Below are positions 1 to 64,000 of a stretch of DNA of 64,000 nucleotides, one piece after another. The position numbers and the translations under genes were made by a program. The number at the start of each line of letters is the position of its first letter. The first letter of the stretch is position 1. Source of the stretch: Anaeromyxobacter dehalogenans 2CP-C (GTDB taxonomy: Bacteria > Myxococcota > Myxococcia > Myxococcales > Anaeromyxobacteraceae); assembly GCF_000013385.1 (NCBI RefSeq), contig NC_007760.1, forward strand, positions 4,314,001 through 4,378,000. Direction: 5' to 3'. The notes beneath the pieces are model-generated. The model was not told the origin of the DNA, made no database searches, and saw only the letters and a program-made list of their open reading frames with translations.

Positions 1-1247
<1,247 letters not shown>

Positions 1248-1251
<4 letters not shown>

Positions 1252-2654
1252 CCACTCCCCGCTCCACGCCGCACTTCACCTCCGACGAGCTCGCGGCCGC
1301 GACCGGCGGCCGCTGGCTCGGCGCCCCGCCGGCCGCGGTGGACGGCGTCTCCACCGACACCCGCACGCTCGCCGCGGGGCAGCTCTTCGTGGCGCTGAAG
1401 GGCGAGCGCTTCGACGCGCACGACCACCTGGAGGCCGCCGCCGCGGCCGGCGCCGCCGCGCTGGTGGTGTCCGGGGCGTGGGCCGCCGCGCACCCCGCCC
1501 CCCCGCGCCCCGCGCTCGCGGTGGCCGACACGCTCGCGGCGCTCGGCGCGATCGCGCGCTTCCACCGCTGCCGGTTCGGCATCCCGGTGATCGGGGTCAC
1601 CGGCTCGAACGGCAAGACCACCACGCGCGAGATGATCGCCGCCATCCTGGCCACCCGCGGCCCGGTGCTGAAGACCGAGGGCAACCTGAACAACGAGGTG
1701 GGCGTCCCGCTCACGCTGTTCGGCCTGGACGACGCGCACGCGACCGCGGTCATCGAGATGGGGATGAACCACCCCGGCGAGATCGCGCGGCTCGCCGCGA
1801 TCGCCCAGCCGCAGGTCGGGGTGGTGACGCTGGCCGCGCCCGCCCACCTGGAGGGGCTCGGCACGGTGGAGGCGGTGGCGGACGCGAAGGCCGAGCTGTA
1901 CGAGGGGTTGCCGGCCGGCGGGATCGCGGTGGTGAACGCGGACGACGCGCGCATGCTGAAGCGCGGCGTCGCCTCCGGCCGCCGCATGCTCACGTTCGCC
2001 TCCGGCCGCGGCCGGCGCGGCGACGTGGTGGTGCTCGAGGTCCTCTCGCAGTCGGTGGAGGGGCTCCGCTTCGTGCTCGGCGTCGGCAACCGCGAGGTCC
2101 CGGTCCACATCCCCGGCCTGGTCGGCGCGCACAACGCCCGCAACGCCGCGGCCGCCGCCTGCGCGGCCATCGCGGTGGGCTGCACCGATCGCGAGATCGC
2201 GCAGGGGCTCGCCGCGGTCCGGCCGGTGGGCCGCCGCCTGCGCCTGGAGCGCCTCCCCTCCGGCGTCCAGCTGGTGGACGACTGCTACAACGCGAACCCG
2301 GCCTCGATGTCGGCGGCGCTCGAGGTCCTGCGCGACCTCGCCGCCGCGCCCGGCGCCCGCGCGGTCGCGGTGCTCGGGGACATGCTCGAGCTGGGGAGCT
2401 TCGAGGCGGAGGCGCACCGCGCGCTCGGCGCCGAGGCGGCGACCGCCGGGGTGGCGGTGCTGGCCGCGTTCGGGCCGCGCGCCCGCGCCACCGCCGAGGC
2501 CGCCCGCGCGGCCGGCCTCGCCGAGACCTTCCACACCGAGGACCTGGACCGCCTCGTCGCGTTCGTGCGCGAGCGGCTCCGTCCCACCGACGTCCTGCTC
2601 GTGAAGGGGAGCCGCGGCATGAAGCTCGAGCGGCTCGTCGAGGCCCTGCGCTAG
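1248..2654 (+). CDS. murF: UDP-MurNAc-tripeptide--D-alanyl-D-alanine ligase
   Basis: Cytoplasmic ligase that adds D-Ala-D-Ala to UDP-MurNAc-tripeptide, completing the pentapeptide. The 468 residues match the usual family length. Visible are an N-terminal STDTR segment typical of MurE/MurF, the ATP loop GVTGSNGKTTTRE at about residue 118, EMGMNHPGEI in the central domain, DDCYNANP, and GDMLELG in the C-terminal domain. The start is the ATG at 1248, which overlaps the murE stop (ATGA); a longer reading of the frame upstream is only an overlap with murE. The mraY start codon follows the stop directly. Confidence 0.97.
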
Positions 2655-3797
2655 ATGCTCTACCACCTCCTCTACCCGCTGGCCTACAAGCTCAGCCTCC
2701 TCAACGTCCTCCGCTACCCGTCCTTCCGCATCGTGGCGGCGGGGCTCACCGCCATGGTGCTGGGCCTGCTGCTCGGGCCGATCTTCATCGAGCGGATGCG
2801 GGTGCTCCAGTACGGCTCGACGAACGTCCGCGAGGACACGCCCGACACGCACAAGAAGAAGGCCGGCACGCCGTCGATGGGCGGCGCGCTGATCCTGGCC
2901 TCGGTCGCGATCGCCACCTTGCTGTTCGCCGACCTCGCCAACCGCTTCGTGTGGGCGGCCCTGCTCGTCACCCTCGGCTACGGCGCCATCGGCTTCACCG
3001 ACGACTGGCTCAAGATCTCGAAGAAGAACTCGAAGGGCCTGGCCGGCAAGAAGAAGCTGGTGCTCCAGGTCCTGGTGGTGGTGGTGGTCTACTACGCCTG
3101 CCTCACCGACTGGCGCTTCCACGTCGAGCACCGCTTCCCCTGGGTGTTCGTGGGCAGCTACGTGGACCTCCACGTGACGCTGCCGTTCGTGCCGTCCCGG
3201 CTGTTCAACCCGGACCTCGGCTTCCTCTACCTGCCGTTCATGGTGTTCGTGGTGATCGCCACCTCGAACGCGGTGAACCTGACCGACGGCCTGGACGGCC
3301 TCGCCATCGGGCCGACCGTCGTGTCGGCCATGACGTTCCTGGCGCTCTCCTACGTGGCGGGCGCCACCATCGCCGGGTTCAGCCTGGCCGAGTACCTGCG
3401 GGTGCCGTACATCCCCGGCGCGGAGGAGCTGGGCGTGTTCTGCTCGGCCATCTTCGGCGCGGGCGTGGCGTTCCTCTGGTACAACACCTATCCGGCGTCG
3501 GTGTTCATGGGCGACGTGGGCTCGCTCGCCCTGGGGGGCGGCCTCGGCATGATGGCGGTGCTCACCAAGAACGAGTTCGCGAGCGCCATCCTGCACGGCG
3601 TCTTCCTGACCGAGACGGTGAGCGTCATCCTCCAGGTCTGGTCCTTCAAGACCACCGGCAAGCGCATCTTCCGGATGGCGCCCATCCACCACCACTACGA
3701 GCTGAAGGGGTGGGCGGAGCCGAAGATCATCGTCCGCTTCTGGATCATCTCGGTGATGCTGGCGCTGGTGGCGCTGCTCTCCATCAAGCTGAGGTAG
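2655..3797 (+). CDS. mraY: Phospho-MurNAc-pentapeptide translocase
   Basis: Integral membrane enzyme that transfers phospho-MurNAc-pentapeptide to undecaprenyl phosphate, giving lipid I. The 380-residue polytopic protein carries the family signatures: KKKAGTPSMGG near the N-terminus, the acidic GFTDDWLK loop, NLTDGLDGLA (Mg/substrate site), FMGDVGSLALGG, and the histidine-rich MAPIHHHYELKGW near the C-terminus. The first base of the ATG follows the murF stop with no spacer, so translation is probably coupled. It hands its product to MurG, encoded three genes downstream. Confidence 0.98.
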   Translation: MLYHLLYPLAYKLSLLNVLRYPSFRIVAAGLTAMVLGLLLGPIFIERMRVLQYGSTNVREDTPDTHKKKAGTPSMGGALILASVAIATLLFADLANRFVWAALLVTLGYGAIGFTDDWLKISKKNSKGLAGKKKLVLQVLVVVVVYYACLTDWRFHVEHRFPWVFVGSYVDLHVTLPFVPSRLFNPDLGFLYLPFMVFVVIATSNAVNLTDGLDGLAIGPTVVSAMTFLALSYVAGATIAGFSLAEYLRVPYIPGAEELGVFCSAIFGAGVAFLWYNTYPASVFMGDVGSLALGGGLGMMAVLTKNEFASAILHGVFLTETVSVILQVWSFKTTGKRIFRMAPIHHHYELKGWAEPKIIVRFWIISVMLALVALLSIKLR

Positions 3798-3799
3798 CC

Positions 3800-5188
3800 G
3801 TGGCCGCACCGGAGCTGAAGGGCACCAGGGTGACGGTGGTGGGGCTCGCGAAGAGCGGCGTGGCCGCCGCGCGGCTCTGCGCCCGCGAGGGCGCGCGCGT
3901 CACCGTCACCGACCGCCGCGGCGAGGCCGCGCTGGGCGGCGCGCTCGCCGCGCTCCCGGCGTCGGTGACCCGCCGCCTGGGCGGCCACGACGCCGCCGAC
4001 TTCACCGGCGCCGACCTGGTGGTGGCGTCGCCGGGCGTGCCGCTCGCGAACCCGGAGATCCAGGCGGCGCGGCGGCGCGGCGTGCCGGTGTGGGGCGAGG
4101 TCGAGCTGGCCGCGCGCTTCCTGGGCGGCCTGCCGATCGTCGGGATCACCGGGACGAACGGGAAGTCCACCACCACCGCGCTCACCGGCGCCCTGCTCGC
4201 CCGCCACCGGCGGACGTTCGTGGGCGGCAACCTGGGCACCCCGCTCTCCGAGCTGGTCCTGTCCGGCGAGCCCGCCGCCGCCGCGGTGGTCGAGCTCTCC
4301 TCGTTCCAGCTCGAGGGGATCGAGCGCTTCCGCGCCCGGGTGGCGGCGGTGCTGAACGTCACCCCCGACCACCTCGACCGCTACCCCGACGTGGACGCGT
4401 ACGCGGCCGCGAAGGCGCGCCTGTTCGCGACCCAGGAGCCGGACGACGTGGCCGTCGCGAACGCGCGCGACCCGCGGGCGCTCGCCATGGCCGGCGCGTC
4501 GCGCGGCGACCTGCACACCTTCGGCTTCGGCGCGCCGGTCCCGGCCTCCGCCCGCGACGAGGGCGGCGAGCCCGGCCCCGGGGGCACGGCCATCTGGTAC
4601 ACGCCGCGCGGGCGGGCGCCGGAGCGCTACCAGCTGCACAACCGCGCGCTGCGCGGCCGCCACAACCGCGAGAACGCCATGGCCGCGGTGCTCTGCGCGC
4701 GGCTGATGGGCGTGCCGGGCGAGGCGGTCCAGGCCGGGCTGGACGCGTTCCCCGGCCTGCACCACCGGCTCGAGCTGGTGGCGGAGGGGCGCGGGGTCGA
4801 GTGGGTGAACGACTCCAAGGCCACCAACGTGGACTCGACCTTCGTCGGCCTGGCCGCGTTCCCGGCCGGCGCCCCGCGCGTGGTCCTCATCATGGGCGGC
4901 CGCGGCAAGAAGGCGCCCTACGCGCCGCTGCGCCCGCTGTTCGGCGGGCGGGTGAAGGCGCTGCTCACCATCGGGGAGGACGCGCCCGCCATCGAGCGGG
5001 AGCTGGGCGACCTCGCGCCCACCGAGCCGTGCGGCGACCTGCCCGGCGCGGTGCGCCGGGCCGCGGTCCTCTCGGGGCCGGGCGACGTGGTGCTGCTCTC
5101 CCCCGCCTGCGCCAGCTACGATCAGTTCGCGAGCTACGAGGAGCGCGGCGAGGCCTTCCGCCGGCTCGCGACGGAGCAGGCGCGATGA
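3800..5188 (+). CDS. murD: UDP-MurNAc-L-alanine--D-glutamate ligase
   Basis: Cytoplasmic Mur ligase adding D-glutamate to UDP-MurNAc-L-Ala. The chosen start is the GTG at 3800, two bases after the mraY stop; it gives 462 residues and begins at the Rossmann-like VTVVGLAKSGVAAARL segment expected at the N-terminus. The ATP loop GITGTNGKSTTT lies near residue 115, followed by ELSSFQLE, NVTPDHLDRY and WVNDSKATN, all MurD-type motifs. The order murD after mraY is typical of dcw clusters. The stop codon overlaps the ftsW ATG (ATGA). Confidence 0.96.
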   Translation: MAAPELKGTRVTVVGLAKSGVAAARLCAREGARVTVTDRRGEAALGGALAALPASVTRRLGGHDAADFTGADLVVASPGVPLANPEIQAARRRGVPVWGEVELAARFLGGLPIVGITGTNGKSTTTALTGALLARHRRTFVGGNLGTPLSELVLSGEPAAAAVVELSSFQLEGIERFRARVAAVLNVTPDHLDRYPDVDAYAAAKARLFATQEPDDVAVANARDPRALAMAGASRGDLHTFGFGAPVPASARDEGGEPGPGGTAIWYTPRGRAPERYQLHNRALRGRHNRENAMAAVLCARLMGVPGEAVQAGLDAFPGLHHRLELVAEGRGVEWVNDSKATNVDSTFVGLAAFPAGAPRVVLIMGGRGKKAPYAPLRPLFGGRVKALLTIGEDAPAIERELGDLAPTEPCGDLPGAVRRAAVLSGPGDVVLLSPACASYDQFASYEERGEAFRRLATEQAR

Positions 5189-6414
5189 GGCTCTTCCGCC
5201 AGGCCCGGGACGAACGCGCGCCCGAGGCGCCGCGGGCGGGCGCGCCGGGCTTCGACCCGCTCCTGCTCGCGGCGGTGCTGCTGCTCGTCGCGCTCGGCCT
5301 GGTGATGGTCTACTCGGCGAGCGCGGTCGAGGCGGGCCGCCGGCTCGGCGACGAGTTCTACTACCTGAAGCGGCAGCTGGTGGCGGTCGGCATCGGCCTC
5401 GCCGGCATGGCCGCGGTGCTGCGCGTGGGCTACCGCCGGATCGCGGCGGTGGCGTACCCGGTGCTCGCCGCCACGCTGGCGGCGCTGGTGCTGGTGAAGC
5501 TGGTGGGCCGCACCGCGGGCGGCGCGCAGCGCTGGATCCCGCTCGGCCCGGTGAACCTGCAGCCCGCCGAGCTCGCCAAGGTCGCGCTGGTGCTCTACCT
5601 CGCGCACTCGCTCTCGCGGAAGCAGTCCAAGATGCGGATGTTCTCCATCGGCCTGCTGCCGCACCTGCTCGTCACGCTGCTCATGGTGGGCCTGTGCCTG
5701 TGGCAGAAGGACCTCGGCACCGGCTTCATCCTGTTCATGGTGCTGTTCGCGATGCTGTTCGCGGCCGGCGCGCGGGTCTCCTACCTGGTGGCGGCGGGGC
5801 TGGTGGCCGCGCCGATCGCCTGGCACTTCATCAAGTCCACCGAGTACCGCTACCAGCGGTGGCTCGCCTTCATGAACCCCGAGCAGTACAAGACCACCTT
5901 CGCCTTCCAGCTCTGGGAGTCGCTGCTCGGCACCGCGAACGGCGGCTGGCTGGGGCAGGGGCTGGGCCAGGGCAAGGGCAAGCTGTACTTCCTGCCCGCC
6001 GCGCACACCGACTTCATCGCCGCGGTGCTGGCGGAGGAGACGGGGCTCGTCGGCATGGCGCTCCTGCTGCTGCTCTACGGCGTGGTGCTCTGGCGCGGCA
6101 CCCGCGCCGCGCTGCGCGCGCCCGACGCGTTCGGCTGCTACGCCGCCCTGGGCGTCACCGCGCTCGTCGGCACCCAGGCGCTCGTCAACCTGGCGGTGGT
6201 GTTCGGCCTCGCGCCGACCAAGGGGCTCACCCTGCCCTTCGTCTCCTACGGCGGCAGCTCCATCATGACGCTGCTCGCCGCGACCGGCCTGCTCCTGTCG
6301 GTGAGCGGCGAACGCGGCGGCTTCCTCACCCGGGCGCCTGCGGCGGTGCGGGTGGGCGCGCCCATCGGCGGCGCGCCGCGGCTGTCCGCGGCCCGCGCGG
6401 AGGACGCGTCATGA
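5185..6414 (+). CDS. ftsW: Septal peptidoglycan glycosyltransferase FtsW (SEDS family)
   Basis: Polytopic inner-membrane SEDS protein that polymerises lipid II at the septum together with a class B PBP. The 409 residues begin with a short cytoplasmic tail, then about ten membrane segments. Family motifs visible are YSASA in the first segment, LGPVNLQPAELAK, QKDLGTG, the extracellular loop ending in AAHTDFIAAVLAEE with the conserved aspartate, and LPFVSYGGSS near the end. The ATG at 5185 overlaps the murD stop. The partner ftsI is not in the window and presumably lies upstream of murE. The short C-terminal tail is alanine- and arginine-rich. Confidence 0.96.
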   Translation: MRLFRQARDERAPEAPRAGAPGFDPLLLAAVLLLVALGLVMVYSASAVEAGRRLGDEFYYLKRQLVAVGIGLAGMAAVLRVGYRRIAAVAYPVLAATLAALVLVKLVGRTAGGAQRWIPLGPVNLQPAELAKVALVLYLAHSLSRKQSKMRMFSIGLLPHLLVTLLMVGLCLWQKDLGTGFILFMVLFAMLFAAGARVSYLVAAGLVAAPIAWHFIKSTEYRYQRWLAFMNPEQYKTTFAFQLWESLLGTANGGWLGQGLGQGKGKLYFLPAAHTDFIAAVLAEETGLVGMALLLLLYGVVLWRGTRAALRAPDAFGCYAALGVTALVGTQALVNLAVVFGLAPTKGLTLPFVSYGGSSIMTLLAATGLLLSVSGERGGFLTRAPAAVRVGAPIGGAPRLSAARAEDAS

Positions 6415-7562
6415 GGATGATGGTGGCGGGCGGCGGCACCGGCGGGCACGTGTTCCCCGGCATCGCGCTGGCGGAGGAGGTGGTCACGCGCCACCCCGCC
6501 AACGACGTGGTCTTCGTGGGCACCGCCCGCGGCCTGGAGGCCTCGGTGGTCCCGGCCGCCGGCTTCCCCATCGAGCTCATCGAGGTGAAGGGGCTGAAGG
6601 GGAAGGGCCTCGTGGGCGCGCTGCTCAACCTGCTGCTGCTGCCCCGCGCGTTCCTGCAGTCCTGGCGCATCCTCAGGCGCTGGCGGCCGGACGTGGTGGT
6701 GGGGGTGGGCGGCTACGCCAGCGGGCCGGTGGTGCTCACCGCCTGGGCCATGCGCATCCCCACCGCGGTGCAGGAGCAGAACGCGATCGCGGGCCTCACC
6801 AACCGGCTCCTGGGACGCGTGGTGAAGGCGGCGTTCACCGCGTTCCCCGAGGCGGCCCGGCACTTCGCGCCGCGCAAGGTCTACCAGCTCGGCAACCCCA
6901 TCCGCCGGCGGCTGATGGAGAACTACATGCGGCCCGAGTCCGCGCACGGCGCGCCGCGGCTGCTCGTGTTCGGCGGCTCGCAGGGCGCGCACGCGCTCAA
7001 CATGCGCGTGATCGAGGCGCTGCCGCACCTCGCCGACCTGCGCGAGCGGATCCAGATCACCCACCAGACCGGCGCGCGCGACCGCGAGTACGTCGAGAAG
7101 GGCTACCGCGCCTGCGGGTTCACCCCGGACGTCCGCGAGTTCATCGACGACATGAGCGCGGCGTACGCGGGCTGCGACCTGGTGGTGTGCCGCGCCGGCG
7201 CGACCACGCTGGCCGAGCTGACCGTCTGCAAGAAGCCGTCGATCCTGGTCCCCTTCCCCGCCGCCGCCGACAACCACCAGGTGAAGAACGCGCGCAGCCT
7301 GGTGGACGCGGGCGCCGCGGTGATGATCGAGGAGCGCGACCTCACCGGCGAGGTGCTGGCGCGCGAGATCCGCGACATCCTCGACGCGCCGGAGCGCCGC
7401 GAGCGGATGGCGCGGGCCGCGGGCCGGCTGGGCAGCCCGCAGGCCGCCAAGGAGATCGCCGACGTGTGCATGGAGCTGGTCCGCCGCCGCTGGGGCTCGC
7501 CCTTCGGCCAGGCGCGCGAGCCCGGGCAGAAGCCCGCGCGCCCGCCGGATCTCGCGTCGTAG
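6411..7562 (+). CDS. murG: UDP-GlcNAc:lipid I N-acetylglucosaminyltransferase
   Basis: Peripheral membrane glycosyltransferase (GT28) that converts lipid I to lipid II on the cytoplasmic face. The 383-residue protein starts at the ATG at 6411, overlapping the ftsW stop, and opens with the glycine loop [11 protein letters not shown]. Other signatures are [18 protein letters not shown], the second glycine loop [11 protein letters not shown], and [11 protein letters not shown] with [10 protein letters not shown] for the UDP-GlcNAc site. It lies in the usual ftsW-murG-murC order. A 22-base gap with a GGAG-type ribosome site separates it from murC. Confidence 0.97.
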
Positions 7563-7584
7563 CCCCCGAGGAGCGTCCCCCGAC

Positions 7585-8961
7585 ATGAGCCTCTTCCGTT
7601 CCAGGCAGGCCAAGATCCACTTCGTGGGCGTGGGCGGCATCGGCATGAGCGGCATCGCCGAGGTGCTGCTCAACCTCGGCTACACCGTCTCCGGGTCCGA
7701 CCTGCGCGAGTCCGAGACCACCCGCCGCCTGGCCGGGCTGGGCGGCCACATCTCCTACGGCCACGCCGCCGAGAACGTGCTCCAGGTGGACGTGGTGGTG
7801 ATCTCGTCCGCGGTGAAGCGCGACAACCCGGAGGTGCTGGAGGCGCGGCGGCGGAAGATCCCGGTCATCCCGCGCGCCGAGATGCTGGCCGAGCTGATGC
7901 GGCTCAAGTACGGCGTCGCCATCGCCGGCTCGCACGGCAAGACCACCACCACCTCCATGGCGGCGCACCTGCTCGCGCACGCCGGCCTCGACCCGACCGC
8001 GGTGGTGGGCGGCAAGGTGAACGCGTTCGGCTCCAACGCCAAGCTGGGCAAGGGCGACTACATGGTGGTGGAGGCGGACGAGTCCGACGGCTCGTTCCTG
8101 CGCATCCCGCCCACCATCGCGATCGTCACCAACATCGACCCCGAGCACCTCGACCACTGGAAGACGCCGGACGCGCTGCGCCGCGGGTTCGTGGACTTCG
8201 TGAACCGCGTGCCGTTCTACGGGCTCGCCATCCTCTGCATCGACCACCCCACCGTGCAGTCGATCCTGCCCGACGTGGAGAAGCGGGTGGTCACCTACGG
8301 CGAGAGCCACCAGGCCGACTACCGGGCCGAGGCCATCGAGCTGTCCGGCCACGCCGTCCGCTTCGACGCGTTCCGGCGCGACGAGGCGCTGGGGCGCTTC
8401 GAGGTGGCCATGGTGGGCCGCCACAACGCGCTCAACGCGCTCGCGGTCATCGCGCTCGGCGACGAGATGGGCATCCCGCCGCTCGTCACCCGCGAGGCGC
8501 TCCGCAGCTTCCAGGGCGTGCAGCGGCGCTTCACCGTCCGCGGCGAGGTGGCGGGCGTGACCGTGGTGGACGACTACGGTCACCACCCGGCCGAGGTGAA
8601 GGCCACGCTCCAGGGCGCGCGCGAGGCGTTCAAGCGGCGCGTGGTCTGCCTGTTCCAGCCGCACCGCTACACCCGCACCCGCGACCTCATGGCCGAGTTC
8701 GCCACCGCGTTCAACGACGCGGACGTGCTGCTGCTCACCGACATCTACGCCGCCGGCGAGGAGCCCATCCCGGGCGCGACCGCCGCGAACCTGGCGGAGG
8801 CCATCCGCGCCTGGGGCCACCGCGACGTGACGGTCGTCCCCCGCGCCGAGCTGGCCCGCGCCGCCAGGGAGCGGATCCGCCCCGGCGACCTGGTCCTCAC
8901 GCTCGGCGCCGGCGACGTGACCGCCGCCGGCCCGGAGCTCCTGGCGCTGCTCGAGCGATGA
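7585..8961 (+). CDS. murC: UDP-N-acetylmuramate--L-alanine ligase
   Basis: Mur ligase that attaches L-alanine to UDP-MurNAc, the first peptide step. The 458 residues show the N-terminal [10 protein letters not shown] nucleotide-binding motif, the ATP loop GSHGKTTTT near residue 113, [20 protein letters not shown], the DDYGHHP motif, and FQPHRYTR in the C-terminal domain, all characteristic of MurC. A GAGGAG ribosome site lies about 12 bases before the ATG. The stop overlaps an ATG (ATGA) that opens a very short frame leading to murB. Confidence 0.97.
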
Positions 8962-9008
8962 GCGCCCCCTCCCCCGGCGCGCCGGCCCGCCCGGCCTCCC
9001 GCACGTGA
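8958..9008 (+). other. Possible 16-codon coupling mini-ORF between murC and murB
   Basis: The murC stop overlaps an ATG that opens a 16-codon frame rich in Pro, Ala and Ser. Its TGA overlaps the GTG of murB as GTGA. It could let ribosomes finishing murC reinitiate twice and reach murB, which has no convincing ribosome site of its own. No conserved peptide is recognised, and the arrangement could be chance in GC-rich DNA. Confidence 0.25.
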
Positions 9009-9994
9009 CCTGGCGCGACGAGATCGCCCGCCGCGTGCGCGGCGAGCACCTGCGCGACGCGCCGCTCGCGCCGCGCACCGCCGTGCGGGTCGGCGGGCCG
9101 GCCGACCTGCTCTGCCGCCCCGCCGACGGCGACGCGCTCTCGGCGCTGCTCGGCGCGGTGCGCGAGCTGGGGGTGCCGCTCTCGGTGCTCGGCGGCGGCG
9201 CGAACACGCTCGTCGCGGACGCGGGCGTGCGCGGGGTGGTGCTCCGGCTCCCGCAGGACTTCCCGGGCGAATCCACCGACGGTGACACGCTGGTCCTCTC
9301 CGCCGGCGCGCCCATCGCGCGGCTGCCGGCGCGCGCGCACGCGCACGGCCTCGTCGGCATGGAGTTCCTGGGCGGGATCCCCGGGACGCTGGGCGGCGCG
9401 GCGGCCATGAACGCCGGCACGCGCCTCGGCGAGATGAAGGACGTCGTCACGCGGCTCGAGCTCGCCACCGCCGACGGCGCCGGCTTCGTGCCCGCCGCCG
9501 CGCTGGGCTACGCCTACCGCACCTGCCGCCTCCCGCCCGGCGCGGTGGTCGCGCGCGTGGAGGTGCGGCTCCGCCCCGGCGACGTGGCCGCGAGCGAGGC
9601 GCTCATGCGCGAGGACCGCGAGCGCCGCCGCGCCACCCAGCCGCTCGACCGGCCCACCTTCGGCTCCACCTTCACGAACCCGCCGGGCGAGTACGCGGGG
9701 CGGCTCATCGAGGCGGTCGGGCTGAAGGGGCACCGCGTCGGCGGCGCCGTGTGGTCCCCGGTGCACGCGAACTTCGTGACCAACCTGGGCGGCGCGACCG
9801 CCCGCGACGTGCTCGCGCTCATCAGGCTCGCGCGGGCACGGGTGAAGGAGCGGTTCGGGATCGCGCTCGAGACCGAGGTCCGGCTGATGGGCGAGTTCCC
9901 GCCGGACGAGCTGGCAGGGCTGGACGGGCACGCGGCCGACGGCGGCGGCCCCGGCGCGGCGAGCGGGGGCGCGCGCCCCCGGGAGGCGACATGA
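9005..9994 (+). CDS. murB: UDP-N-acetylenolpyruvoylglucosamine reductase
   Basis: FAD/NADPH enzyme that reduces UDP-GlcNAc-enolpyruvate to UDP-MurNAc. The 329-residue protein has the FAD-binding N-terminal half, with VRVGGPADLL, LGGGANTLVADAG and FLGGIPGTLGGA, then GYAYRTCRL and the C-terminal block GSTFTNPPG...AGRLIEAVGLKG. The serine of the GSTF block and the glutamate of LETEVRLMG are the expected catalytic residues of the shorter, S. aureus-like type. No in-frame start lies upstream of the GTG at 9005. The last 30 or so residues are Gly/Pro/Ala-rich and dispensable-looking. The stop overlaps the ddl ATG. Confidence 0.95.
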   Translation: MTWRDEIARRVRGEHLRDAPLAPRTAVRVGGPADLLCRPADGDALSALLGAVRELGVPLSVLGGGANTLVADAGVRGVVLRLPQDFPGESTDGDTLVLSAGAPIARLPARAHAHGLVGMEFLGGIPGTLGGAAAMNAGTRLGEMKDVVTRLELATADGAGFVPAAALGYAYRTCRLPPGAVVARVEVRLRPGDVAASEALMREDRERRRATQPLDRPTFGSTFTNPPGEYAGRLIEAVGLKGHRVGGAVWSPVHANFVTNLGGATARDVLALIRLARARVKERFGIALETEVRLMGEFPPDELAGLDGHAADGGGPGAASGGARPREAT

Positions 9995-10917
9995 GCACGT
10001 GGACGGGCAAGAGGGTGGCGGTGCTGTACGGCGGGCGCTCCAGCGAGCGCGAGGTGTCGCTCCGGACCGGCGCCGCCTGCGCCGAGGCGCTCCGGCAGAA
10101 GGGCCACGACGTGGTGCTGGTGGACGTGGACCTCGAGGTCGCGGCGCGGCTCCGCGCCGAGCGGGTGGAGGTCGCGTTCGTGGCGCTGCACGGCCGGTGG
10201 GGCGAGGACGGCAGCATCCAGGGGCTGCTCGAGTCGATGGCCATCCCGTACACCGGCTCGGGCGTGCTCGCCTCGGCCATGGGCATGGACAAGACCGTGT
10301 CGAAGGCGATCTTCCGCTCGCTCGGGCTGGCCGTCGCCGACTACCGCGTGTTCCCGCGCGCCGCCGCCGGCGCGATCGGCGTGGACGACCTGCCGTTCGG
10401 CCTGCCCTGCGTGGTGAAGCCCGCCGGCGAGGGCTCGTCGGTGGGCGTGCACCTCGTGAACGCGGCCGCGGAGCTCGGGCCCGCCTGCCGCGACGCCGCC
10501 GGCTACGCCGGCGACGTGATCGTCGAGCGGTACGTCAAGGGCACCGAGGTGGACGTGGCGGTGCTGGAAGGCAAGGCGCTCGGGGCGATCGAGATCGTGC
10601 CCGCGAACGCGTTCTATGACTACGCCGCGAAGTACACCGCCGGCACCACGAAGTACTTCTACCCGGCGCGCATCCCCGAGGCGCACGTCCGCGCCGTCAT
10701 GGAGGCGGCCGAGGCCGCGCACCGCGGCATCGGCTGCAGCGGCGTGACCCGCGTGGACTTCATCGTGGCCGCCGACGGGACGCCGTACATCCTGGAGGTG
10801 AACACGCTCCCCGGGATGACCGCGACGTCGCTCGTCCCGAAGATCGCCGCCGGGCTGGGCCTGTCCTTCCCGGACCTGTGCGACCGGATCCTCGACGGCG
10901 CGGCGCTGAAGGCGTGA
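9991..10917 (+). CDS. ddl: D-alanine--D-alanine ligase
   Basis: ATP-grasp enzyme joining two D-alanines for MurF. The 308 residues include the N-terminal LYGGRSSEREVSLRTG motif, HGRWGEDGSIQG, the ATP-grasp KPAGEGSSVGV segment, and EVNTLPGMT with the Mg-binding Glu/Asn. The length is that of the short DdlB type. The ATG overlaps the murB stop. This is the last gene of the uninterrupted murE-ddl run; the next + strand gene of the dcw set, ftsQ, is about 1.35 kb away beyond a cytochrome gene on the other strand. Confidence 0.97.
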   Translation: MSTWTGKRVAVLYGGRSSEREVSLRTGAACAEALRQKGHDVVLVDVDLEVAARLRAERVEVAFVALHGRWGEDGSIQGLLESMAIPYTGSGVLASAMGMDKTVSKAIFRSLGLAVADYRVFPRAAAGAIGVDDLPFGLPCVVKPAGEGSSVGVHLVNAAAELGPACRDAAGYAGDVIVERYVKGTEVDVAVLEGKALGAIEIVPANAFYDYAAKYTAGTTKYFYPARIPEAHVRAVMEAAEAAHRGIGCSGVTRVDFIVAADGTPYILEVNTLPGMTATSLVPKIAAGLGLSFPDLCDRILDGAALKA

Positions 10918-10930
10918 GCGCCCTCTTCCG

Positions 10931-11000
10931 CCCTTCGACAGGCTCGGGGCGAGCGGAGCCTCCCGGTATCCGCGCGCGGTGAGCCCGTCGAACCGCGAGC
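10931..11000 (+). repeat. Bipartite interspersed repeat, copy 1
   Basis: Half A (10931-10956) is CCCTTCGACAGGCTCGGGGC followed by GAGCGG. Half B (10977-11000) is GGTGAGCCCGTCGAACCGCG followed by AGC. Both halves recur near-identically at 62533-62630 and, inverted, at 63551-63622. It lies between the convergent ends of ddl and the cytochrome gene, where transcripts from both sides stop. Confidence 0.75.
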
Positions 11001-11021
11001 CGGACGGTGGGCCAGCGCCCC

Positions 11022-12080
11022 TCAGCGCGCCACGTACGTCTTCGCCTCGTGGCACGCCTTGGCGCAGGTCCCGCCGGTGGCGGTGCGCGTGAAGCCGAGC
11101 TCGAGCACGTACCCGCCGCTCCCGTAGGCCACGCGGTCGCGCACGTGCCGCTCCTGCCTGGACGCGTGGGCGTCGTGGCAGGCGCGGCAGGTGAGGCCCC
11201 GCTCCCGGTCCACGTGCACCTTGTGCAGGTTCCGCGCGCCGTCCCGGAAGCGCGTGAACGCCGTGGTCTCGGCCTCCGAGACCAGCCGGTCGTTGTGGCA
11301 GCCGAAACAGAGCGCGTAGCTGCGCCGGTCGTAGGGCGCGTAGAGCTTGTCGGGCAGGTCCGCCACCAGCAGCCGCGGGTGGTCGCCGCCGTGGGTGCGG
11401 TGGCAGGCGCCGCAGTCGCGCTCCCGCACCGGCTCGTGCCAGACCGGGTTCTCCTCCAGCCAGCGGCGCATGTTGACCAGCGTCCGCCCGTCCGCCGCCT
11501 TCATGCCGTCCTTCGAGTGGCAGCCGACGCACAGCTCGAACGCCGGCGCGGTGAGCAGCGCCTCGTGGCGGGCGGCGTGCGGATCGTGGCAGGTCGCGCA
11601 GGCCCGCCCCTCGGTCACCGGGGCGTGCTTCACCGGCGCGGCGGCGGCCTGCGCCGCGACCCCGGGGTGGCAGCGGGCGCACAGCTCGGCCACCGGCGCC
11701 GCGAGCAGCGACGGGCCGGCGGCGTCGTGCGGGTTGTGGCAGGCGGTGCAGGACCGGACGGCCGGCGCGTGCTTGAGCTTGCGCGCCATCACCTCCCGCA
11801 TCTCCTCGTGGCACTCGAGGCACCCGGCGTTCACGCTCGCGTGGCGCAGGGGGCCCGGGCTGGCGCGGTCCGCCGAGCGGTGACAGGCGCCGCAGTCGCC
11901 GGCCGCGTAGGGCGCGTGGGTCGAGCGGGCCTGGCCGGGCGGGAGCGGCGCCACCGCTGCGGCACCCCGCCGCACCACCGGCGCAGGCGCCGCCGGCGCG
12001 GCGGGCGCGGCGCGGGCCGGCCCGGCGGCGACGGTGGCCGCGGCGAGGAGTCCCGCCACGCTGGCGCGCCCGGGGTGCAT
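11022..12080 (-). CDS. Multihaem c-type cytochrome (nine CXXCH plus one CX3CH)
   Basis: Predicted periplasmic or surface electron carrier. The chosen start at 12080 gives 352 residues opening with a signal peptide (MHPGRASVAGLLAAATVAAG, cleavage near ARA-AP). Nine CXXCH haem-binding motifs follow: CGACH, CLECH, CTACH, CARCH, CATCH, CVGCH, CGACH, CFGCH and CRACH. A tenth site near the C-terminus reads CAKACH, that is CX3CH. Spacing and extra histidines fit the doubled-CXXCH cytochromes common in metal-reducing bacteria. The substrate is unknown. The gene lies antisense between ddl and ftsQ, so it splits the dcw cluster and has its own divergent promoter region. A longer N-terminus (to 12176) would disrupt the signal peptide. 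Confidence 0.9.
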   Translation of the reverse strand: MHPGRASVAGLLAAATVAAGPARAAPAAPAAPAPVVRRGAAAVAPLPPGQARSTHAPYAAGDCGACHRSADRASPGPLRHASVNAGCLECHEEMREVMARKLKHAPAVRSCTACHNPHDAAGPSLLAAPVAELCARCHPGVAAQAAAAPVKHAPVTEGRACATCHDPHAARHEALLTAPAFELCVGCHSKDGMKAADGRTLVNMRRWLEENPVWHEPVRERDCGACHRTHGGDHPRLLVADLPDKLYAPYDRRSYALCFGCHNDRLVSEAETTAFTRFRDGARNLHKVHVDRERGLTCRACHDAHASRQERHVRDRVAYGSGGYVLELGFTRTATGGTCAKACHEAKTYVAR

Positions 12081-12270
12081 GTGCCGAGATGCTAGCGCAT
12101 CGTCGCCGGAAGACGAGAAGCCGGGCGGCGCGGAGTTCCGCGGCGGAAAACTTGCCAGCGGCCGGTGCTCGGGCATCCTGCACCGTCGGGTGATAGCGCC
12201 CGGAAGCGCCCTCTGGTTTCATCCACGTGGGCTGCGGTGGGCGGATGTGTCCGGGTGGCGGGAGTGGCGG

Positions 12271-13152
12271 GTGGCGCGGGGTCCGAACCGGCGGCGCGTG
12301 GACAGGGTTCCGGGGGAGCGGCGGCGGCGGCTGGCCCGCGCGATGGCGCTCGCCCTGCCCTCGATCGTCGCGCTCGCCTCGCTCGGCGGCGCCGCGTACC
12401 TGGGCTGGCGCCTCGGCTGGAGGAGCGACCTGCTGCGCGTCCGCGAGCTCCGGTTCGAGGGGCTCTCCCGCGCGACGCCGCAGGAGCTGCTCGACCTGTC
12501 GCCGGTGCAGCCGGGCGACCACCTCCTGTTCCTCGACACCGACGCGATGGCAGCGGCGCTGCGGCGCCACCCCTGGATCGCCTCGGCCCAGGTCCGCCGC
12601 TCCTTCCCGCCCGCGCTCGAGGTGCAGGTGTCGGAGCGGCGCCCGGCGGCGCTGGTGGACCTGGGCGGCCTGTACCTGGTGGACGACCGCGGCGAGGTGT
12701 TCAAGCGCGCGGTCCCGGGCGACGGGCTGGACCTGCCGGTCATCACCGGCATCGAGCGCGAGGCCTGGGTGGAGGGGCGCGCCGAGTTCGCGCCGCTGCT
12801 GGGCGGCGCGCTGGCGCTGCTCGGGCGCTGGTCGGCGCGCGGCCTCGACGCGCGCTCGACGATCTCGGAGATCCACGTGGACCCGGAGTACGGGACCACG
12901 CTCTGGTCGGACGAGGGGACGGAGATCCGCCTCGGCCAGGGAGACCTCGAGGAGAAGCTGACGCGCCTCGACCGCGTCCTCTCGGCGCTCGACGCCGAGG
13001 GGGAGCGGGCGGAGGTGCTGCACCTGGACAACCGCCGCCGCCCGGACTGGGTGGCGGTCCGGGTGGCCGGTCGGCGCGGTGAGCCGGACGGACGGTCGTA
13101 CGCGGCAGGTGGTGGTGGTGGTCCGCAGGGACGCTCGTCGTCGCTGCGGTAG
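12271..13152 (+). CDS. ftsQ: Cell division protein FtsQ
   Basis: Bitopic divisome protein linking early and late division proteins. A basic cytoplasmic tail is followed by one membrane segment (about residues 25-50), a POTRA domain beginning LRVRELRFEGL, and the FtsQ beta domain with VQVSERRPAALVD and YLVDDRGEVFKR. The start is uncertain: GTG at 12271, with GGAG six bases upstream, gives 293 residues, while GTG at 12247 would add eight. The C-terminal tail has a polyglycine stretch. The promoter must lie in the 190 bases shared with the divergent cytochrome gene, or transcription must read through from ddl. Confidence 0.88.
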   Translation: MARGPNRRRVDRVPGERRRRLARAMALALPSIVALASLGGAAYLGWRLGWRSDLLRVRELRFEGLSRATPQELLDLSPVQPGDHLLFLDTDAMAAALRRHPWIASAQVRRSFPPALEVQVSERRPAALVDLGGLYLVDDRGEVFKRAVPGDGLDLPVITGIEREAWVEGRAEFAPLLGGALALLGRWSARGLDARSTISEIHVDPEYGTTLWSDEGTEIRLGQGDLEEKLTRLDRVLSALDAEGERAEVLHLDNRRRPDWVAVRVAGRRGEPDGRSYAAGGGGGPQGRSSSLR

Positions 13153-13218
13153 GGACGGGTCCGAGAGGGCCCTAGGTGGGCGAAAGCGCGACGGCGCGGT
13201 CACGCCCGGAGGTTCAAC

Positions 13219-14451
13219 ATGGCGAAGAGCGGGGACATCCTCGTCGGCCTGGACATCGGCACGACGAAGATCTGCGCCATCGTCGGCGAGGTCACCGACG
13301 ACGGCTCGATCGACATCATCGGCATCGGCTCGCACCCGTCGAAGGGGCTGCGGAAGGGCGTGGTGGTCAACATCGACGCCACCGTCGCCTCGATCAAGCG
13401 CGCGATCGAGGAGGCGGAGCACATGGCGGGGTGCGAGATCACCACCGTCTACACCGGCATCGCCGGCGGCCACATCAAGGCGTTCCCCTCGCACGGCGTG
13501 GTGGCGGTGAAGGACAAGGAGGTCCGCCAGCAGGACGTGGACCGCGTCATCGACCAGGCAAAGGCGGTCGCGATCCCGCTGGACCGCGAGGTCATCCACG
13601 TGCTCCCGCAGGAGTTCGTGGTGGACGACCAGGACGGCGTGAAGGAGCCGGTCGGGATGAGCGGGGTGCGCCTGGAGGCGAAGGCGCTCATCGTCACCGG
13701 CGCGGTCTCCTCGGCGCAGAACATCGTCAAGTGCGCGCAGCGCACCGGCCTGAACGTGGCCGACATCGTGCTGCAGCCGCTGGCCTCCTCGCTCGCCACG
13801 CTCTCCGAGGACGAGAAGGAGCTGGGCGTGTGCCTGGTGGACGTCGGGGGCGGCACCACCGACATCGCCATCTTCCACAACGGCTCCATCCAGCACACCG
13901 CGGTGATCTCGCTGGGCGGCAACCACCTCACCAACGACGTGGCGGTGGGGCTGCGCACGCCCACCCACGAGGCGGAGCGGATCAAGAAGCAGTACGGCTG
14001 CGCCATGGCCTCGATGGTGGACAAGACCGAGACCATCGAGGTGCCCAGCGTGGGCGGCGGGCAGCCGCGCGTCCTCTCGCGCCACATCCTCGCCGAGATC
14101 GTGGAGCCGCGCGTCGAGGAGATCTTCATGCTGGTGCAGCACGAGATCCAGAAGTGCGGCATGGAGGAGATCCTCGCCTCGGGCGTGGTGATCACCGGCG
14201 GCTCGACGCTGCTCGCCGGGATGCCGGAGATGGCCGAGGAGGTGCTGGGCGTGCCGGTGCGGCGGGGGATGCCGCGGGGGATCGGCGGCCTGGTGGACGT
14301 GGTGAAGAGCCCGATGTACGCGACCGCGGTGGGCCTGGTGATCTACGGCGCGCACCAGCAGGACGAGAGCCCGTACTTCAAGATCCGGGACGAGAACGTC
14401 TACCGCAAGGTGAAGGTCCGCATGAAGGAGTGGCTGGGCCAGATCTTCTAG
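13219..14451 (+). CDS. ftsA: Cell division ATPase FtsA
   Basis: Actin-like ATPase that anchors FtsZ to the membrane. The 410 residues contain the phosphate-1 loop [15 protein letters not shown] at the N-terminus, the SHU-type 1C domain, [12 protein letters not shown] (phosphate-2) and [14 protein letters not shown] (adenosine). The C-terminus [11 protein letters not shown] forms the amphipathic membrane-targeting helix. A GGAGG ribosome site lies eight bases before the ATG. Encoded just upstream of ftsZ, as in most bacteria. Confidence 0.97.
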
Positions 14452-14470
14452 CCGCGGGGGGAACCGACCA

Positions 14471-15688
14471 ATGATCGAGTACACCGACAGGCAGGACGCG
14501 GCGAAGATCAAGGTGATCGGCGTCGGCGGCGGGGGCGGCAACGCCATCAACACCATGGTGGCGGGGCGCCTCGAGGGCGTGGAGTTCATCGCCGCCAACA
14601 CCGACGTGCAGGCGCTGGCCGCGAACAAGGCCGGCGTGAAGATCCAGCTCGGCAAGTCCGCCTCGCGCGGGCTGGGCGCGGGCGCGAACCCGGAGGTGGG
14701 CCGCACCGCGGCGCTGGAGGAGCGCGAGCAGATCGCGGCGGCGCTGGAGGGCGCCGACATGGTGTTCGTGACCGCCGGGATGGGCGGCGGCACCGGCACC
14801 GGCGGCGCGCCGGTGGTGGCCGACATCGCCAAGGCCACCGGGGCGCTCACCGTGGGCGTGGTGACGAAGCCGTTCCTGTTCGAGGGGAACAAGCGGCGCA
14901 AGCAGGCCGAGGCCGGCATCGCCGAGCTGGCCGCCGCGGTGGACACGCTCATCGTGATCCCGAACCAGCGGCTGCTCTCGGTGGCGGGCGAGAACATGTC
15001 GCTCGCCGACGCGTTCAAGCGCGCCGACGAGGTGCTGCTGAACGCGGTGCAGGGCATCTCCGACCTCATCACCGTGCACGGCATCGTCAACGTGGACTTC
15101 GCCGACGTGCGCACCATCATGGGCGGCCAGGGCATGGCGCTCATGGGCACGGGCCGGTCCTCCGGCGAGCAGCGCACCATGGAGGCGATGCAGGCCGCCA
15201 TCAGCTCGCCGCTGCTCGAGGACGTCACGCTGGACGGCGCCACCGGCCTGCTGGTCAACATCACCGGCGGCCCGAACCTCACCCTGCACGAGGTGAACGA
15301 GGCGGTGTCGATGGCGCAGGCCGCCGCCGACAGCGACGCGAACATCATCTTCGGCTCGGTGATCGACGAGCGCCTCGGCGACGAGGTGAAGATCACCGTC
15401 ATCGCCACCGGCTTCCAGGCGCGCGAGGAGCGCAGCCGCGCGATCGCCCGCAAGGTCGAGCCGGTGGAGGCGAGGGCGCCGGCGACGGTCCGGCAGGTCC
15501 CGCCGCCGCTGCCGGTCGAGGCCGCCGCCAAGCCGCCCATCCGGCTGCAGACCCCGGCCGCGCCGGCCCACGTCACCGCGCCCGCGAAGGTGTCGTTCCG
15601 CCGCGAGGCGCCGGTGTACCGCCCCGCCGACGAGGACCAGTACGACATCCCGGCGTTCCTGCGCCGGGGCAACCCGCCGCGCGAGTAG
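14471..15688 (+). CDS. ftsZ: Cell division GTPase FtsZ
   Basis: Tubulin-like GTPase that forms the Z ring. The 405-residue protein has [13 protein letters not shown] at the N-terminus, the tubulin signature [13 protein letters not shown] near residue 100, and the T7-loop region [12 protein letters not shown] proline- and alanine-rich linker (about 320-380) leads to the conserved C-terminal peptide DIPAFLRR, which binds FtsA and other partners. A GGGGGAA ribosome site precedes the ATG. It is the last gene of the cluster here; a strong hairpin follows the stop. Confidence 0.98.
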
Positions 15689-15711
15689 TCCTCCCCGGAA
15701 CCCTCGCGCCC

Positions 15712-15742
15712 CGCGGCGCGCCCGCTCGCCGGGCGCGCCGCG
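15712..15742 (+). terminator. Hairpin after ftsZ
   Basis: A perfect 13-bp stem (CGCGGCGCGCCCG and its complement) with a five-base loop, followed by CTTCGTTCC. It lies between the convergent ends of ftsZ and the HD-domain gene, so it may serve both directions. The T-rich tail is weak, as expected in such GC-rich DNA. Confidence 0.55.
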
Positions 15743-15753
15743 CTTCGTTCCGG

Positions 15754-16410
15754 CTACGGCGCGGGCGCGGGCGCGGGGGGTGGTGGCTCGGGCGGCACCG
15801 GCTCGTCGGGCAGGTCCGGCGCCGCCGCGCCGTCCAGCCCGAGCCGCGCCGCGATGGGCACCTGCGCCCGCAGCACGAGCGCCACCAGCTCCGGGAGCGG
15901 CAGCCCGACCTCCTCCGCGCCGCGCCGGATGTACTCGCGGTCCACCGAGCGCGCGAACGCCTTGTCCTTCATGCGCTTCACGACCGACTCCACCGGCACG
16001 TCGGCGATCCGCTTCGAGGGGCGCACCAGCGCGCAGGCGCCCACGAAGCCGGTCAGCTCGTCGGCGGCCACGATCGCCTTCTCCATGGGCGTCTCGCGCG
16101 CGATGCCGGTGTAAAACGCGTGCCCGCCCACCGCCTTCACGATCTGCTCCGGCCAGCCGCGGGCGCGCAGGATCTCCATGCCGCGGAAGACGTGGTCCTG
16201 CTCGGTGGGGAAGCGCTCGTAGTCGAAGTCGTGGAGCAGGCCCACCAGGCCCCAGGTCTCCAGCCCGGCCGGATCCGTCACGCCGGCGCGCAGCGCCAGC
16301 GCGCGCATCGACGCCTCCACCGCGAGGGCGTGGCGGCGGAGCGGCTGGGAGGCGGTGTGCTCGCAGAGCAGCGACCAGGCGGCGGCGCGGGACGGGACGG
16401 GGGCGGTCAT
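15754..16410 (-). CDS. HD-domain phosphohydrolase-like protein
   Basis: A 218-residue cytoplasmic protein with an HD fold: HALAVEASMRALA supplies the first histidine, and LVGLLHDFDYERFP supplies the HD pair near residue 58, followed by GGHAFYTG with a further histidine. Metal-dependent phosphohydrolases of this group act on nucleotides or other phosphorylated substrates, but this one has no known substrate. It ends in a proline-alanine tail of about 25 residues. The next upstream gene on this strand is the esterase, 26 bases away, so the two may be co-transcribed. Confidence 0.8.
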   Translation of the reverse strand: MTAPVPSRAAAWSLLCEHTASQPLRRHALAVEASMRALALRAGVTDPAGLETWGLVGLLHDFDYERFPTEQDHVFRGMEILRARGWPEQIVKAVGGHAFYTGIARETPMEKAIVAADELTGFVGACALVRPSKRIADVPVESVVKRMKDKAFARSVDREYIRRGAEEVGLPLPELVALVLRAQVPIAARLGLDGAAAPDLPDEPVPPEPPPPAPAPAP

Positions 16411-16436
16411 GCCCTCATCGTATCCGCGGGCCCTGC

Positions 16437-17435
16437 TCAGCGCCGGGCCAGGCGCGGGACGAGGTGCTTGATGGAGGCGTCGTAGCGCCAGCTCGTGCCC
16501 ATGTGGCCGCCCTCGAACTCCTCGTGGACCACCGGCACGCCGCCCGCGCGCAGCGCCTCCGCCACCATCCGGGCGCCCCAGCGCAGGTGGAACTCGTCGC
16601 GGGTGCCGCAGTCGAGGAACACGCTCGCGAGGCGCCGGTAGGCGTCGAGCGCGCGCGGCACGAAGCGGACCGGATCCGCCTCCAGCCAGCGCGCCCACAC
16701 GTCCTCGCGGATCCGGCCGCTCGGCAGCTCGAACGGGAGCGCCAGGCCGAGCGGCGCGCCGGGATCGGCGGCGTAGTGGGCCGCCATCGCGAGCACGTTC
16801 AGCACCGGGTGGTCGCCGCCCCCGAGCCTCGTCTCGCGGGCCCGCCGCTTCGCGTCCGCGAGCCACGCGGCGGCGTCGGGCGCGCCGAGCAGCGCCGCCG
16901 CGGCCTGGGGGAGGTCGTGCAGGTAGCAGTACTCGAAGTAGGCGTCGCCGGCGTGGCAGCCGAGGTGCGCGAAGACGTCGGGCCGGTCCCGCCCCATGCG
17001 CAGCGCGCCGTAGCCGCCCGAGCTCTTCCCCACCACCGCGCGCGCCTCGCGCCGCGGGACGGTCCCGAGCCGCGCGTCCACCATGCGCACCACGTCGTCG
17101 GCCACGTAGTCCTGGTAGCGGCCCACCGCCGGCGCGTTGAACCACTGCGTGCCGCCGAGCGCGGTGAAGCCGTCCGGGAACACGGCCACGAACGGCGGGA
17201 CCTCGCCGGCCGCGACCAGCGCGTCGAGCCGCTCCGGCACGGTGGGCTGGAACGCGCTCACGTTGAGCCAGCCGCGGGCCGAGCCGGCGAAGCCGTGGAG
17301 GAAGTAGACCGCGGGCAGCCCGGCCGCGCCGCCCGGCGGCACCCAGCACAGCAGCGGCCGCCGCGCCGGATCGCCGAGCGGGTTCCCGGCCAGCGCCTGC
17401 GAGTCGATCTCGAGCTCCACCAGCGATCCGTGCAT
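16437..17435 (-). CDS. Putative esterase of the esterase D/enterochelin esterase-like family
   Basis: A 332-residue alpha/beta hydrolase. The nucleophile elbow is GKSSGGYGA (G-x-S-x-G), preceded by the oxyanion-type motif VYFLHGFAGS. The likely acid is in LDCGTRDEFHL and the catalytic histidine in FEGGHMGTSWR. The arrangement matches the PF00756 esterase family (S-formylglutathione hydrolase, enterochelin esterase and antigen 85-like proteins). No signal peptide is seen, so it is probably cytoplasmic. GGAGG stands four bases before the ATG. The natural substrate cannot be told from sequence. Confidence 0.8.
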   Translation of the reverse strand: MHGSLVELEIDSQALAGNPLGDPARRPLLCWVPPGGAAGLPAVYFLHGFAGSARGWLNVSAFQPTVPERLDALVAAGEVPPFVAVFPDGFTALGGTQWFNAPAVGRYQDYVADDVVRMVDARLGTVPRREARAVVGKSSGGYGALRMGRDRPDVFAHLGCHAGDAYFEYCYLHDLPQAAAALLGAPDAAAWLADAKRRARETRLGGGDHPVLNVLAMAAHYAADPGAPLGLALPFELPSGRIREDVWARWLEADPVRFVPRALDAYRRLASVFLDCGTRDEFHLRWGARMVAEALRAGGVPVVHEEFEGGHMGTSWRYDASIKHLVPRLARR

Positions 17436-17504
17436 GTCGCCTCCGCGCCCGGAGCGGTAGCGCGGCGGCGCGCCGGGGGCAAGCCCGGCGCCCGGAACGC
17501 GCGA

Positions 17505-17526
17505 AGGCCGCCCCGGGGGGCGGCCT
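17505..17526 (-). terminator. Hairpin downstream of the first outer-membrane barrel gene
   Basis: A perfect nine-base stem AGGCCGCCC / GGGCGGCCT closed by a tetraloop, 28 bases past the stop of the - strand gene ending at 17554. It lies before the esterase start and could end the transcript of the barrel gene. No strong U tract follows. Confidence 0.45.
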
Positions 17527-17553
17527 CCCGCGCTGCGCGCCCGGCTCGGCGCC

Positions 17554-18201
17554 TTACAGGTCGAACTGGCCGCGCCAGCCGACCTGCAGCCACTCGTGGA
17601 ACTTCTTGTCGTTGATGCTGCCGCCGCCGGAGATCACGCCCGAGGCGTCGCCCTTGTCGTAGCGACCGAAGCTCACCATCAGGAACGGGCCGGTGCGGAG
17701 CTGCGGCGCGACGAGGAAGTCCATGCCGGCCTGCAGGTTCAGCCACTCCATGCCCTTCCACTTCATGGTCAGGTTCTCGCCGCCGCCCTCCGCCTTCAGG
17801 CGGTTCCACTCGTACCCGATGCCGAGGCCGAGCCAGGGCGCGAGGTTGCCGGCGCGCGGGAGCGTGTAGATGCCCTCGACCCCGAGCCGCATCACGTACG
17901 CGGAGCAGTCCACCCCGGACACGTCGCACATGGACTTCAGGTCGCCGCCGGTGCCGGCGAAGCCGTAGGAGAAGTAGGGACCGACCGCGAGCTCCGGGGT
18001 CACCCGGAACAGCGCGTCCACCTGGATCGGCACCTGCCCGTTCACCCAGTCGGACATCTTCAGCTCGTCCCCGCCGCCGCCGCCCACGTCGCCGAGCCCC
18101 CAGGCGTAGCCGAGGCGGAGCCCCAGGCTGACCTGCGCGTTCGATGCGGTCGGCAGCAGCAGCGCGGCGAGCACCGCGCCCAAGGTCACGATCCTGCGCA
18201 T
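17554..18201 (-). CDS. Outer-membrane beta-barrel protein, tandem copy 1
   Basis: A 215-residue secreted protein: signal peptide MRRIVTLGAVLAALLLPTAS with cleavage near SNA-QV, then alternating hydrophobic/polar strands with aromatic girdle residues (GLRLGYAWGLG, GPYFSYGF, WLGLGIGYEW, WLNLQAGMDFLV, GPFLMVSFGRYD), and a C-terminus ending in GWRGQFDL typical of barrels. Two cysteines about ten residues apart (MCDVSGVDCS) could form a loop disulfide. It is clearly related to the protein encoded at 18346-19005. A GAGGGGGA ribosome site precedes the ATG. Function unknown; small barrel porins or adhesion proteins are possible. Confidence 0.78.
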   Translation of the reverse strand: MRRIVTLGAVLAALLLPTASNAQVSLGLRLGYAWGLGDVGGGGGDELKMSDWVNGQVPIQVDALFRVTPELAVGPYFSYGFAGTGGDLKSMCDVSGVDCSAYVMRLGVEGIYTLPRAGNLAPWLGLGIGYEWNRLKAEGGGENLTMKWKGMEWLNLQAGMDFLVAPQLRTGPFLMVSFGRYDKGDASGVISGGGSINDKKFHEWLQVGWRGQFDL

Positions 18202-18345
18202 GGCGATCCCCCTCACGTGATCGGGGCCGCCGCCGGAGCGGAAGGTCGCGCCGGGAGCCCCGCCGGGCCGAAAGCATACGCGGGGTGGGTCGCGCGGCAA
18301 CTTCGCGGCCGGCGGCCGCGACACGACGCCGCGGCGCCCGATCCG

Positions 18346-19005
18346 CTACCGCTGCTCGAGCTGGACCCGGATCCCGACCTGGACCCAGCCGTGGAAGCGC
18401 TGCGCGTCGGCGAGCTCCGCGCGGCCGCTCGGGAACGGCCACTGCTGCCTGGCCTCCGCCGTCTGGTACCGGCCCAGGCTCGCCATGGCGAACGGCCCGA
18501 TGCGCAGGCCGGACGTCGCCGCGAGATCGGCGCCGGCCTGGAGGTTCAGCCACTCCGGCCCGTTCATGTTCACGCGCGCGTCGCCGGGGAGGCCCCGGGT
18601 GGACTGGATCCACTCGTAGCCGATCCCGGCGCCGAGCCAGGGCGAGAGGGACCCGCGCGTCGCCAGCCGGTACAGGGCCTGCGCGCCGGCCCGGAGCGCC
18701 CAGCTGGAGCAATCGACCCCGGGCTCGCGGCACAGGGCCTGGAGATCGCCGCCGGTCCAGGCCCACCCGTAGGACAGGTACGGGCCGATCGAGAGCGCCG
18801 GGGTCACGCGGAACATGACGTCCGCCTGCACCGGGAGCTGCGCGTCCACCCAGTCGGACATGGCGTGCCGCTGGCCGCCGCCCTCCCCCACGTCGCCGAG
18901 CGCCCGCGCGTACCCGACGCGAACGCCCAGGCTCATCTGCGCGCTCGCCGCCGCGGGTGCCGCCAGCGCGGCGATCGCCGCGCCCACCGCCAGGACCTTC
19001 CGCAT
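18346..19005 (-). CDS. Outer-membrane beta-barrel protein, tandem copy 2
   Basis: A 219-residue paralogue of the neighbour at 17554-18201, with the same layout: signal peptide ending ASA-QM, MSDWVDAQLPVQ, a GPYLSYGWAWTGGDLQ strand pair, a cysteine pair (CREPGVDC), WLGAGIGYEW and WLNLQAGADL. The C-terminus, ending VQVGIRVQLEQR, is less barrel-like than copy 1. Both lie on the same strand with a 144-base gap, so this looks like a tandem duplication followed by divergence. Function unknown. Confidence 0.75.
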   Translation of the reverse strand: MRKVLAVGAAIAALAAPAAASAQMSLGVRVGYARALGDVGEGGGQRHAMSDWVDAQLPVQADVMFRVTPALSIGPYLSYGWAWTGGDLQALCREPGVDCSSWALRAGAQALYRLATRGSLSPWLGAGIGYEWIQSTRGLPGDARVNMNGPEWLNLQAGADLAATSGLRIGPFAMASLGRYQTAEARQQWPFPSGRAELADAQRFHGWVQVGIRVQLEQR

Positions 19006-19113
19006 GCCACCGCCCCTCGCGCCCGCGCCGGGCGGGCGGCGCGCCCGCGCGGGCGACGCGCTCGGTGAATGATACCGCGAGTGATGGTGGCGGGGCGAGC
19101 CCGGCGCGGGCGA

Positions 19114-19494
19114 TCAGCGGCCGCGCGCGAGCACGAGGCCGGTGCGGGCGGTCAGCTCGGTGGTGCGGGCGAGCAGCGACTGCGCCTCCGCGTACAGCGG
19201 ATCGGCGTCGCCCGCCTCCTCCGCCGGCAGCTCGCCGATGCGCGCGAGCAGGTCGGACACGCGGAGCAGGTGCTGGTGCGCGAGCAGGAGATCGCGCCCG
19301 AGCCTGGCGCCCTGGCGCGTGAAGATGAGGCCGCTCTGGAACAACCGCGACAGGCCCCGCCGGTTCACCTCGTCCACGCCGCGGCAGCGCGCCTGCAGCT
19401 CGCGCAGCCGGCGCGACTCGCGCGCCTGCGCGAGGTCCACCACCGTGGACGCGCTCGCGGGGGCGCGGCGCGATCGGGGGAGCGGGGACGGCAT
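19114..19494 (-). CDS. Small helical protein of unknown function
   Basis: A 126-residue frame starting at the ATG at 19494. After a basic, Ser/Pro/Ala-rich N-terminus it is strongly helical: VVDLAQARESRRLRELQAR, RQGARLGRDLLLAHQHLLRV and LYAEAQSLLARTTELTARTG suggest two or three amphipathic helices. No membrane segment or known motif is seen. I do not recognise it. It lies downstream of alaS on the same strand, separated by a hairpin. Confidence 0.5.
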   Translation of the reverse strand: MPSPLPRSRRAPASASTVVDLAQARESRRLRELQARCRGVDEVNRRGLSRLFQSGLIFTRQGARLGRDLLLAHQHLLRVSDLLARIGELPAEEAGDADPLYAEAQSLLARTTELTARTGLVLARGR

Positions 19495-19570
19495 CGCGGG
19501 GAATCGTAGGCACCCCGCGCCACCACGGTCAACGGCCGCCGGCGCTTGACAGTTCACGCCGGAGGTGCGG

Positions 19571-19602
19571 GCCGCGCGCGCTCCCGCGGGGGCGCGCGCG
19601 GC
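19571..19602 (-). terminator. Hairpin after alaS
   Basis: A perfect 11-bp stem GCCGCGCGCGC / GCGCGCGCGGC with a ten-base loop, starting four bases past the alaS stop on the - strand. There is no T tract, so this is a candidate only. Confidence 0.4.
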
Positions 19603-19605
19603 GGA

Positions 19606-22323
<2,718 letters not shown>

Positions 22324-22397
22324 AGGTGGGATCGGCATCAATAACAGAGGTTTGCGCCGGGAGCCACCGCCGCGCGGCCCGGCCGCCGTCCCAGGGC

Positions 22398-22829
22398 TCA
22401 GCGACCTTCGCCGCCGTCCAGGCCCGGCAGCACCACCCGCCAGGCGCCGTCCTCGCGCACCAGCGTCACCTCGCCCTTCTCGCCGGCCTCGTCCTCCACC
22501 GCCACGATCGCGGTCCCGGCCGACTCGCGCACCACGACGGCGGAGCGGATCCGCGCCGCCCGCGCCGCGAAGTCGCCCAGCACCAGCTCGCGCCCGCTCG
22601 CCGGCACCACCCCGGGCGCCCGCGCCGCCAGCGCCTTCGCCCGGGCGTCGAGCGCCTCGCGCGAGCGCGCCGAGAGCATCGACCAGACGGCGCCGGCGTC
22701 CCCGGCGCGGGCGGCGGAGGCGAAGCGGCGGTACTGGTCGGCGGGGCCGGCCGGGGCGCGGCAGGCGGCGAGGGCGAGGGCGCCGGTGACGAGGGCGGTG
22801 AGGAGCGCGGGGGAGCGGAGGCGTCGCAT
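22398..22829 (-). CDS. Small lipoprotein of unknown function
   Basis: A 143-residue protein. The start at 22829 gives a lipoprotein signal peptide (MRRLRSPALLTALVTGALAL, lipobox LAAC at about residue 24). The mature part has ADQYRRFASAARAGDAGAVWSML, then VTLVREDGAWRVVLPGL, a layout seen in NTF2/SnoaL-like or DUF4878-type lipoproteins that begin with an amphipathic helix and end in a beta sheet with a conserved tryptophan. It lies 74 bases upstream of alaS on the same strand. The family assignment is only an impression. Confidence 0.65.
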   Translation of the reverse strand: MRRLRSPALLTALVTGALALAACRAPAGPADQYRRFASAARAGDAGAVWSMLSARSREALDARAKALAARAPGVVPASGRELVLGDFAARAARIRSAVVVRESAGTAIVAVEDEAGEKGEVTLVREDGAWRVVLPGLDGGEGR

Positions 22830-22972
22830 GGCGCGAGTGTAGCCTCGCGGCCGCCCTCCCGCCTCCCTGGCAGGCGCCGGCCCTGCGGGGCCCGGCCCGC
22901 CCGCCGGCGTGCTGCCCCGGGGCTGGCCCACCACGCGCCGGGCGCCCAGCTTTTCGTCCGGGAGGAACCGCG

Positions 22973-23566
22973 ATGAGGATCCATGCCTTGCTTCTGGGCG
23001 TCCCGGCCGCGATCGGGCTCGCCTGCAGCACCCCGAGCTCCGGCTCTCACGCGCGCGCGTCGAGCGCGCGCACGAGCCGGGCCAGCACCGACGCCGCGGC
23101 CAGCGCGCCGGCGGCGACGAACCCCGCCGTGCGGGCCGAGGAGGGCGCGCAGGCCGGCGCCGCCTCGGACGTGAAGGGCCACGCCAGCGACCAGGTGATC
23201 ACCGGCCGGGTGGCGCAGGCCGACAGCAGCACGCTGACCATCCAGGCGGCGGACGGGACGCAGCGCTCGCTGCACGTGGCGCCCCAGACGGTCGTCACCG
23301 TGGACGGGCACGACGGCCGGATCTCCGACCTGGCGCCCGGGCAGGACGTGCGCGCCAGCTACAACGAGGTGGACGGGCGCGAGATCGCGGTGAAGGTCGA
23401 GGCCATGGGCGCGACCGGCACCGGCAGCAGCGGCTACACGCCGGGCACGCCCCCGGGCGCGCACCCGCCGGACGGCTCGCGCAACGACGCCGGCCGCGGC
23501 GGCACCACCGGCGCGCCGGAGAGCACCACGCCGCAGGGCTCGAGCCCCGGCGGCACCCGGTACTAG
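22973..23566 (+). CDS. Secreted lipoprotein with a small beta-barrel-like domain
   Basis: A 197-residue protein with a lipoprotein signal (MRIHALLLGVPAAIGLAC, lipobox IGLAC). A low-complexity Ser/Ala stretch follows. Next is a compact beta domain, VITGRVAQADSSTLTIQ...RSLHVAPQTVVTVDG...ISDLAPGQDVRASYNE, like the DUF5666-type OB-like domain that binds nothing known. The C-terminal 50 residues are a Gly/Ser/Pro/Thr-rich tail. A GGGAGGAA ribosome site precedes the ATG. It is divergent from the lipoprotein gene at 22398-22829. Confidence 0.7.
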   Translation: MRIHALLLGVPAAIGLACSTPSSGSHARASSARTSRASTDAAASAPAATNPAVRAEEGAQAGAASDVKGHASDQVITGRVAQADSSTLTIQAADGTQRSLHVAPQTVVTVDGHDGRISDLAPGQDVRASYNEVDGREIAVKVEAMGATGTGSSGYTPGTPPGAHPPDGSRNDAGRGGTTGAPESTTPQGSSPGGTRY

Positions 23567-23597
23567 CTCCGGAAGTCGCACGCAGGAGGGGGCGTGG

Positions 23598-23627
23598 GGG
23601 CCTCCGGGCGCATCGGCCCGGGGGCCC
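23598..23627. terminator. Bidirectional hairpin between convergent genes
   Basis: Stem GGGCCTCCGGGC with GCCCGGGGGCCC (12 pairs including one T-G) around a six-base loop. It lies 31 bases after the stop of the secreted lipoprotein gene and seven bases past the trmB stop. It is placed to end both transcripts; neither side has a strong T run. Confidence 0.5.
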
Positions 23628-23633
23628 TCGCGA

Positions 23634-24239
23634 TCACGCCTTCACGAGGCGCAGGCGCCACACCGGCTCGCCGCTCGCGAGGTAGCGGCGCTCGCGCGTG
23701 GACGGGATCTCGTCCGGCGCGGCCTCCGCGAAGCGGCCCGGGCCGGCGGCGTTGCGGAAGCCGACCTCCTCGAGGCGGACCACCGCCTCGCGCGCGTAGC
23801 GCTCCACGTCGGTGCGGAAGTCGAGCACGCCGCCGGGCGCGAGCAGGCCGAGGAGCAGCGCCGACATCCGGTCGTCCACCAGGCGGCGGCGGTGGTGGCG
23901 GCGCTTCCACCACGGGTCGGGGAAGTGCACGTGGATCGCCGCGAGCGAGCCCGCGGCGAACAGCCGCGGGGCGAGGAGCCGCGCGTCGCCGTTCAGCACC
24001 AGCAGGTTGGAGAGGCCGTGCCGCGCGCCCTTGGCCGCCAGCTCCGCGGCGAACTTCCGCCGCTGCTCGATGCCCACCAGCGCTCGCTCCGGGAACGCGC
24101 GCGCGAACCCGAGCGCGAAGCCGCCGTGGCCGCAGCCGATCTCCAGCTCGAGCCGGCCGCCGGCTTCGCCGAAGCGGGCACGCCAGTCGGGCAGGAGGTC
24201 GCGCACGATGGGTGCGTCGTCTTCGATGGAGAAGATCAT
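23634..24239 (-). CDS. trmB: tRNA (guanine-N7-)-methyltransferase
   Basis: SAM-dependent enzyme making m7G46 in the variable loop of tRNAs. The 201 residues carry the SAM-binding LEIGCGHGGFALGFA, GIEQRRK at the end of the second strand, and the family signature FPDPWWKRRHHRRRL. The start at 24239 has GAGAGG seven bases upstream and gives the normal compact length. The gene is divergent from the lipoprotein-ABC operon, with only 34 bases between the start codons. Confidence 0.94.
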   Translation of the reverse strand: MIFSIEDDAPIVRDLLPDWRARFGEAGGRLELEIGCGHGGFALGFARAFPERALVGIEQRRKFAAELAAKGARHGLSNLLVLNGDARLLAPRLFAAGSLAAIHVHFPDPWWKRRHHRRRLVDDRMSALLLGLLAPGGVLDFRTDVERYAREAVVRLEEVGFRNAAGPGRFAEAAPDEIPSTRERRYLASGEPVWRLRLVKA

Positions 24240-24273
24240 GAGCGCGCCTCTCTTAGCATGGTAAGAAACGTCC

Positions 24274-25890
24274 GTGCTCCGGCGCCTCCTCCTGCCGGCT
24301 CTCCTGGCCGTGGCGCTCGGCGCCGGCGGCTGCCGCGGACGCAGCCCCGGACCGCCCCCCGAGCGCTTCGTGCCCGCCGCCGCGCGGGCGGTGGTGGTCG
24401 TCCCTGAGACCGGGCGGGCCAGCCGGGAGCTGGCGGCCCTGCACGCCACCGTCTCGGCGTTCCCGGGCGCGGCCGCCGTCGCCGAGGCGCGCGGGGCGAT
24501 CGCGGCCCAGCTCGGCTTCGACCCGCTCGACCGGAAGGGCCTCGCCGAGGCCGGCGTGGACGCGCGCCGCGGGGCGGCGCTGGCCCTGCTCGGCGCGGAC
24601 GGCGAGCCGTCGCGGGCGCTGCTGGTGCTCCCGGTCGGCGACGCCGCGAGGCTCGAGACGCTGCTCGCGCGCCTCGCCCGCGAGCGGCTGGGCGCGGAGC
24701 TCCGCACCGCCGAGCCGCGCGGGACGTTCTCGACGGTCGCGTTCCGGCGCGCCGCCGGCGAGCCCATCGCGCTCGCGTACCTCGTCACCCAGCGCACCGC
24801 GCTCGTGTCGCAGGGGCCGGGCGCGGCCGACCTCGTGGCCGAGGCGGCCGGGCTCGCGCCGGAGCGGGCGCTGGCGGGGAGCGCCGCGTTCGCCGCCGCG
24901 CGGCGCGCGCTGGGCGACGCGCCGGCCGCGCTCGCCTTCGCGCCGCCGGGCTCGCCGCTGGTCGCGCGCGCCTGGCCGGTGCGCGACGGCCTCGCCCTGG
25001 GCCTCGCGGCCGGGCCGGGCGGCCTCCACGCCAGCGCCGCCGTGCTGCTCGGCGCGCGCGAGCCGTCCTTCCGCGCGCTCGCCGGCGGGGGCGCGGCCGC
25101 GGCGCTGCTCGCGCACCTCCACCCGGAGGCGCAGCTCGCGGCGCGCTGGGACGGCGAGCCCGGGCCGCTCGGCGGCAAGCTCGTGCCCATGCTCTCGCGC
25201 GCCGATCGCGCGCGCCTCGCCGCGCGCGGCCTGGACCCGCAGCGCGACCTGTTCGACCTGCTCGCGCCGGGCGCGGCGGTGGCGCTCTCGCTCTCGCCCG
25301 GCCTGGAGCTGGCCGGGCTCACCGAGGCGACGCTCCGCGCCGACCCGCTGCGGCTCGTGCGCCTCGAGGCGGTGGCGCGGGTGAAGGACCCCGATCGCGC
25401 CCGGGCCGCGTTCGACCGGCTCGCCCCTCCCCCGCGGCGGCCGCGCGCCGCCCGCCCCGCCGCCGCGCCGCCCGCCCCGGGCACCTGGCGGATCGCCACG
25501 CCCAGCGGCGAGCTGGCCTGGCGGCTCGACGGCGATCGGCTGGCCGTCGCCGGCGGCGCGCCCGGCGCGCTCGACGCGCTCGCGGCGCGGCTCGACGGCG
25601 ACGGCGCCGGGTTCCGCGCGCCCACGCCGGCGGCCGAGGCGGCGTTGAAGGGCGGCCTGGGCGGCGCGGTGCTCGACGCGCAGCGGCTGGTGGCCGGCGT
25701 GCGCGCGCTGCCGGAGGACGCCTTCGGCACCGGGCCGTCCGGGTTCGTGGTCCGGTCGGTGGTGGACCGGTTCCTGGAGCCGGCCGCGCGCCTCTCGGCG
25801 GTGTCGCTCCGCGCGCAGCTCGCGGAGGGGGCGCTGGTCCTCGTCGCGGAGGTGGAGGTGCTCCCGTCCGCGCCCGAGGTCCGCCCATGA
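24274..25890 (+). CDS. Large lipoprotein linked to an ABC transporter, function unknown
   Basis: A 538-residue alanine-rich protein starting with GTG. A lipoprotein signal (MLRRLLLPALLAVALGAGGC) is followed by repeated alpha/beta segments. Phrases such as ALLVLPVGDAARLETLL, LAYLVTQRTALVSQG and WRLDGDRLAVAGG resemble DUF3352-type proteins, in which a paired domain is repeated; this is an impression only. A proline-rich insert lies near residues 390-405. The stop overlaps the ATG of an ABC ATPase (ATGA), so it is probably translated with the transporter and may be its periplasmic partner. Confidence 0.7.
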   Translation: MLRRLLLPALLAVALGAGGCRGRSPGPPPERFVPAAARAVVVVPETGRASRELAALHATVSAFPGAAAVAEARGAIAAQLGFDPLDRKGLAEAGVDARRGAALALLGADGEPSRALLVLPVGDAARLETLLARLARERLGAELRTAEPRGTFSTVAFRRAAGEPIALAYLVTQRTALVSQGPGAADLVAEAAGLAPERALAGSAAFAAARRALGDAPAALAFAPPGSPLVARAWPVRDGLALGLAAGPGGLHASAAVLLGAREPSFRALAGGGAAAALLAHLHPEAQLAARWDGEPGPLGGKLVPMLSRADRARLAARGLDPQRDLFDLLAPGAAVALSLSPGLELAGLTEATLRADPLRLVRLEAVARVKDPDRARAAFDRLAPPPRRPRAARPAAAPPAPGTWRIATPSGELAWRLDGDRLAVAGGAPGALDALAARLDGDGAGFRAPTPAAEAALKGGLGGAVLDAQRLVAGVRALPEDAFGTGPSGFVVRSVVDRFLEPAARLSAVSLRAQLAEGALVLVAEVEVLPSAPEVRP

Positions 25891-26555
25891 TCCGGCTCGC
25901 CGGCGTCACCAAGGCGTTCCGCGACGGCGACCGGCCGATGCCGGTGCTGCGCGGCATCGACCTCGAGGTGCGGCCGGGCGAGCTGGTCGCGATCGTCGGG
26001 CCGTCGGGCTCGGGCAAGTCCACGCTCCTGTACGTCGCCGGCGCGCTCGACCGCGACTTCGCGGGCGAGGTGGAGGTGGCCGGCACGCGCCTCGCCGGGC
26101 TCTCGCCGCGCGCCCGGGCCGAGCTGCGCAACCGCGCCGTGGGCTTCGTGTTCCAGTCCTTCAACCTGCTCGCGGGGATGTCGGCGCTCGAGAACGTGAT
26201 GCTGCCGGGCATGCTCCGCCGCGACGGCGCGGAGGGCACGGCCGCGGTGCGCGCCCGGGCCGCCGAGGCGCTCGCGGCGGTGGGGCTCGCCGAGAAGGCG
26301 CGGGCCACGCCGGCGCACCTCTCCGGCGGCGAGCGCCAGCGGGTGGCCATCGCGCGGGCCCTGCTGGCGCGGCCGCAGGTGCTCCTGGCGGACGAGCCGA
26401 CCGGCAACCTCGACGCGGCGAGCGGCGACGGCATCATCCGGCTGTTCCAGCGGATGGCCGCCGACGGGATGACCGTGCTGGTGGTGACGCACGAGGAGCG
26501 CGTGTCCGAGGCGGCCTCGCGGGTGCTCCACCTCGAGGACGGGAGGCTCCGGTGA
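25887..26555 (+). CDS. ABC transporter ATP-binding protein (LolD/MacB-like)
   Basis: A 222-residue ATPase subunit. It has a Walker A motif GPSGSGKST near residue 38, a Q-loop in VFQSFNLL, the signature LSGGERQRVAIARALL, Walker B VLLADEPTGNLD, and the switch histidine in VVTHE. It belongs to the LolD/MacB/FtsE-type group that works with FtsX-fold permeases. It starts in the ATGA overlap with the upstream lipoprotein gene and ends in a GTGA overlap with the permease, so all three are coupled. The substrate is unknown. Confidence 0.92.
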   Translation: MIRLAGVTKAFRDGDRPMPVLRGIDLEVRPGELVAIVGPSGSGKSTLLYVAGALDRDFAGEVEVAGTRLAGLSPRARAELRNRAVGFVFQSFNLLAGMSALENVMLPGMLRRDGAEGTAAVRARAAEALAAVGLAEKARATPAHLSGGERQRVAIARALLARPQVLLADEPTGNLDAASGDGIIRLFQRMAADGMTVLVVTHEERVSEAASRVLHLEDGRLR

Positions 26556-27841
26556 GCGCGCGCGGCGTCCTCTGGATCGCCCGGGCGAACCTGCGCGCCG
26601 ACCGCAGGGGCGCGCTGCTGAACGCGACCGCCGCCTGCGTGGGCGCGGCGGCGCTGGTGTTCATCCTGGCGCTCGGCATGGGCGTCTCGCAGGCGGCCCG
26701 GCGCATGTTCCCGGCGGACGCGCGGCTGGTGGAGGTGATCCCCGCCGGCGTGGCGCTGGGCGGGGTCCTGGGCGGCGGCCGGCTCGACGACGCGGCGGTG
26801 GCGCGGCTCGGCCGGCTCCCCGGCGTCGAGCAGGCCTGGCCGCGCCTCTCGCTGCGCGTGCCGGTGGCCGCGTCGCGCGCGCCCACCGGGCTCGACTACA
26901 ACTGGCCGCCCGGGATGACGCTCCAGATCCCGGTGGTGGGCGTGGCGCCCGGGCTGGTGCAGGGCGACGTGCGGGCGGGGCGGGCGTTCGCGGACCCCGG
27001 CCCGGGGGGCGGCCCGATCCCGGTGCTGCTCTCGCGGCGGCTGCTCGAGGTCTACGACAAGACCATCGCGCCGGCCTGGAACGTGCGGAGGCTGCCGCCG
27101 GGCCTGTCCATCGTGGGCCTGCAGCTCCCGGTGCGGGTGGGCTTCTCGATCGTGCCGCAGAAGACCGAGGACCGCGTGTACGAGGCGCGCCTGGAGCTGG
27201 CCGGGCTCTCCGACCGCGTGCCGCTCTACATGCTGGCGATGCCGCTCGACACGGTCCGGCGGCTGCACCGGGAGTACGGCAAGCCGGACGCGGGCTACAC
27301 GCAGGTGACGCTGCTCGCGCGGCGCCCCGACGACGTGCCGTCGATCATGGCGGCGGTGCGGCGCATGGGCTTCTCGGTGGACGAGGGCGAGCGCTCGGCG
27401 GCGGAGCGCGTCGGCACGGTGGTGGCGGTGACCACCGGGGCGCTGGCGCTGCTCGCCGGCGTCATGTGCGCGCTCGCGGCGCTCGCCATCGCGCAGTCGC
27501 TCTCGGCGAGCGTGCGCGGCCGCACCCGGGAGATCGCGGTGCTGGAGGCGGTCGGCGCGGCGCCCGCCGACGTGCGGGCCGTGGTGCTCGCGGAGGCGGC
27601 GCTGGTGGGGCTGGTGGGCGGCGCGGTCGGCACCGCGCTCGCGGTGGTCGCGGCACGGATCGCCGACGCGGCCGCGGCGCGCGCGCTCCCGGACTTCCCG
27701 TTCCGCCCGGACACGTTCTTCGCGCTGCCGCCCTGGCTGGTGGTCCTCGGCGTGGCGGTGCCGGCCGCGGCGGCCGTCGTCGGCGCGCTCGCGCCGGCGG
27801 CGTTCGCGGCGCGGATCGACCCCGCCCGGACGTTGTCGTGA
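26552..27841 (+). CDS. ABC transporter permease (MacB/FtsX fold)
   Basis: A 429-residue membrane protein starting at GTG. The first membrane helix is near residues 22-45. A periplasmic domain of about 240 residues follows, with IPVVGVAPGLVQGDV, LLSRRLLEVYDKT and LYMLAMPLDTVRRL, then three membrane helices in the last 140 residues. The sequence after helix 2, REIAVLEAVGAAPADV, is the FtsX-fold coupling helix motif. The permease pairs with the ATPase upstream and probably moves or extracts envelope lipids or lipoproteins, or acts as a mechanotransmitter. Confidence 0.88.
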   Translation: MSARGVLWIARANLRADRRGALLNATAACVGAAALVFILALGMGVSQAARRMFPADARLVEVIPAGVALGGVLGGGRLDDAAVARLGRLPGVEQAWPRLSLRVPVAASRAPTGLDYNWPPGMTLQIPVVGVAPGLVQGDVRAGRAFADPGPGGGPIPVLLSRRLLEVYDKTIAPAWNVRRLPPGLSIVGLQLPVRVGFSIVPQKTEDRVYEARLELAGLSDRVPLYMLAMPLDTVRRLHREYGKPDAGYTQVTLLARRPDDVPSIMAAVRRMGFSVDEGERSAAERVGTVVAVTTGALALLAGVMCALAALAIAQSLSASVRGRTREIAVLEAVGAAPADVRAVVLAEAALVGLVGGAVGTALAVVAARIADAAAARALPDFPFRPDTFFALPPWLVVLGVAVPAAAAVVGALAPAAFAARIDPARTLS

Positions 27842-27920
27842 CCCTTCGACTCCGGCGAGCCTCCGGCTCGATCGCTCATCCCGAGCGTAGCGCGGCTTCG
27901 GGCCGCGCGGAGTCGAGGGA
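27842..27920. repeat. Interspersed repeat between convergent genes
   Basis: It starts CCCTTCGACTCCG and ends CGGAGTCGAGGGA, with two small inner hairpins (GAGCC-TCC-GGCTC, GCGGC-TTCGG-GCCGC). Its last 20 bases, GGCCGCGCGGAGTCGAGGGA, occur inverted and exactly at 50185-50204. It lies between the permease and mltD stops and may act as a terminator for both. Confidence 0.65.
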
Positions 27921-27947
27921 CGAACCACGAGCAGCGGTGGCGCCGCC

Positions 27948-29666
27948 CTACCCGCGCCCGGGCCGCACCACGATCATCGCGCCCACCATCAGCTTGTGGC
28001 TGCGCGGGTTCTTGATCCCGTTCCAGCGGCACAGGTCCTGGAGCTCGACGCCGAACCGCTGCGCGATTGACCAGAGCGTGTCGCCGGCGCGGACGCGGAG
28101 CGTCTGGTGCGCGGGCCTCGCGGCCGGCGCGGCCGCGGAGGCGGTCCGCACCGGGGCGGGCGCGGCGCGCTCGGCGGCGGCCGTGCGGCGCGACTCGGGC
28201 TCCGGCGCGCGCGCGGCCACGGCCACCCCGGCGGCCGGCCGCGGGATGATCAGCTCCGTGCCGACGCGCAGCTTCCGCGCGTTCTTCAGCCCGTTCATCT
28301 CCAGGATGCCCTGGGCCGGCACGCCGTAGCGCTGCGCGATGCGGCCGATGCTGTCGCCGCGGCGGACCACGTGCCCGGCGAAGGTGAGGCGGGTCCTGGC
28401 GCGGAGCGCCGGCCAGGCCTCGGCGAACGCCTGGGCGCGCTCGGCCGGGATCTTGATCTTGTACGGGCGGGGCGGCGTGCAGGCGCGGCGCAGCTCGGGG
28501 TTGAGGTCGATGATGTCCTTCTCGGAGACGCCGGCCGCGCGCGCGATGACGGTGAGCAGCGTGGCGTCGGGGACGTCCACCTCCTCGTACTCCGTCCACG
28601 CCTGCCGATCGATCTCGTCCTGCCGGAACCCGAACGCCTCGTGGTGCTTGGTGATGATGGCGGCGGCCATCAGCTTCGGCACGTAGCCCTTGGTCTCGGC
28701 CCGGAGCACCTTCTTGCCGGGGACGTCCGCCATCTCCCAGAAGTCGTCGTAGCCCATCCGCTGCGCGGCCAGCACGCGGCCGGCGCCGGCGTTGTAGCCG
28801 GCCCACGCCAGCCGCCAGTCGCCGGTCTGCTCGCGCAGCCGCTTCAGGAACCGGGCGGCGGCGCGCGCGGAGCGCTCCGGATCGCGCCGCTCGTCCACCC
28901 AGAAGTCCTGCTTCAGGCCGTAGCTCTTGCCGGTCGCGGCGATGAACTGCCAGGGGCCCGACGCCTTCGCGCGGCTGTAGGCGAAGTTGCCGAAGCCGCT
29001 CTCGATCATCGCGAGGAAGACCGTGTCCTGCGGCAGCCCCTCCTCCTTCAGGATCTGCCGGTACCGCTCCATGTAGCGGTGCGAGCGCCCGAGCCACTTC
29101 ACGAAGTGGGCGCGGACGCTGGGCGACTGGAAGAAGCGGACGTACGCGACCACCGCCTCGTTCACGTCGATGGGGATGTCGTACTCGGCCTGGAGCGTGG
29201 CGAGGTCGTGGTCGATCTCGGGCAGCAGCGGGATCCGCCCGGCGCCCTCGCCCCGCGGCGTGGCGTCGCGGCCCAGCGCGCCCTCCACCCGGTCGCGGAT
29301 GGGGGACTCGAGCCCGAGCCCGTCGGCGCCGACCGCGCGGCGGCCGTCGCCGCGATCCTGCACCCGCGACGCCTCCTCGGCCTGGCGCAGGTCCTCGAGC
29401 TCGGCGGACTCCTGCTCGATCTCCTCCGCGATGGCCGGCTCGTCGGGCGCGTCCGCGTTCGCGATCACGTCGTCCACCGACGGCTCCTGGCGACGCTGCG
29501 CCGGCTTCGGCGGCGCGACGATCTGCGCCTCCGGGACGTCGGCGGCGGGCAGGGCCTGGGCGGCGGCCTCGACGGTGGCGGCCCGCGTGACGGGGCCCTG
29601 GGCGCGGCCCGGCCCGGGGAGGGCGAGCGCGCAAACGGCTAGGAAGGTCGTGCGGATCTGCCTCAT
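27948..29666 (-). CDS. mltD: LysM-containing membrane-bound lytic transglycosylase (MltD type)
   Basis: Periplasmic enzyme that cleaves peptidoglycan glycan strands. The start at 29666, with GAGGAG six bases upstream, gives 572 residues opening with a signal peptide (MRQIRTTFLAVCALALPGPG). An acidic linker (about 40-130) leads to the SLT domain: MIESGFGNFAYSRAKASGPWQFI, with the catalytic Glu in ESGF, and WAGYNAGAGRVL. A C-terminal half with two LysM domains follows (VVRRGDSIGRIAQRYGV and LRVRAGDTLWSIAQRFGV), separated by an Ala/Pro linker. No lipobox cysteine is seen, unlike E. coli MltD, so it may be soluble or held by LysM binding. Confidence 0.9.
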   Translation of the reverse strand: MRQIRTTFLAVCALALPGPGRAQGPVTRAATVEAAAQALPAADVPEAQIVAPPKPAQRRQEPSVDDVIANADAPDEPAIAEEIEQESAELEDLRQAEEASRVQDRGDGRRAVGADGLGLESPIRDRVEGALGRDATPRGEGAGRIPLLPEIDHDLATLQAEYDIPIDVNEAVVAYVRFFQSPSVRAHFVKWLGRSHRYMERYRQILKEEGLPQDTVFLAMIESGFGNFAYSRAKASGPWQFIAATGKSYGLKQDFWVDERRDPERSARAAARFLKRLREQTGDWRLAWAGYNAGAGRVLAAQRMGYDDFWEMADVPGKKVLRAETKGYVPKLMAAAIITKHHEAFGFRQDEIDRQAWTEYEEVDVPDATLLTVIARAAGVSEKDIIDLNPELRRACTPPRPYKIKIPAERAQAFAEAWPALRARTRLTFAGHVVRRGDSIGRIAQRYGVPAQGILEMNGLKNARKLRVGTELIIPRPAAGVAVAARAPEPESRRTAAAERAAPAPVRTASAAAPAARPAHQTLRVRAGDTLWSIAQRFGVELQDLCRWNGIKNPRSHKLMVGAMIVVRPGRG

Positions 29667-30080
29667 CGCTCCTCGACTGCTGCTGCGGGGGGCCGCTCCG
29701 TCGGCCGGCCGTTCGGATGCCACATCGTACCGGGGCCCCGGGGCCGCGCCAAATCGGGCGCCCGGGGGATCTGCTGCCTGCTCGCACTGCGGCCGACCGT
29801 CCTCCACGCTTCGGGGGACCACCGCCTCGCCTGGCCGCCGGTCGCCCGTATACCCGACCACCCCGATCGCCGGAAGCCTGTGCACCGCCCTCGCGGCGGC
29901 GTCAGGCCCCTTCGGCGGCCGACCGCGCGGGTGCGCGCAGCGGGCCGCGCCGCTAAAGCACCCCGCCACGGTCGCTCCGGCACGGCCCCTGGAACCGGCG
30001 GCGGCCCCGGGCATTCCGGCGTTCCCCACCGAAATCGGTCCGTGCTACACCCCCCACCCCGCTCGACGCACGCGCAGCCC
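29667..30080. other. Divergent intergenic region, no gene seen
   Basis: 414 bases between the start codons of mltD (-) and dusB (+). Frames through it are shadows that run into the neighbours. It should hold both promoters, but I see no convincing -35/-10 pair, no palindrome of note and no tRNA-like structure. Confidence 0.6.
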
Positions 30081-31139
30081 ATGCAGATCGGCCCCTACCA
30101 GTTCCCCGGTCGCTACTTCCTCGCCCCGCTGGCCGGCGTGTCGGATCGCCCGTTCCGCGCCATCTGCCGGCGCATGGGCGCGAGCTTCGCGTACACCGAG
30201 ATGGTCTCGGCGCACGGGCTGATGCACGGCGCGCTGCAGACGTCGAGCTACCTCGACCGCGAGCCGGACGAGGACCCGTTCGCGGTGCAGATCTTCGCCT
30301 CGGAGCCGGACGTCCTCGCGCGCGGCGCGGTGGTCGCGGTCCAGGCCGGCGCCGGCATGATCGACGTCAACATGGCCTGCCCGGTGAAGAAGGTCTGCGG
30401 CAGCGGCGCCGGCGCGGCCATGGGGCGCGACCCGCGCAAGGTCGAGGAGGCGGTCCGCGCCATCCGCGCCGCCGTCCCGGTGCCGGTCACGGTGAAGATC
30501 CGCGCCGGCTGGGACGAGGGCGAGGTGAACTGCGTGGACGTCGCGCGCGCGGCCGAGGCCGGCGGCGCGGCCGCGGTGGCGCTGCACGGGCGCACCCGCA
30601 GCCAGCTCTACTCCGGCAAGGCGCGCTGGGAGCTGGTGCGCGCGGTGAAGCAGGCGGTGGCGATCCCGGTGCTCGGCTCGGGCGACGTGTGGACCGCCGG
30701 CGACGCGGTGCGCATGCGCGAGGAGACCGGTTGCGACGCGGTGCTGGTGGCGCGCGGCGCCTGCGGGAACCCGTGGATCTTCCGCGAGCTGAAGGCCATC
30801 GAGGCCGGCCGCCCGCCGCCGCCGCCGCCCGGCCGCGACGAGTGGGTGGGCACCGTGCTCGAGCACGTGCGCCTGCAGGTGGAGCACCGGGCCCGCATGG
30901 CGCCGGGCGAGCCCGCCGAGGCCTCCGAGCGCCACGCGATCCGCGAGCTGCGCAAGCACCTGCTCTGGTACACGCGGGGCCGGCGCGGCGGCGTGCACTT
31001 CCGCCGCGACGCCGCCGCGCTGGTGACCGCGGCCGACGTGGCGACGCTGCTCGAGCGCCACTTCCCGCCGGGTCCGGCGGGCGGCGCCAGCTTCGAGCTC
31101 GACCCGGGCTACCGCGCCTCGGACGAGGACGGCGAGTGA
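30081..31139 (+). CDS. dusB: tRNA-dihydrouridine synthase (DusB type)
   Basis: FMN enzyme that reduces uridine to dihydrouridine in tRNA. The 352 residues form a TIM barrel: FLAPLAGVSDRPFR at the N-terminus, YTEMVSAHGL, the active-site IDVNMACPVKKV with the catalytic Cys, VKIRAGWD, LHGRTRSQLYSG, and the flavin-phosphate loop VLGSGDVWTAGDA with ARGACGNPWIF. The helical C-terminal domain is intact. The start at 30081 is chosen because MQIGPYQFPGR matches DusB N-termini; the longer frame upstream is non-coding in character. The next gene is Fis-like, as in the dusB-fis operon of enterobacteria. Confidence 0.92.
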   Translation: MQIGPYQFPGRYFLAPLAGVSDRPFRAICRRMGASFAYTEMVSAHGLMHGALQTSSYLDREPDEDPFAVQIFASEPDVLARGAVVAVQAGAGMIDVNMACPVKKVCGSGAGAAMGRDPRKVEEAVRAIRAAVPVPVTVKIRAGWDEGEVNCVDVARAAEAGGAAAVALHGRTRSQLYSGKARWELVRAVKQAVAIPVLGSGDVWTAGDAVRMREETGCDAVLVARGACGNPWIFRELKAIEAGRPPPPPPGRDEWVGTVLEHVRLQVEHRARMAPGEPAEASERHAIRELRKHLLWYTRGRRGGVHFRRDAAALVTAADVATLLERHFPPGPAGGASFELDPGYRASDEDGE

Positions 31140-31182
31140 GCGCGCCGCGACCGCACGGCGGCCGGCGGCGGGGATCGGCCCG

Positions 31183-31569
31183 GTGAAGGCGCTGCTCCTC
31201 GAGGGCGCGCCCGACGCGCTCCGGCGCGCCTGCGAGGCGGCGCGGCTGGAGGTGGTCGAGGTGCGCTCGGTCCCCGACGGCCGCGCCCGGCTCGCGCGCG
31301 AGGCGTTCGCGCTGGTGGACGGCCGCATCACGCGCCCGTGCGCGCTCGACGAGGAGCTGCGCCAGCGGGTGGACGCCTTCTTCGACCGGCTCCACGGCCA
31401 GCCCGCGACCGGTCTCTACGACGCGGTGATGCGCGAGGTGGAGCGCCCGCTCATCTCCGGCGCGCTGGCCCGGGCCCGGGGCGTGCGCTCCGCCGCCGCG
31501 GAGGCGCTCGGCATCGACCGCGGTACGCTGGCCCGCCGCATGCGCGCGCTCGGCCTGGACGAACCATGA
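31183..31569 (+). CDS. fis: Fis-family DNA-binding protein
   Basis: A 128-residue protein starting at GTG, 43 bases after dusB. The C-terminal half, LYDAVMREVERPLISGAL...AAAEALGIDRGTLARRMRALGL, matches the Fis-type helix-turn-helix, including the GI-RGTL recognition helix of E. coli Fis. The N-terminal half (about 60 residues) resembles no part of enterobacterial Fis and could be a sensor or dimerisation region. Fis proteins bend DNA and regulate growth-linked genes. The dusB neighbour supports the call. The stop overlaps the ATG of the transporter gene. Confidence 0.82.
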   Translation: MKALLLEGAPDALRRACEAARLEVVEVRSVPDGRARLAREAFALVDGRITRPCALDEELRQRVDAFFDRLHGQPATGLYDAVMREVERPLISGALARARGVRSAAAEALGIDRGTLARRMRALGLDEP

Positions 31570-32435
31570 CCCAGACGCAGTCCCTCGCCCTGTACACCGT
31601 CGCCATCCTGGTGGGCGCGCTCACCGGCGGCTCGCTGCCGCTGCTCGGGCGCGTCGGCCGCTCCGACATCGGCCTCTCCTTCTCGGCCGGCGTGATGCTG
31701 GGCGCCGCGTTCTTCCACATGCTGCCCGAGGCGGTGGAGGAGAGCGGCGCCGGGATCCTGCCGTTCGTGCTGGTCGGGTTCCTGCTCCTGTTCCTGCTCG
31801 AGCGCTTCGTGCTCGTGCACGTCTGCGCCGAGCCGGGGCCGAACGCGCGGCTGTCGCAGGCGGCCCCGCTTCCGGCCGGGATCGAGGCCGGGCACGGGCA
31901 CGATCACCACCACCACGGCCACGCGCACGTCGCGACCGGCGGCGCGCTCGCGCTCGAGGACGACGGCACCGGGTGCGCCGTCCACACCACCCTCGGGCTC
32001 GCCGCCTTCCTGGGCATGAGCGCGCACACGCTGGTGGACGGGTTCGCGCTCGGCGCCGCGAGCGGCCAGGCCGAGCTCGGGCTGCTCGTGTTCCTCGCCA
32101 TCCTCGCGCACAAGATCCCGAACTCGTTCTCCCTGTCCGCCATCCTGCGCGCCGAGGGCTACTCGCGCGGCCGGGCGCTCGCGATGAACGCCGTGTTCGC
32201 GCTGATGGTGCCGGTGGGCGCCGGGATCTACCTCGTGCTGCGCGAGCTGGTGCGGGTCGAGACGTTCACCGCCGCCGCGCTCGCCGCGAGCGCGGGCACC
32301 TTCCTGCACCTGTCGCTCTCGGACATCCTCCCCGACCTGCACCGCCGGGGCGGCTCGAAGTGGGTCCTCTCCGGCGCGCTGCTGGCCGGGCTCGCCGTGA
32401 TGTGGGGCCTGCGCGCGCTGAACCACGCGCATTGA
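31566..32435 (+). CDS. ZIP-family divalent metal transporter
   Basis: A 289-residue inner-membrane protein with about eight membrane helices. The cytoplasmic loop is histidine-rich (GHGHDHHHHGHAH, near residue 115). The metal-binding helices 4 and 5 contain MSAHTLVDGFALGAA and LAHKIPNSFSLSAIL, corresponding to the H-x-x-x-D-G and HKIP motifs of ZIP proteins. It probably imports zinc or a similar metal, but selectivity cannot be read. The ATG overlaps the fis stop, forming a dusB-fis-zip operon. Confidence 0.88.
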   Translation: MTQTQSLALYTVAILVGALTGGSLPLLGRVGRSDIGLSFSAGVMLGAAFFHMLPEAVEESGAGILPFVLVGFLLLFLLERFVLVHVCAEPGPNARLSQAAPLPAGIEAGHGHDHHHHGHAHVATGGALALEDDGTGCAVHTTLGLAAFLGMSAHTLVDGFALGAASGQAELGLLVFLAILAHKIPNSFSLSAILRAEGYSRGRALAMNAVFALMVPVGAGIYLVLRELVRVETFTAAALAASAGTFLHLSLSDILPDLHRRGGSKWVLSGALLAGLAVMWGLRALNHAH

Positions 32436-32448
32436 CCGCGCGGCGGCG

Positions 32449-33810
32449 CTAGGCGATCCGCAGGTGCTCCGCCAGCGCGCGGTCGCCGCGGCGATACGCG
32501 TCGAGCGCGTCGTCGGCGGGGGAGCGGCCGGAGGCGGCGCGCTCGCGGAGCGGCGCGAGCCACACGCGCTCGTCCTCGCCGCGCTGGCCGCAGCAGTGCT
32601 GGCGGCAGAGGCCGTTCCCGGCCGCGTCGAGCAGCGTACCGGCCACGTCCGCGAGCGTGCGGCCGTCGGGCAGCGTCGCCTCGAGCCCCTCGCGGCCGGC
32701 GCCGATCATGAGCGCCCGCCGCTCCGCCACCGACAGGCCGCGCACCTGGTCCCAGGCCCAGGCCCGCGCCTCGCGGTCGTAGAGCAGCCCCTTCCAGAAC
32801 GCGACCAGCGCCTTCGTCATGGCGGCGTCGCACGCGTCGGCGGCGCGCACCTCCACCACGCCCTTCACCCGGACCTCGGGGAACAGCGTGGTGAGGTGGT
32901 CCTCCCAGTCCATGAGCGTGGGGCGCTCGCCGCGGATGCCGTCCGAGAGGAACTGCCGGAACGTCCGCCCGCCGGGATCCACGTAGCCGCCGCTCCGGCG
33001 GAAGAAGATCATGGGCACGTCGAGCGCCCACTCCGCGTAGCGGCGGTAGGGGTCGTCGTCGAACCCGGGCTCGAACGCGAAGCCGAGCAGGCCGGCGCGG
33101 GCGGGCTCGGTCTCCTCCCACACCGCCACGCGGTAGGACTTCCAGCCGGCGGGCCGGCCGTTCACGATGGGTGAGTTCGCGAACAGCGCCGCCACCGCCG
33201 GCTGCACCGCGAGCGCGACGCGGAGCTTCTCGGCCATGTCGCGCGGCCCGGAGAAGTCGAACGAGGCCTGGGCCGAGGCGGTCATGGACATCATGTCCGG
33301 CCCGAGGCGGCCGCGGGCGGCGAGGTACGGGCGCATCACCGCGTAGCGGTTCTTCGGCATCCAGGGCGACGTCGCGGGCGTGCCCCAGGGCCGGTAGCCG
33401 GCCGCGAGGAACTCGAGCCCGAGGTCGGCCGAGATCTCGCGGCACTTCTGGAGGTGGCGGTCCAGCTCGGCCGCGACCACGTGCACGTCGGCGAACGGCC
33501 GGCCGGACAGCTCGATCTGGCCGCCCGGCTCGATGGAGACGGTGAGCCCCTGGCACTGCGAGGCGATGATCCGCCCGTCCTCCTCGAACGGCTCGTAGCC
33601 GTAGCGCGAGAAGGCGCGCAGCACCGCCGCCACGCCGCGCGGCCCGTCGTACGGGATGGGCTCGAGCGTGCCCGCGACGAGGGCGAACTTCTCGTGCTCG
33701 AGGCCGACCTTCCAGTCCGCGCGCGGCCGCTCGCGCGCCGCGAACCAGCCGGCGAGATCGTCGATCCCGCGCACCGGCGGGCTGTCCTGCACACGAGCGT
33801 CGAGCGACAT
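32449..33810 (-). CDS. gshA: Glutamate--cysteine ligase (plant/proteobacterial GCS2 type)
   Basis: ATP-dependent enzyme for the first step of glutathione synthesis. The 453 residues show KVGLEHEKFALV, the conserved GLTVSIEPGGQIELSG, PWMPKNRYAVMRPYL, MTASAQASFD and DGIRGERPTLMDWEDHLTTLFPEVRVKG. This set is typical of the plant-like class rather than E. coli GshA. The start at 33810 fits the family. No gshB is in the window. The gene is convergent with the ZIP transporter, with 13 bases between the stops. Confidence 0.93.
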   Translation of the reverse strand: MSLDARVQDSPPVRGIDDLAGWFAARERPRADWKVGLEHEKFALVAGTLEPIPYDGPRGVAAVLRAFSRYGYEPFEEDGRIIASQCQGLTVSIEPGGQIELSGRPFADVHVVAAELDRHLQKCREISADLGLEFLAAGYRPWGTPATSPWMPKNRYAVMRPYLAARGRLGPDMMSMTASAQASFDFSGPRDMAEKLRVALAVQPAVAALFANSPIVNGRPAGWKSYRVAVWEETEPARAGLLGFAFEPGFDDDPYRRYAEWALDVPMIFFRRSGGYVDPGGRTFRQFLSDGIRGERPTLMDWEDHLTTLFPEVRVKGVVEVRAADACDAAMTKALVAFWKGLLYDREARAWAWDQVRGLSVAERRALMIGAGREGLEATLPDGRTLADVAGTLLDAAGNGLCRQHCCGQRGEDERVWLAPLRERAASGRSPADDALDAYRRGDRALAEHLRIA

Positions 33811-33844
33811 GCGGGCGGAATGTACCCGCGCCCCGCCGGTGGCG

Positions 33845-34465
33845 CTACCTCGTCTCGCCGCTGACGGGGCGTGCGTTCGCGCGCGCGGGCGCGGCCGGCT
33901 GGAGCAGGTCCTCGAGGAAGAACGCGGAGAGCTCCGCCCGCCCGGCGAGGCCCGCCTTGCGGTAGACGGCGAGCGCCTGCTGGCGCACGGTGCGCTCGCT
34001 CGTCCGCCGCAGCTCGGCGACGTCCTTGTGCGCGAGCCCCTTCAGCAGGAGCAGCGCCACCTCGCGCTCCGCCGACGAGAGGCCCCAGCGATCGAACTGG
34101 TGGTCGATGGCGGCGGCCAGGCCGCGCAGGTGCTCCTGCGACTCGGCGCGGAAGCGCGCCAGGTCGGCCTCGGCGCGCACCAGGTCGCGCTGCAGCGCCC
34201 GGGTGCGGCGCCGGGCCAGGGCGAGCTGCGCCCACAGCGACACCGCCCCGGCGAGCGCCACCGCCATGATCGCGACCTCGAGCGCGATGTGCCCGGGGGA
34301 GCCGCCCGCCCGTGCGTCGGAGGCGACGTCGAGCCCCACCAGCACGGTCACGAGGCCCAGGATGGCCGAGGGCACGGCCAGCACCCACGGCCTGGGCGCG
34401 TCGGCGTCCGCCGCATGTGCGCCGCGCAGCCCCGCGGATGCGCTGTGGTTTTGCACGTGTGTCAT
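33845..34465 (-). CDS. Membrane-anchored LuxR-type transcriptional regulator
   Basis: A 206-residue protein. Two membrane segments occupy the N-terminal part (VLAVPSAILGLVTVLVGLDV and IALEVAIMAVALAGAVSLW). A coiled linker (RRTRALQRDLVRAEADLARF) leads to a C-terminal helix-turn-helix, WGLSSAEREVALLLLKGLAHKDVAELRRTSERTVRQQALAVYRKAGL, close to the LuxR/GerE domain. There is no receiver domain, so the signal is likely membrane or periplasmic. It is divergent from the DUF2231 membrane protein across 81 bases, suggesting that it may control that gene. Confidence 0.8.
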   Translation of the reverse strand: MTHVQNHSASAGLRGAHAADADAPRPWVLAVPSAILGLVTVLVGLDVASDARAGGSPGHIALEVAIMAVALAGAVSLWAQLALARRRTRALQRDLVRAEADLARFRAESQEHLRGLAAAIDHQFDRWGLSSAEREVALLLLKGLAHKDVAELRRTSERTVRQQALAVYRKAGLAGRAELSAFFLEDLLQPAAPARANARPVSGETR

Positions 34466-34546
34466 CCGTCGGATGGCGGCCGGCCGGGGGGCCGGACAGG
34501 TTGGGCGCTTCGGCCCGAACCCGCCGACCCGAGGAGCCCGCACGCC

Positions 34547-35083
34547 ATGCCGACCCTACCCCTGCACCCCGCCATCGTCCACGTCCCCCTCGGTCTCGCC
34601 ATGGTGGTGCCGCTCGTCGCCGCCGGGCTCGCGCTCGCGCTCTGGCGCGGCGCCCTCCCCCGGCGCGCCTTCGCGGTGGTGGTGGCGCTCCAGGCGATCC
34701 TGGTCGGGGGTGGCGCGGTGGCGATGCAGCTCGGCGAGCGCGACGAGAAGCAGGCCGAGACGGTCGTCTCGGAGAAGCTCATCGAGGCGCACGAGGAGCG
34801 CGCGGAGGCGTTCGTGTGGACGGCCGGCGCGGTGCTCGCCGTGAGCGCCGCGGTGCTGGCGGTGCCGGCCGCCGCCGCGACCGCGGTGGCCGCGCTGACG
34901 GTGGCGGGGACGCTCGCCGTGGCCGCGCTGGCGGTGTCGGCCGGGCAGGCGGGGGGTGAGCTCGTGTACCGCCACGGGGCGGCGAGCGCCTACCTCCCTC
35001 GCGGCGCACCCGCGGAGGCGATCCCCGCCGTGGACGCCGCGCGCGTTCACCGTGAGGCCGCACACGAGGACGAGGACCGCTGA
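34547..35083 (+). CDS. DUF2231-type membrane protein
   Basis: A 178-residue inner-membrane protein with about four helices. The N-terminal LPLHPAIVHVPLGLAMVVPL carries the H-P-x-x-V-H-x-P motif seen in DUF2231 membrane proteins, whose role is unknown. A charged stretch (GERDEKQAETVVSEKLIEAHEERAEA) separates helix pairs. It ends in an Asp/Glu-rich tail with histidines (HREAAHEDEDR). A GAGGAG ribosome site lies upstream of the ATG. It is divergent from a membrane-anchored LuxR-type regulator. Confidence 0.75.
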   Translation: MPTLPLHPAIVHVPLGLAMVVPLVAAGLALALWRGALPRRAFAVVVALQAILVGGGAVAMQLGERDEKQAETVVSEKLIEAHEERAEAFVWTAGAVLAVSAAVLAVPAAAATAVAALTVAGTLAVAALAVSAGQAGGELVYRHGAASAYLPRGAPAEAIPAVDAARVHREAAHEDEDR

Positions 35084-35164
35084 CGAGACCGCGAGGGGCG
35101 CCCCGGGCATGATTCCGGGCCCCGCCGGTTGGATCCCGGTGGGACCCGGGCCGGCCCGATCTGC

Positions 35165-35193
35165 TTGCGCGGGATCCTGCTGCAACCTATCCT
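35165..35193 (+). promoter_or_regulatory. Candidate sigma-70-type promoter for the S41 protease gene
   Basis: TTGCGC (35165-35170) and TATCCT (35188-35193) are separated by 17 bases, about 58 bases upstream of the ATG at 35251. This is one of the less GC-rich stretches of the window. It is supported by consensus only. Confidence 0.35.
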
Positions 35194-35250
35194 CCCACGA
35201 TACGTAGGTTTTCCCGCTTGCCTGCCCTACCCTCCCTGCCCAGGCGCCCC

Positions 35251-38200
35251 ATGATCCGCCCCTTCCGGCTGTTCGCCACCCTGGCGGCCTCGCTCGCGCT
35301 CGCGCTCGGCGTCACGGCCCGCTTCGTCCGCGCCGAGCCCGAGGCGCCTCCGCCGGCGGTCGCGTTCAAGGGCGCCGCGCCGGTGCCGGCGCGCGCCGGC
35401 GGCAACGGCGACTACCAGCTCGAGCGGCTGCCCATCCTGTCGAGGGTGATCCTCCAGGTGAAGGACAACTACGTCGATCCGGGCCGCGTGGATCCGAAGG
35501 GCATGGTGGTCGCGGCGCTCGAGGCGGTCGAGAAGACCGTCGCCGAGGTGATGGTGCAGGGCGACGAGAAGTCGCCGAAGCTGACGCTCACGGTGGGCAG
35601 CGCCTCCCGCGAGCTCGACATCTCCGGCGTGAAGAGCATCTGGGAGATCCGCACCGTCCTCGGCGAGGCGATGGGCTTCATCCAGCAGCACCTCGTCGCC
35701 CACAAGGACCTGCGCGAGATCGAGTACGCCGCGGTGAACGGCCTGCTCCAGACGCTCGACCCGCACACCGTCCTGTTCGACCCGAAGTCGTTCAAGGAGA
35801 TGAAGCTCCAGACCCGCGGCGAGTTCGGCGGGCTCGGCTTCGTGGTGGCGATGCGCGACAGCAACCTGACCGTGGTCCGGGTGCTCCGCAACACGCCGGC
35901 GCAGCGCGCCGGGGTGAAGCCGAAGGACGTCATCGCGCGCATCGAGGAGCAGTCCACCGTCAACATGGACCTGCAGGACGCGGTGGACCGCCTGCGCGGC
36001 CGGCCGCAGAGCAAGGTGGCGATCACGCTCCAGCGGCCGAACCAGGAGCCGCGGCGCCTGGTGCTCACCCGCGAGGTGATCAGCATCGAGACGGTGCCGC
36101 AGGCGCAGCTCCTCGACGGCAACGTGGGCTACATCAAGCTCACCCAGTTCTCCACCAACAGCACCCGCGACCTGGTGCAGGCGCTCCAGCAGCAGCGCGC
36201 CCAGGCCGGCGGCAAGCTGCAGGGCCTCGTGCTCGACCTGCGCGGCAACCCCGGCGGCCTGCTCGACCAGGCCATCTCGGTGTCCGACCTGTTCCTCTCC
36301 GACGGCGTCATCGTGAAGACCGTGGGCGAGGGCGACAAGCAGCAGATCCACGAGGTGAAGGAGGCGAGCGCCGAGCCGTCCGACCTCACCGGCCTGCCCA
36401 TCGTCGTCATCGTCAACAACAGCACCGCCTCCGCCAGCGAGATCGTCGCCGGCGCGCTCAAGAACAACGGGCGCGCGCTGGTGATCGGCCGCCAGAGCTT
36501 CGGCAAGGGCTCGGTGCAGGTGCTCTACGACTTCAGCGACCCGAGCCGCCCCGCCGACGAGGCCGCGCTCAAGCTCACCATCGCGCAGTACCTCACCCCG
36601 GGTGACGTCTCCATCCAGGAGGTGGGCATCACGCCGGACGTGCTGCTGCTGCCGGGCCGCGCGCTGAAGGAGCAGGTCAACTACTTCGCCCCGCCGCGCT
36701 CGATGGGCGAGGCCGACCTCGACCGCCACCTCACCAACCCGGCCGACCGCACCGTCCCCGAGGCGGCCCGCGCCGAGGCGCGCAAGAAGCGCCAGGACAA
36801 GCCGCCGCTCGAGCTGCGCTACCTGCTCGACGAGAAGGAGGACCTGGTCGCGAAGCAGCTCAAGAAGGACGCGGCGGCCGAGGCCTCCCCGCACGGCGAC
36901 GTGACCGAGCTGACGCCGGAGCAGCAGGAGGACGAGGACGCCGACGCCGATCCGGATCGCTTCGTCGAGGACTACCAGATCCGCTTCGCGAAGGACCTGC
37001 TGCGCCGCGCGCCCTACCCGGATCGCGCGCGCCAGCTCGAGGCCGCCAAGGCGCTCGTGTCCGAGCGGCACCAGCAGGAGGAGGCGCGCCTGCAGAAGCG
37101 CCTCGCCGAGCTGGGCGTGGACTGGGCCGACGGCCAGGCCGGCGGCCGCGGCCACCCGCGCGCGGTGGTGACCGTGTCGCCGCCGCCGGGCAAGGAGCTG
37201 CGCGCCGGCGAGACGATGCCGTGGACGGTCACGGTCGAGAACCGCGGCGACGCGCCGTTCCGGCGCCTCCGCGCCTGGACCACCGCGGAGAAGAACGGGC
37301 TGCTCGACCGCCGCGAGTTCGTGTTCGGCGCGGTGCGCCCGGGCGAGAAGCGCACCTGGACGGCGCCGGTGAAGCTGCCGAAGGGCATGGACACCCGCCG
37401 CGACGAGGTGACGCTCCACTTCGAGGACGAGGGCGGCAAGGCGCCGCCGGACGTCACCACCGCGGTGGCGGTCACCGAGGTGCAGAAGCCGGTGTTCGCG
37501 TTCAGCGCCCAGGTGGACGACGCGAAGGGCGGCAACGGCGACGGGCTCCCGCAGCGCGGCGAGACGTTCAACCTGCGGGTGGACGTGCGCAACGCCGGCC
37601 CGGGCGTCTCCGGCGACAAGACCTACGTGCTGCTGAAGAACCTCGGCGACGAGAAGCTCTTCATCAAGAAGGGGCGCGAGGTGATCGGCGCGCTCAGGCC
37701 GGGCGAGGTGAAGACCGCCACCATGGAGGTCGAGCTCCGCCGCGGCTCGAAGAGCGACACCTCGCCGGTCCGCGTCACCATCGTGGACGAGAAGATGGAC
37801 GAGTACGTCTCCGAGAAGCTCGACCTGCCGGTGGCGACGGACGAGCCGGCCCGCACCGCCGCGCACGGCGCGGTGCGCGTCGAGGTCGCGGACGCCCAGC
37901 TCCGCACCGGCGCGAGCGCCACGGCCCCGGTCATCGCGGCCGCGCGCAAGGGCGCGGTGCTGCCGGTGGACGCCCGCTTCGGCGAGTTCTACCGGGTCGA
38001 GTGGCAGAAGGGCCGCTACGCGTTCGCCGCCGAGGGCGAGGTGAAGCCGGTGAAGGCGGCCGGGCGGAGCGGCACCGTGGCCGAGGTGTGGCAGCGCGAG
38101 CCGCCGCGCATCGCGCTCTCGCCCGACCCGCTGAAGGGCGCGCCGGTGGTGGACGGCACCACCTTCAAGCTGCAGGGCTCGGCCAGCGTGCCGCCCTCGG

Positions 38201-38469
38201 CGGATCCGACCGCCCGCCTGCGCGACGTGTTCGTGTTCGTGAACGACCAGAAGGTCTTCTTCAAGGTCCAGCCCGACGCGGCCACCTCCTCGAAGATGGA
38301 CTTCAGCGCCGACCTGCCGCTCAAGCCCGGCAACAACGTCGTCACCGTGTTCGCCCGCGAGGACGACGAGTTCCAGAGCCGCCGGAGCGTGGTGGTGTTC
38401 CGCCGCACGCCGCCGGAGGTCGCCGCCGAGGCCGGGCGCGGGCAGGCGCAGCGGACCAACGCGCAGTAG
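35251..38469 (+). CDS. S41-family PDZ carboxyl-terminal processing protease with long C-terminal extension
   Basis: Predicted periplasmic protease of 1,072 residues. A signal peptide (MIRPFRLFATLAASLALALG) is followed by a helical region, a PDZ domain from about residue 192 (GGLGFVVAMRDS...), and the S41 core. The core has the nucleophile in STASASEIVAGAL (about Ser394) and the general-base lysine in SFGKGSVQ (about Lys419). The core ends near 480. A charged linker then leads to two CARDB/Ig-like beta domains (about 640-720 and 750-870), an SH3-like domain near 880-935, and a final beta domain. The usual family length is 400-700, so the C-terminal half is an addition, probably for binding substrate or cell wall. 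The ATG at 35251 is preferred to an upstream TTG. Confidence 0.9.
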   Translation: MIRPFRLFATLAASLALALGVTARFVRAEPEAPPPAVAFKGAAPVPARAGGNGDYQLERLPILSRVILQVKDNYVDPGRVDPKGMVVAALEAVEKTVAEVMVQGDEKSPKLTLTVGSASRELDISGVKSIWEIRTVLGEAMGFIQQHLVAHKDLREIEYAAVNGLLQTLDPHTVLFDPKSFKEMKLQTRGEFGGLGFVVAMRDSNLTVVRVLRNTPAQRAGVKPKDVIARIEEQSTVNMDLQDAVDRLRGRPQSKVAITLQRPNQEPRRLVLTREVISIETVPQAQLLDGNVGYIKLTQFSTNSTRDLVQALQQQRAQAGGKLQGLVLDLRGNPGGLLDQAISVSDLFLSDGVIVKTVGEGDKQQIHEVKEASAEPSDLTGLPIVVIVNNSTASASEIVAGALKNNGRALVIGRQSFGKGSVQVLYDFSDPSRPADEAALKLTIAQYLTPGDVSIQEVGITPDVLLLPGRALKEQVNYFAPPRSMGEADLDRHLTNPADRTVPEAARAEARKKRQDKPPLELRYLLDEKEDLVAKQLKKDAAAEASPHGDVTELTPEQQEDEDADADPDRFVEDYQIRFAKDLLRRAPYPDRARQLEAAKALVSERHQQEEARLQKRLAELGVDWADGQAGGRGHPRAVVTVSPPPGKELRAGETMPWTVTVENRGDAPFRRLRAWTTAEKNGLLDRREFVFGAVRPGEKRTWTAPVKLPKGMDTRRDEVTLHFEDEGGKAPPDVTTAVAVTEVQKPVFAFSAQVDDAKGGNGDGLPQRGETFNLRVDVRNAGPGVSGDKTYVLLKNLGDEKLFIKKGREVIGALRPGEVKTATMEVELRRGSKSDTSPVRVTIVDEKMDEYVSEKLDLPVATDEPARTAAHGAVRVEVADAQLRTGASATAPVIAAARKGAVLPVDARFGEFYRVEWQKGRYAFAAEGEVKPVKAAGRSGTVAEVWQREPPRIALSPDPLKGAPVVDGTTFKLQGSASVPPSADPTARLRDVFVFVNDQKVFFKVQPDAATSSKMDFSADLPLKPGNNVVTVFAREDDEFQSRRSVVVFRRTPPEVAAEAGRGQAQRTNAQ

Positions 38470-38489
38470 GCGCGCGGGTGGTCGCTCGG

Positions 38490-38530
38490 GGCCCCGGACC
38501 GCTCCCACGCGGCCGGGGCCTCCGTGTTTC
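38490..38530 (+). terminator. Hairpin after the S41 protease gene
   Basis: GGCCCCGG (38490-38497) pairs with CCGGGGCC (38513-38520), and CCG pairs with CGG inside the loop. TCCGTGTTTC follows. It lies 20 bases after the protease stop and before the giant TPR gene, so the two genes may be separate units. Confidence 0.5.
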
Positions 38531-38658
38531 CGGGGCCGGCGCGGCGCAGCCGAGCGCGACGGGCCTCCGCGCGCCCCCAGTACTACCGGGTCCCACCCCT
38601 GGCGCCGCGCATCCCGCTATTCGCCCCGGCGGGCCCCCTCCGGTAGAATTCCGCCCCC

Positions 38659-41600
38659 ATGGCGGAGGTGAGACAGCAGCCCGCCCCCGCCCACTCCTCG
38701 GAGCCCGGGGCGGGGTCCGGCTTCGAGCTGCGGCTCGAGCGCGGCGGCGCCTCGGTGCGGCTCGCGGATCGCGAGCTGGCGCCGGGGCTCACGCTCGAGT
38801 GCCTCACGCTCCGCGTCCCGGACGTCCACTTCCCCTTCGACGCGGGCGCCGGCGCGGCGCAGTTCCGGAGCCGGCTCACCGACCTCGTCGAGCTGCGCGT
38901 GGCGCTCACGCCCGCGCCGGTCGAGGCCGCCCTGGCCCGCGCCGGCCTGGGCGCGCTCGGGCTGGAGGGCGTCCGCATCGCGTTCCGCGAGGGCTTCGCC
39001 GAGCTGGCCGGGCGGATCTCCGCCGGGCCCGCGTTCACGCTGCAGGCCGGCCTGCTGCCGCGGGGCGAGCGGGGCCTGGGGCTCGTGTTCCACTCGCCGC
39101 GGATCTACGGGCCGGCGCCGCTCCCCGCCGCCGCGCTCCCGCACCTCGCCGCGCGGGCGCTCGAGGCGGCCGGCGCCGCGGCCCTCCCGTCCGACCCGCT
39201 CGCGCCGCTCCTGCGCGCCGCGCTCGCGCCGCGGGGGTGGAAGCTGCCGCGCCCGCACGGCGCGCGCCTTTCGCGGGCCGCCTTCGCGGCCGGGGTCGCG
39301 CACATCGCCTGGGAGGCGGCGGCCGGACCGGCCGAGACCGGCAGCGCGCCGGACCTGCTCGCGGCGGACGAGGGCGCGCGCGCGTTCGCGCCGGCCTGCG
39401 AGGCGCTGGCGCGCGGCGAGCCCGAGCACGCCCGCGAGGCGCTGCTCGCGCAGGGGTCCGCCGCCGCGTCCCACCCGTTCGCCGCCGAGCTGCTGCTCTC
39501 GCTCTTCCTGCTCGAGGATCGCTTCCACGACGAGGCGCTCGACCTCGCCGCGGCCTGGCTGCAGCGGCGCCCGGACTTCGCGCCCGCGCTCCTCGCCGAG
39601 GCGCTGGTGCGGCAGGCGCGCGGCGAGCCGGCCCGGGCCGCGCACGCGTTCTCGGCGCTCGCCGCGGCGGCCGGGGCGCGCGGCGAGGCGTTCGCGGCGC
39701 TCGCCGGCGCCGAGGCGGTGTTCGGCCTGGCGGGCGCGGACCCGGCCGACGCGCTGCGCGCCGCCGAGGTGGCGCTGGAGGTCCGGCGCGATCACGTCCC
39801 GGCGCTCCGCGCGCTGCGCGGGCTGTCGGCGGCCTCCGGCGACCGCGAGGCCCTCGTCCGCGCCGACCGGCGGCTGGTGGCCTACGACCCGGATCCGCAG
39901 GAGAAGGCCCGGGCCCACGCCGAGCTGGGCGAGCTGCTGCTCCACAGCGATCCGGCCGCGGCCCGGCTCCACCTCGACCAGGCGCTCCGCCTCGCCCCCG
40001 AGGACCCGGCCCCGCTCGCCGCGCTGGCGCGCGCCTGCGCCGCGGCGGGCGAGCCGCTCCGCGCGGTGCGCGCGCTCGACCGGCTGAAGGACGTCCACCT
40101 CGCCCGCGGCGATCGCGCCGCCGCGGCCGCCGCGGCGCTGGAGGCGGGCGCCGCGTGGGAGGGCCCGCTCGCGCACGCCGAGAACGCGCTGCTGCGCTAC
40201 CGGGCCGCCGCCGAGCTGGCCCCCGGCCCGGAGGTCCACGCGCGCGCGGCCCGCGCCGCCGAGGCGCTCGGGCACTGGGACGAGGCCGCCGACTTCCACG
40301 CGCTGGCGCTCGCCGGCCTCGACGCGGCCACGCCCGGCGGCGCCGCGCTGGCGGTGCGCACGCGGCTCGCGCTCGCCGGGGTCGCCGAGCGGCGGCTGGG
40401 CGATCCGGCCGCCGCGGCGGCCCACCTCGAGGCGGCGGCGGCGCTCGCGCCCGAGGACGCGGCGGTGCTGGAACGGCTGGTGGAGCGGCTCCGCGGGCTG
40501 GGGCGGCCGGCGGCCCTCGCCGGCGCGCTCGACCGCCGCGCCGGGCTGGAGCCGGACGCCGGCGCGCGGGCGGCGCTGCTGGCCGAGGCCGGCGCCGCGC
40601 TGCGCGCGGCCGGCCAGGACGGCGAGGCCGCCCGCCGCTTCGCGGCGGCGCTGGCGCTCGACGCCGGGTGCGCGCCGGCCCTCTCCGGCCAGGCCGAGCT
40701 CGCCGCCGCGCGCGGCGACGCCGCCTCGGAGCGCGAGGCGCTGGAGCGGCTGCGCGCGCTGACCGGGGACGCGGCGGCCGCCGCCGCGCTCGACGACCGC
40801 ATCGCGGCGGCCGCGGAGCGCGCCGGCGACCTCGCCGCGGCGCTCGCCGCCGCGGCGGCCGCCCGCGCGGCCCGCCCCGACCCGGCCCGCCTCGCGGCCG
40901 AGCTGCGGCTGGCGCGCCGGGTGGCGGACGCGACCACGGTGGCGGAGCTGCTGGCCGAGTCCGCCCGCCTCGCCGCCGCGGCCGGCGACGCGCCCACCGC
41001 GGCCGCGGCCTGGCTGGAGCGGGGGCGGCTGCTCGTGCCGGTGGATCCGCCCGCCGCCCTGGCGGCGCTCGCCGAGGCGCGGGCGGCGGCGCCGGGCGAC
41101 CCGGCGGTGCTGCGCGCCCAGGCGGACGCGGCCGCGCACGCCGGGGACGCCCGGCTCGCGCTCGGGGCGCTCCGCGCGCTGCTCGCGGGCGGCGCCGCCG
41201 ACGCCGCCGAGCTGGAGCTGCGCGCGGCGCGGGCGGCGCTGGACGCGGGCGAGCCGTCCGCGGCGCGCGAGCACGCCGAGCGGGCGCACGCGCTCGAGGC
41301 GCGCGGCGCGGGCGCGCTGCTCGCCGAGGTGCTCGCGGCCACCGGCGACGACGCGGCGCGGGCGGCGCTGCTGGAGCGGCTCGGCCGCTGGCTGGAGGCG
41401 GCCGAGCTGCACGCGCGCGCGGGCGACCTGCCGCGCGCGCTCGCCGCGTGCGAGCGCGCCGCCGACGATCCCGCCACCGCCCAGGCCGCCCTGGCCCGCC
41501 TCGCCGAGCTCCGGGCGGCGGGCGGCGACGCGCGCGGCGCCTCGCGGGCGCTGCTGCTGCTCGCCCGGCTCACCGGCGGGCGCGAGGGCGCCACCCTGGC

Positions 41601-44600
41601 GCTGCGCGCCCACGGGCTCGACCCGGCCGGCGAGGCGCTCGACCTGGCCGCGCAGCTCGACCCCGCGTTCGCGCCCGCCCGGGCCCGGCGCGCCGCCGGG
41701 CGCGTGGCGGAGGATCCGCGCGGCGCGCTCGGGGACGCCGAGGCGGCGCTGGCCGGCGAGGCGCTCCCGGCCGCGGACCGCGCCGGCCTGCTCGCGCTCG
41801 CGGCCGCGGCGGCCGCCGCCTGCGGCGACGCCGACGCGGCCCGCCGCCACCTGACCGCCTACTGCGAGGCAGTCCCCGGCGACGACACGGCGCTGGCGCG
41901 CCTCGCGGGCTTGCACCGCCGCGCCGGCGATGCGGCCGGGCTGGAGGCGGCGCTCCGCCGGCGGCTCCCGCTGGCGCGCGGCGCCGACGCGGCCGCGGTG
42001 CGGGCCGAGCTGGGCGCGCTCCTCGCCGGCCGCGGCGAGGCCGCCGAGGCCGCGCGGCTCGCGGGCGAGGCGATCGAGTTCGACCCGGGCTGCCTCGCGG
42101 CGCTGCGGGTGCTGTGCGCGGCCCCCTGCGCCGGCGCGCTCGCCCCGGCGCGGGCGCTCGATCTCCTCGGCCGGCTCGCCGCCCACCCGCTCGCGGACGC
42201 CGCCGAGGCCGCGACCGCCCAGGCCGGGCGCGCCCGGCTGCTGGCCGCCGCCGGCGACCTCGCGGGCGCGCTGGACGCCGCCCGCGCCGCGGCCGGGGCC
42301 GGGGACGACGACGCGGCGCTGGAGCTCCGCGCCGAGCTGGCGGCCCGCGCCGGCGCGCCCGCCGAGGCGGCCCGCGCGCTGCTCGCCCGGGCGCGCCGCG
42401 CGCGCGACCGCGGCGAGGCCGACGCCGGCGACCGGCTCGCCGAGGCCGGGCTGGCGCTGCTCGCCGCCGGCGGCGCCGACGACGCCCCCGGCGCCGAGGC
42501 CGCGCTGCGCGAGGCGCTCGCGCTCGCCCCGGGCCGCGAGAGCGCCCGCGCCGCCCTCGCCGCCCTCGCCGAGCGCGCCCGGGGGCGCGGGGACGCCGCC
42601 GCCGAGCGGGACGCGCTCGCCGCGCTGGTGCCGCTGCTCCCCACCGGCGCCCGGCCGGCCGCCCACCTGCGCCGCGCCGCGCTCGCGGCCGCGCTCGGCG
42701 ACCGGGCCGGCGCGCTCGCCGCCGCCGAGGAGGCGCGCGCGCTCGCGCCGCGGGACCCCGCCGCGGTCGAGGCGGCGCGCGCGGCCGCCGAGGCCGCGGG
42801 CGACCTCGGCGCCGTGGCCGACCGGCTGGAGGAGCTGGCCGCGCTCGAGCCGGCGTCGGCCGGCCGCCGGCGCCTCGAGCGCGCCGGCCTGCTCACGCGC
42901 CTCGGGCGCGCCGCCGAGGCCGACGCCGCCTACGCCGCGGCGATCGCGGCGCTCCCGCCGGATCGCGGGCTCGCCGAGGAGCACGCCGCGTTCCGGCGCG
43001 CGCGCCTGCCCGCCCGCTCCGCCGCCGAGCCGCTCGAGGCCTACGCGCGCCGCGCGCCGGCGCCCCGCGAGGCGGCCCGGGCGCTCCGCGCCGCCGCGGC
43101 GCTGGCGCTCGCGCAGGGCGACCTCGGCGGCGCGATCCGCGCGGCGCGCCGCGCCTACGCCCGCACCCAGGACGACCTCGCGTTCGCGGCGCCGCTGCTC
43201 GCGCGCGTGCTCTACCTGGGCGGCGCGTCCGGCGAGGCGCTGGTGGTGCACCGGCGCCTGCTCGAGGCCGGGCTGGGCGCGCTCCCGCCCGAGGACGCGC
43301 TCGCGCTGGCGCGCCAGCTCGCCGAGCTGGCCGAGGACCGGGGCGAGCGCGCGCTCGCGCTCGCCGCGCTGACGGAGGTGCTGGCCCGCCGTCCCCAGGA
43401 TCTCGACGCGGCGGTGCGCCGGCTGGCGCTCGACGAGGACCCGGAGCGCGGCGCCCGCGCCGTGCTCGCGGCGGCGGAGGCGGCCCGGTCCGGCGCGGCG
43501 CGCGCCGACGCGCTCGGGCGCGCCGCCACCGCGCTGCTCGCGGCCGGCCGGCCCGAGCTCGCCCGCGACCTCTACCGCCGCGCCCGCGCCGAGGCCGCCG
43601 CCGACCCGGTCCGCAGCGCCGCGCTGGCCGGGGCCCGCGCCGAGGCGCTGGCGCGGGCCGGCGCGCCCGAGCCCGAGCGGCTCGACGCGCTGGGCGAGGC
43701 GGCCGACCTCGCGCTCGACGCGGGCGAGCCGGAGGCCGCGCGCCGGCTGCTCGCGGACGCGGTGGTGCTGGCCCGCGCGCTCGACCGCCCGGCGGAGGCC
43801 GCCCGGCTCTCGCTCCAGCTCGACGCGCTCGCGGCCGCGGCCGGCGACTTCGCCGCGGCGGCCGCGCACGCCCGCGCCGCCGGCGCGCTGCTGCTCGACG
43901 CCGGCGATCCGGCCGGCGCCGCCGAGGCGCTGGACCGCGCGGTCGCCGCCGCCCCCGGCGACGCGGAGGGGGTGGAGCTGCTGGAGCGCGCCGCGCGCGC
44001 GCTCGGCGACGCGGGCGGCCCGCACCTCGCCCGCGCGCTCGCCGCCCGGGCCGCCGCGGCCGCGCCCGGCCCCGCCCGCGCCGCGGCGCTGGTGGCGCTC
44101 GCGGACGTGCACGCCGCCGCCGGGGCCACCGGGGACGCCGAGGCCGCGCTCCGCGAGGCGCTCGCCCACGACCGCGCGAGCGCCGCGGCCCGCGAGCGGC
44201 TCACGGCGATCCTGACCGCGACCGGCCGCGACCCGGAGGTCGCGCGGATGCTGCTCGACCGCGCCGCCCGCGAGGCCGATCCGGCCCTGCGCGCCCGAAT
44301 GCGGCGCGACGCGGTCATGCGGCTCGCCGCCTCGCCGGATCCCGCCGACCGCGCCCGCGCCGCCGAGGCCTGCGCCGCGCTCGCCACCGAGGGCCCCGCC
44401 GACCCGGTGGCGCTCCGCGCGGCCGCGGCGCTGCTCCGCGACCTGGGCCGCCGCGAGGAGGCCATCCCGCTGCTCGCCGCGCTGGTGCGCGCCGACCCGG
44501 ACGACGAGGACGCCGCCCGCGAGCTGGCGGACGCGTACGCCGACCGCCACCTGGAGCGGGCCGAGCTGTTCCTCGGGCGCGCCGCGCACGCCCGCGGTCC

Positions 44601-47600
44601 GGCGCGCGCCGCCCGCCTGCGCGAGGCCGCGCGGGCGCTGCACGCCGCCGGCGAGGACGAGCGGGCGCGGGCCGCGCTGCGCGACGCGTTCGACGCCTGG
44701 CCGGCGGACGACGGCGCGTTCGTGGCGGCGCTCCGCGAGGCGGCCGCCGAGCCGGAGCGGCTCGACGGCGTGCTCTCCGCCCGCGCCGCGGCGGTGCCGG
44801 CCGAGGCGGCGAGCTGCCACCGCGCGCGCGCCGACGCGCTGCTCGCGTTCGGCGAGGGCGAGCGCGCCGCGGCCGCCTACGAGGCGGCGCTCGCGGCCGC
44901 GCCCGGCGACGTGGAGACGCTCGCGGCGCTGGCCGCCTGCCTCGCCGCGACCCGCGGGCCCCCCGCCGCCGCCGAGCTGGACCGGCGGCTGGTGGCGGGC
45001 GCCGAGGAGGCGCGCGGCGCCGTGCCCGCCTCCGCCGAGGCGGCGGCGCGCTACCGCCTCGGCCTCGCCGCGTGGGCCGAGGGGCGCGCCTCCGACGGCA
45101 TCGCGCACCTGGAGCGGGCGCTCGCGCTCGCGCCCGGGGACGAGCGCGCCGGCATCGCCTGGGCGGCGCTGGCGCACGGGCACGCCGCGCTGGGCGACGC
45201 GGACCTGGCGCTCGCGGCGGCCCGGAGCCGGGCCGAGCGCGCGCTCGCGCTGGGCCTGGCCGAGGAGCGCAGGGTGGCGCTGGAGGCGGCGGCGGAGCTG
45301 GCGGAGACGCTCGGCGACGCCGGGCGCGACGCGGCCGACCTGCTGGAGGCCCTGCTCCAGCTCCGCGCCCGCGAGGGCGAAGGGCCCGGGGCGCTCGCGG
45401 CGCTGGCCGGCCGCGCCGCGGCGGCGCTGGACGCGGCCGGCGCGCCGGCGCGGGCCCGCGAGGCGCGCGCGCTGGGCGGCCTCGAGCCGGCCGCGCCGGA
45501 CGCCGCCCCGCCGCCCGCGGCGCCGCCCGCCGGCGCGCGCGAGGCGGCCCGCGCGGCCGCGGAGCGCGCGCTCTCCTCCGACGATCCCGCCGAGCGCGCC
45601 GAGGCGTTCACCGTCGCGGCCGAGGCGCTGGCCCGCGCCGGCGCGCCCGACGAGGAGGTGCGCGGCGCGCTCGAGCTCGCCGCCGGCGCCGACCCGGACG
45701 CGCCCGGCCCGTGGCGCGCGCGGGCGCGCCTGGAGGCCGCCTGGGGCGAGCCGCTCGCCGCGGCCCGCGCCCTCCTGTCGGCCTCGATCCGCAGCGACGG
45801 CGACGAGGCGGCGCGCAGCGCGCTCGAGGCCGCCCGCCTGTTCGAGGACGCCGGCGCGCACGGCGACGCCGCGCGGGCGTACCGGGCCGCGGTGCTGGCC
45901 CGGCCCGGCTGCGTGCCCGCCCGCACCGTGCTCGCCGAGGAGGCGCTCGCCGCCGGCGACCCGGGCGCCGCGGTCGAGCACCTCCGCGCCATCCCCGAGG
46001 CCGGGCTCGCCCCCGACGCGCGCACCGCGCACCGCCGGCGGCTCGCGCGCGCCCTGGACGCCGCCGGCCGCGCGGACGAGGCCGAGGCGCTCTACGCCGA
46101 GCTGCTCGCCGCCGACCCCGGCGACCCCGAGGCGTTCGAGCGCGCCGCCGCGCTGGCGCTCGCGCGCGGCGCCCTCGACGCGTGGCTCGACCTGGCCCAG
46201 CTCCACGAGCAGGCGCTCGCGGCCTGGGGCCAGACGGCGCGGCGCCGCGACCTGCGCCAGGCGCGCGGCGACCTGTTCGCCTCGGCCGGGCACCTCGACG
46301 CGGCCCGCGGCGCGTTCCTGTCGGTGCTGGAGCTCGACCCGGTGTACCCGCCCGCGCTGGACGCGCTCGCCGCGCTGGACGGGCGGCGCGACGGGTGGGC
46401 GGAGGCCGCCGCGGGCCTGGCGGCCGAGGCGGGCGCGGCCGCGGATCCGGCCGAGGCCGCCGCGCTGCACCTGCGGCGCGCCCGCATCCTGCTCGACCGG
46501 CTCGGCGACGAGGACGCCGCGGCCGCGGCGCTCCACGACGCGCTCGCGTCGGCGCGCGAGAGCGGCACCGCCGCCGCGCTGCGCGGCGCCGAGGAGGCGG
46601 AGGCGCTGCTCGCCGGGATGGGCCGCCCGGCCGCGGCCGCCGCGGCGGAGCCGGGCGAGGTCCACCGGCGCGCGCCCGCCGCCGATCCGGTGGCCGAGGT
46701 GCTGCGCGCGCAGGCGGCCGTGGCCGAGGGCGTGGCCCGGGCCGAGCTGCTGGAGCGGCTCGCCGGCCACCTCGAGCGCGCCGGGGACGCGGCCGGCGCC
46801 GCCGACGCGCTGCTCGAGGCGCTGGAGGCCGACCCCGAGCGCGACCTCACCTGGTCGTGGCTCCTGTCGGTGGCGGCCGGCGACCCGGCGCGGCTCGCCC
46901 GCGCCGAGGCCATCCGCGCCCGCAGCGCCGCCCCCGCCCCCGAGCTGCCGCCGCCCGCCGGGTGGTCGGACGAGGAGATCGCGCTCGCGGCCGAGGCGCC
47001 CGGCGCGCTGCCCGCCACGCCGGCGGTGGGCGCCGAGCTCGGGCCGGATCACCCCCTGCCGGTCGCGGAGCTGGCCGCCCGCGGGCGCGCCTGCCTGCAG
47101 GCCGCGGAGTGGGAGCCGGCGCGCGCCTGGCTCGCGGAGGCGCTGGCCCGCGACCCGTCGGACCTGACGCTCGCCCGCGACCTCTCGCGCGCCGCCGAGA
47201 AGCTGGGCCGCTTCGACGACTACGTGCGCCTGGGCGAGGCCTGCGCCGACGCCATCGCCGCCTACGACCCGCTCGCCGCCGCCGCGCGGCTGCGCCACTT
47301 CGCCGAGCTGCTCCGCACCCGGCTCGCCGACCCGGAGCGCGCCGCGGTGATGCTGGAGAAGGCGCTCTCGCTCGTGCCGGACGACCTCGAGGCGCAGCGC
47401 GAGCTGCTCGTGGCCCGGGCGGCGCGCCCGGAGACGCAGGCCCGCGCCGCCGAGGGCTGGCTGGAGCTGGCGCGGCGCGATCCCTCCGACGCGACCGCGC
47501 TCGCGGAGGCGAGCGCGCTGTGCGCGGACCTCGCGGCCGCCGAGCGGACCGGCGCGGATGCGTCCGCCCGCCTCGCCGAGCGCGCGCGCCTGGCCGCCTC

Positions 47601-48465
47601 GCTCGCCGCCTTCGCCGATCCGTCGCGCAGCGCGCCCGGCGGGGCGCCGGTGGCCGCGCACCTGCCGGCCGCGCTCCGCGAGCGGGTGGCGGCGCCGGGC
47701 GCGAACGGCCCCTGCGCGCGCCTGCTCTCGCTGCTCGCGCCCTGGCTCGAGCCGCTGTTCCCGGCCGACCTCGCCGCCCGCGGCGCCGGCCCGGCCGACC
47801 GGCTCGCGCCCGCCGCCGCCCCGGCGCTGCACGCCGCGCTGGAGCGGGCCGCCCGCGCGCTGGAGGCCCGCCCGCACGCGGCGCTCCTGGGCGCCCGCCC
47901 CGGGCGCGAGGTGGTGATCGAGAACACCCGCCCGCCCTCGGTGGTGCTGCCGGCCGGGCTCGCGGACCTGCCGGAGGGCGCGCTCGCGTTCCTGGCCGCC
48001 CGCACGCTCGACCTCGTCGAGCACGGCTGGGCGCTGCTCGGGAAGTTCGCGCCGCGCGACGCCGCCATCCTGCTCGAGCTGGCCTGCCGCTTCGGCGGCG
48101 GCGCGCCGCCCGCCATGGGCCTACCGGCCGCGCACGCCGGCGCGTTCCTCGCCGCGCTGGAGCGGACCGTGCCGGGCGAGGTGAGCGCCACCGCGGCCGC
48201 GCTGGCGGGCCCGGCCGCGGCGGAGCTGCGTACCCTCGACCCGCGCGCGCTCGCGGCGGCGGTGCGCCGGACCGCGAACCGGGTGGGCCTGCTGCACGCC
48301 GGCGACCCGGGCCACGCCCTGCGCACGCTGGCGCTCCTCGACCGGCGCCTCGACGGCGGGCCGCTCGATCCGGCCGAGGCGCTCGCGCTCCCCGACCTCC
48401 GCGACCTCGCGCTCCTGGCCCTGTCGGATCCGTTCGTCGAGCTCCGGCTCGCGGTGCTAGGCTAG
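38659..48465 (+). CDS. Giant alanine-rich TPR-like repeat protein (3,268 residues)
   Basis: A 9.8-kb gene starting at ATG 38659. Residues 20-165 form a beta-rich domain (LRVPDVHFPFDAG, LTDLVELRVALTPAPVEAAL, FELRLERGG) without a signal peptide, possibly like the lipid-binding LmeA/DUF2993 type. Residues 170-2900 are dozens of degenerate helical repeats with TPR-like spacing (for example LAPEDPAPLAALARACAAAG and HLERALALAPGDERAGIAWA). Residues 2950-3268 are a different domain with VVIENTRPPSVVLPAGLADL and AFLAARTLDLVEHGWALLGK, which resembles an M48-type region lacking HExxH. Function unknown; a scaffold role is likely. Two other very long frames overlap it, but they are Arg/Gly/Pro-rich and look non-coding. 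The ribosome site is weak. Confidence 0.85.
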   Translation: MAEVRQQPAPAHSSEPGAGSGFELRLERGGASVRLADRELAPGLTLECLTLRVPDVHFPFDAGAGAAQFRSRLTDLVELRVALTPAPVEAALARAGLGALGLEGVRIAFREGFAELAGRISAGPAFTLQAGLLPRGERGLGLVFHSPRIYGPAPLPAAALPHLAARALEAAGAAALPSDPLAPLLRAALAPRGWKLPRPHGARLSRAAFAAGVAHIAWEAAAGPAETGSAPDLLAADEGARAFAPACEALARGEPEHAREALLAQGSAAASHPFAAELLLSLFLLEDRFHDEALDLAAAWLQRRPDFAPALLAEALVRQARGEPARAAHAFSALAAAAGARGEAFAALAGAEAVFGLAGADPADALRAAEVALEVRRDHVPALRALRGLSAASGDREALVRADRRLVAYDPDPQEKARAHAELGELLLHSDPAAARLHLDQALRLAPEDPAPLAALARACAAAGEPLRAVRALDRLKDVHLARGDRAAAAAAALEAGAAWEGPLAHAENALLRYRAAAELAPGPEVHARAARAAEALGHWDEAADFHALALAGLDAATPGGAALAVRTRLALAGVAERRLGDPAAAAAHLEAAAALAPEDAAVLERLVERLRGLGRPAALAGALDRRAGLEPDAGARAALLAEAGAALRAAGQDGEAARRFAAALALDAGCAPALSGQAELAAARGDAASEREALERLRALTGDAAAAAALDDRIAAAAERAGDLAAALAAAAAARAARPDPARLAAELRLARRVADATTVAELLAESARLAAAAGDAPTAAAAWLERGRLLVPVDPPAALAALAEARAAAPGDPAVLRAQADAAAHAGDARLALGALRALLAGGAADAAELELRAARAALDAGEPSAAREHAERAHALEARGAGALLAEVLAATGDDAARAALLERLGRWLEAAELHARAGDLPRALAACERAADDPATAQAALARLAELRAAGGDARGASRALLLLARLTGGREGATLALRAHGLDPAGEALDLAAQLDPAFAPARARRAAGRVAEDPRGALGDAEAALAGEALPAADRAGLLALAAAAAAACGDADAARRHLTAYCEAVPGDDTALARLAGLHRRAGDAAGLEAALRRRLPLARGADAAAVRAELGALLAGRGEAAEAARLAGEAIEFDPGCLAALRVLCAAPCAGALAPARALDLLGRLAAHPLADAAEAATAQAGRARLLAAAGDLAGALDAARAAAGAGDDDAALELRAELAARAGAPAEAARALLARARRARDRGEADAGDRLAEAGLALLAAGGADDAPGAEAALREALALAPGRESARAALAALAERARGRGDAAAERDALAALVPLLPTGARPAAHLRRAALAAALGDRAGALAAAEEARALAPRDPAAVEAARAAAEAAGDLGAVADRLEELAALEPASAGRRRLERAGLLTRLGRAAEADAAYAAAIAALPPDRGLAEEHAAFRRARLPARSAAEPLEAYARRAPAPREAARALRAAAALALAQGDLGGAIRAARRAYARTQDDLAFAAPLLARVLYLGGASGEALVVHRRLLEAGLGALPPEDALALARQLAELAEDRGERALALAALTEVLARRPQDLDAAVRRLALDEDPERGARAVLAAAEAARSGAARADALGRAATALLAAGRPELARDLYRRARAEAAADPVRSAALAGARAEALARAGAPEPERLDALGEAADLALDAGEPEAARRLLADAVVLARALDRPAEAARLSLQLDALAAAAGDFAAAAAHARAAGALLLDAGDPAGAAEALDRAVAAAPGDAEGVELLERAARALGDAGGPHLARALAARAAAAAPGPARAAALVALADVHAAAGATGDAEAALREALAHDRASAAARERLTAILTATGRDPEVARMLLDRAAREADPALRARMRRDAVMRLAASPDPADRARAAEACAALATEGPADPVALRAAAALLRDLGRREEAIPLLAALVRADPDDEDAARELADAYADRHLERAELFLGRAAHARGPARAARLREAARALHAAGEDERARAALRDAFDAWPADDGAFVAALREAAAEPERLDGVLSARAAAVPAEAASCHRARADALLAFGEGERAAAAYEAALAAAPGDVETLAALAACLAATRGPPAAAELDRRLVAGAEEARGAVPASAEAAARYRLGLAAWAEGRASDGIAHLERALALAPGDERAGIAWAALAHGHAALGDADLALAAARSRAERALALGLAEERRVALEAAAELAETLGDAGRDAADLLEALLQLRAREGEGPGALAALAGRAAAALDAAGAPARAREARALGGLEPAAPDAAPPPAAPPAGAREAARAAAERALSSDDPAERAEAFTVAAEALARAGAPDEEVRGALELAAGADPDAPGPWRARARLEAAWGEPLAAARALLSASIRSDGDEAARSALEAARLFEDAGAHGDAARAYRAAVLARPGCVPARTVLAEEALAAGDPGAAVEHLRAIPEAGLAPDARTAHRRRLARALDAAGRADEAEALYAELLAADPGDPEAFERAAALALARGALDAWLDLAQLHEQALAAWGQTARRRDLRQARGDLFASAGHLDAARGAFLSVLELDPVYPPALDALAALDGRRDGWAEAAAGLAAEAGAAADPAEAAALHLRRARILLDRLGDEDAAAAALHDALASARESGTAAALRGAEEAEALLAGMGRPAAAAAAEPGEVHRRAPAADPVAEVLRAQAAVAEGVARAELLERLAGHLERAGDAAGAADALLEALEADPERDLTWSWLLSVAAGDPARLARAEAIRARSAAPAPELPPPAGWSDEEIALAAEAPGALPATPAVGAELGPDHPLPVAELAARGRACLQAAEWEPARAWLAEALARDPSDLTLARDLSRAAEKLGRFDDYVRLGEACADAIAAYDPLAAAARLRHFAELLRTRLADPERAAVMLEKALSLVPDDLEAQRELLVARAARPETQARAAEGWLELARRDPSDATALAEASALCADLAAAERTGADASARLAERARLAASLAAFADPSRSAPGGAPVAAHLPAALRERVAAPGANGPCARLLSLLAPWLEPLFPADLAARGAGPADRLAPAAAPALHAALERAARALEARPHAALLGARPGREVVIENTRPPSVVLPAGLADLPEGALAFLAARTLDLVEHGWALLGKFAPRDAAILLELACRFGGGAPPAMGLPAAHAGAFLAALERTVPGEVSATAAALAGPAAAELRTLDPRALAAAVRRTANRVGLLHAGDPGHALRTLALLDRRLDGGPLDPAEALALPDLRDLALLALSDPFVELRLAVLG

Positions 48466-48473
48466 CCGGCCCC

Positions 48474-49049
48474 GTGCCCCGCCGTCCGTCCCACCGCGCG
48501 CCGCGCGCGCTCACCCTGGCAACCCTGCTCGCCGCGCTCGGCGCCCCCGCGTGCAACAGCGACGGCGGCGAGGACTGCCCGGGCGAGGTGATCGGCGTGT
48601 TCGGCCTGCAGGCCCGCCGGGTGGACGCCTCGACGGCCTGCACGGTGGGGCCTGAGGGCGGCTGGGCCGCGGCGGTGCCGGCGACCATCCCGGCGGAGCT
48701 CGCGGCCGATGCGGCGGCGGTGTTCCCGGTGACGCTGGCGCAGGACCCGCGCACCGGCGCGGTGGCGCTCTGCACCGGGCGCGAGCACGAGGCGGTGCTG
48801 CGCGGGGCGCGGAGCGGCGACCACGTCCAGGCCTCGGCGGCGGCCGGCGAGGCGGTCCTGAGCGCCTGCGCCGCCACCTGCACCGCGGCGCTCACCGTCG
48901 CGATCGAGGGCGACCTCGCGTTCCCGGCGGGCGGGCCGCCGACGCTCGCGGGGACGCTGGTGGAGACCTACGGGGCGACCGGCGGCGCGTGCGCGCCCTG
49001 CGTGCTCCCCTGCACCGCGAGCTACGCGTTCACCGCGGTGGCCCGCTAG
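48474..49049 (+). CDS. Small cysteine-rich secreted protein or lipoprotein
   Basis: A 191-residue protein starting at GTG 48474, eight bases after the giant TPR gene. It has a signal peptide (RALTLATLLAALGAPAC) with a weak lipobox, then an acidic start to the mature part (NSDGGEDC). Several further cysteines lie in CTVGPEGGW, ALCTGREH, SACAATCTAAL and CAPCVLPCTASY, suggesting disulfides. The short spacing suggests translation with the TPR gene. I do not recognise the family. The reading frame is open far upstream only because it shadows the giant gene. Confidence 0.65.
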   Translation: MPRRPSHRAPRALTLATLLAALGAPACNSDGGEDCPGEVIGVFGLQARRVDASTACTVGPEGGWAAAVPATIPAELAADAAAVFPVTLAQDPRTGAVALCTGREHEAVLRGARSGDHVQASAAAGEAVLSACAATCTAALTVAIEGDLAFPAGGPPTLAGTLVETYGATGGACAPCVLPCTASYAFTAVAR

Positions 49050-49058
49050 GATCCGGAG

Positions 49059-49763
49059 ATGGCGAAGGCGACGAGCGAGGCGCGGCGCGCGGTGGTGCTC
49101 CTGTCGGGCGGGCTCGACTCGAGCACCTGCCTGGCGGTGGCGCGCGCCGAGGGGCTGGAGGCGCACTGCCTCTCGGTGGACTACGGGCAGCGGCACAAGG
49201 GGGAGCTGGCGCGGGCGCGGCGGATCGCGCGGGCGCTCGGCGCCGCCGGCCACCGCGTGGTGAAGGTGGACCTCTCCGCGTTCGGCGGGTCGGCGCTCAC
49301 CGACGCGGCCATCGCGGTGCCGAAGGGGCGCAGCGAGGCGAGGATGGCCCGGGACATCCCGGTCACCTACGTGCCGGCCCGCAACACGGTGATGCTCTCG
49401 CTCGCGCTCGCCCACGCCGAGGTGATCGGCGCGGAGCAGATCTTCGTGGGCGTGAACGCCATCGACTACTCCGGCTACCCGGACTGCCGCCCGGCGTTCC
49501 TGCATGCGTTCGAGCGGCTGGCGAAGGTCGCGACCCGGGCCGGCGTGGAGGGGCATCCGCTCCGCATCCGGGCGCCGCTGCTCCGGCTCTCGAAGGCGGG
49601 GATCGTCCGGCTGGGCACGAAGCTCGGCGTCCCGTACCGCATGACCCTCTCGTGCTACGACCCGATCCGCGGCCGCGCCTGCGGCCGATGCGATGCCTGC
49701 AGCCTGCGCCGAAAGGGATTTGCCGAGGCCGGGGTGCAGGACCCAACTCAATACGCGAAGTGA
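49059..49763 (+). CDS. queC: 7-cyano-7-deazaguanine synthase
   Basis: ATP-dependent enzyme making preQ0, the precursor of queuosine in tRNA. The 234 residues have the PP-loop motif [15 protein letters not shown] at the N-terminus, [36 protein letters not shown], and the zinc-binding C-terminus [21 protein letters not shown] with four cysteines. The other preQ0 genes (queD, queE, folE) are not in the window. It starts nine bases after the preceding gene. Confidence 0.96.
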
Positions 49764-49797
49764 CCGGCCGGAGGGCCGTCGGAGGAGACCCGCAAGG

Positions 49798-50079
49798 ATG
49801 CCGCAGATCACGAGGAAGTACCCCGGCAAGAAGGCCGGTGAGATCTACGAGAAGGTGGACGAGGTGATGGAGCGCATCGCCGAGAAGCTCTCCCTCGACT
49901 ACCAGAAGGACGGCGGCGCGAAGACCGGCAAGGTCTCGAAGATGGGCGTGAGCGGCGCCTACGCGGTGAAGGACGAGGAGGTCGTCATCGACCTCAAGTT
50001 CCCGATGCTCGTCCCGGGCTCGATGCGCGACAAGGTCCAGCAGGACATCGAGCGAAAGCTGGACGGGCTGTTCGGGTAG
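49798..50079 (+). CDS. PHA-granule-system-type small protein
   Basis: A 93-residue protein beginning MPQITRKYPGKKAGEIYEKV, with GAKTGKVSKMGVSGAYAVKDEEVVIDLKFPM in the middle and DKVQQDIERKLDGLFG at the end. This pattern matches the PHA_gran_rgn family, found near polyhydroxyalkanoate genes in some bacteria but widespread and of unclear function. No other PHA gene is near. A GGAGGAG ribosome site lies upstream of the ATG, 34 bases after queC. Repeats follow the stop. Confidence 0.75.
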   Translation: MPQITRKYPGKKAGEIYEKVDEVMERIAEKLSLDYQKDGGAKTGKVSKMGVSGAYAVKDEEVVIDLKFPMLVPGSMRDKVQQDIERKLDGLFG

Positions 50080-50088
50080 CCCCGCTCG

Positions 50089-50290
50089 TCCTTCGACAGG
50101 CTCAGGACGAGCGAATTCTACCGCTCACCCTGAGCGTAGGCCGGGCCGTCAGGCCCGGCCGGAGTCGAAGGGTCACCCTGAGCGTCCCTCGACTCCGCGC
50201 GGCCCTGGCACGATCATCCGCTCACCCTGAGCGTAGGCCGGGCCGCCAGGCCCGGCCGGAGTCGAAGGGTCGGGATGAGCGGGCGGAGCC
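50089..50290. repeat. Cluster of interspersed repeats with internal hairpins
   Basis: It begins with a variant of half A of the bipartite repeat (50089-50113). Two 54-base copies follow at 50121-50174 and 50218-50271. Each holds a perfect hairpin GGCCGGGCC-loop-GGCCCGGCC and ends GGAGTCGAAGGGTC. The only difference is one base in the hairpin loop (GTCA versus GCCA). Between them, 50185-50204 matches 27901-27920 in reverse. It separates the PHA-type gene from the convergent small gene at 50297. Confidence 0.85.
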
Positions 50291-50296
50291 GAAGGC

Positions 50297-50605
50297 TCAG
50301 TCCAGCGGCACCACGATCGCCCCGGCGCGCTCGTTCATGCGCTCCACCGCGGCGTAGATCGCCTGCAGCGGAGAGTCCCCCGAGCCGGACGCCGACTTGA
50401 GCGCCGTCCGGCGGCGCTTCGCGGACGGGCCGGCCACGATGCGGGCGCCGGCGCGGCCATGCAGCGCGTCCGGCCAGACCCGGACCTGCATGCCCGCGCG
50501 GTAGAGCGCGAGCAGCACACGTCCCATCTCTGCGGCGACGCGTTCGTCGGCGTAGGTCATCGAGCTTTCCGTGGTGCGATCCCGCCGGGTCCGGCCGCGA
50601 GGCAT
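50297..50605 (-). CDS. Small basic protein of unknown function
   Basis: A 102-residue protein. The ATG at 50605 has GGGAGG eight bases upstream; an internal ATG at 50560 would give 87 residues. The sequence has a basic N-terminus (RGRTRRDRTT), a helical part (ADERVAAEMGRVLLALYRAGMQ), and KRRRTALKSASGSG, and ends QAIYAAVERMNERAGAIVVPLD. No known motif is seen. A nucleic-acid-binding role is possible from charge alone. Confidence is moderate because the C-terminus abuts the repeat cluster. Confidence 0.5.
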   Translation of the reverse strand: MPRGRTRRDRTTESSMTYADERVAAEMGRVLLALYRAGMQVRVWPDALHGRAGARIVAGPSAKRRRTALKSASGSGDSPLQAIYAAVERMNERAGAIVVPLD

Positions 50606-50783
50606 GGCCTCATCCTCCCGGAATCCGGCGTTCGGCTGCGCATCCTAGCGGGGGTGCCTGACAGCGCCAGTTTCCGGCTCCGCCGGTCGGGTGCGGCCGG
50701 CCTGGCCAGGCCCCAACAGGCCCCTCGGACGTGGCGCCGCGGCGGCTTCTCGCCCCCGCGCGGCACGGCTACGTTCAGGGTGC

Positions 50784-51137
50784 ATGATCGCGCGCTGGAC
50801 GAGCTTCGCGGTGGGGCTGGCGCTCCTGCTCGCGCCGCTCGTGCTGGGATACGGCGAGGTCGGGCCGATCCTGCACGACGTGGCGATGGGGCTGCTCGTC
50901 TGCATCGGCACGGTCGCGGCGATCGAGTGGCCGCCGGCGCGGTACGCGCTCGCGGCGCCGGCCGCGTGGCTGGTCTGGACCGGCCGCGGCGCCTCCGAGC
51001 CCGCCGCCGGCGTGGCCGAGATGACCGCCGGCGCGGCGCTGCTGGTGCTCGCGTTCGTGCCGGGCGCGCGCGCGGTCCCGCGGCTCGGGCGCGTGGGGCG
51101 GCCGCAGGAAGACCGGCCGGACCACGCCCGCGCCTGA
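50784..51137 (+). CDS. SPW-repeat-like small membrane protein
   Basis: A 117-residue protein starting at ATG 50784. Four hydrophobic segments are visible: WTSFAVGLALLLAPLVLGY, LHDVAMGLLVCIGTVAAIEW, LAAPAAWLVWTG and AGAALLVLAFVPGA. The pattern of tryptophans and small turns resembles SPW-repeat inner-membrane proteins of unknown role. No operon partner is evident; the methyltransferase gene starts 99 bases downstream. The C-terminal 20 residues are basic. Confidence 0.65.
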   Translation: MIARWTSFAVGLALLLAPLVLGYGEVGPILHDVAMGLLVCIGTVAAIEWPPARYALAAPAAWLVWTGRGASEPAAGVAEMTAGAALLVLAFVPGARAVPRLGRVGRPQEDRPDHARA

Positions 51138-51236
51138 CGCGGTGCTCCGGCCCCGCGCCGGATCGCGCATCGCGTACAATCCGCCCGTGCCCGCCGCCGC
51201 CCCCGTCGCGATCGCCCACGCCGGAGCGTCCGCGCG

Positions 51237-53123
51237 GTGACCCCCCGGCGCGCGAGCCCTCCCGCCGATCCGACGCGGGCCGCGCTCGACGCGCTCGCCG
51301 CGCTCGCGCCCGGCGACCAGCTCGCGGTGGCCGCGGCGCACCTGGGCGGCGACCCGCAGCCGGTGCTCGCCCGGCTCGGGCTCCGCGCCGGCTCCGAGCT
51401 GGACCCGTCGCCGGAGCGGCTCGACGGCGCGCTGCTGGAGGCGCTCTGCGCGCGGGCGCTGGCCGGCGCCGACGGCGCGGTGTTCACGCCGCCCGCCGAG
51501 GCGCGCGCCCTCGCGGCGCTGGGGCTCGCCCACGCGGCCGCGCGGCGGGGCGGGCCGGCGCCGGCGGACGCGGCGGCGGCGCTGCTCGCGGGCCGCCCGC
51601 TGCCGGCGCTCTCGCGCGCGCTCGACGGGCTCCTCGTGCTCGACCCGGCCTGCGGCGGCGGCGCGCTGCTCGCCGCGGCCGAGCGGCTGGCGCGCGGCGT
51701 GGGCGCCCGGCTGCGGCTCGCCGGGATCGACGTCGCGCCGCTGGCCGCCCGCGCCGCGGCGGCCCGGCTCGCGCTGCTCGGCGCGCGCGCCGACGTCCGC
51801 CGCGCCGACGCGCTCGCCGCCCCGTGGCCGGCCGCCGACCTGGTGCTCGCGAACCCGCCGTTCCTGCGGCACGAGCGGCTCGCCGCCGCCGCGAAGGCGC
51901 GCGCCGCCGCGGCGAGCGGGCTGGGACGGCAGGCCGACCTCTCCGCGCACTTCGCGGCGGTGGCGCTGCGGCACGCGCCGGTGGCGGCGCTGGTGTGGCC
52001 GCGGGCGCTCGACGTGTCCCGCTCGGCCGAGCCGCTCCTCGCCGACGCGCGGGCGCGCGGCGGGTTCGCGGTGCGCCTGCGCTCGCGCGCGGCCGGCAGC
52101 TTCGCCGCCTCGGTGGACACCGCGCTCGTGGTCTGGGCGGAGGGCGCCGCCGACGCGCCCGCCGCGGAGGCCTCCGTGCCGCTCGCCGCGCTCTCCGCCG
52201 CGGAGCTCTCGGCGCTCGCCCGCGGCGCCGGCGGCCCGCGGGTCCGCCTGCGGCGTCCGCGGCCCGCGGCGGCGCGCGGCGCGGCGCCCCTCGGCGCGCT
52301 GTGCGAGGTGCGCTTCGGCACGAAGAGCGGGTGCAACGCGTTCTTCCACCTCGCCCCGCTCGGCGGCGGCCGCTTCGCCTCGCCGCTCGCCGGGGAGGTC
52401 CGGCTGGCGCCGGGCGACGTGGTGCCGCTGCTCGCCTCGCTGAAGGAGGCGCGCGCGCCGGAGCTGGCCGAGCCGGCCGGCGTGCTGTTCCGCCCGCCCG
52501 CCGCGCCCGGCGCCGCCGCGCGCCGCTACCTCGCGCTCGGCGAGGCCGCCGGCGTGCACCGCCGCCCGAGCTGCGCGGGCCGCTCGCCGTGGTGGCGGCT
52601 CGCGCCCGGCCGCGGGCCCGCGCCGCTCCTCTACCCGGCCAAGGTGGGCGCGCGGGCGTTCGCGTTCCTGAACGAGGCGGGGCTGTGGGAGGACAAGAAG
52701 TGGCACGCGCTGTTCCCGCGCCCGGGCGCGCCGCCCGCCTGGCAGGTGGCGCTGCTGCTCGGCGCCACGCCCATCCGCCTCGCCGTGGACGAGGGCGCCC
52801 GCCAGCTCACCGGGGCGCAGGCCATCGCCGACGTGGACTGCCGCGTGCTCGCGGCCGCGCCGTTCCCGGCGGCGGACGCGATCCGCGCCGAGGCGGCGGA
52901 GCTCGCCGCGCTGCGCGCCGCGCTGGCCCGCGATCCCGTCACCACCGACCTGCGGGCCATGCTCGACCGGCCGGCCCAGCGGGCGCTCGATCGGCTGGCA
53001 GGGCGCCTGCTCGGCGAGACGGCCGCGGCGGTGGAGCGGCAGCGCGACGCGCTCGCGGAGCGGGTGGCGGCGCGCCTCGCGCACGCGGCCGAGGTGCGGC
53101 GGCTGCTGCTGCGGGCCGGGTGA
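51237..53123 (+). CDS. N6-adenine DNA methyltransferase (type II/IIG-like), no nuclease partner seen
   Basis: A 628-residue protein starting at GTG. Methyltransferase motifs run in gamma order: VFTPPAEA (X-like), LDPACGGGALL (I, about residue 135), GIDV (II), RADAL (III) and the catalytic NPPF (IV, about residue 206), which is the N6-adenine type. The C-terminal 300 residues, with LCEVRFGTKSGCNAFFHL and LYPAKVGARAFAFLNE, look like a TaqI-like target-recognition domain. No PD-(D/E)XK or other nuclease motif is seen, and no restriction gene lies next to it. It may be a solo methyltransferase or half of a system split elsewhere. Confidence 0.85.
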   Translation: MTPRRASPPADPTRAALDALAALAPGDQLAVAAAHLGGDPQPVLARLGLRAGSELDPSPERLDGALLEALCARALAGADGAVFTPPAEARALAALGLAHAAARRGGPAPADAAAALLAGRPLPALSRALDGLLVLDPACGGGALLAAAERLARGVGARLRLAGIDVAPLAARAAAARLALLGARADVRRADALAAPWPAADLVLANPPFLRHERLAAAAKARAAAASGLGRQADLSAHFAAVALRHAPVAALVWPRALDVSRSAEPLLADARARGGFAVRLRSRAAGSFAASVDTALVVWAEGAADAPAAEASVPLAALSAAELSALARGAGGPRVRLRRPRPAAARGAAPLGALCEVRFGTKSGCNAFFHLAPLGGGRFASPLAGEVRLAPGDVVPLLASLKEARAPELAEPAGVLFRPPAAPGAAARRYLALGEAAGVHRRPSCAGRSPWWRLAPGRGPAPLLYPAKVGARAFAFLNEAGLWEDKKWHALFPRPGAPPAWQVALLLGATPIRLAVDEGARQLTGAQAIADVDCRVLAAAPFPAADAIRAEAAELAALRAALARDPVTTDLRAMLDRPAQRALDRLAGRLLGETAAAVERQRDALAERVAARLAHAAEVRRLLLRAG

Positions 53124-53129
53124 GCCCGG

Positions 53130-53738
53130 TCAGGCCACGTCGCCGTCCGGCGGCAGCGCGTCCGTCAGCACGTCCGCGGCGCGCCGCGGCAGCGTCGCGA
53201 CGTAGGCCGTCCCCGCGCGCGTCCGGATGCGCGCGAGCTCGCCGCGGTGCTGCAGCAGGATCTTGCGCGCGGCCGCGAGCCGGAGCGTGCCGACCTGGTC
53301 GTCGGCGCCGTCGGGCCTCACGCCGCGCTCGAAGTACGTGACGAACGTGTCGCCGCGGTCGATCGGGCGCGCGAACTGGATGCGCACCACCACGATGTCT
53401 TCGTGCGCTCGCCAGCGGAGCCACACCCGCTCGTCCGCCCGGGTCCGCTTCAGCGCGTCCTCGAGCAGGATCGTCACCGCGTAGGTGATCCGGCGCGGAT
53501 CCCACTCCCCCGCCCCGTCGCGCTCGGCGTCCGGCGCGTACTCGACGACGCGGTCGGGGAACCGGGCCCCGACGTCGTCGAGCGCGCCGCGGCACAGCGC
53601 GGCGAGGGTGGTCGGCTGGAGGTCGAGCGGGAAGTCCTCGTGCTCGCCCCCGCGGTTCAGGTTCCGGTCGGCGGCCGGGGCCTGGCGGCCGAGGAGCTGC
53701 TCGCTCCCCGGGTTCATCGCGCTGGTCTCGATCGTCAC
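53130..53738 (-). CDS. Degenerate HATPase-domain protein without a phosphoacceptor domain
   Basis: A 202-residue protein starting at GTG (an internal ATG lies at 53717). After about 40 residues of linker it follows the HATPase_c order: VTILLEDALKRTRADERVWL in place of the N-box, FARPIDRGDTFVTYFERGV in place of the G1/F boxes, and DQVGTLRLAAARKILLQHRGEL in place of G2. The key asparagines and glycines are changed, so ATP binding is doubtful. No dimerisation/histidine domain or receiver is present. It could be an anti-sigma-like or protein-protein module. It is convergent with the methyltransferase gene, six bases apart. Confidence 0.6.
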   Translation of the reverse strand: MTIETSAMNPGSEQLLGRQAPAADRNLNRGGEHEDFPLDLQPTTLAALCRGALDDVGARFPDRVVEYAPDAERDGAGEWDPRRITYAVTILLEDALKRTRADERVWLRWRAHEDIVVVRIQFARPIDRGDTFVTYFERGVRPDGADDQVGTLRLAAARKILLQHRGELARIRTRAGTAYVATLPRRAADVLTDALPPDGDVA

Positions 53739-53852
53739 GTCGTGCTCCGGAGCAGGTGACCCGCACCGCGGGCCTGGTTCATGTAGGGAAAGCCCGGCGA
53801 CGTGAGGAAATTCCGGACCTGTTCCGGCGAACGTGAGCGCCCGCGAGGAGCG

Positions 53853-54335
53853 TCAGCCCCTCCGGCGCGGCGGGCGAGGGATCCACCGCGGGACGCGGCT
53901 CCGAAACGCGTCGTACTCGCCGCCGAACGTCTGCCTGAGCCTGGGCTCCTCGTAGCCGACCACGAACAGGTGGAACGCGAGCCAGACGAGCGCCCCGTAC
54001 CCGAGCACGCGCAGGTCGCCGAGAAGCAGCCCCTGCCCGGCGATCACCGAGAGGACCGCGACGTACATGGGGTTCCGGACGTATCGGTACAGCCCGCTCA
54101 CCACGAGGCGCCTGGGCGGGAGGACCGGCGCGGGCGTGCCGAGCCCGCGGATCGCGAAGCGCGCGAACGACTCGAGCACCGCGGCGACGCCCGCGAGGAC
54201 CAGGATCGCCCCCAGGGCGCGCGCCCCGGTGAACGGGGGCGGCCGCATGCGCCACCCCGCGATCCACCACGGCACCACCCCGGCCACGGTCGCCGGGGCG
54301 ATGGCGAGGAAGACGAGCGTCCCGAGGAGCGCCAT
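53853..54335 (-). CDS. ICMT-family membrane methyltransferase-like protein
   Basis: A 160-residue membrane protein with about four helices. The C-terminal part has SGLYRYVRNPMYVAVLSVIAGQGLLLG and VVGYEEPRLRQTFGGEYDAFRSRVPRWIPR, the motif set of the isoprenylcysteine carboxyl methyltransferase/phospholipid methyltransferase family. The bacterial members often methylate lipids or unknown substrates. It lies downstream of the Fur-family gene on the same strand, with a 43-base gap, so the two may be in one transcript. Confidence 0.82.
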   Translation of the reverse strand: MALLGTLVFLAIAPATVAGVVPWWIAGWRMRPPPFTGARALGAILVLAGVAAVLESFARFAIRGLGTPAPVLPPRRLVVSGLYRYVRNPMYVAVLSVIAGQGLLLGDLRVLGYGALVWLAFHLFVVGYEEPRLRQTFGGEYDAFRSRVPRWIPRPPRRRG

Positions 54336-54378
54336 GCGCCGGGACAGCGGGGGGCCGGGCGAGCGGATGGCCAGCGCC

Positions 54379-54861
54379 TCAGCCCCGCGGCGCCTCGCGC
54401 GCCTGGCAGTCCGGGCAGGTCCCCACCAGCTCGTGGTGGTGCGCCTCCAGCCGGAACCCGTACCGCGCGGCCACCTCGCGCTGCAGGATCTCGAACGCCT
54501 CGAACTCGAACTCGACCACCTTCCCGCAGCGGGAGCAGACCAGGTGGTCGTGGTGGTGGCGGCCGAAGGTGGTCTCGTAGCTGCGGGCGTCGCCCGCGAC
54601 GATGGCGGGCTCGAGGATGCCCGCCTCGGCCAGGAGCGGCAGGGTCCGGTACACGGTGGCCTTGGACCCGCGGATCCCGCGCTGCTTCAGGTCCGCGATC
54701 AGCTCGTCGATGGGGTAGTGCCCCTGGCGCGCGAGGGCGGCCTCCACGATGGCGGCGCGGGCCTCGGTGAGCCGCAGGTCCCGCTGATGCAGGAACCGCT
54801 CGAAGCGCTCCAGCGCCTCGCGCGTGCGCCCGTCCACGCCTTCCGCGCGTCCCCCGCTCAC
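54379..54861 (-). CDS. Fur-family metal/peroxide-responsive regulator
   Basis: A 160-residue repressor. The winged helix is near LTEARAAIVEAALARQGHYPIDELIADL and SKATVYRTLPLLAEAGIL. The metal region has HHHDHLVCSRCGKVVEFE and HHHELVGTCPDC, giving two CxxC zinc sites and several histidines. Whether it is Fur, Zur or PerR cannot be told. The start is GTG at 54861. It is divergent from dacB, with 121 bases between the starts. No clear Fur-box-like palindrome was seen in that gap. Confidence 0.9.
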   Translation of the reverse strand: MSGGRAEGVDGRTREALERFERFLHQRDLRLTEARAAIVEAALARQGHYPIDELIADLKQRGIRGSKATVYRTLPLLAEAGILEPAIVAGDARSYETTFGRHHHDHLVCSRCGKVVEFEFEAFEILQREVAARYGFRLEAHHHELVGTCPDCQAREAPRG

Positions 54862-54982
54862 ATCGTCATACCTAGCGAGCGGGGGACCCTCCCGTCAACG
54901 CGGCCCCGAAATACCCCACGCCCGCCCGGGCGTTCACCAGGGCGCGCGCTCGCCTGCGCGTCCACCGCCCGCCCATCCGATA

Positions 54983-57196
54983 ATGCGGCCCACCGTGCTT
55001 CCCTCCTCGACCCCTCCCGCCGCCTTCCGCCCCGTCCTGCTCGCCGCGGCGCTCGCCGCCGCCCTCCTCCCGCCCGCCGCGCTCGCCGCCGATGCGCCCT
55101 CCCGCGAGGCGGCCCGGGCGCTCGCCGCCATCGTGGACGGCTCGCCGCTCGCCGGCGCGCGGGTGGGGATCCTCGTCTCGGCGGTGGACACGGGCGAGGT
55201 GATCTACGCGCGCGACCCCGACGTGCTGCTCAACCCCGCCTCCAACGTGAAGCTGGTGACGAGCGCCGCCGCGCTGGCGCGGCTCGGCCCCGAGTACCGC
55301 TTCGCCACCGAGTTCCTGGTCGAGCCGAAGGGCGGCGCGGCGCGGACGCTCTACGTGCGCGGCAAGGGCGATCCGTCCATCGTGACCGAGCGGCTCTGGG
55401 CCATGGCGGGCGACCTCCAGCACCTGGGCGTGAAGCGCGTCGGCGAGCTGGTGGTGGACGAGGGCTTCTTCGACGGCGAGCGGACCGGGCCCGGCTACGA
55501 CCAGGAGGAGGGCGATCGCGCCTACCTCGCGCCCGCCGGGGCGCTCTCGCTCAACTTCAACGCGGTGGCGGTGCACGTCGGCCCCGGCGACCGGCGCGGC
55601 GCGCGCGGCCGGGTCGAGCTCGAGCCGGCGAGCGACTACCTCGAGGTCGAGAACCGCACCACCACCGTGCGCGCAGGCTCGCCGCGGCGCGTGATCATCG
55701 AGTCGGTCGCGCGGGGTGGAAAGCAGCGCATCGTGGTGAAGGGGCGCGTGCCGCTCGGCAGCCGGACGCAGCCGCAGTGGCGCCGCATCGAGGACCCGGC
55801 GCTCTACCTCGGCCACACGCTGGCGCGGCTGCTCGAGCTGCGCGGGGTGAAGGTGGGGAAGGTGCGCGCCGGCGCGACGCCCGAGGGCGCGCGGCTGGTG
55901 CTCGTGGCGCAGTCGGACCCGCTCGGCGAGCTCGTGCGCCGGCTCAACAAGACCTCGAACAACTTCGTGGCCGAGCAGCTCCTGAAGACGCTCGGCGCCG
56001 AGGTGAAGGGCGCGCCCGGGACCTGGCCGAAGGGCGTGCAGGTGGTGGAGGAGTTCCTGGCCGAGGCCGGCGTGCCGCGCGGCACGTACGTCATGAAGAA
56101 CGGCTCGGGCCTCAACGACACGAACCGCTTCAGCGCGCGGCAGCTCGTGACGCTCCTCCGCGCCATGTACGCGCGGTTCCCGCTCCAGCCCGAGTACCTC
56201 TCCTCGCTGCCGGTGGCCGGCCGCGACGGCACCATCCGCTGGCGGATGGAGGGCACCGAGGCCGCCGGCCGGCTCCGCGCCAAGACCGGAACGCTCGAGA
56301 ACGTCACCAGCCTCTCCGGCTACGTGGAGGACGGCGCGCACCGGACGCTCGCGTTCGCGGTGCTGGTGAACGACTACCCGGGCCGCTCCGCCGGCGTGCG
56401 CCGCGCGGTGGACGCGCTCGGCGCCGCGCTCGCCGCGAGCGGCGGGCCGCCGGCCGGCCTCGAGGCGGCGGTGGCGCAGGGGAAGGAGCCCGGGCCGGCC
56501 GCGGTGGTGGCGGTCGCCGCGACCACCGACCTGGCGCGCTCGGCGCAGCCGTACTACGCGCTCGCCCGCAGCGGCGATCCGCGCAACGAGCCGTTCCTGC
56601 GCGGCGCGCTCCGCGCCGAGACCGACCCCGCGCTCCGGCTCGCCATCGCCGAGGCCGCGTACCTGTCCGACCCCGAGGGCGAGGCGGCGCGGCGCAGCTT
56701 CCTCGACCTGGTCACCCCCGACGCGCGCGTGCTCGGCCGGCTCTGGTCGGCGATGGGCACCGAGGAGCCGCCGCCCGTCATCCCGTCGATCGCCGAGCTC
56801 GCCGGCGAGGGCGTCCCCGAGGCGCTCGCGAAGCTGGTCGAGCTCGCGCCCGCCGCCGCGCTCGACGGCGCGCTCGCGGCCCGCCTCGCCGAGGCGCTCG
56901 CCGGCGTGGCCGCGTCCGCGCCCGACGAGCTCGTCCAGGCGCTCCGGGCCGCGCGGGCGTCCGACGCGGACGCCGCCGTCGGCGCGCTCGGCGCCGGGCT
57001 GGCGCGCAGCGACGAGCGCGAGCATCCCTTCCCGCCCGCGCTCGCCGCGCTCGCCGGCCGGCAGGACGAGCTCGGGGCCTACGCCCGCACGCTCGGCCCG
57101 CGGCTCGAGGAGGCCCGCCACGCCGCCGAGGCGGTCCGCGCCGCGCCGGCGCTCGTGCCCGTCGGCGGGACGGTCGTGCCGGCCTCCGGGCGGTAG
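54983..57196 (+). CDS. dacB: D-alanyl-D-alanine carboxypeptidase/endopeptidase (PBP4, S13) with C-terminal extension
   Basis: Periplasmic peptidoglycan peptidase. The start at 54983 gives 737 residues opening with a signal peptide that ends near ALAADAPS. The three penicillin-binding motifs are SNVK (Ser87), SNN (about Ser325) and KTGT (about Lys434). The S13 insertion domains lie between the first two motifs. The usual length is about 480. Here the last 250 residues are an alpha-helical extension with phrases such as LRAETDPALRLAIAEAAYLSDPEG, resembling HEAT-like repeats. Confidence 0.92.
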   Translation: MRPTVLPSSTPPAAFRPVLLAAALAAALLPPAALAADAPSREAARALAAIVDGSPLAGARVGILVSAVDTGEVIYARDPDVLLNPASNVKLVTSAAALARLGPEYRFATEFLVEPKGGAARTLYVRGKGDPSIVTERLWAMAGDLQHLGVKRVGELVVDEGFFDGERTGPGYDQEEGDRAYLAPAGALSLNFNAVAVHVGPGDRRGARGRVELEPASDYLEVENRTTTVRAGSPRRVIIESVARGGKQRIVVKGRVPLGSRTQPQWRRIEDPALYLGHTLARLLELRGVKVGKVRAGATPEGARLVLVAQSDPLGELVRRLNKTSNNFVAEQLLKTLGAEVKGAPGTWPKGVQVVEEFLAEAGVPRGTYVMKNGSGLNDTNRFSARQLVTLLRAMYARFPLQPEYLSSLPVAGRDGTIRWRMEGTEAAGRLRAKTGTLENVTSLSGYVEDGAHRTLAFAVLVNDYPGRSAGVRRAVDALGAALAASGGPPAGLEAAVAQGKEPGPAAVVAVAATTDLARSAQPYYALARSGDPRNEPFLRGALRAETDPALRLAIAEAAYLSDPEGEAARRSFLDLVTPDARVLGRLWSAMGTEEPPPVIPSIAELAGEGVPEALAKLVELAPAAALDGALAARLAEALAGVAASAPDELVQALRAARASDADAAVGALGAGLARSDEREHPFPPALAALAGRQDELGAYARTLGPRLEEARHAAEAVRAAPALVPVGGTVVPASGR

Positions 57197-57298
57197 GCCG
57201 GGGCCCCGGCGTCGCCGATGTCAGGGGGGGCGGCTAGGCTCCAGCCTTCACTCACGACGCCTGCGTCCAGCGCAGGCCACGCAGGGGAGAGCGACGCC

Positions 57299-57790
57299 AT
57301 GGTGAACAGGGTCATCCTCGTCGGGAACCTCGGGAAGGATCCGGAGGTCCGGTACACGTCCGGCGGCCAGGCGGTCGCGAACCTCCGCATCGCCACCTCC
57401 CGCTCCTGGACCGACAAGCAGTCCGGGCAGCGCAAGGAGGAGACGGAGTGGCACGACGTCGAGGTCTGGGGGAAGCAGGCCGAGCAGTGCGGTGAGTACC
57501 TGGCGAAGGGCCGCCAGGTCTACGTCGAGGGCCGCCTCAAGACCGACAAGTGGCAGGACAAGCAGTCCGGCCAGGAGCGGTCGAAGGTGAAGGTGGTCGC
57601 CGAGACCGTCCGCTTCCTCGGCGGCGGCGCTGGCGGCGGCGCCGGGCGCGGCGCCGGCGGCCCCGGCCGCCAGCACGGCCCCGACGACGCCCCTCCGGGC
57701 GGCTTCGAGGAGCCGGATTCCGGCCCTGGCCCCGGCTTCGGTTCGGGGGGCGGCGCGGGCGGCGGTGGGCCGGACGACATTCCGTTCTAG
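57299..57790 (+). CDS. ssb: Single-stranded DNA-binding protein
   Basis: Binds single-stranded DNA in replication and repair. The 163 residues start [20 protein letters not shown], an OB fold typical of SSB, with [16 protein letters not shown] and VYVEGRLKT, then a Gly-rich flexible tail (about 115-155) ending in the acidic tip DDIPF that recruits partner proteins. A GGGGAG ribosome site lies nine bases upstream of the ATG. It is 102 bases after dacB and followed by a strong terminator. Confidence 0.97.
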
Positions 57791-57814
57791 CCGGCGCGCA
57801 CCGCGGGCAGCACC

Positions 57815-57852
57815 GACGGCGGGGGCCTGCTGGCCTCCGCCGTCTTCCGTTC
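57815..57852 (+). terminator. Strong intrinsic terminator after ssb
   Basis: A perfect-length hairpin of 13 pairs (GACGGCGGGGGCC with GGCCTCCGCCGTC, one G-T pair) and a TGCT loop, followed by TTCCGTTCC, 24 bases past the ssb stop. It is one of the best terminators in the window. Confidence 0.7.
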
Positions 57853-57939
57853 CAGGCGTGGCGCCACGCGGGTTCCGGGGTGCGCGGCTGTCGGCACCGC
57901 GCGCATTTGCGGGGTTCGCTGTCCGTGCAATAAGACGGC

Positions 57940-58719
57940 ATGTCCTTCTGGAAGCGATGGCTCGGCCGAGGCGCGGGCACCCCGGAGCCGGCCGGCGAGG
58001 CGCCCGAGCCCGAGGTGCCGGAGTTCCCCTATCCGCTGGTCGCCGTCCCGGGCCGCGACGCGGTGGAGGAGTGGCTGCGGCTGCGCGAGCTGTGGCGGCC
58101 GGAGGGTGCCTGCCCGGTGCTCCTCGGCCCGCGCGAGCAGGTGGAGTCCGCGCGGGAGGGGCTCGAGGGCGCCGACGTCGCCGCGATGCTGCGGGCCGCC
58201 GAGGGGCTCGACGGGCCCGAGGTCCTCGAGCGGCGGCGGCGCGAGGCCGAGGCGGACTACGCCGCCGACCCGTCGGCGCTGCAGGAGAACGGCCTGTTCG
58301 TCCCGCAGGGCGAGTGGCCCGCGACGCCGTCGCGCGGCCACCAGCTCGGCGCGCACTGCGACCTCACCACCGACCGCCCGCATCCCGTCGTGTACTTCGC
58401 CCGGATCCCGACCGTGCACTCCTGGGAGGCGTTCGCCCACCTGAACTACGGCGCGTGGAACGCGTGCCCCGCGACCGAGGAGCACGTCGCGCTGCACCGC
58501 CACTGGCACGAGCGCCACGGGTCGGAGATCTACGCGGTCGCCGGCGACGTGGTGGAGTGCTGGGTGCCGCGCCCGCCCGAGGATCGCGAGGGCGCCGAGG
58601 CGCTCGCGCGCGAGCAGTGCCTGTACTGCGACGACATCGTGCACCAGGGCACGCAGACCTTGCTGAACCTCGCCGCCGAGCTGAAGGGCTCGCACGCGTG
58701 GTTCTTCTGGTGGGACTGA
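57940..58719 (+). CDS. DUF4253-type protein
   Basis: A 259-residue soluble protein. The core, from residue 130, has HPVVYFARIPTVHSWEAFAHLNYGAWNACP, LHRHWHERHGSEIYAVAGDVVECWVPRPP and ALAREQCLYCDDIV, matching DUF4253, often found near toxin-immunity or stress loci but of unknown function. The N-terminal 120 residues are acidic, with a short charged start (MSFWKRWLGRG). It stands alone between terminator-like structures. Confidence 0.78.
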   Translation: MSFWKRWLGRGAGTPEPAGEAPEPEVPEFPYPLVAVPGRDAVEEWLRLRELWRPEGACPVLLGPREQVESAREGLEGADVAAMLRAAEGLDGPEVLERRRREAEADYAADPSALQENGLFVPQGEWPATPSRGHQLGAHCDLTTDRPHPVVYFARIPTVHSWEAFAHLNYGAWNACPATEEHVALHRHWHERHGSEIYAVAGDVVECWVPRPPEDREGAEALAREQCLYCDDIVHQGTQTLLNLAAELKGSHAWFFWWD

Positions 58720-58908
58720 CGGCCGACGCGACGGCCTCGACACGGTCGGGGCTTGCCGCGCGCCCGGACCACGCACAGCGACGCGCGCGCCGCTGCACGC
58801 ACCCATCGGCACCCCGCGCCACACGGGACGACATCCCGCGACTGCGGCCTTCCCGCGCCGCGCTGGAGTCGCGATCTTGCGTGATAGGCTCGCGCCCTCC
58901 CCCGCCAC

Positions 58909-61818
58909 ATGGCCACCATCCTCGAGAAGTACGAGCAGATCCTCGCGGCCGACCCCCGGTCGCGCATCTTCGTCGAGCTCGCCCGCGCGCTGCTCGAGCG
59001 CGGGCAGCACGCGCGCGCCATCGAGATCTGCCGGCAGGGCCTCGAGCACCACCCGTCCTCCATCCTGGGGCGCGTGATCTGGGGACGGGCGCTCCTCGAG
59101 TCGGGTGACACGAAGGACGCGAACGATCAGTTCGAGATCGCCATCGCGGTCGATCCGGGCAGCCCGTACGCGTACAACCTGGTGGGCGAGGCGCTGGTCG
59201 CGAAGGGGCTCTTCCGCGACGCGCTGCCCGTGCTCCTGCGGGCCGTGGAGCTGCAGCCGGCGGACGCCCGCGTGCGCGGCTGGCTGGAGCAGGCGAAGCG
59301 CGGCGTGCGCGAGGACGGCGCCGCGCCGGGCGCCGAGGACGCGCCCGCGCCGGCGCGCGCCGCCGCGCCGGACGAGGTGACCGAGCCGTACCGGCCGCTC
59401 ACCGACGAGCCGCCGAAGGCGGAGGTCCCGCCGGAGCTCGAGCCGACCGCGACGTTCGACCTCCCGCCGCGCGCGGCGCCCCGGCCGCGGACGGCCGCTT
59501 CACCCACCGTCGCGCCGACGCCCCCGGTGCTGGCGCGCGAGCCGGGCCGGTCGCCGCCGGCCGACGGCGGCGACGCGGCGCTCGAGGCCGCGCTCGCCTT
59601 CGACGTCGCCTACCCGCGGAACGCCGCGCTGCCCGCGGACGAGCCGCTCGACGCGCCCGCAGCGCCGGCCAGCGTGGTCGAGCCCCCGGACGCGGACGAG
59701 CCGCTGGGCCCGCCCGAGCAGCCGGCGCCTCCGCCCGCGGCGGCGCCTGCGCCGCCCCGCCCGCCGCCCATCCGCGCCACCCCGCCGCCGCTCGCGCGCG
59801 ACGAGCTGCCCGCGTCGCTGCTCTCGCTCATCCCCGGCCCCCCGCCGCGCGGCGGCGCGCCGACGGGCGCCGCGACGGCAGCGGCGCCCGCGGCCCGCGC
59901 CCGTCCGGCGGCCGCGCCGGACGCGGCCGAGGCGGAGCGGATCGCGGCGGAGTACGAGCGCGAGGTGCGCGAGCGCCTGCTCGCCGCGCCCGAGCCGCCC
60001 CCCTCCTTCCTGCGCCGCCACCGCCGCGCGGTGCTGGCCGGCGCGGCCGTGTTCGCGCTCCTCGCCGGCGCCGCGGTGTACCTGGTGGTGGACGCGCGCG
60101 TCGCCGCCCGGAACGCGGTGGGCGCCGCCGCGCGCGCCCGCGCCGGGCTCGCCCGCGACACCGCCGGCTCGCTCGCCGAGGCGGCGCGGCTGCTCGCCGA
60201 CGCGCGGCGGATGGGCGCCGGCCCGGAGGTGACCTCGCTCGCCGCGCAGGTCGCGGCGGTGCGCGCCTCCGAGTTCGGCGACGAGGCGGCCAGCGCGCTC
60301 GCCTCCGAGCTCATGGCCTCGGACGCGGCCGGCGACGGCGCGCTCGCCGCGCGCTACCTGCTCGCCGCGCAGCCCGGGGAGCGCGCCGCGGCCGAGGCGG
60401 CCATCCTCTCCGCCCCGCCCTCCTCCGAGCCGCTGATCCAGGCGCTCGCCGGCCGCATCCTGGCGAGCCGCGGCGAGCGCGAGGCGAGCCGCGGCCGCCT
60501 CGAGATCGCCGCGCACGCGAACCCGCCGCTGCTCCGGGCGCTCTCCGACCTGGGCGACGCGGCGCTCGCGGCCGGCGACGCCGAGGGCGCGCTCGCGACC
60601 TACGCCGCGGCGCTCTCCGCCCACGCCACCCACCCGCGCTCGGTGGTGGGGGCGGCCGAGGCGCGCCTGGCGCTGGGCCGGGACCTCGACGCGGCCCGCG
60701 CCGCGCTCGCCGCGGTGGAGGCCGACGAGGGCAGCGCCCCGCCGCGCGACCTGCGGCTGCGCTTCGAGCTCGCCTCCGCCCGCGTCCTCGCCGCCACCGG
60801 CGACGCCGCCGGCGCGGCCGCCCGCCTCGCCCGCGCGGCCCAGGCGCTCGGTGACAGCGCGCCGCTCGCCGCCGCGCTCGCCGACGTGCACCTCGCCGCG
60901 CGCGCCTGGGACCGGGCCGAGGCCGCCGCCGCCCGCGCGGTGGCGCTCGCGCCGAAGGACGAGGGCGCGAAGGTGCTGCTGGCCCGCGCCCGCATCGGCC
61001 GCGGACGCCTCGCCGAGGCGCTCGCCGCCACCGAGGGCGCCGAGGGCCGCGCCGTGCGCGTGCAGCGCGCCATCGCGCGCTACCGGCTGGGCCAGTTCGC
61101 CGCGGCCCGCGCCGAGCTGGAGCGCACCGCCCGCGACGGCCGCATGCCGGCCGAGGCCGCGGTCTGGTACGCGCTCACCGACGTGGCCCAGGGGCGCGCC
61201 GCCCGCGGGCGCGCGCTGCTCGAGAAGCTCGCCGCCACCCGCTCGCCGCCGCCGCTCGCGCACGTGGCGCTGGGCCGGGCGCTCGAGGCCGAGGGGCGCG
61301 CGGCCGACGCCGAGAAGGCGTACCGCGACGCGGTCACCCGCGATCCGCGCGCCCCGGAGCCGGCGCTGGCGCTCGGGGACCTGCTGCTGCGCCGCGGGCG
61401 CGCGGGCGACGCGCTCCCGTTCCTGGAGAAGGCGGTGGCGCTCGATCCGGCCGATCCGGAGGCGCGCCGCGCGCTCGGCGCGGCCCGGCTCGCCGGCGGC
61501 GAGGCCTCGGCGGCCCGCGCCGAGCTGGACGCGGTGCTGCTGGCGCGGCCGAAGGACGCCGCCGCGCTGCGCCTGCTCTCCGCGGCCTGGCTCGCGGAGG
61601 CGCAGCCGGCGGAGGCCCGCCGCGCCGCCGAGCGCGGCCTCGCCGTCGCGCCGCGGGATCCGGCGCTGCTGCTCGCCGGGGCGCGGGCGGCGCTCGCCGA
61701 CGGGGACCGCGCCGTGGCCCGTGCCCTCGCCGAGCGCGCCCTGAAGGCGGGAGCCCGGGGCGAGGACGCCGCCGAGGCCCGGCGCCTGGCGGCGACCCAG
61801 ACGGCGAAGCGCAGGTAG
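58909..61818 (+). CDS. Membrane-bound TPR protein
   Basis: A 969-residue protein in three parts. Residues 1-130 are clear TPR repeats (ILEKYEQILAADPRSRIFVELARALLERGQ, HARAIEICRQGLEHHPSS, DALPVLLRAVELQPADA). A long Pro/Ala-rich linker (about 150-360) leads to one membrane helix (AVLAGAAVFALLAGAAVYLVV, residues about 373-393). A periplasmic part with many degenerate TPR-like helices follows to the end. It may sense or gather envelope proteins across the membrane. The sequence style is close to the giant TPR protein at 38659. The start at 58909 has no strong ribosome site. Function unknown. Confidence 0.83.
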   Translation: MATILEKYEQILAADPRSRIFVELARALLERGQHARAIEICRQGLEHHPSSILGRVIWGRALLESGDTKDANDQFEIAIAVDPGSPYAYNLVGEALVAKGLFRDALPVLLRAVELQPADARVRGWLEQAKRGVREDGAAPGAEDAPAPARAAAPDEVTEPYRPLTDEPPKAEVPPELEPTATFDLPPRAAPRPRTAASPTVAPTPPVLAREPGRSPPADGGDAALEAALAFDVAYPRNAALPADEPLDAPAAPASVVEPPDADEPLGPPEQPAPPPAAAPAPPRPPPIRATPPPLARDELPASLLSLIPGPPPRGGAPTGAATAAAPAARARPAAAPDAAEAERIAAEYEREVRERLLAAPEPPPSFLRRHRRAVLAGAAVFALLAGAAVYLVVDARVAARNAVGAAARARAGLARDTAGSLAEAARLLADARRMGAGPEVTSLAAQVAAVRASEFGDEAASALASELMASDAAGDGALAARYLLAAQPGERAAAEAAILSAPPSSEPLIQALAGRILASRGEREASRGRLEIAAHANPPLLRALSDLGDAALAAGDAEGALATYAAALSAHATHPRSVVGAAEARLALGRDLDAARAALAAVEADEGSAPPRDLRLRFELASARVLAATGDAAGAAARLARAAQALGDSAPLAAALADVHLAARAWDRAEAAAARAVALAPKDEGAKVLLARARIGRGRLAEALAATEGAEGRAVRVQRAIARYRLGQFAAARAELERTARDGRMPAEAAVWYALTDVAQGRAARGRALLEKLAATRSPPPLAHVALGRALEAEGRAADAEKAYRDAVTRDPRAPEPALALGDLLLRRGRAGDALPFLEKAVALDPADPEARRALGAARLAGGEASAARAELDAVLLARPKDAAALRLLSAAWLAEAQPAEARRAAERGLAVAPRDPALLLAGARAALADGDRAVARALAERALKAGARGEDAAEARRLAATQTAKRR

Positions 61819-61843
61819 CGCGCGGGGCGCTAGCATCGGGGCC

Positions 61844-62524
61844 ATGGCCCTCGCCCCGGTCCGCGCCGCCGTCTTCGACGCCTACGGAACCCTCTTCGAC
61901 GTGGCCAGCGCCGCCGCCGAGGCGCGCGGCGCGCTCGGCGATCGGTGGCAGCCGCTCGCCGAGCTGTGGCGGGCGAAGCAGCTCCAGTACACCTGGCTGC
62001 GCAGCCTGGCCGGCCGGCACGCCGACTTCTGGCAGGTGACCGGCGACGCGCTCGACTTCGCGCTCGAGGCGCTCGGCCTCGCCGGGCCGGGGCTGCGCGA
62101 CGGGTTGATGGACGCTTACCGCCGCCTCGCCGCGTACCCGGAGGCGAGGGACGCGCTCACGCGCCTGCGCGGCGCCGGCGTGCGGCTGGCGGTGCTCTCG
62201 AACGGCGCGCCCGCCATGCTCGCCTCCGCCGCCGAGAGCGCCGGCCTCGCCGGCCTGCTCGAGCAGGTCCTCTCCGTGGAGGACGTCGGCGTCTACAAGC
62301 CGCACCCGGCCGTCTACCGGCTGGCGGTGGATCGCCTCGGCGTTCCCGCCCCGGAGATCCTGTTCGTCTCCTCGAACGGATGGGACGCGTTCGGCGCGAA
62401 GGCGTTCGGGCTCCAGGTGGCCTGGTGCAACCGCGCCGGCCAGCCCGCGGAGCGGCTCCCCGCCGCCCCCGACGCCGAGATCCGCTCGCTCGCCGAGCTG
62501 CCGCCGCTGCTGGGCCTGCCGTAG
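61844..62524 (+). CDS. L-2-haloacid dehalogenase (HAD superfamily, type II)
   Basis: Hydrolyses L-2-haloalkanoic acids to D-2-hydroxy acids. The 226-residue protein matches the L-DEX family closely: nucleophile Asp in VFDAYGTLFD, the arginine of LWRAKQLQYTWLRSL, the serine in AVLSNG, lysine and tyrosine in VYKPHPAVY, and the SSNGWDAFGAKAFG block. Members are about 220-240 residues, so it is full length. No transporter or regulator is adjacent. The substrate may be a natural or man-made halogenated acid. Confidence 0.9.
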   Translation: MALAPVRAAVFDAYGTLFDVASAAAEARGALGDRWQPLAELWRAKQLQYTWLRSLAGRHADFWQVTGDALDFALEALGLAGPGLRDGLMDAYRRLAAYPEARDALTRLRGAGVRLAVLSNGAPAMLASAAESAGLAGLLEQVLSVEDVGVYKPHPAVYRLAVDRLGVPAPEILFVSSNGWDAFGAKAFGLQVAWCNRAGQPAERLPAAPDAEIRSLAELPPLLGLP

Positions 62525-62532
62525 GGCGCTCG

Positions 62533-62630
62533 CCCTTCGACAGGCTCAGGGCGAGCGGGTCGGAAGCCGCTCGGGCTCAGGGTGAGCGGAGAGGATCCGC
62601 TCGTGGTGAGCCCCGTCGAACCGCGAGCGG
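62533..62630 (+). repeat. Bipartite interspersed repeat, copy 2
   Basis: Half A (62533-62558) is CCCTTCGACAGGCTCAGGGC then GAGCGG, and half B (62605-62630) is GGTGAGCCCCGTCGAACCGC then GAGCGG. Between them is a second CTCAGGGTGAGCGG core. It is the direct-orientation partner of the inverted copy at 63551-63622, and the two bracket the ArsR-AHSA1 genes. Confidence 0.75.
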
Positions 62631-62673
62631 ATCTGGCCCGACCATCCCGTTGGGTCGCACGCGCGGTGAGGGC

Positions 62674-62701
62674 TTGCGCGGGCCGGCGGCCTGCTTAACA
62701 C
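62674..62701 (+). promoter_or_regulatory. Candidate promoter for the ArsR-family gene, possibly leaderless
   Basis: TTGCGC (62674-62679) and TAACAC (62696-62701) are 16 bases apart. Transcription would start about at the ATG of 62710, with no ribosome site visible, suggesting a leaderless message. The same TTGCGC hexamer is used in the candidate promoter at 35165. Supported by pattern only. Confidence 0.35.
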
Positions 62702-62719
62702 TGAACCATATGGTTCAGT
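62700..62719. promoter_or_regulatory. Perfect 20-bp palindrome over the ArsR-family start codon
   Basis: ACTGAACCATATGGTTCAGT reads the same on both strands. It covers the end of the candidate -10 and the ATG at 62710. A repressor dimer bound here would block both transcription and translation initiation, so it is likely an autoregulatory operator for the gene it overlaps. Confidence 0.7.
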
Positions 62720-63048
62720 ATACGGAGCGGCTCGACACCACGTTCGCGGCGCTCGCGGATGCGACCCGGCGCGGCGTGCTGGAGCGCCTCGGCCGCGGGG
62801 ACGCGTCCATCGGCGAGCTGGCGACGGGCTTCGAGATGACGCTCACCGGGATGAAGAAGCACGTGCGGGTCCTCGAGGACGCTGGGCTCGTCACGACGGA
62901 GAAGGTCGGTCGCGTGCGGAGCTGCAGGCTCGGCCCGCGCCGGCTGGAGGACGAGCTCGCCTGGATGGCGGGGTATCGCCGGATGCTGGAGGCGCGCCTC
63001 GACCGCCTGGACGCGCTCCTGAAGCGCACGAAAGGACGGACCGAATGA
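62710..63048 (+). CDS. ArsR/SmtB-family transcriptional regulator
   Basis: A 112-residue winged-helix repressor. The N-terminal ALADATRRGVLERLGRGDASIGELATGFEMTLTGMKKHVRVLEDAGLVTTEKVGRVRSCRL is a typical ArsR helix-turn-helix. There is no ELCVCDL-type metal-binding motif, so metal sensing is unlikely. Such regulators are often paired with AHSA1 proteins, as here. The ATG lies in the centre of a perfect 20-bp palindrome. The stop overlaps the ATG of the AHSA1 gene. Confidence 0.93.
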   Translation: MVQYTERLDTTFAALADATRRGVLERLGRGDASIGELATGFEMTLTGMKKHVRVLEDAGLVTTEKVGRVRSCRLGPRRLEDELAWMAGYRRMLEARLDRLDALLKRTKGRTE

Positions 63049-63536
63049 CGAGCCAGGCCGTGAAGCAGCGCGCCGCGAAGGCGGCGGTGTCCACCCCGAC
63101 CGACCGCGAGATCCGCGTGGAGCGGATCTTCGACGCGCCCCGCGAGCGCGTGTGGCGAGCGTTCACCGACCCGGCGCTGCTGGCGCAGTGGTGGGGTCGC
63201 GGGAACGAGCTGGTGGTCGAGCGGTACGAGCTGGAGAAGGGCGGCCACTGGCGCTTCGTGGAGCACGCCGACGACGGCGTCCACGGGTTCGAGGGCCGCT
63301 TCCGCGAGGTGACGCCGCCCGAGCGGCTCGCGATGACGTTCGAGTGGGACGGCATGCCGGGCTACGTCGCCATCGAGACCACCGTGCTCGAGGACCTGGG
63401 CGACGGCCGCACCCGCCTCGTCGCGACCACGCTCTTCCACACCACCGAGGAGCGCGACGGCATGCTCGGCGCCATGGGCGAGGGGCTGGACCAGAGCTAC
63501 GCCGCGCTGGATCGGCTGCTCGCCGGCGGCGCGTGA
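63045..63536 (+). CDS. SRPBCC/AHSA1-family protein
   Basis: A 163-residue helix-grip protein: REIRVERIFDAPRERVWRAFTDPALLAQWWG, FREVTPPERLAMTFEWDG, TRLVATTLFHTTEERDGML and GLDQSYAALDRLL match the AHSA1 (activator of Hsp90 ATPase-like) group of START-fold proteins. The substrate is unknown. The ATG overlaps the ArsR-family stop, so the regulator probably controls this gene too. The N-terminal 25 residues are basic and Ala-rich. Confidence 0.92.
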   Translation: MTSQAVKQRAAKAAVSTPTDREIRVERIFDAPRERVWRAFTDPALLAQWWGRGNELVVERYELEKGGHWRFVEHADDGVHGFEGRFREVTPPERLAMTFEWDGMPGYVAIETTVLEDLGDGRTRLVATTLFHTTEERDGMLGAMGEGLDQSYAALDRLLAGGA

Positions 63537-63550
63537 GCGGGACCGCCGCC

Positions 63551-63622
63551 CGCTCGCGGTTCGACGGGGCTCACCGCGCGCGGGCCTCTGGATGCTCCGG
63601 TCGCCCTGAGCCTGTCGAAGGG
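63551..63622 (-). repeat. Bipartite interspersed repeat, copy 3 (inverted)
   Basis: Half B (63551-63575) and half A (63597-63622) are the reverse complements of those at 62605-62630 and 62533-62558, with 25 of 25 and 25 of 26 bases matching. It overlaps the last codons and stop of the - strand gene at 63571, supplying the peptide RPSTGSGRPEHPEARAR at its C-terminus. Confidence 0.75.
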
Positions 63623-64000
63623 CGGGCGGAGGCGGCCCGGCCGGCCTGGCGGCGCGCGAACCGCTCCTTCACCTCGTAGGCGAAGCCGTCGAGGATCTCG
63701 GGGTCGATCGGGTCGCCGTTCGCCGAGAGCGTCAGCGAGAGCAGGCCCTCCCGCGCGGCCGCGTGGTAGAGCTGCGCCTCGGCGAGCCGGGTGGGCATGC
63801 AGTCGAGCGGGCCGGCGCAGAGGATCCCGTCCACGCCGCGGTGCCGCCAGGCCTCGAGCGCGAGCCCCATCGCCAGCACCGACTCGTGCTCGAGGTCCTC
63901 GCGGAGGTAGCCCTGCGCCTCCCTCGCGACCCGGTGCGGCGGCTCCGGGGCAGGCCAGCCCAGCGGCTCGCCCGCGGCGCGGAACACGAGGTTCACGATG
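63571..64000 (-). CDS. C-terminal fragment of a 2-hydroxyacyl-CoA dehydratase/activase-type protein
   Basis: The - strand frame is open to the window end, so the N-terminus lies beyond 64000. The visible part has SVLAMGLALEAW, GVDGILCAGPLDCMPTRLAEAQL, and LLSLTLSANGDPIDPEILDGFAYEVKERF. This resembles the C-terminal region of the large BcrAD/BadF-HgdD fusion proteins (DUF2229), in which GVDGI-x(3)-GP-x-x-CMP is conserved. These are Fe-S enzymes or activators of unknown substrates. The last 17 residues are encoded by the interspersed repeat. A GTG near 63996 is unlikely to be the true start. Confidence 0.7.
   Translation of the reverse strand, partial: IVNLVFRAAGEPLGWPAPEPPHRVAREAQGYLREDLEHESVLAMGLALEAWRHRGVDGILCAGPLDCMPTRLAEAQLYHAAAREGLLSLTLSANGDPIDPEILDGFAYEVKERFARRQAGRAASARPSTGSGRPEHPEARAR

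Follow-up and report, generated by a model that had tools for sequence, protein, structure and literature searches.

The gene at positions 38659–48465 on the forward strand of the window (the whole 64-kb stretch of DNA analysed here, which belongs to a genome forming a single contig of 5,013,479 bases) encodes a real, conserved and uncharacterised myxobacterial protein of 3268 aa, called the giant below. This protein is a long TPR-type alpha-solenoid, and comparison of sequence profiles showed that its C-terminal domain (C-domain) is homologous to that of the gliding protein GltI/AgmK. The new point is that a putative pseudo-protease cap ties the giant to a gliding scaffold.

The reading frame begins with ATG and ends with TAG, and its locus gave the strongest coding-frame signal in the 64-kb window. 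Orthologues of 2.7–5.8 thousand aa were found across Myxococcota. We compared the giant with the orthologue of the nearest complete relative (94% identity), the only such genome found, and the dN/dS of this single pair was 0.186 overall, 0.19 in the N-terminal domain (N-domain), 0.198 in the repeats and 0.075 in the C-domain. These values indicate selection on every part of the protein, which is strongest on the C-domain; the giant is under purifying selection. Very long shadow ORFs (for example, 37221–49049) also occur in non-coding frames around the gene because the GC content is 79–87%, so that arguments from ORF length would mislead here. The initial annotation had called a repeat ORF of 3,268 residues, which was borne out by the ORF itself, the coding-frame signal, dN/dS and the repeat period described below. 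No literature on the giant itself, experiments included, was found in the main text of open-licence papers.

The rod between the end domains (residues ~220–2940; positions 39316–47478, forward strand) consists of approximately 75 degenerate TPR-type hairpins. We counted repeats by helix-breaker periodicity; a consensus TPR HMM failed on the Ala-rich sequence. Helix breakers in residues 241–2940 recurred with a period of ~17.9 residues and remained in phase to lag 144, and this coherence over at least 144 residues indicates a two-helix solenoid of ~75 units. The units are degenerate, with a mean length near 36 residues (TPR, ~34). Pfam detected few TPRs in the window protein (TPR_14, 1.1e-5) because more than 30% of the rod is alanine; a low-GC orthologue was matched by TPR_2 at 6.8e-32. 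Thus, the giant has both the tandem two-helix repeats and the TPR profile matches by which TPR proteins are recognised. No signal peptide was evident and no TM segment was seen (highest 19-residue hydropathy mean, 1.72); the giant is probably cytoplasmic. The earlier description of a giant TPR-like scaffold with distinct end domains is therefore supported by the period, by the Pfam TPR matches in an orthologue and by the end-domain models, and its suggestion that a protein with no signal peptide might be cytoplasmic agrees with the lack of any evident signal peptide or TM segment.

The N-domain (residues ~20–219; positions 38716–39315, forward strand) was delimited by family alignment and was predicted to be beta-rich (AF2, pLDDT 84). 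It was detected in 137 of 195 Myxococcota genomes, as a single copy in nearly all of them and almost always at the head of the giant ORF, and as a sequence family it is specific to the giants. Scans of 26 N-domain and 25 C-domain members against Pfam and NCBIfam gave no significant family match. Further, the N-domain had no significant relative among PDB sequences, its model matched nothing below E 0.1 among PDB folds, and a viral fold library yielded no match. The TULIP proteins LBP, BPIFA1 and JHBP were among the insignificant fold matches. An LmeA-like N-domain was considered and dropped, since the Pfam LmeA model had no match anywhere in the genome that contains the window. Of the lipid-binding beta fold proposed initially, the beta-rich character thus stood, and the lipid-binding part found no significant match among PDB folds or with LmeA. 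As to structural relatives of the end domains, whose absence would have counted against that proposal, the N-domain has no significant fold relative and the C-domain is M48-like.

The C-domain as modelled comprises residues 2941–3268 (positions 47479–48462, forward strand); a family alignment and homology with the GltI C-domain support it, and its structure was predicted confidently (AF2, pLDDT 93.6); the core matched by the family profile spans 47674–48456 on the same strand. In a genome-wide HMM search, the C-domain profile matched the genome's own HtpX-type M48 peptidase (E 2e-4). HELAH of HtpX aligned opposite an [A/G]R[A/T] stretch with a near-invariant Arg, which in the window protein is LAARTLDL (47992–48015, forward strand) at the place of the M48 HExxH. 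None of 46 homologous C-domains contained HExxH. A spaced motif, A[DN]xxGxxxxGD, is common to the C-domain and HtpX: ANRVGLLHAGDP of the giant (48274–48309, forward strand) is spaced like ADETGARISGDP of HtpX, and the preceding Glu ligand is missing in the giant. The equal spacing of HtpX LADETGARISGDP and giant TANRVGLLHAGDP is a correspondence drawn by eye outside the HMM alignment. When the C-domain model was searched against PDB using Foldseek, BepA was the best match (E 0.9), followed by selecase and HtpX, and all matches were insignificant, with E of at least 0.9. Comparison with M48 using hhalign reached at most 30% and was likewise insignificant; we therefore grade an M48 origin as strongly suggested only. 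The C-domain is very probably a degenerate M48 domain. The HtpX match, the spaced motif, the BepA fold match and the missing HExxH together strongly suggest that it arose from an M48 metallopeptidase by loss of the zinc site, in which case it would serve for binding rather than catalysis. An M48-like C-terminal region without HExxH had been noticed from the letters of the gene, and the HtpX match, the spaced motif, the best (insignificant) fold match to BepA and the absence of HExxH from all 46 domains support that observation.

We considered whether the giant could be a functional protease that combines TPRs with M48 as BepA does, since the M48-like domain follows the TPRs and BepA is the best fold match. 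However, the 46 domains without HExxH, the absence of a Glu ligand at the aligned place and the lack of a signal peptide in the giant, whereas BepA is periplasmic, all contradict this reading. It is refuted at the sequence level, and we assign it almost no probability.

The C-domain was present in 174 of 195 Myxococcota genomes at 1–4 copies each, and the copies belong to three protein families, namely the giant, a TPR protein of ~1,700 aa and a protein of ~4,100 aa. We identified the last as GltI because it is 4,132 aa long in a Myxococcaceae genome (the length of MXAN_4863) and has GltJ-, GltG-, GltE- and GltD-like neighbours (PMC3169522). The C-domain profile matched the 4,104-aa GltI of the window's genome (E 5e-22; G000:C1:3794148-3806462, with a GltJ-like neighbour; L181, L182) as well as Myxococcaceae GltI (4,132 aa; G118:C1:6132945-6145343; L184, L185). 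When C-domains were compared using hhalign, the giant matched GltI at 96% and the ~1,700-aa paralogue at 99%. In Myxococcaceae giants, the cap has diverged such that only ~79 columns align (hhalign 69–87%). In the C-domain tree, GltI and the short paralogue each formed a clade (99/100 and 99/95, respectively) separate from the giants. No glt or agl gene, gltJ included, lies close to the window gene, which sits between an S41 peptidase gene and a lipoprotein-queC pair. Thus, the cap makes the giant a paralogue of GltI, but the protein falls outside the GltI family, because its locus and clade differ and its N-domain is absent from GltI. The third family bearing the same cap (~1,700 aa; L067:9426-14567, L077:3302-8416 and L078:8135-13210) adjoins a CinA/MoaB-like gene in several Myxococcales and was not found in the window's genome by a genome-wide search with the C-domain profile.

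GltI/AgmK (MXAN_4863) has been described as a giant TPR protein without a signal peptide or TM segment (PMC3169522) and as a large scaffold inside the cell that connects the Agl motor with MreB (PMC13104615). In a different review, AgmK has 3,812 residues and is classed as a transmembrane protein (PMC9120999), and the placement of GltI is therefore not uniform across the literature. We also observed that GltI/AgmK itself ends in a putatively degenerate M48-like domain. No mention of this domain was found in open-licence gliding papers, and we found no description of the origin of the GltI end module and no earlier report of the link between the giant and GltI C-domains in open-licence papers. 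The initial annotation had concluded that no known system explains the giant; this was not borne out, as its C-domain is common to the giant and the GltI gliding-motor scaffold.

Upstream of the giant lies a gene for an S41 C-terminal processing peptidase of the MXAN_5808 family (35218–38469, forward strand; TIGR03900, 1294 bits), which adjoins the giant in Anaeromyxobacteraceae only. A gene for a Cys-rich predicted lipoprotein of 191 aa (48474–49049, forward strand) starts 8 bases past the stop codon of the giant and is followed by queC (49059–49763, forward strand), a conserved neighbour. The order giant-lipoprotein-queC is kept through Anaeromyxobacteraceae and Myxococcaceae and was not seen outside the taxonomic order. 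In families f2 and f9, profile searches detected the lipoprotein next to queC in genomes without the giant, which indicates that the firm pair is lipoprotein-queC. The Cys-rich lipoprotein thus travels with queC, a 7-cyano-7-deazaguanine synthase gene (48474–49763). The downstream cysteine-rich protein, the conservation of which had been proposed as a check on a partnership, belongs to a family conserved in the taxonomic order, but it is not tied to the giant. A second TPR protein of 969 aa is encoded at 58909–61818 of the window, and a homologue of it (E 8e-47) occurs near the giant in L071:14163-18134.

Of 119 genomes from the order with a completeness of at least 90%, 103 contained both the giant and GltI, 1 the giant only, 5 GltI only and 10 neither, according to presence sets compiled by hand; common descent confounds this pattern. 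Several lineages, including families f8 and f9, have GltI but no giant. In family f2 the giant was not found and GltI is also absent. In genus g3, which belongs to the same family as the window's genome and includes one complete genome, the giant, the lipoprotein and GltI are all missing. The S41 gene and queC abut there, with the S41 stop codon overlapping the queC start (L204:2660-6792 and L205:1099-5495), and no remnant of the giant or lipoprotein was detectable. Genus g4 carries shrunken giants of 764 and 1,305 aa (L206:4600-6894 and L207:5467-9384), in which the N-domain is partial and the C-domain intact. The loss in g3 and the shrinkage in g4 indicate that the giant is dispensable in some lineages and that rod length is not fixed. 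A gene broken in close relatives had been named as a sign against the protein; its absence from g3 and shrinkage in g4 make it dispensable, not unreal. The giant is retained in Myxococcaceae genomes of 2.1–2.7 Mb. A GltI-specific profile detected GltI in two of three small Myxococcaceae genomes, where the general C-domain profile had missed it.

On balance, we consider it probable that the giant is a GltI-like cytoplasmic scaffold with a pseudo-protease cap, single-copy in Myxococcota. It would work as GltI is described, as a cytoplasmic rod holding partners along its solenoid, and its end modules, including the pseudo-M48 cap, would dock the rod to membrane- or cytoskeleton-associated complexes. 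The giant may be part of the machinery for surface motility or cell polarity in myxobacteria. Several results speak against this explanation, namely the lack of linkage to glt or agl genes, the lineages with GltI and no giant, the rods of 764 and 1,305 aa in g4, the cap with only ~79 alignable columns in Myxococcaceae, and the insignificance of the M48 link by both hhalign and Foldseek. We further put forward, tentatively, that the giant cytoplasmic rods of Myxococcota form a family with one inherited pseudo-M48 cap. In this family, GltI would be just the one that gliding recruited, and the window protein, spread across the phylum, would use its own N-domain to serve a second motility, polarity or envelope machine that has not been described.

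It is unlikely that the giant is instead a structural component of the Agl-Glt machine itself that has so far escaped notice and shares the partners of GltI via the C-domain. The two proteins have this domain in common and co-occur, both are absent from g3 and f2, and surface motility has been reported for strain 2CP-C (PMC2330069). However, the giant is unlinked to any glt cluster, GltI is kept without it in f8 and f9, and the joint absences may reflect lineage history. A housekeeping scaffold unrelated to motility, in which the GltI-like cap is an old shared building block, seems to us rather doubtful: it accords with a phylum-wide, single-copy protein and with a third paralogue bearing the same cap in a different gene context, whereas the giant was lost outright in g3 and not found in f2. 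Its retention in the 2.1–2.7 Mb genomes would also fit, but two of three small genomes keep GltI, so that retention fails to separate the readings; we accordingly dropped it as an argument against a gliding role.

It is quite improbable that the giant partners the downstream lipoprotein from the cytoplasm and acts in lipoprotein or lipid handling with an N-domain that binds lipid. The lipoprotein stands beside queC in f2 and f9, both without the giant; export is predicted for the lipoprotein and not for the giant; the N-domain has no significant fold match; and the two genes are not adjacent outside the taxonomic order. These points oppose the gene order kept through Anaeromyxobacteraceae and Myxococcaceae, the loss of both genes in g3 and the TULIP lipid-binding proteins among the weak N-domain fold matches. 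We therefore rejected the lipoprotein as a dedicated partner, since despite the conserved order and joint loss it occurs beside queC without the giant.

If a dead M48 cap is indeed common to GltI and two other myxobacterial TPR proteins, the evolution of the gliding-machine scaffold becomes open to comparison, and the shared module expressed alone would be a direct test for the docking target of GltI.

Among known systems, LmeA and TULIP proteins resemble the giant in its beta-rich N-domain and the insignificant fold matches LBP, BPIFA1 and JHBP, but neither a profile nor a significant fold match connects them, though they may be remotely related. The M48 peptidases HtpX and BepA are alike in the sequence match to HtpX, the motif order and the best fold match, and BepA also joins M48 to TPR; in the giant, the repeats precede the M48-like domain. 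The giant differs from both in lacking HExxH and the Glu ligand and in being far larger. The ~1,700-aa paralogue shares TPRs and the same C-domain, but it is approximately half as long, lacks the N-domain and occupies another locus. GltI is likewise a giant TPR protein without a signal peptide or TM segment, has a homologous C-domain and occurs in the same genomes as the window giant, but it has no such N-domain, its gene is in the glt cluster next to that of GltJ, and its clade is a separate one.
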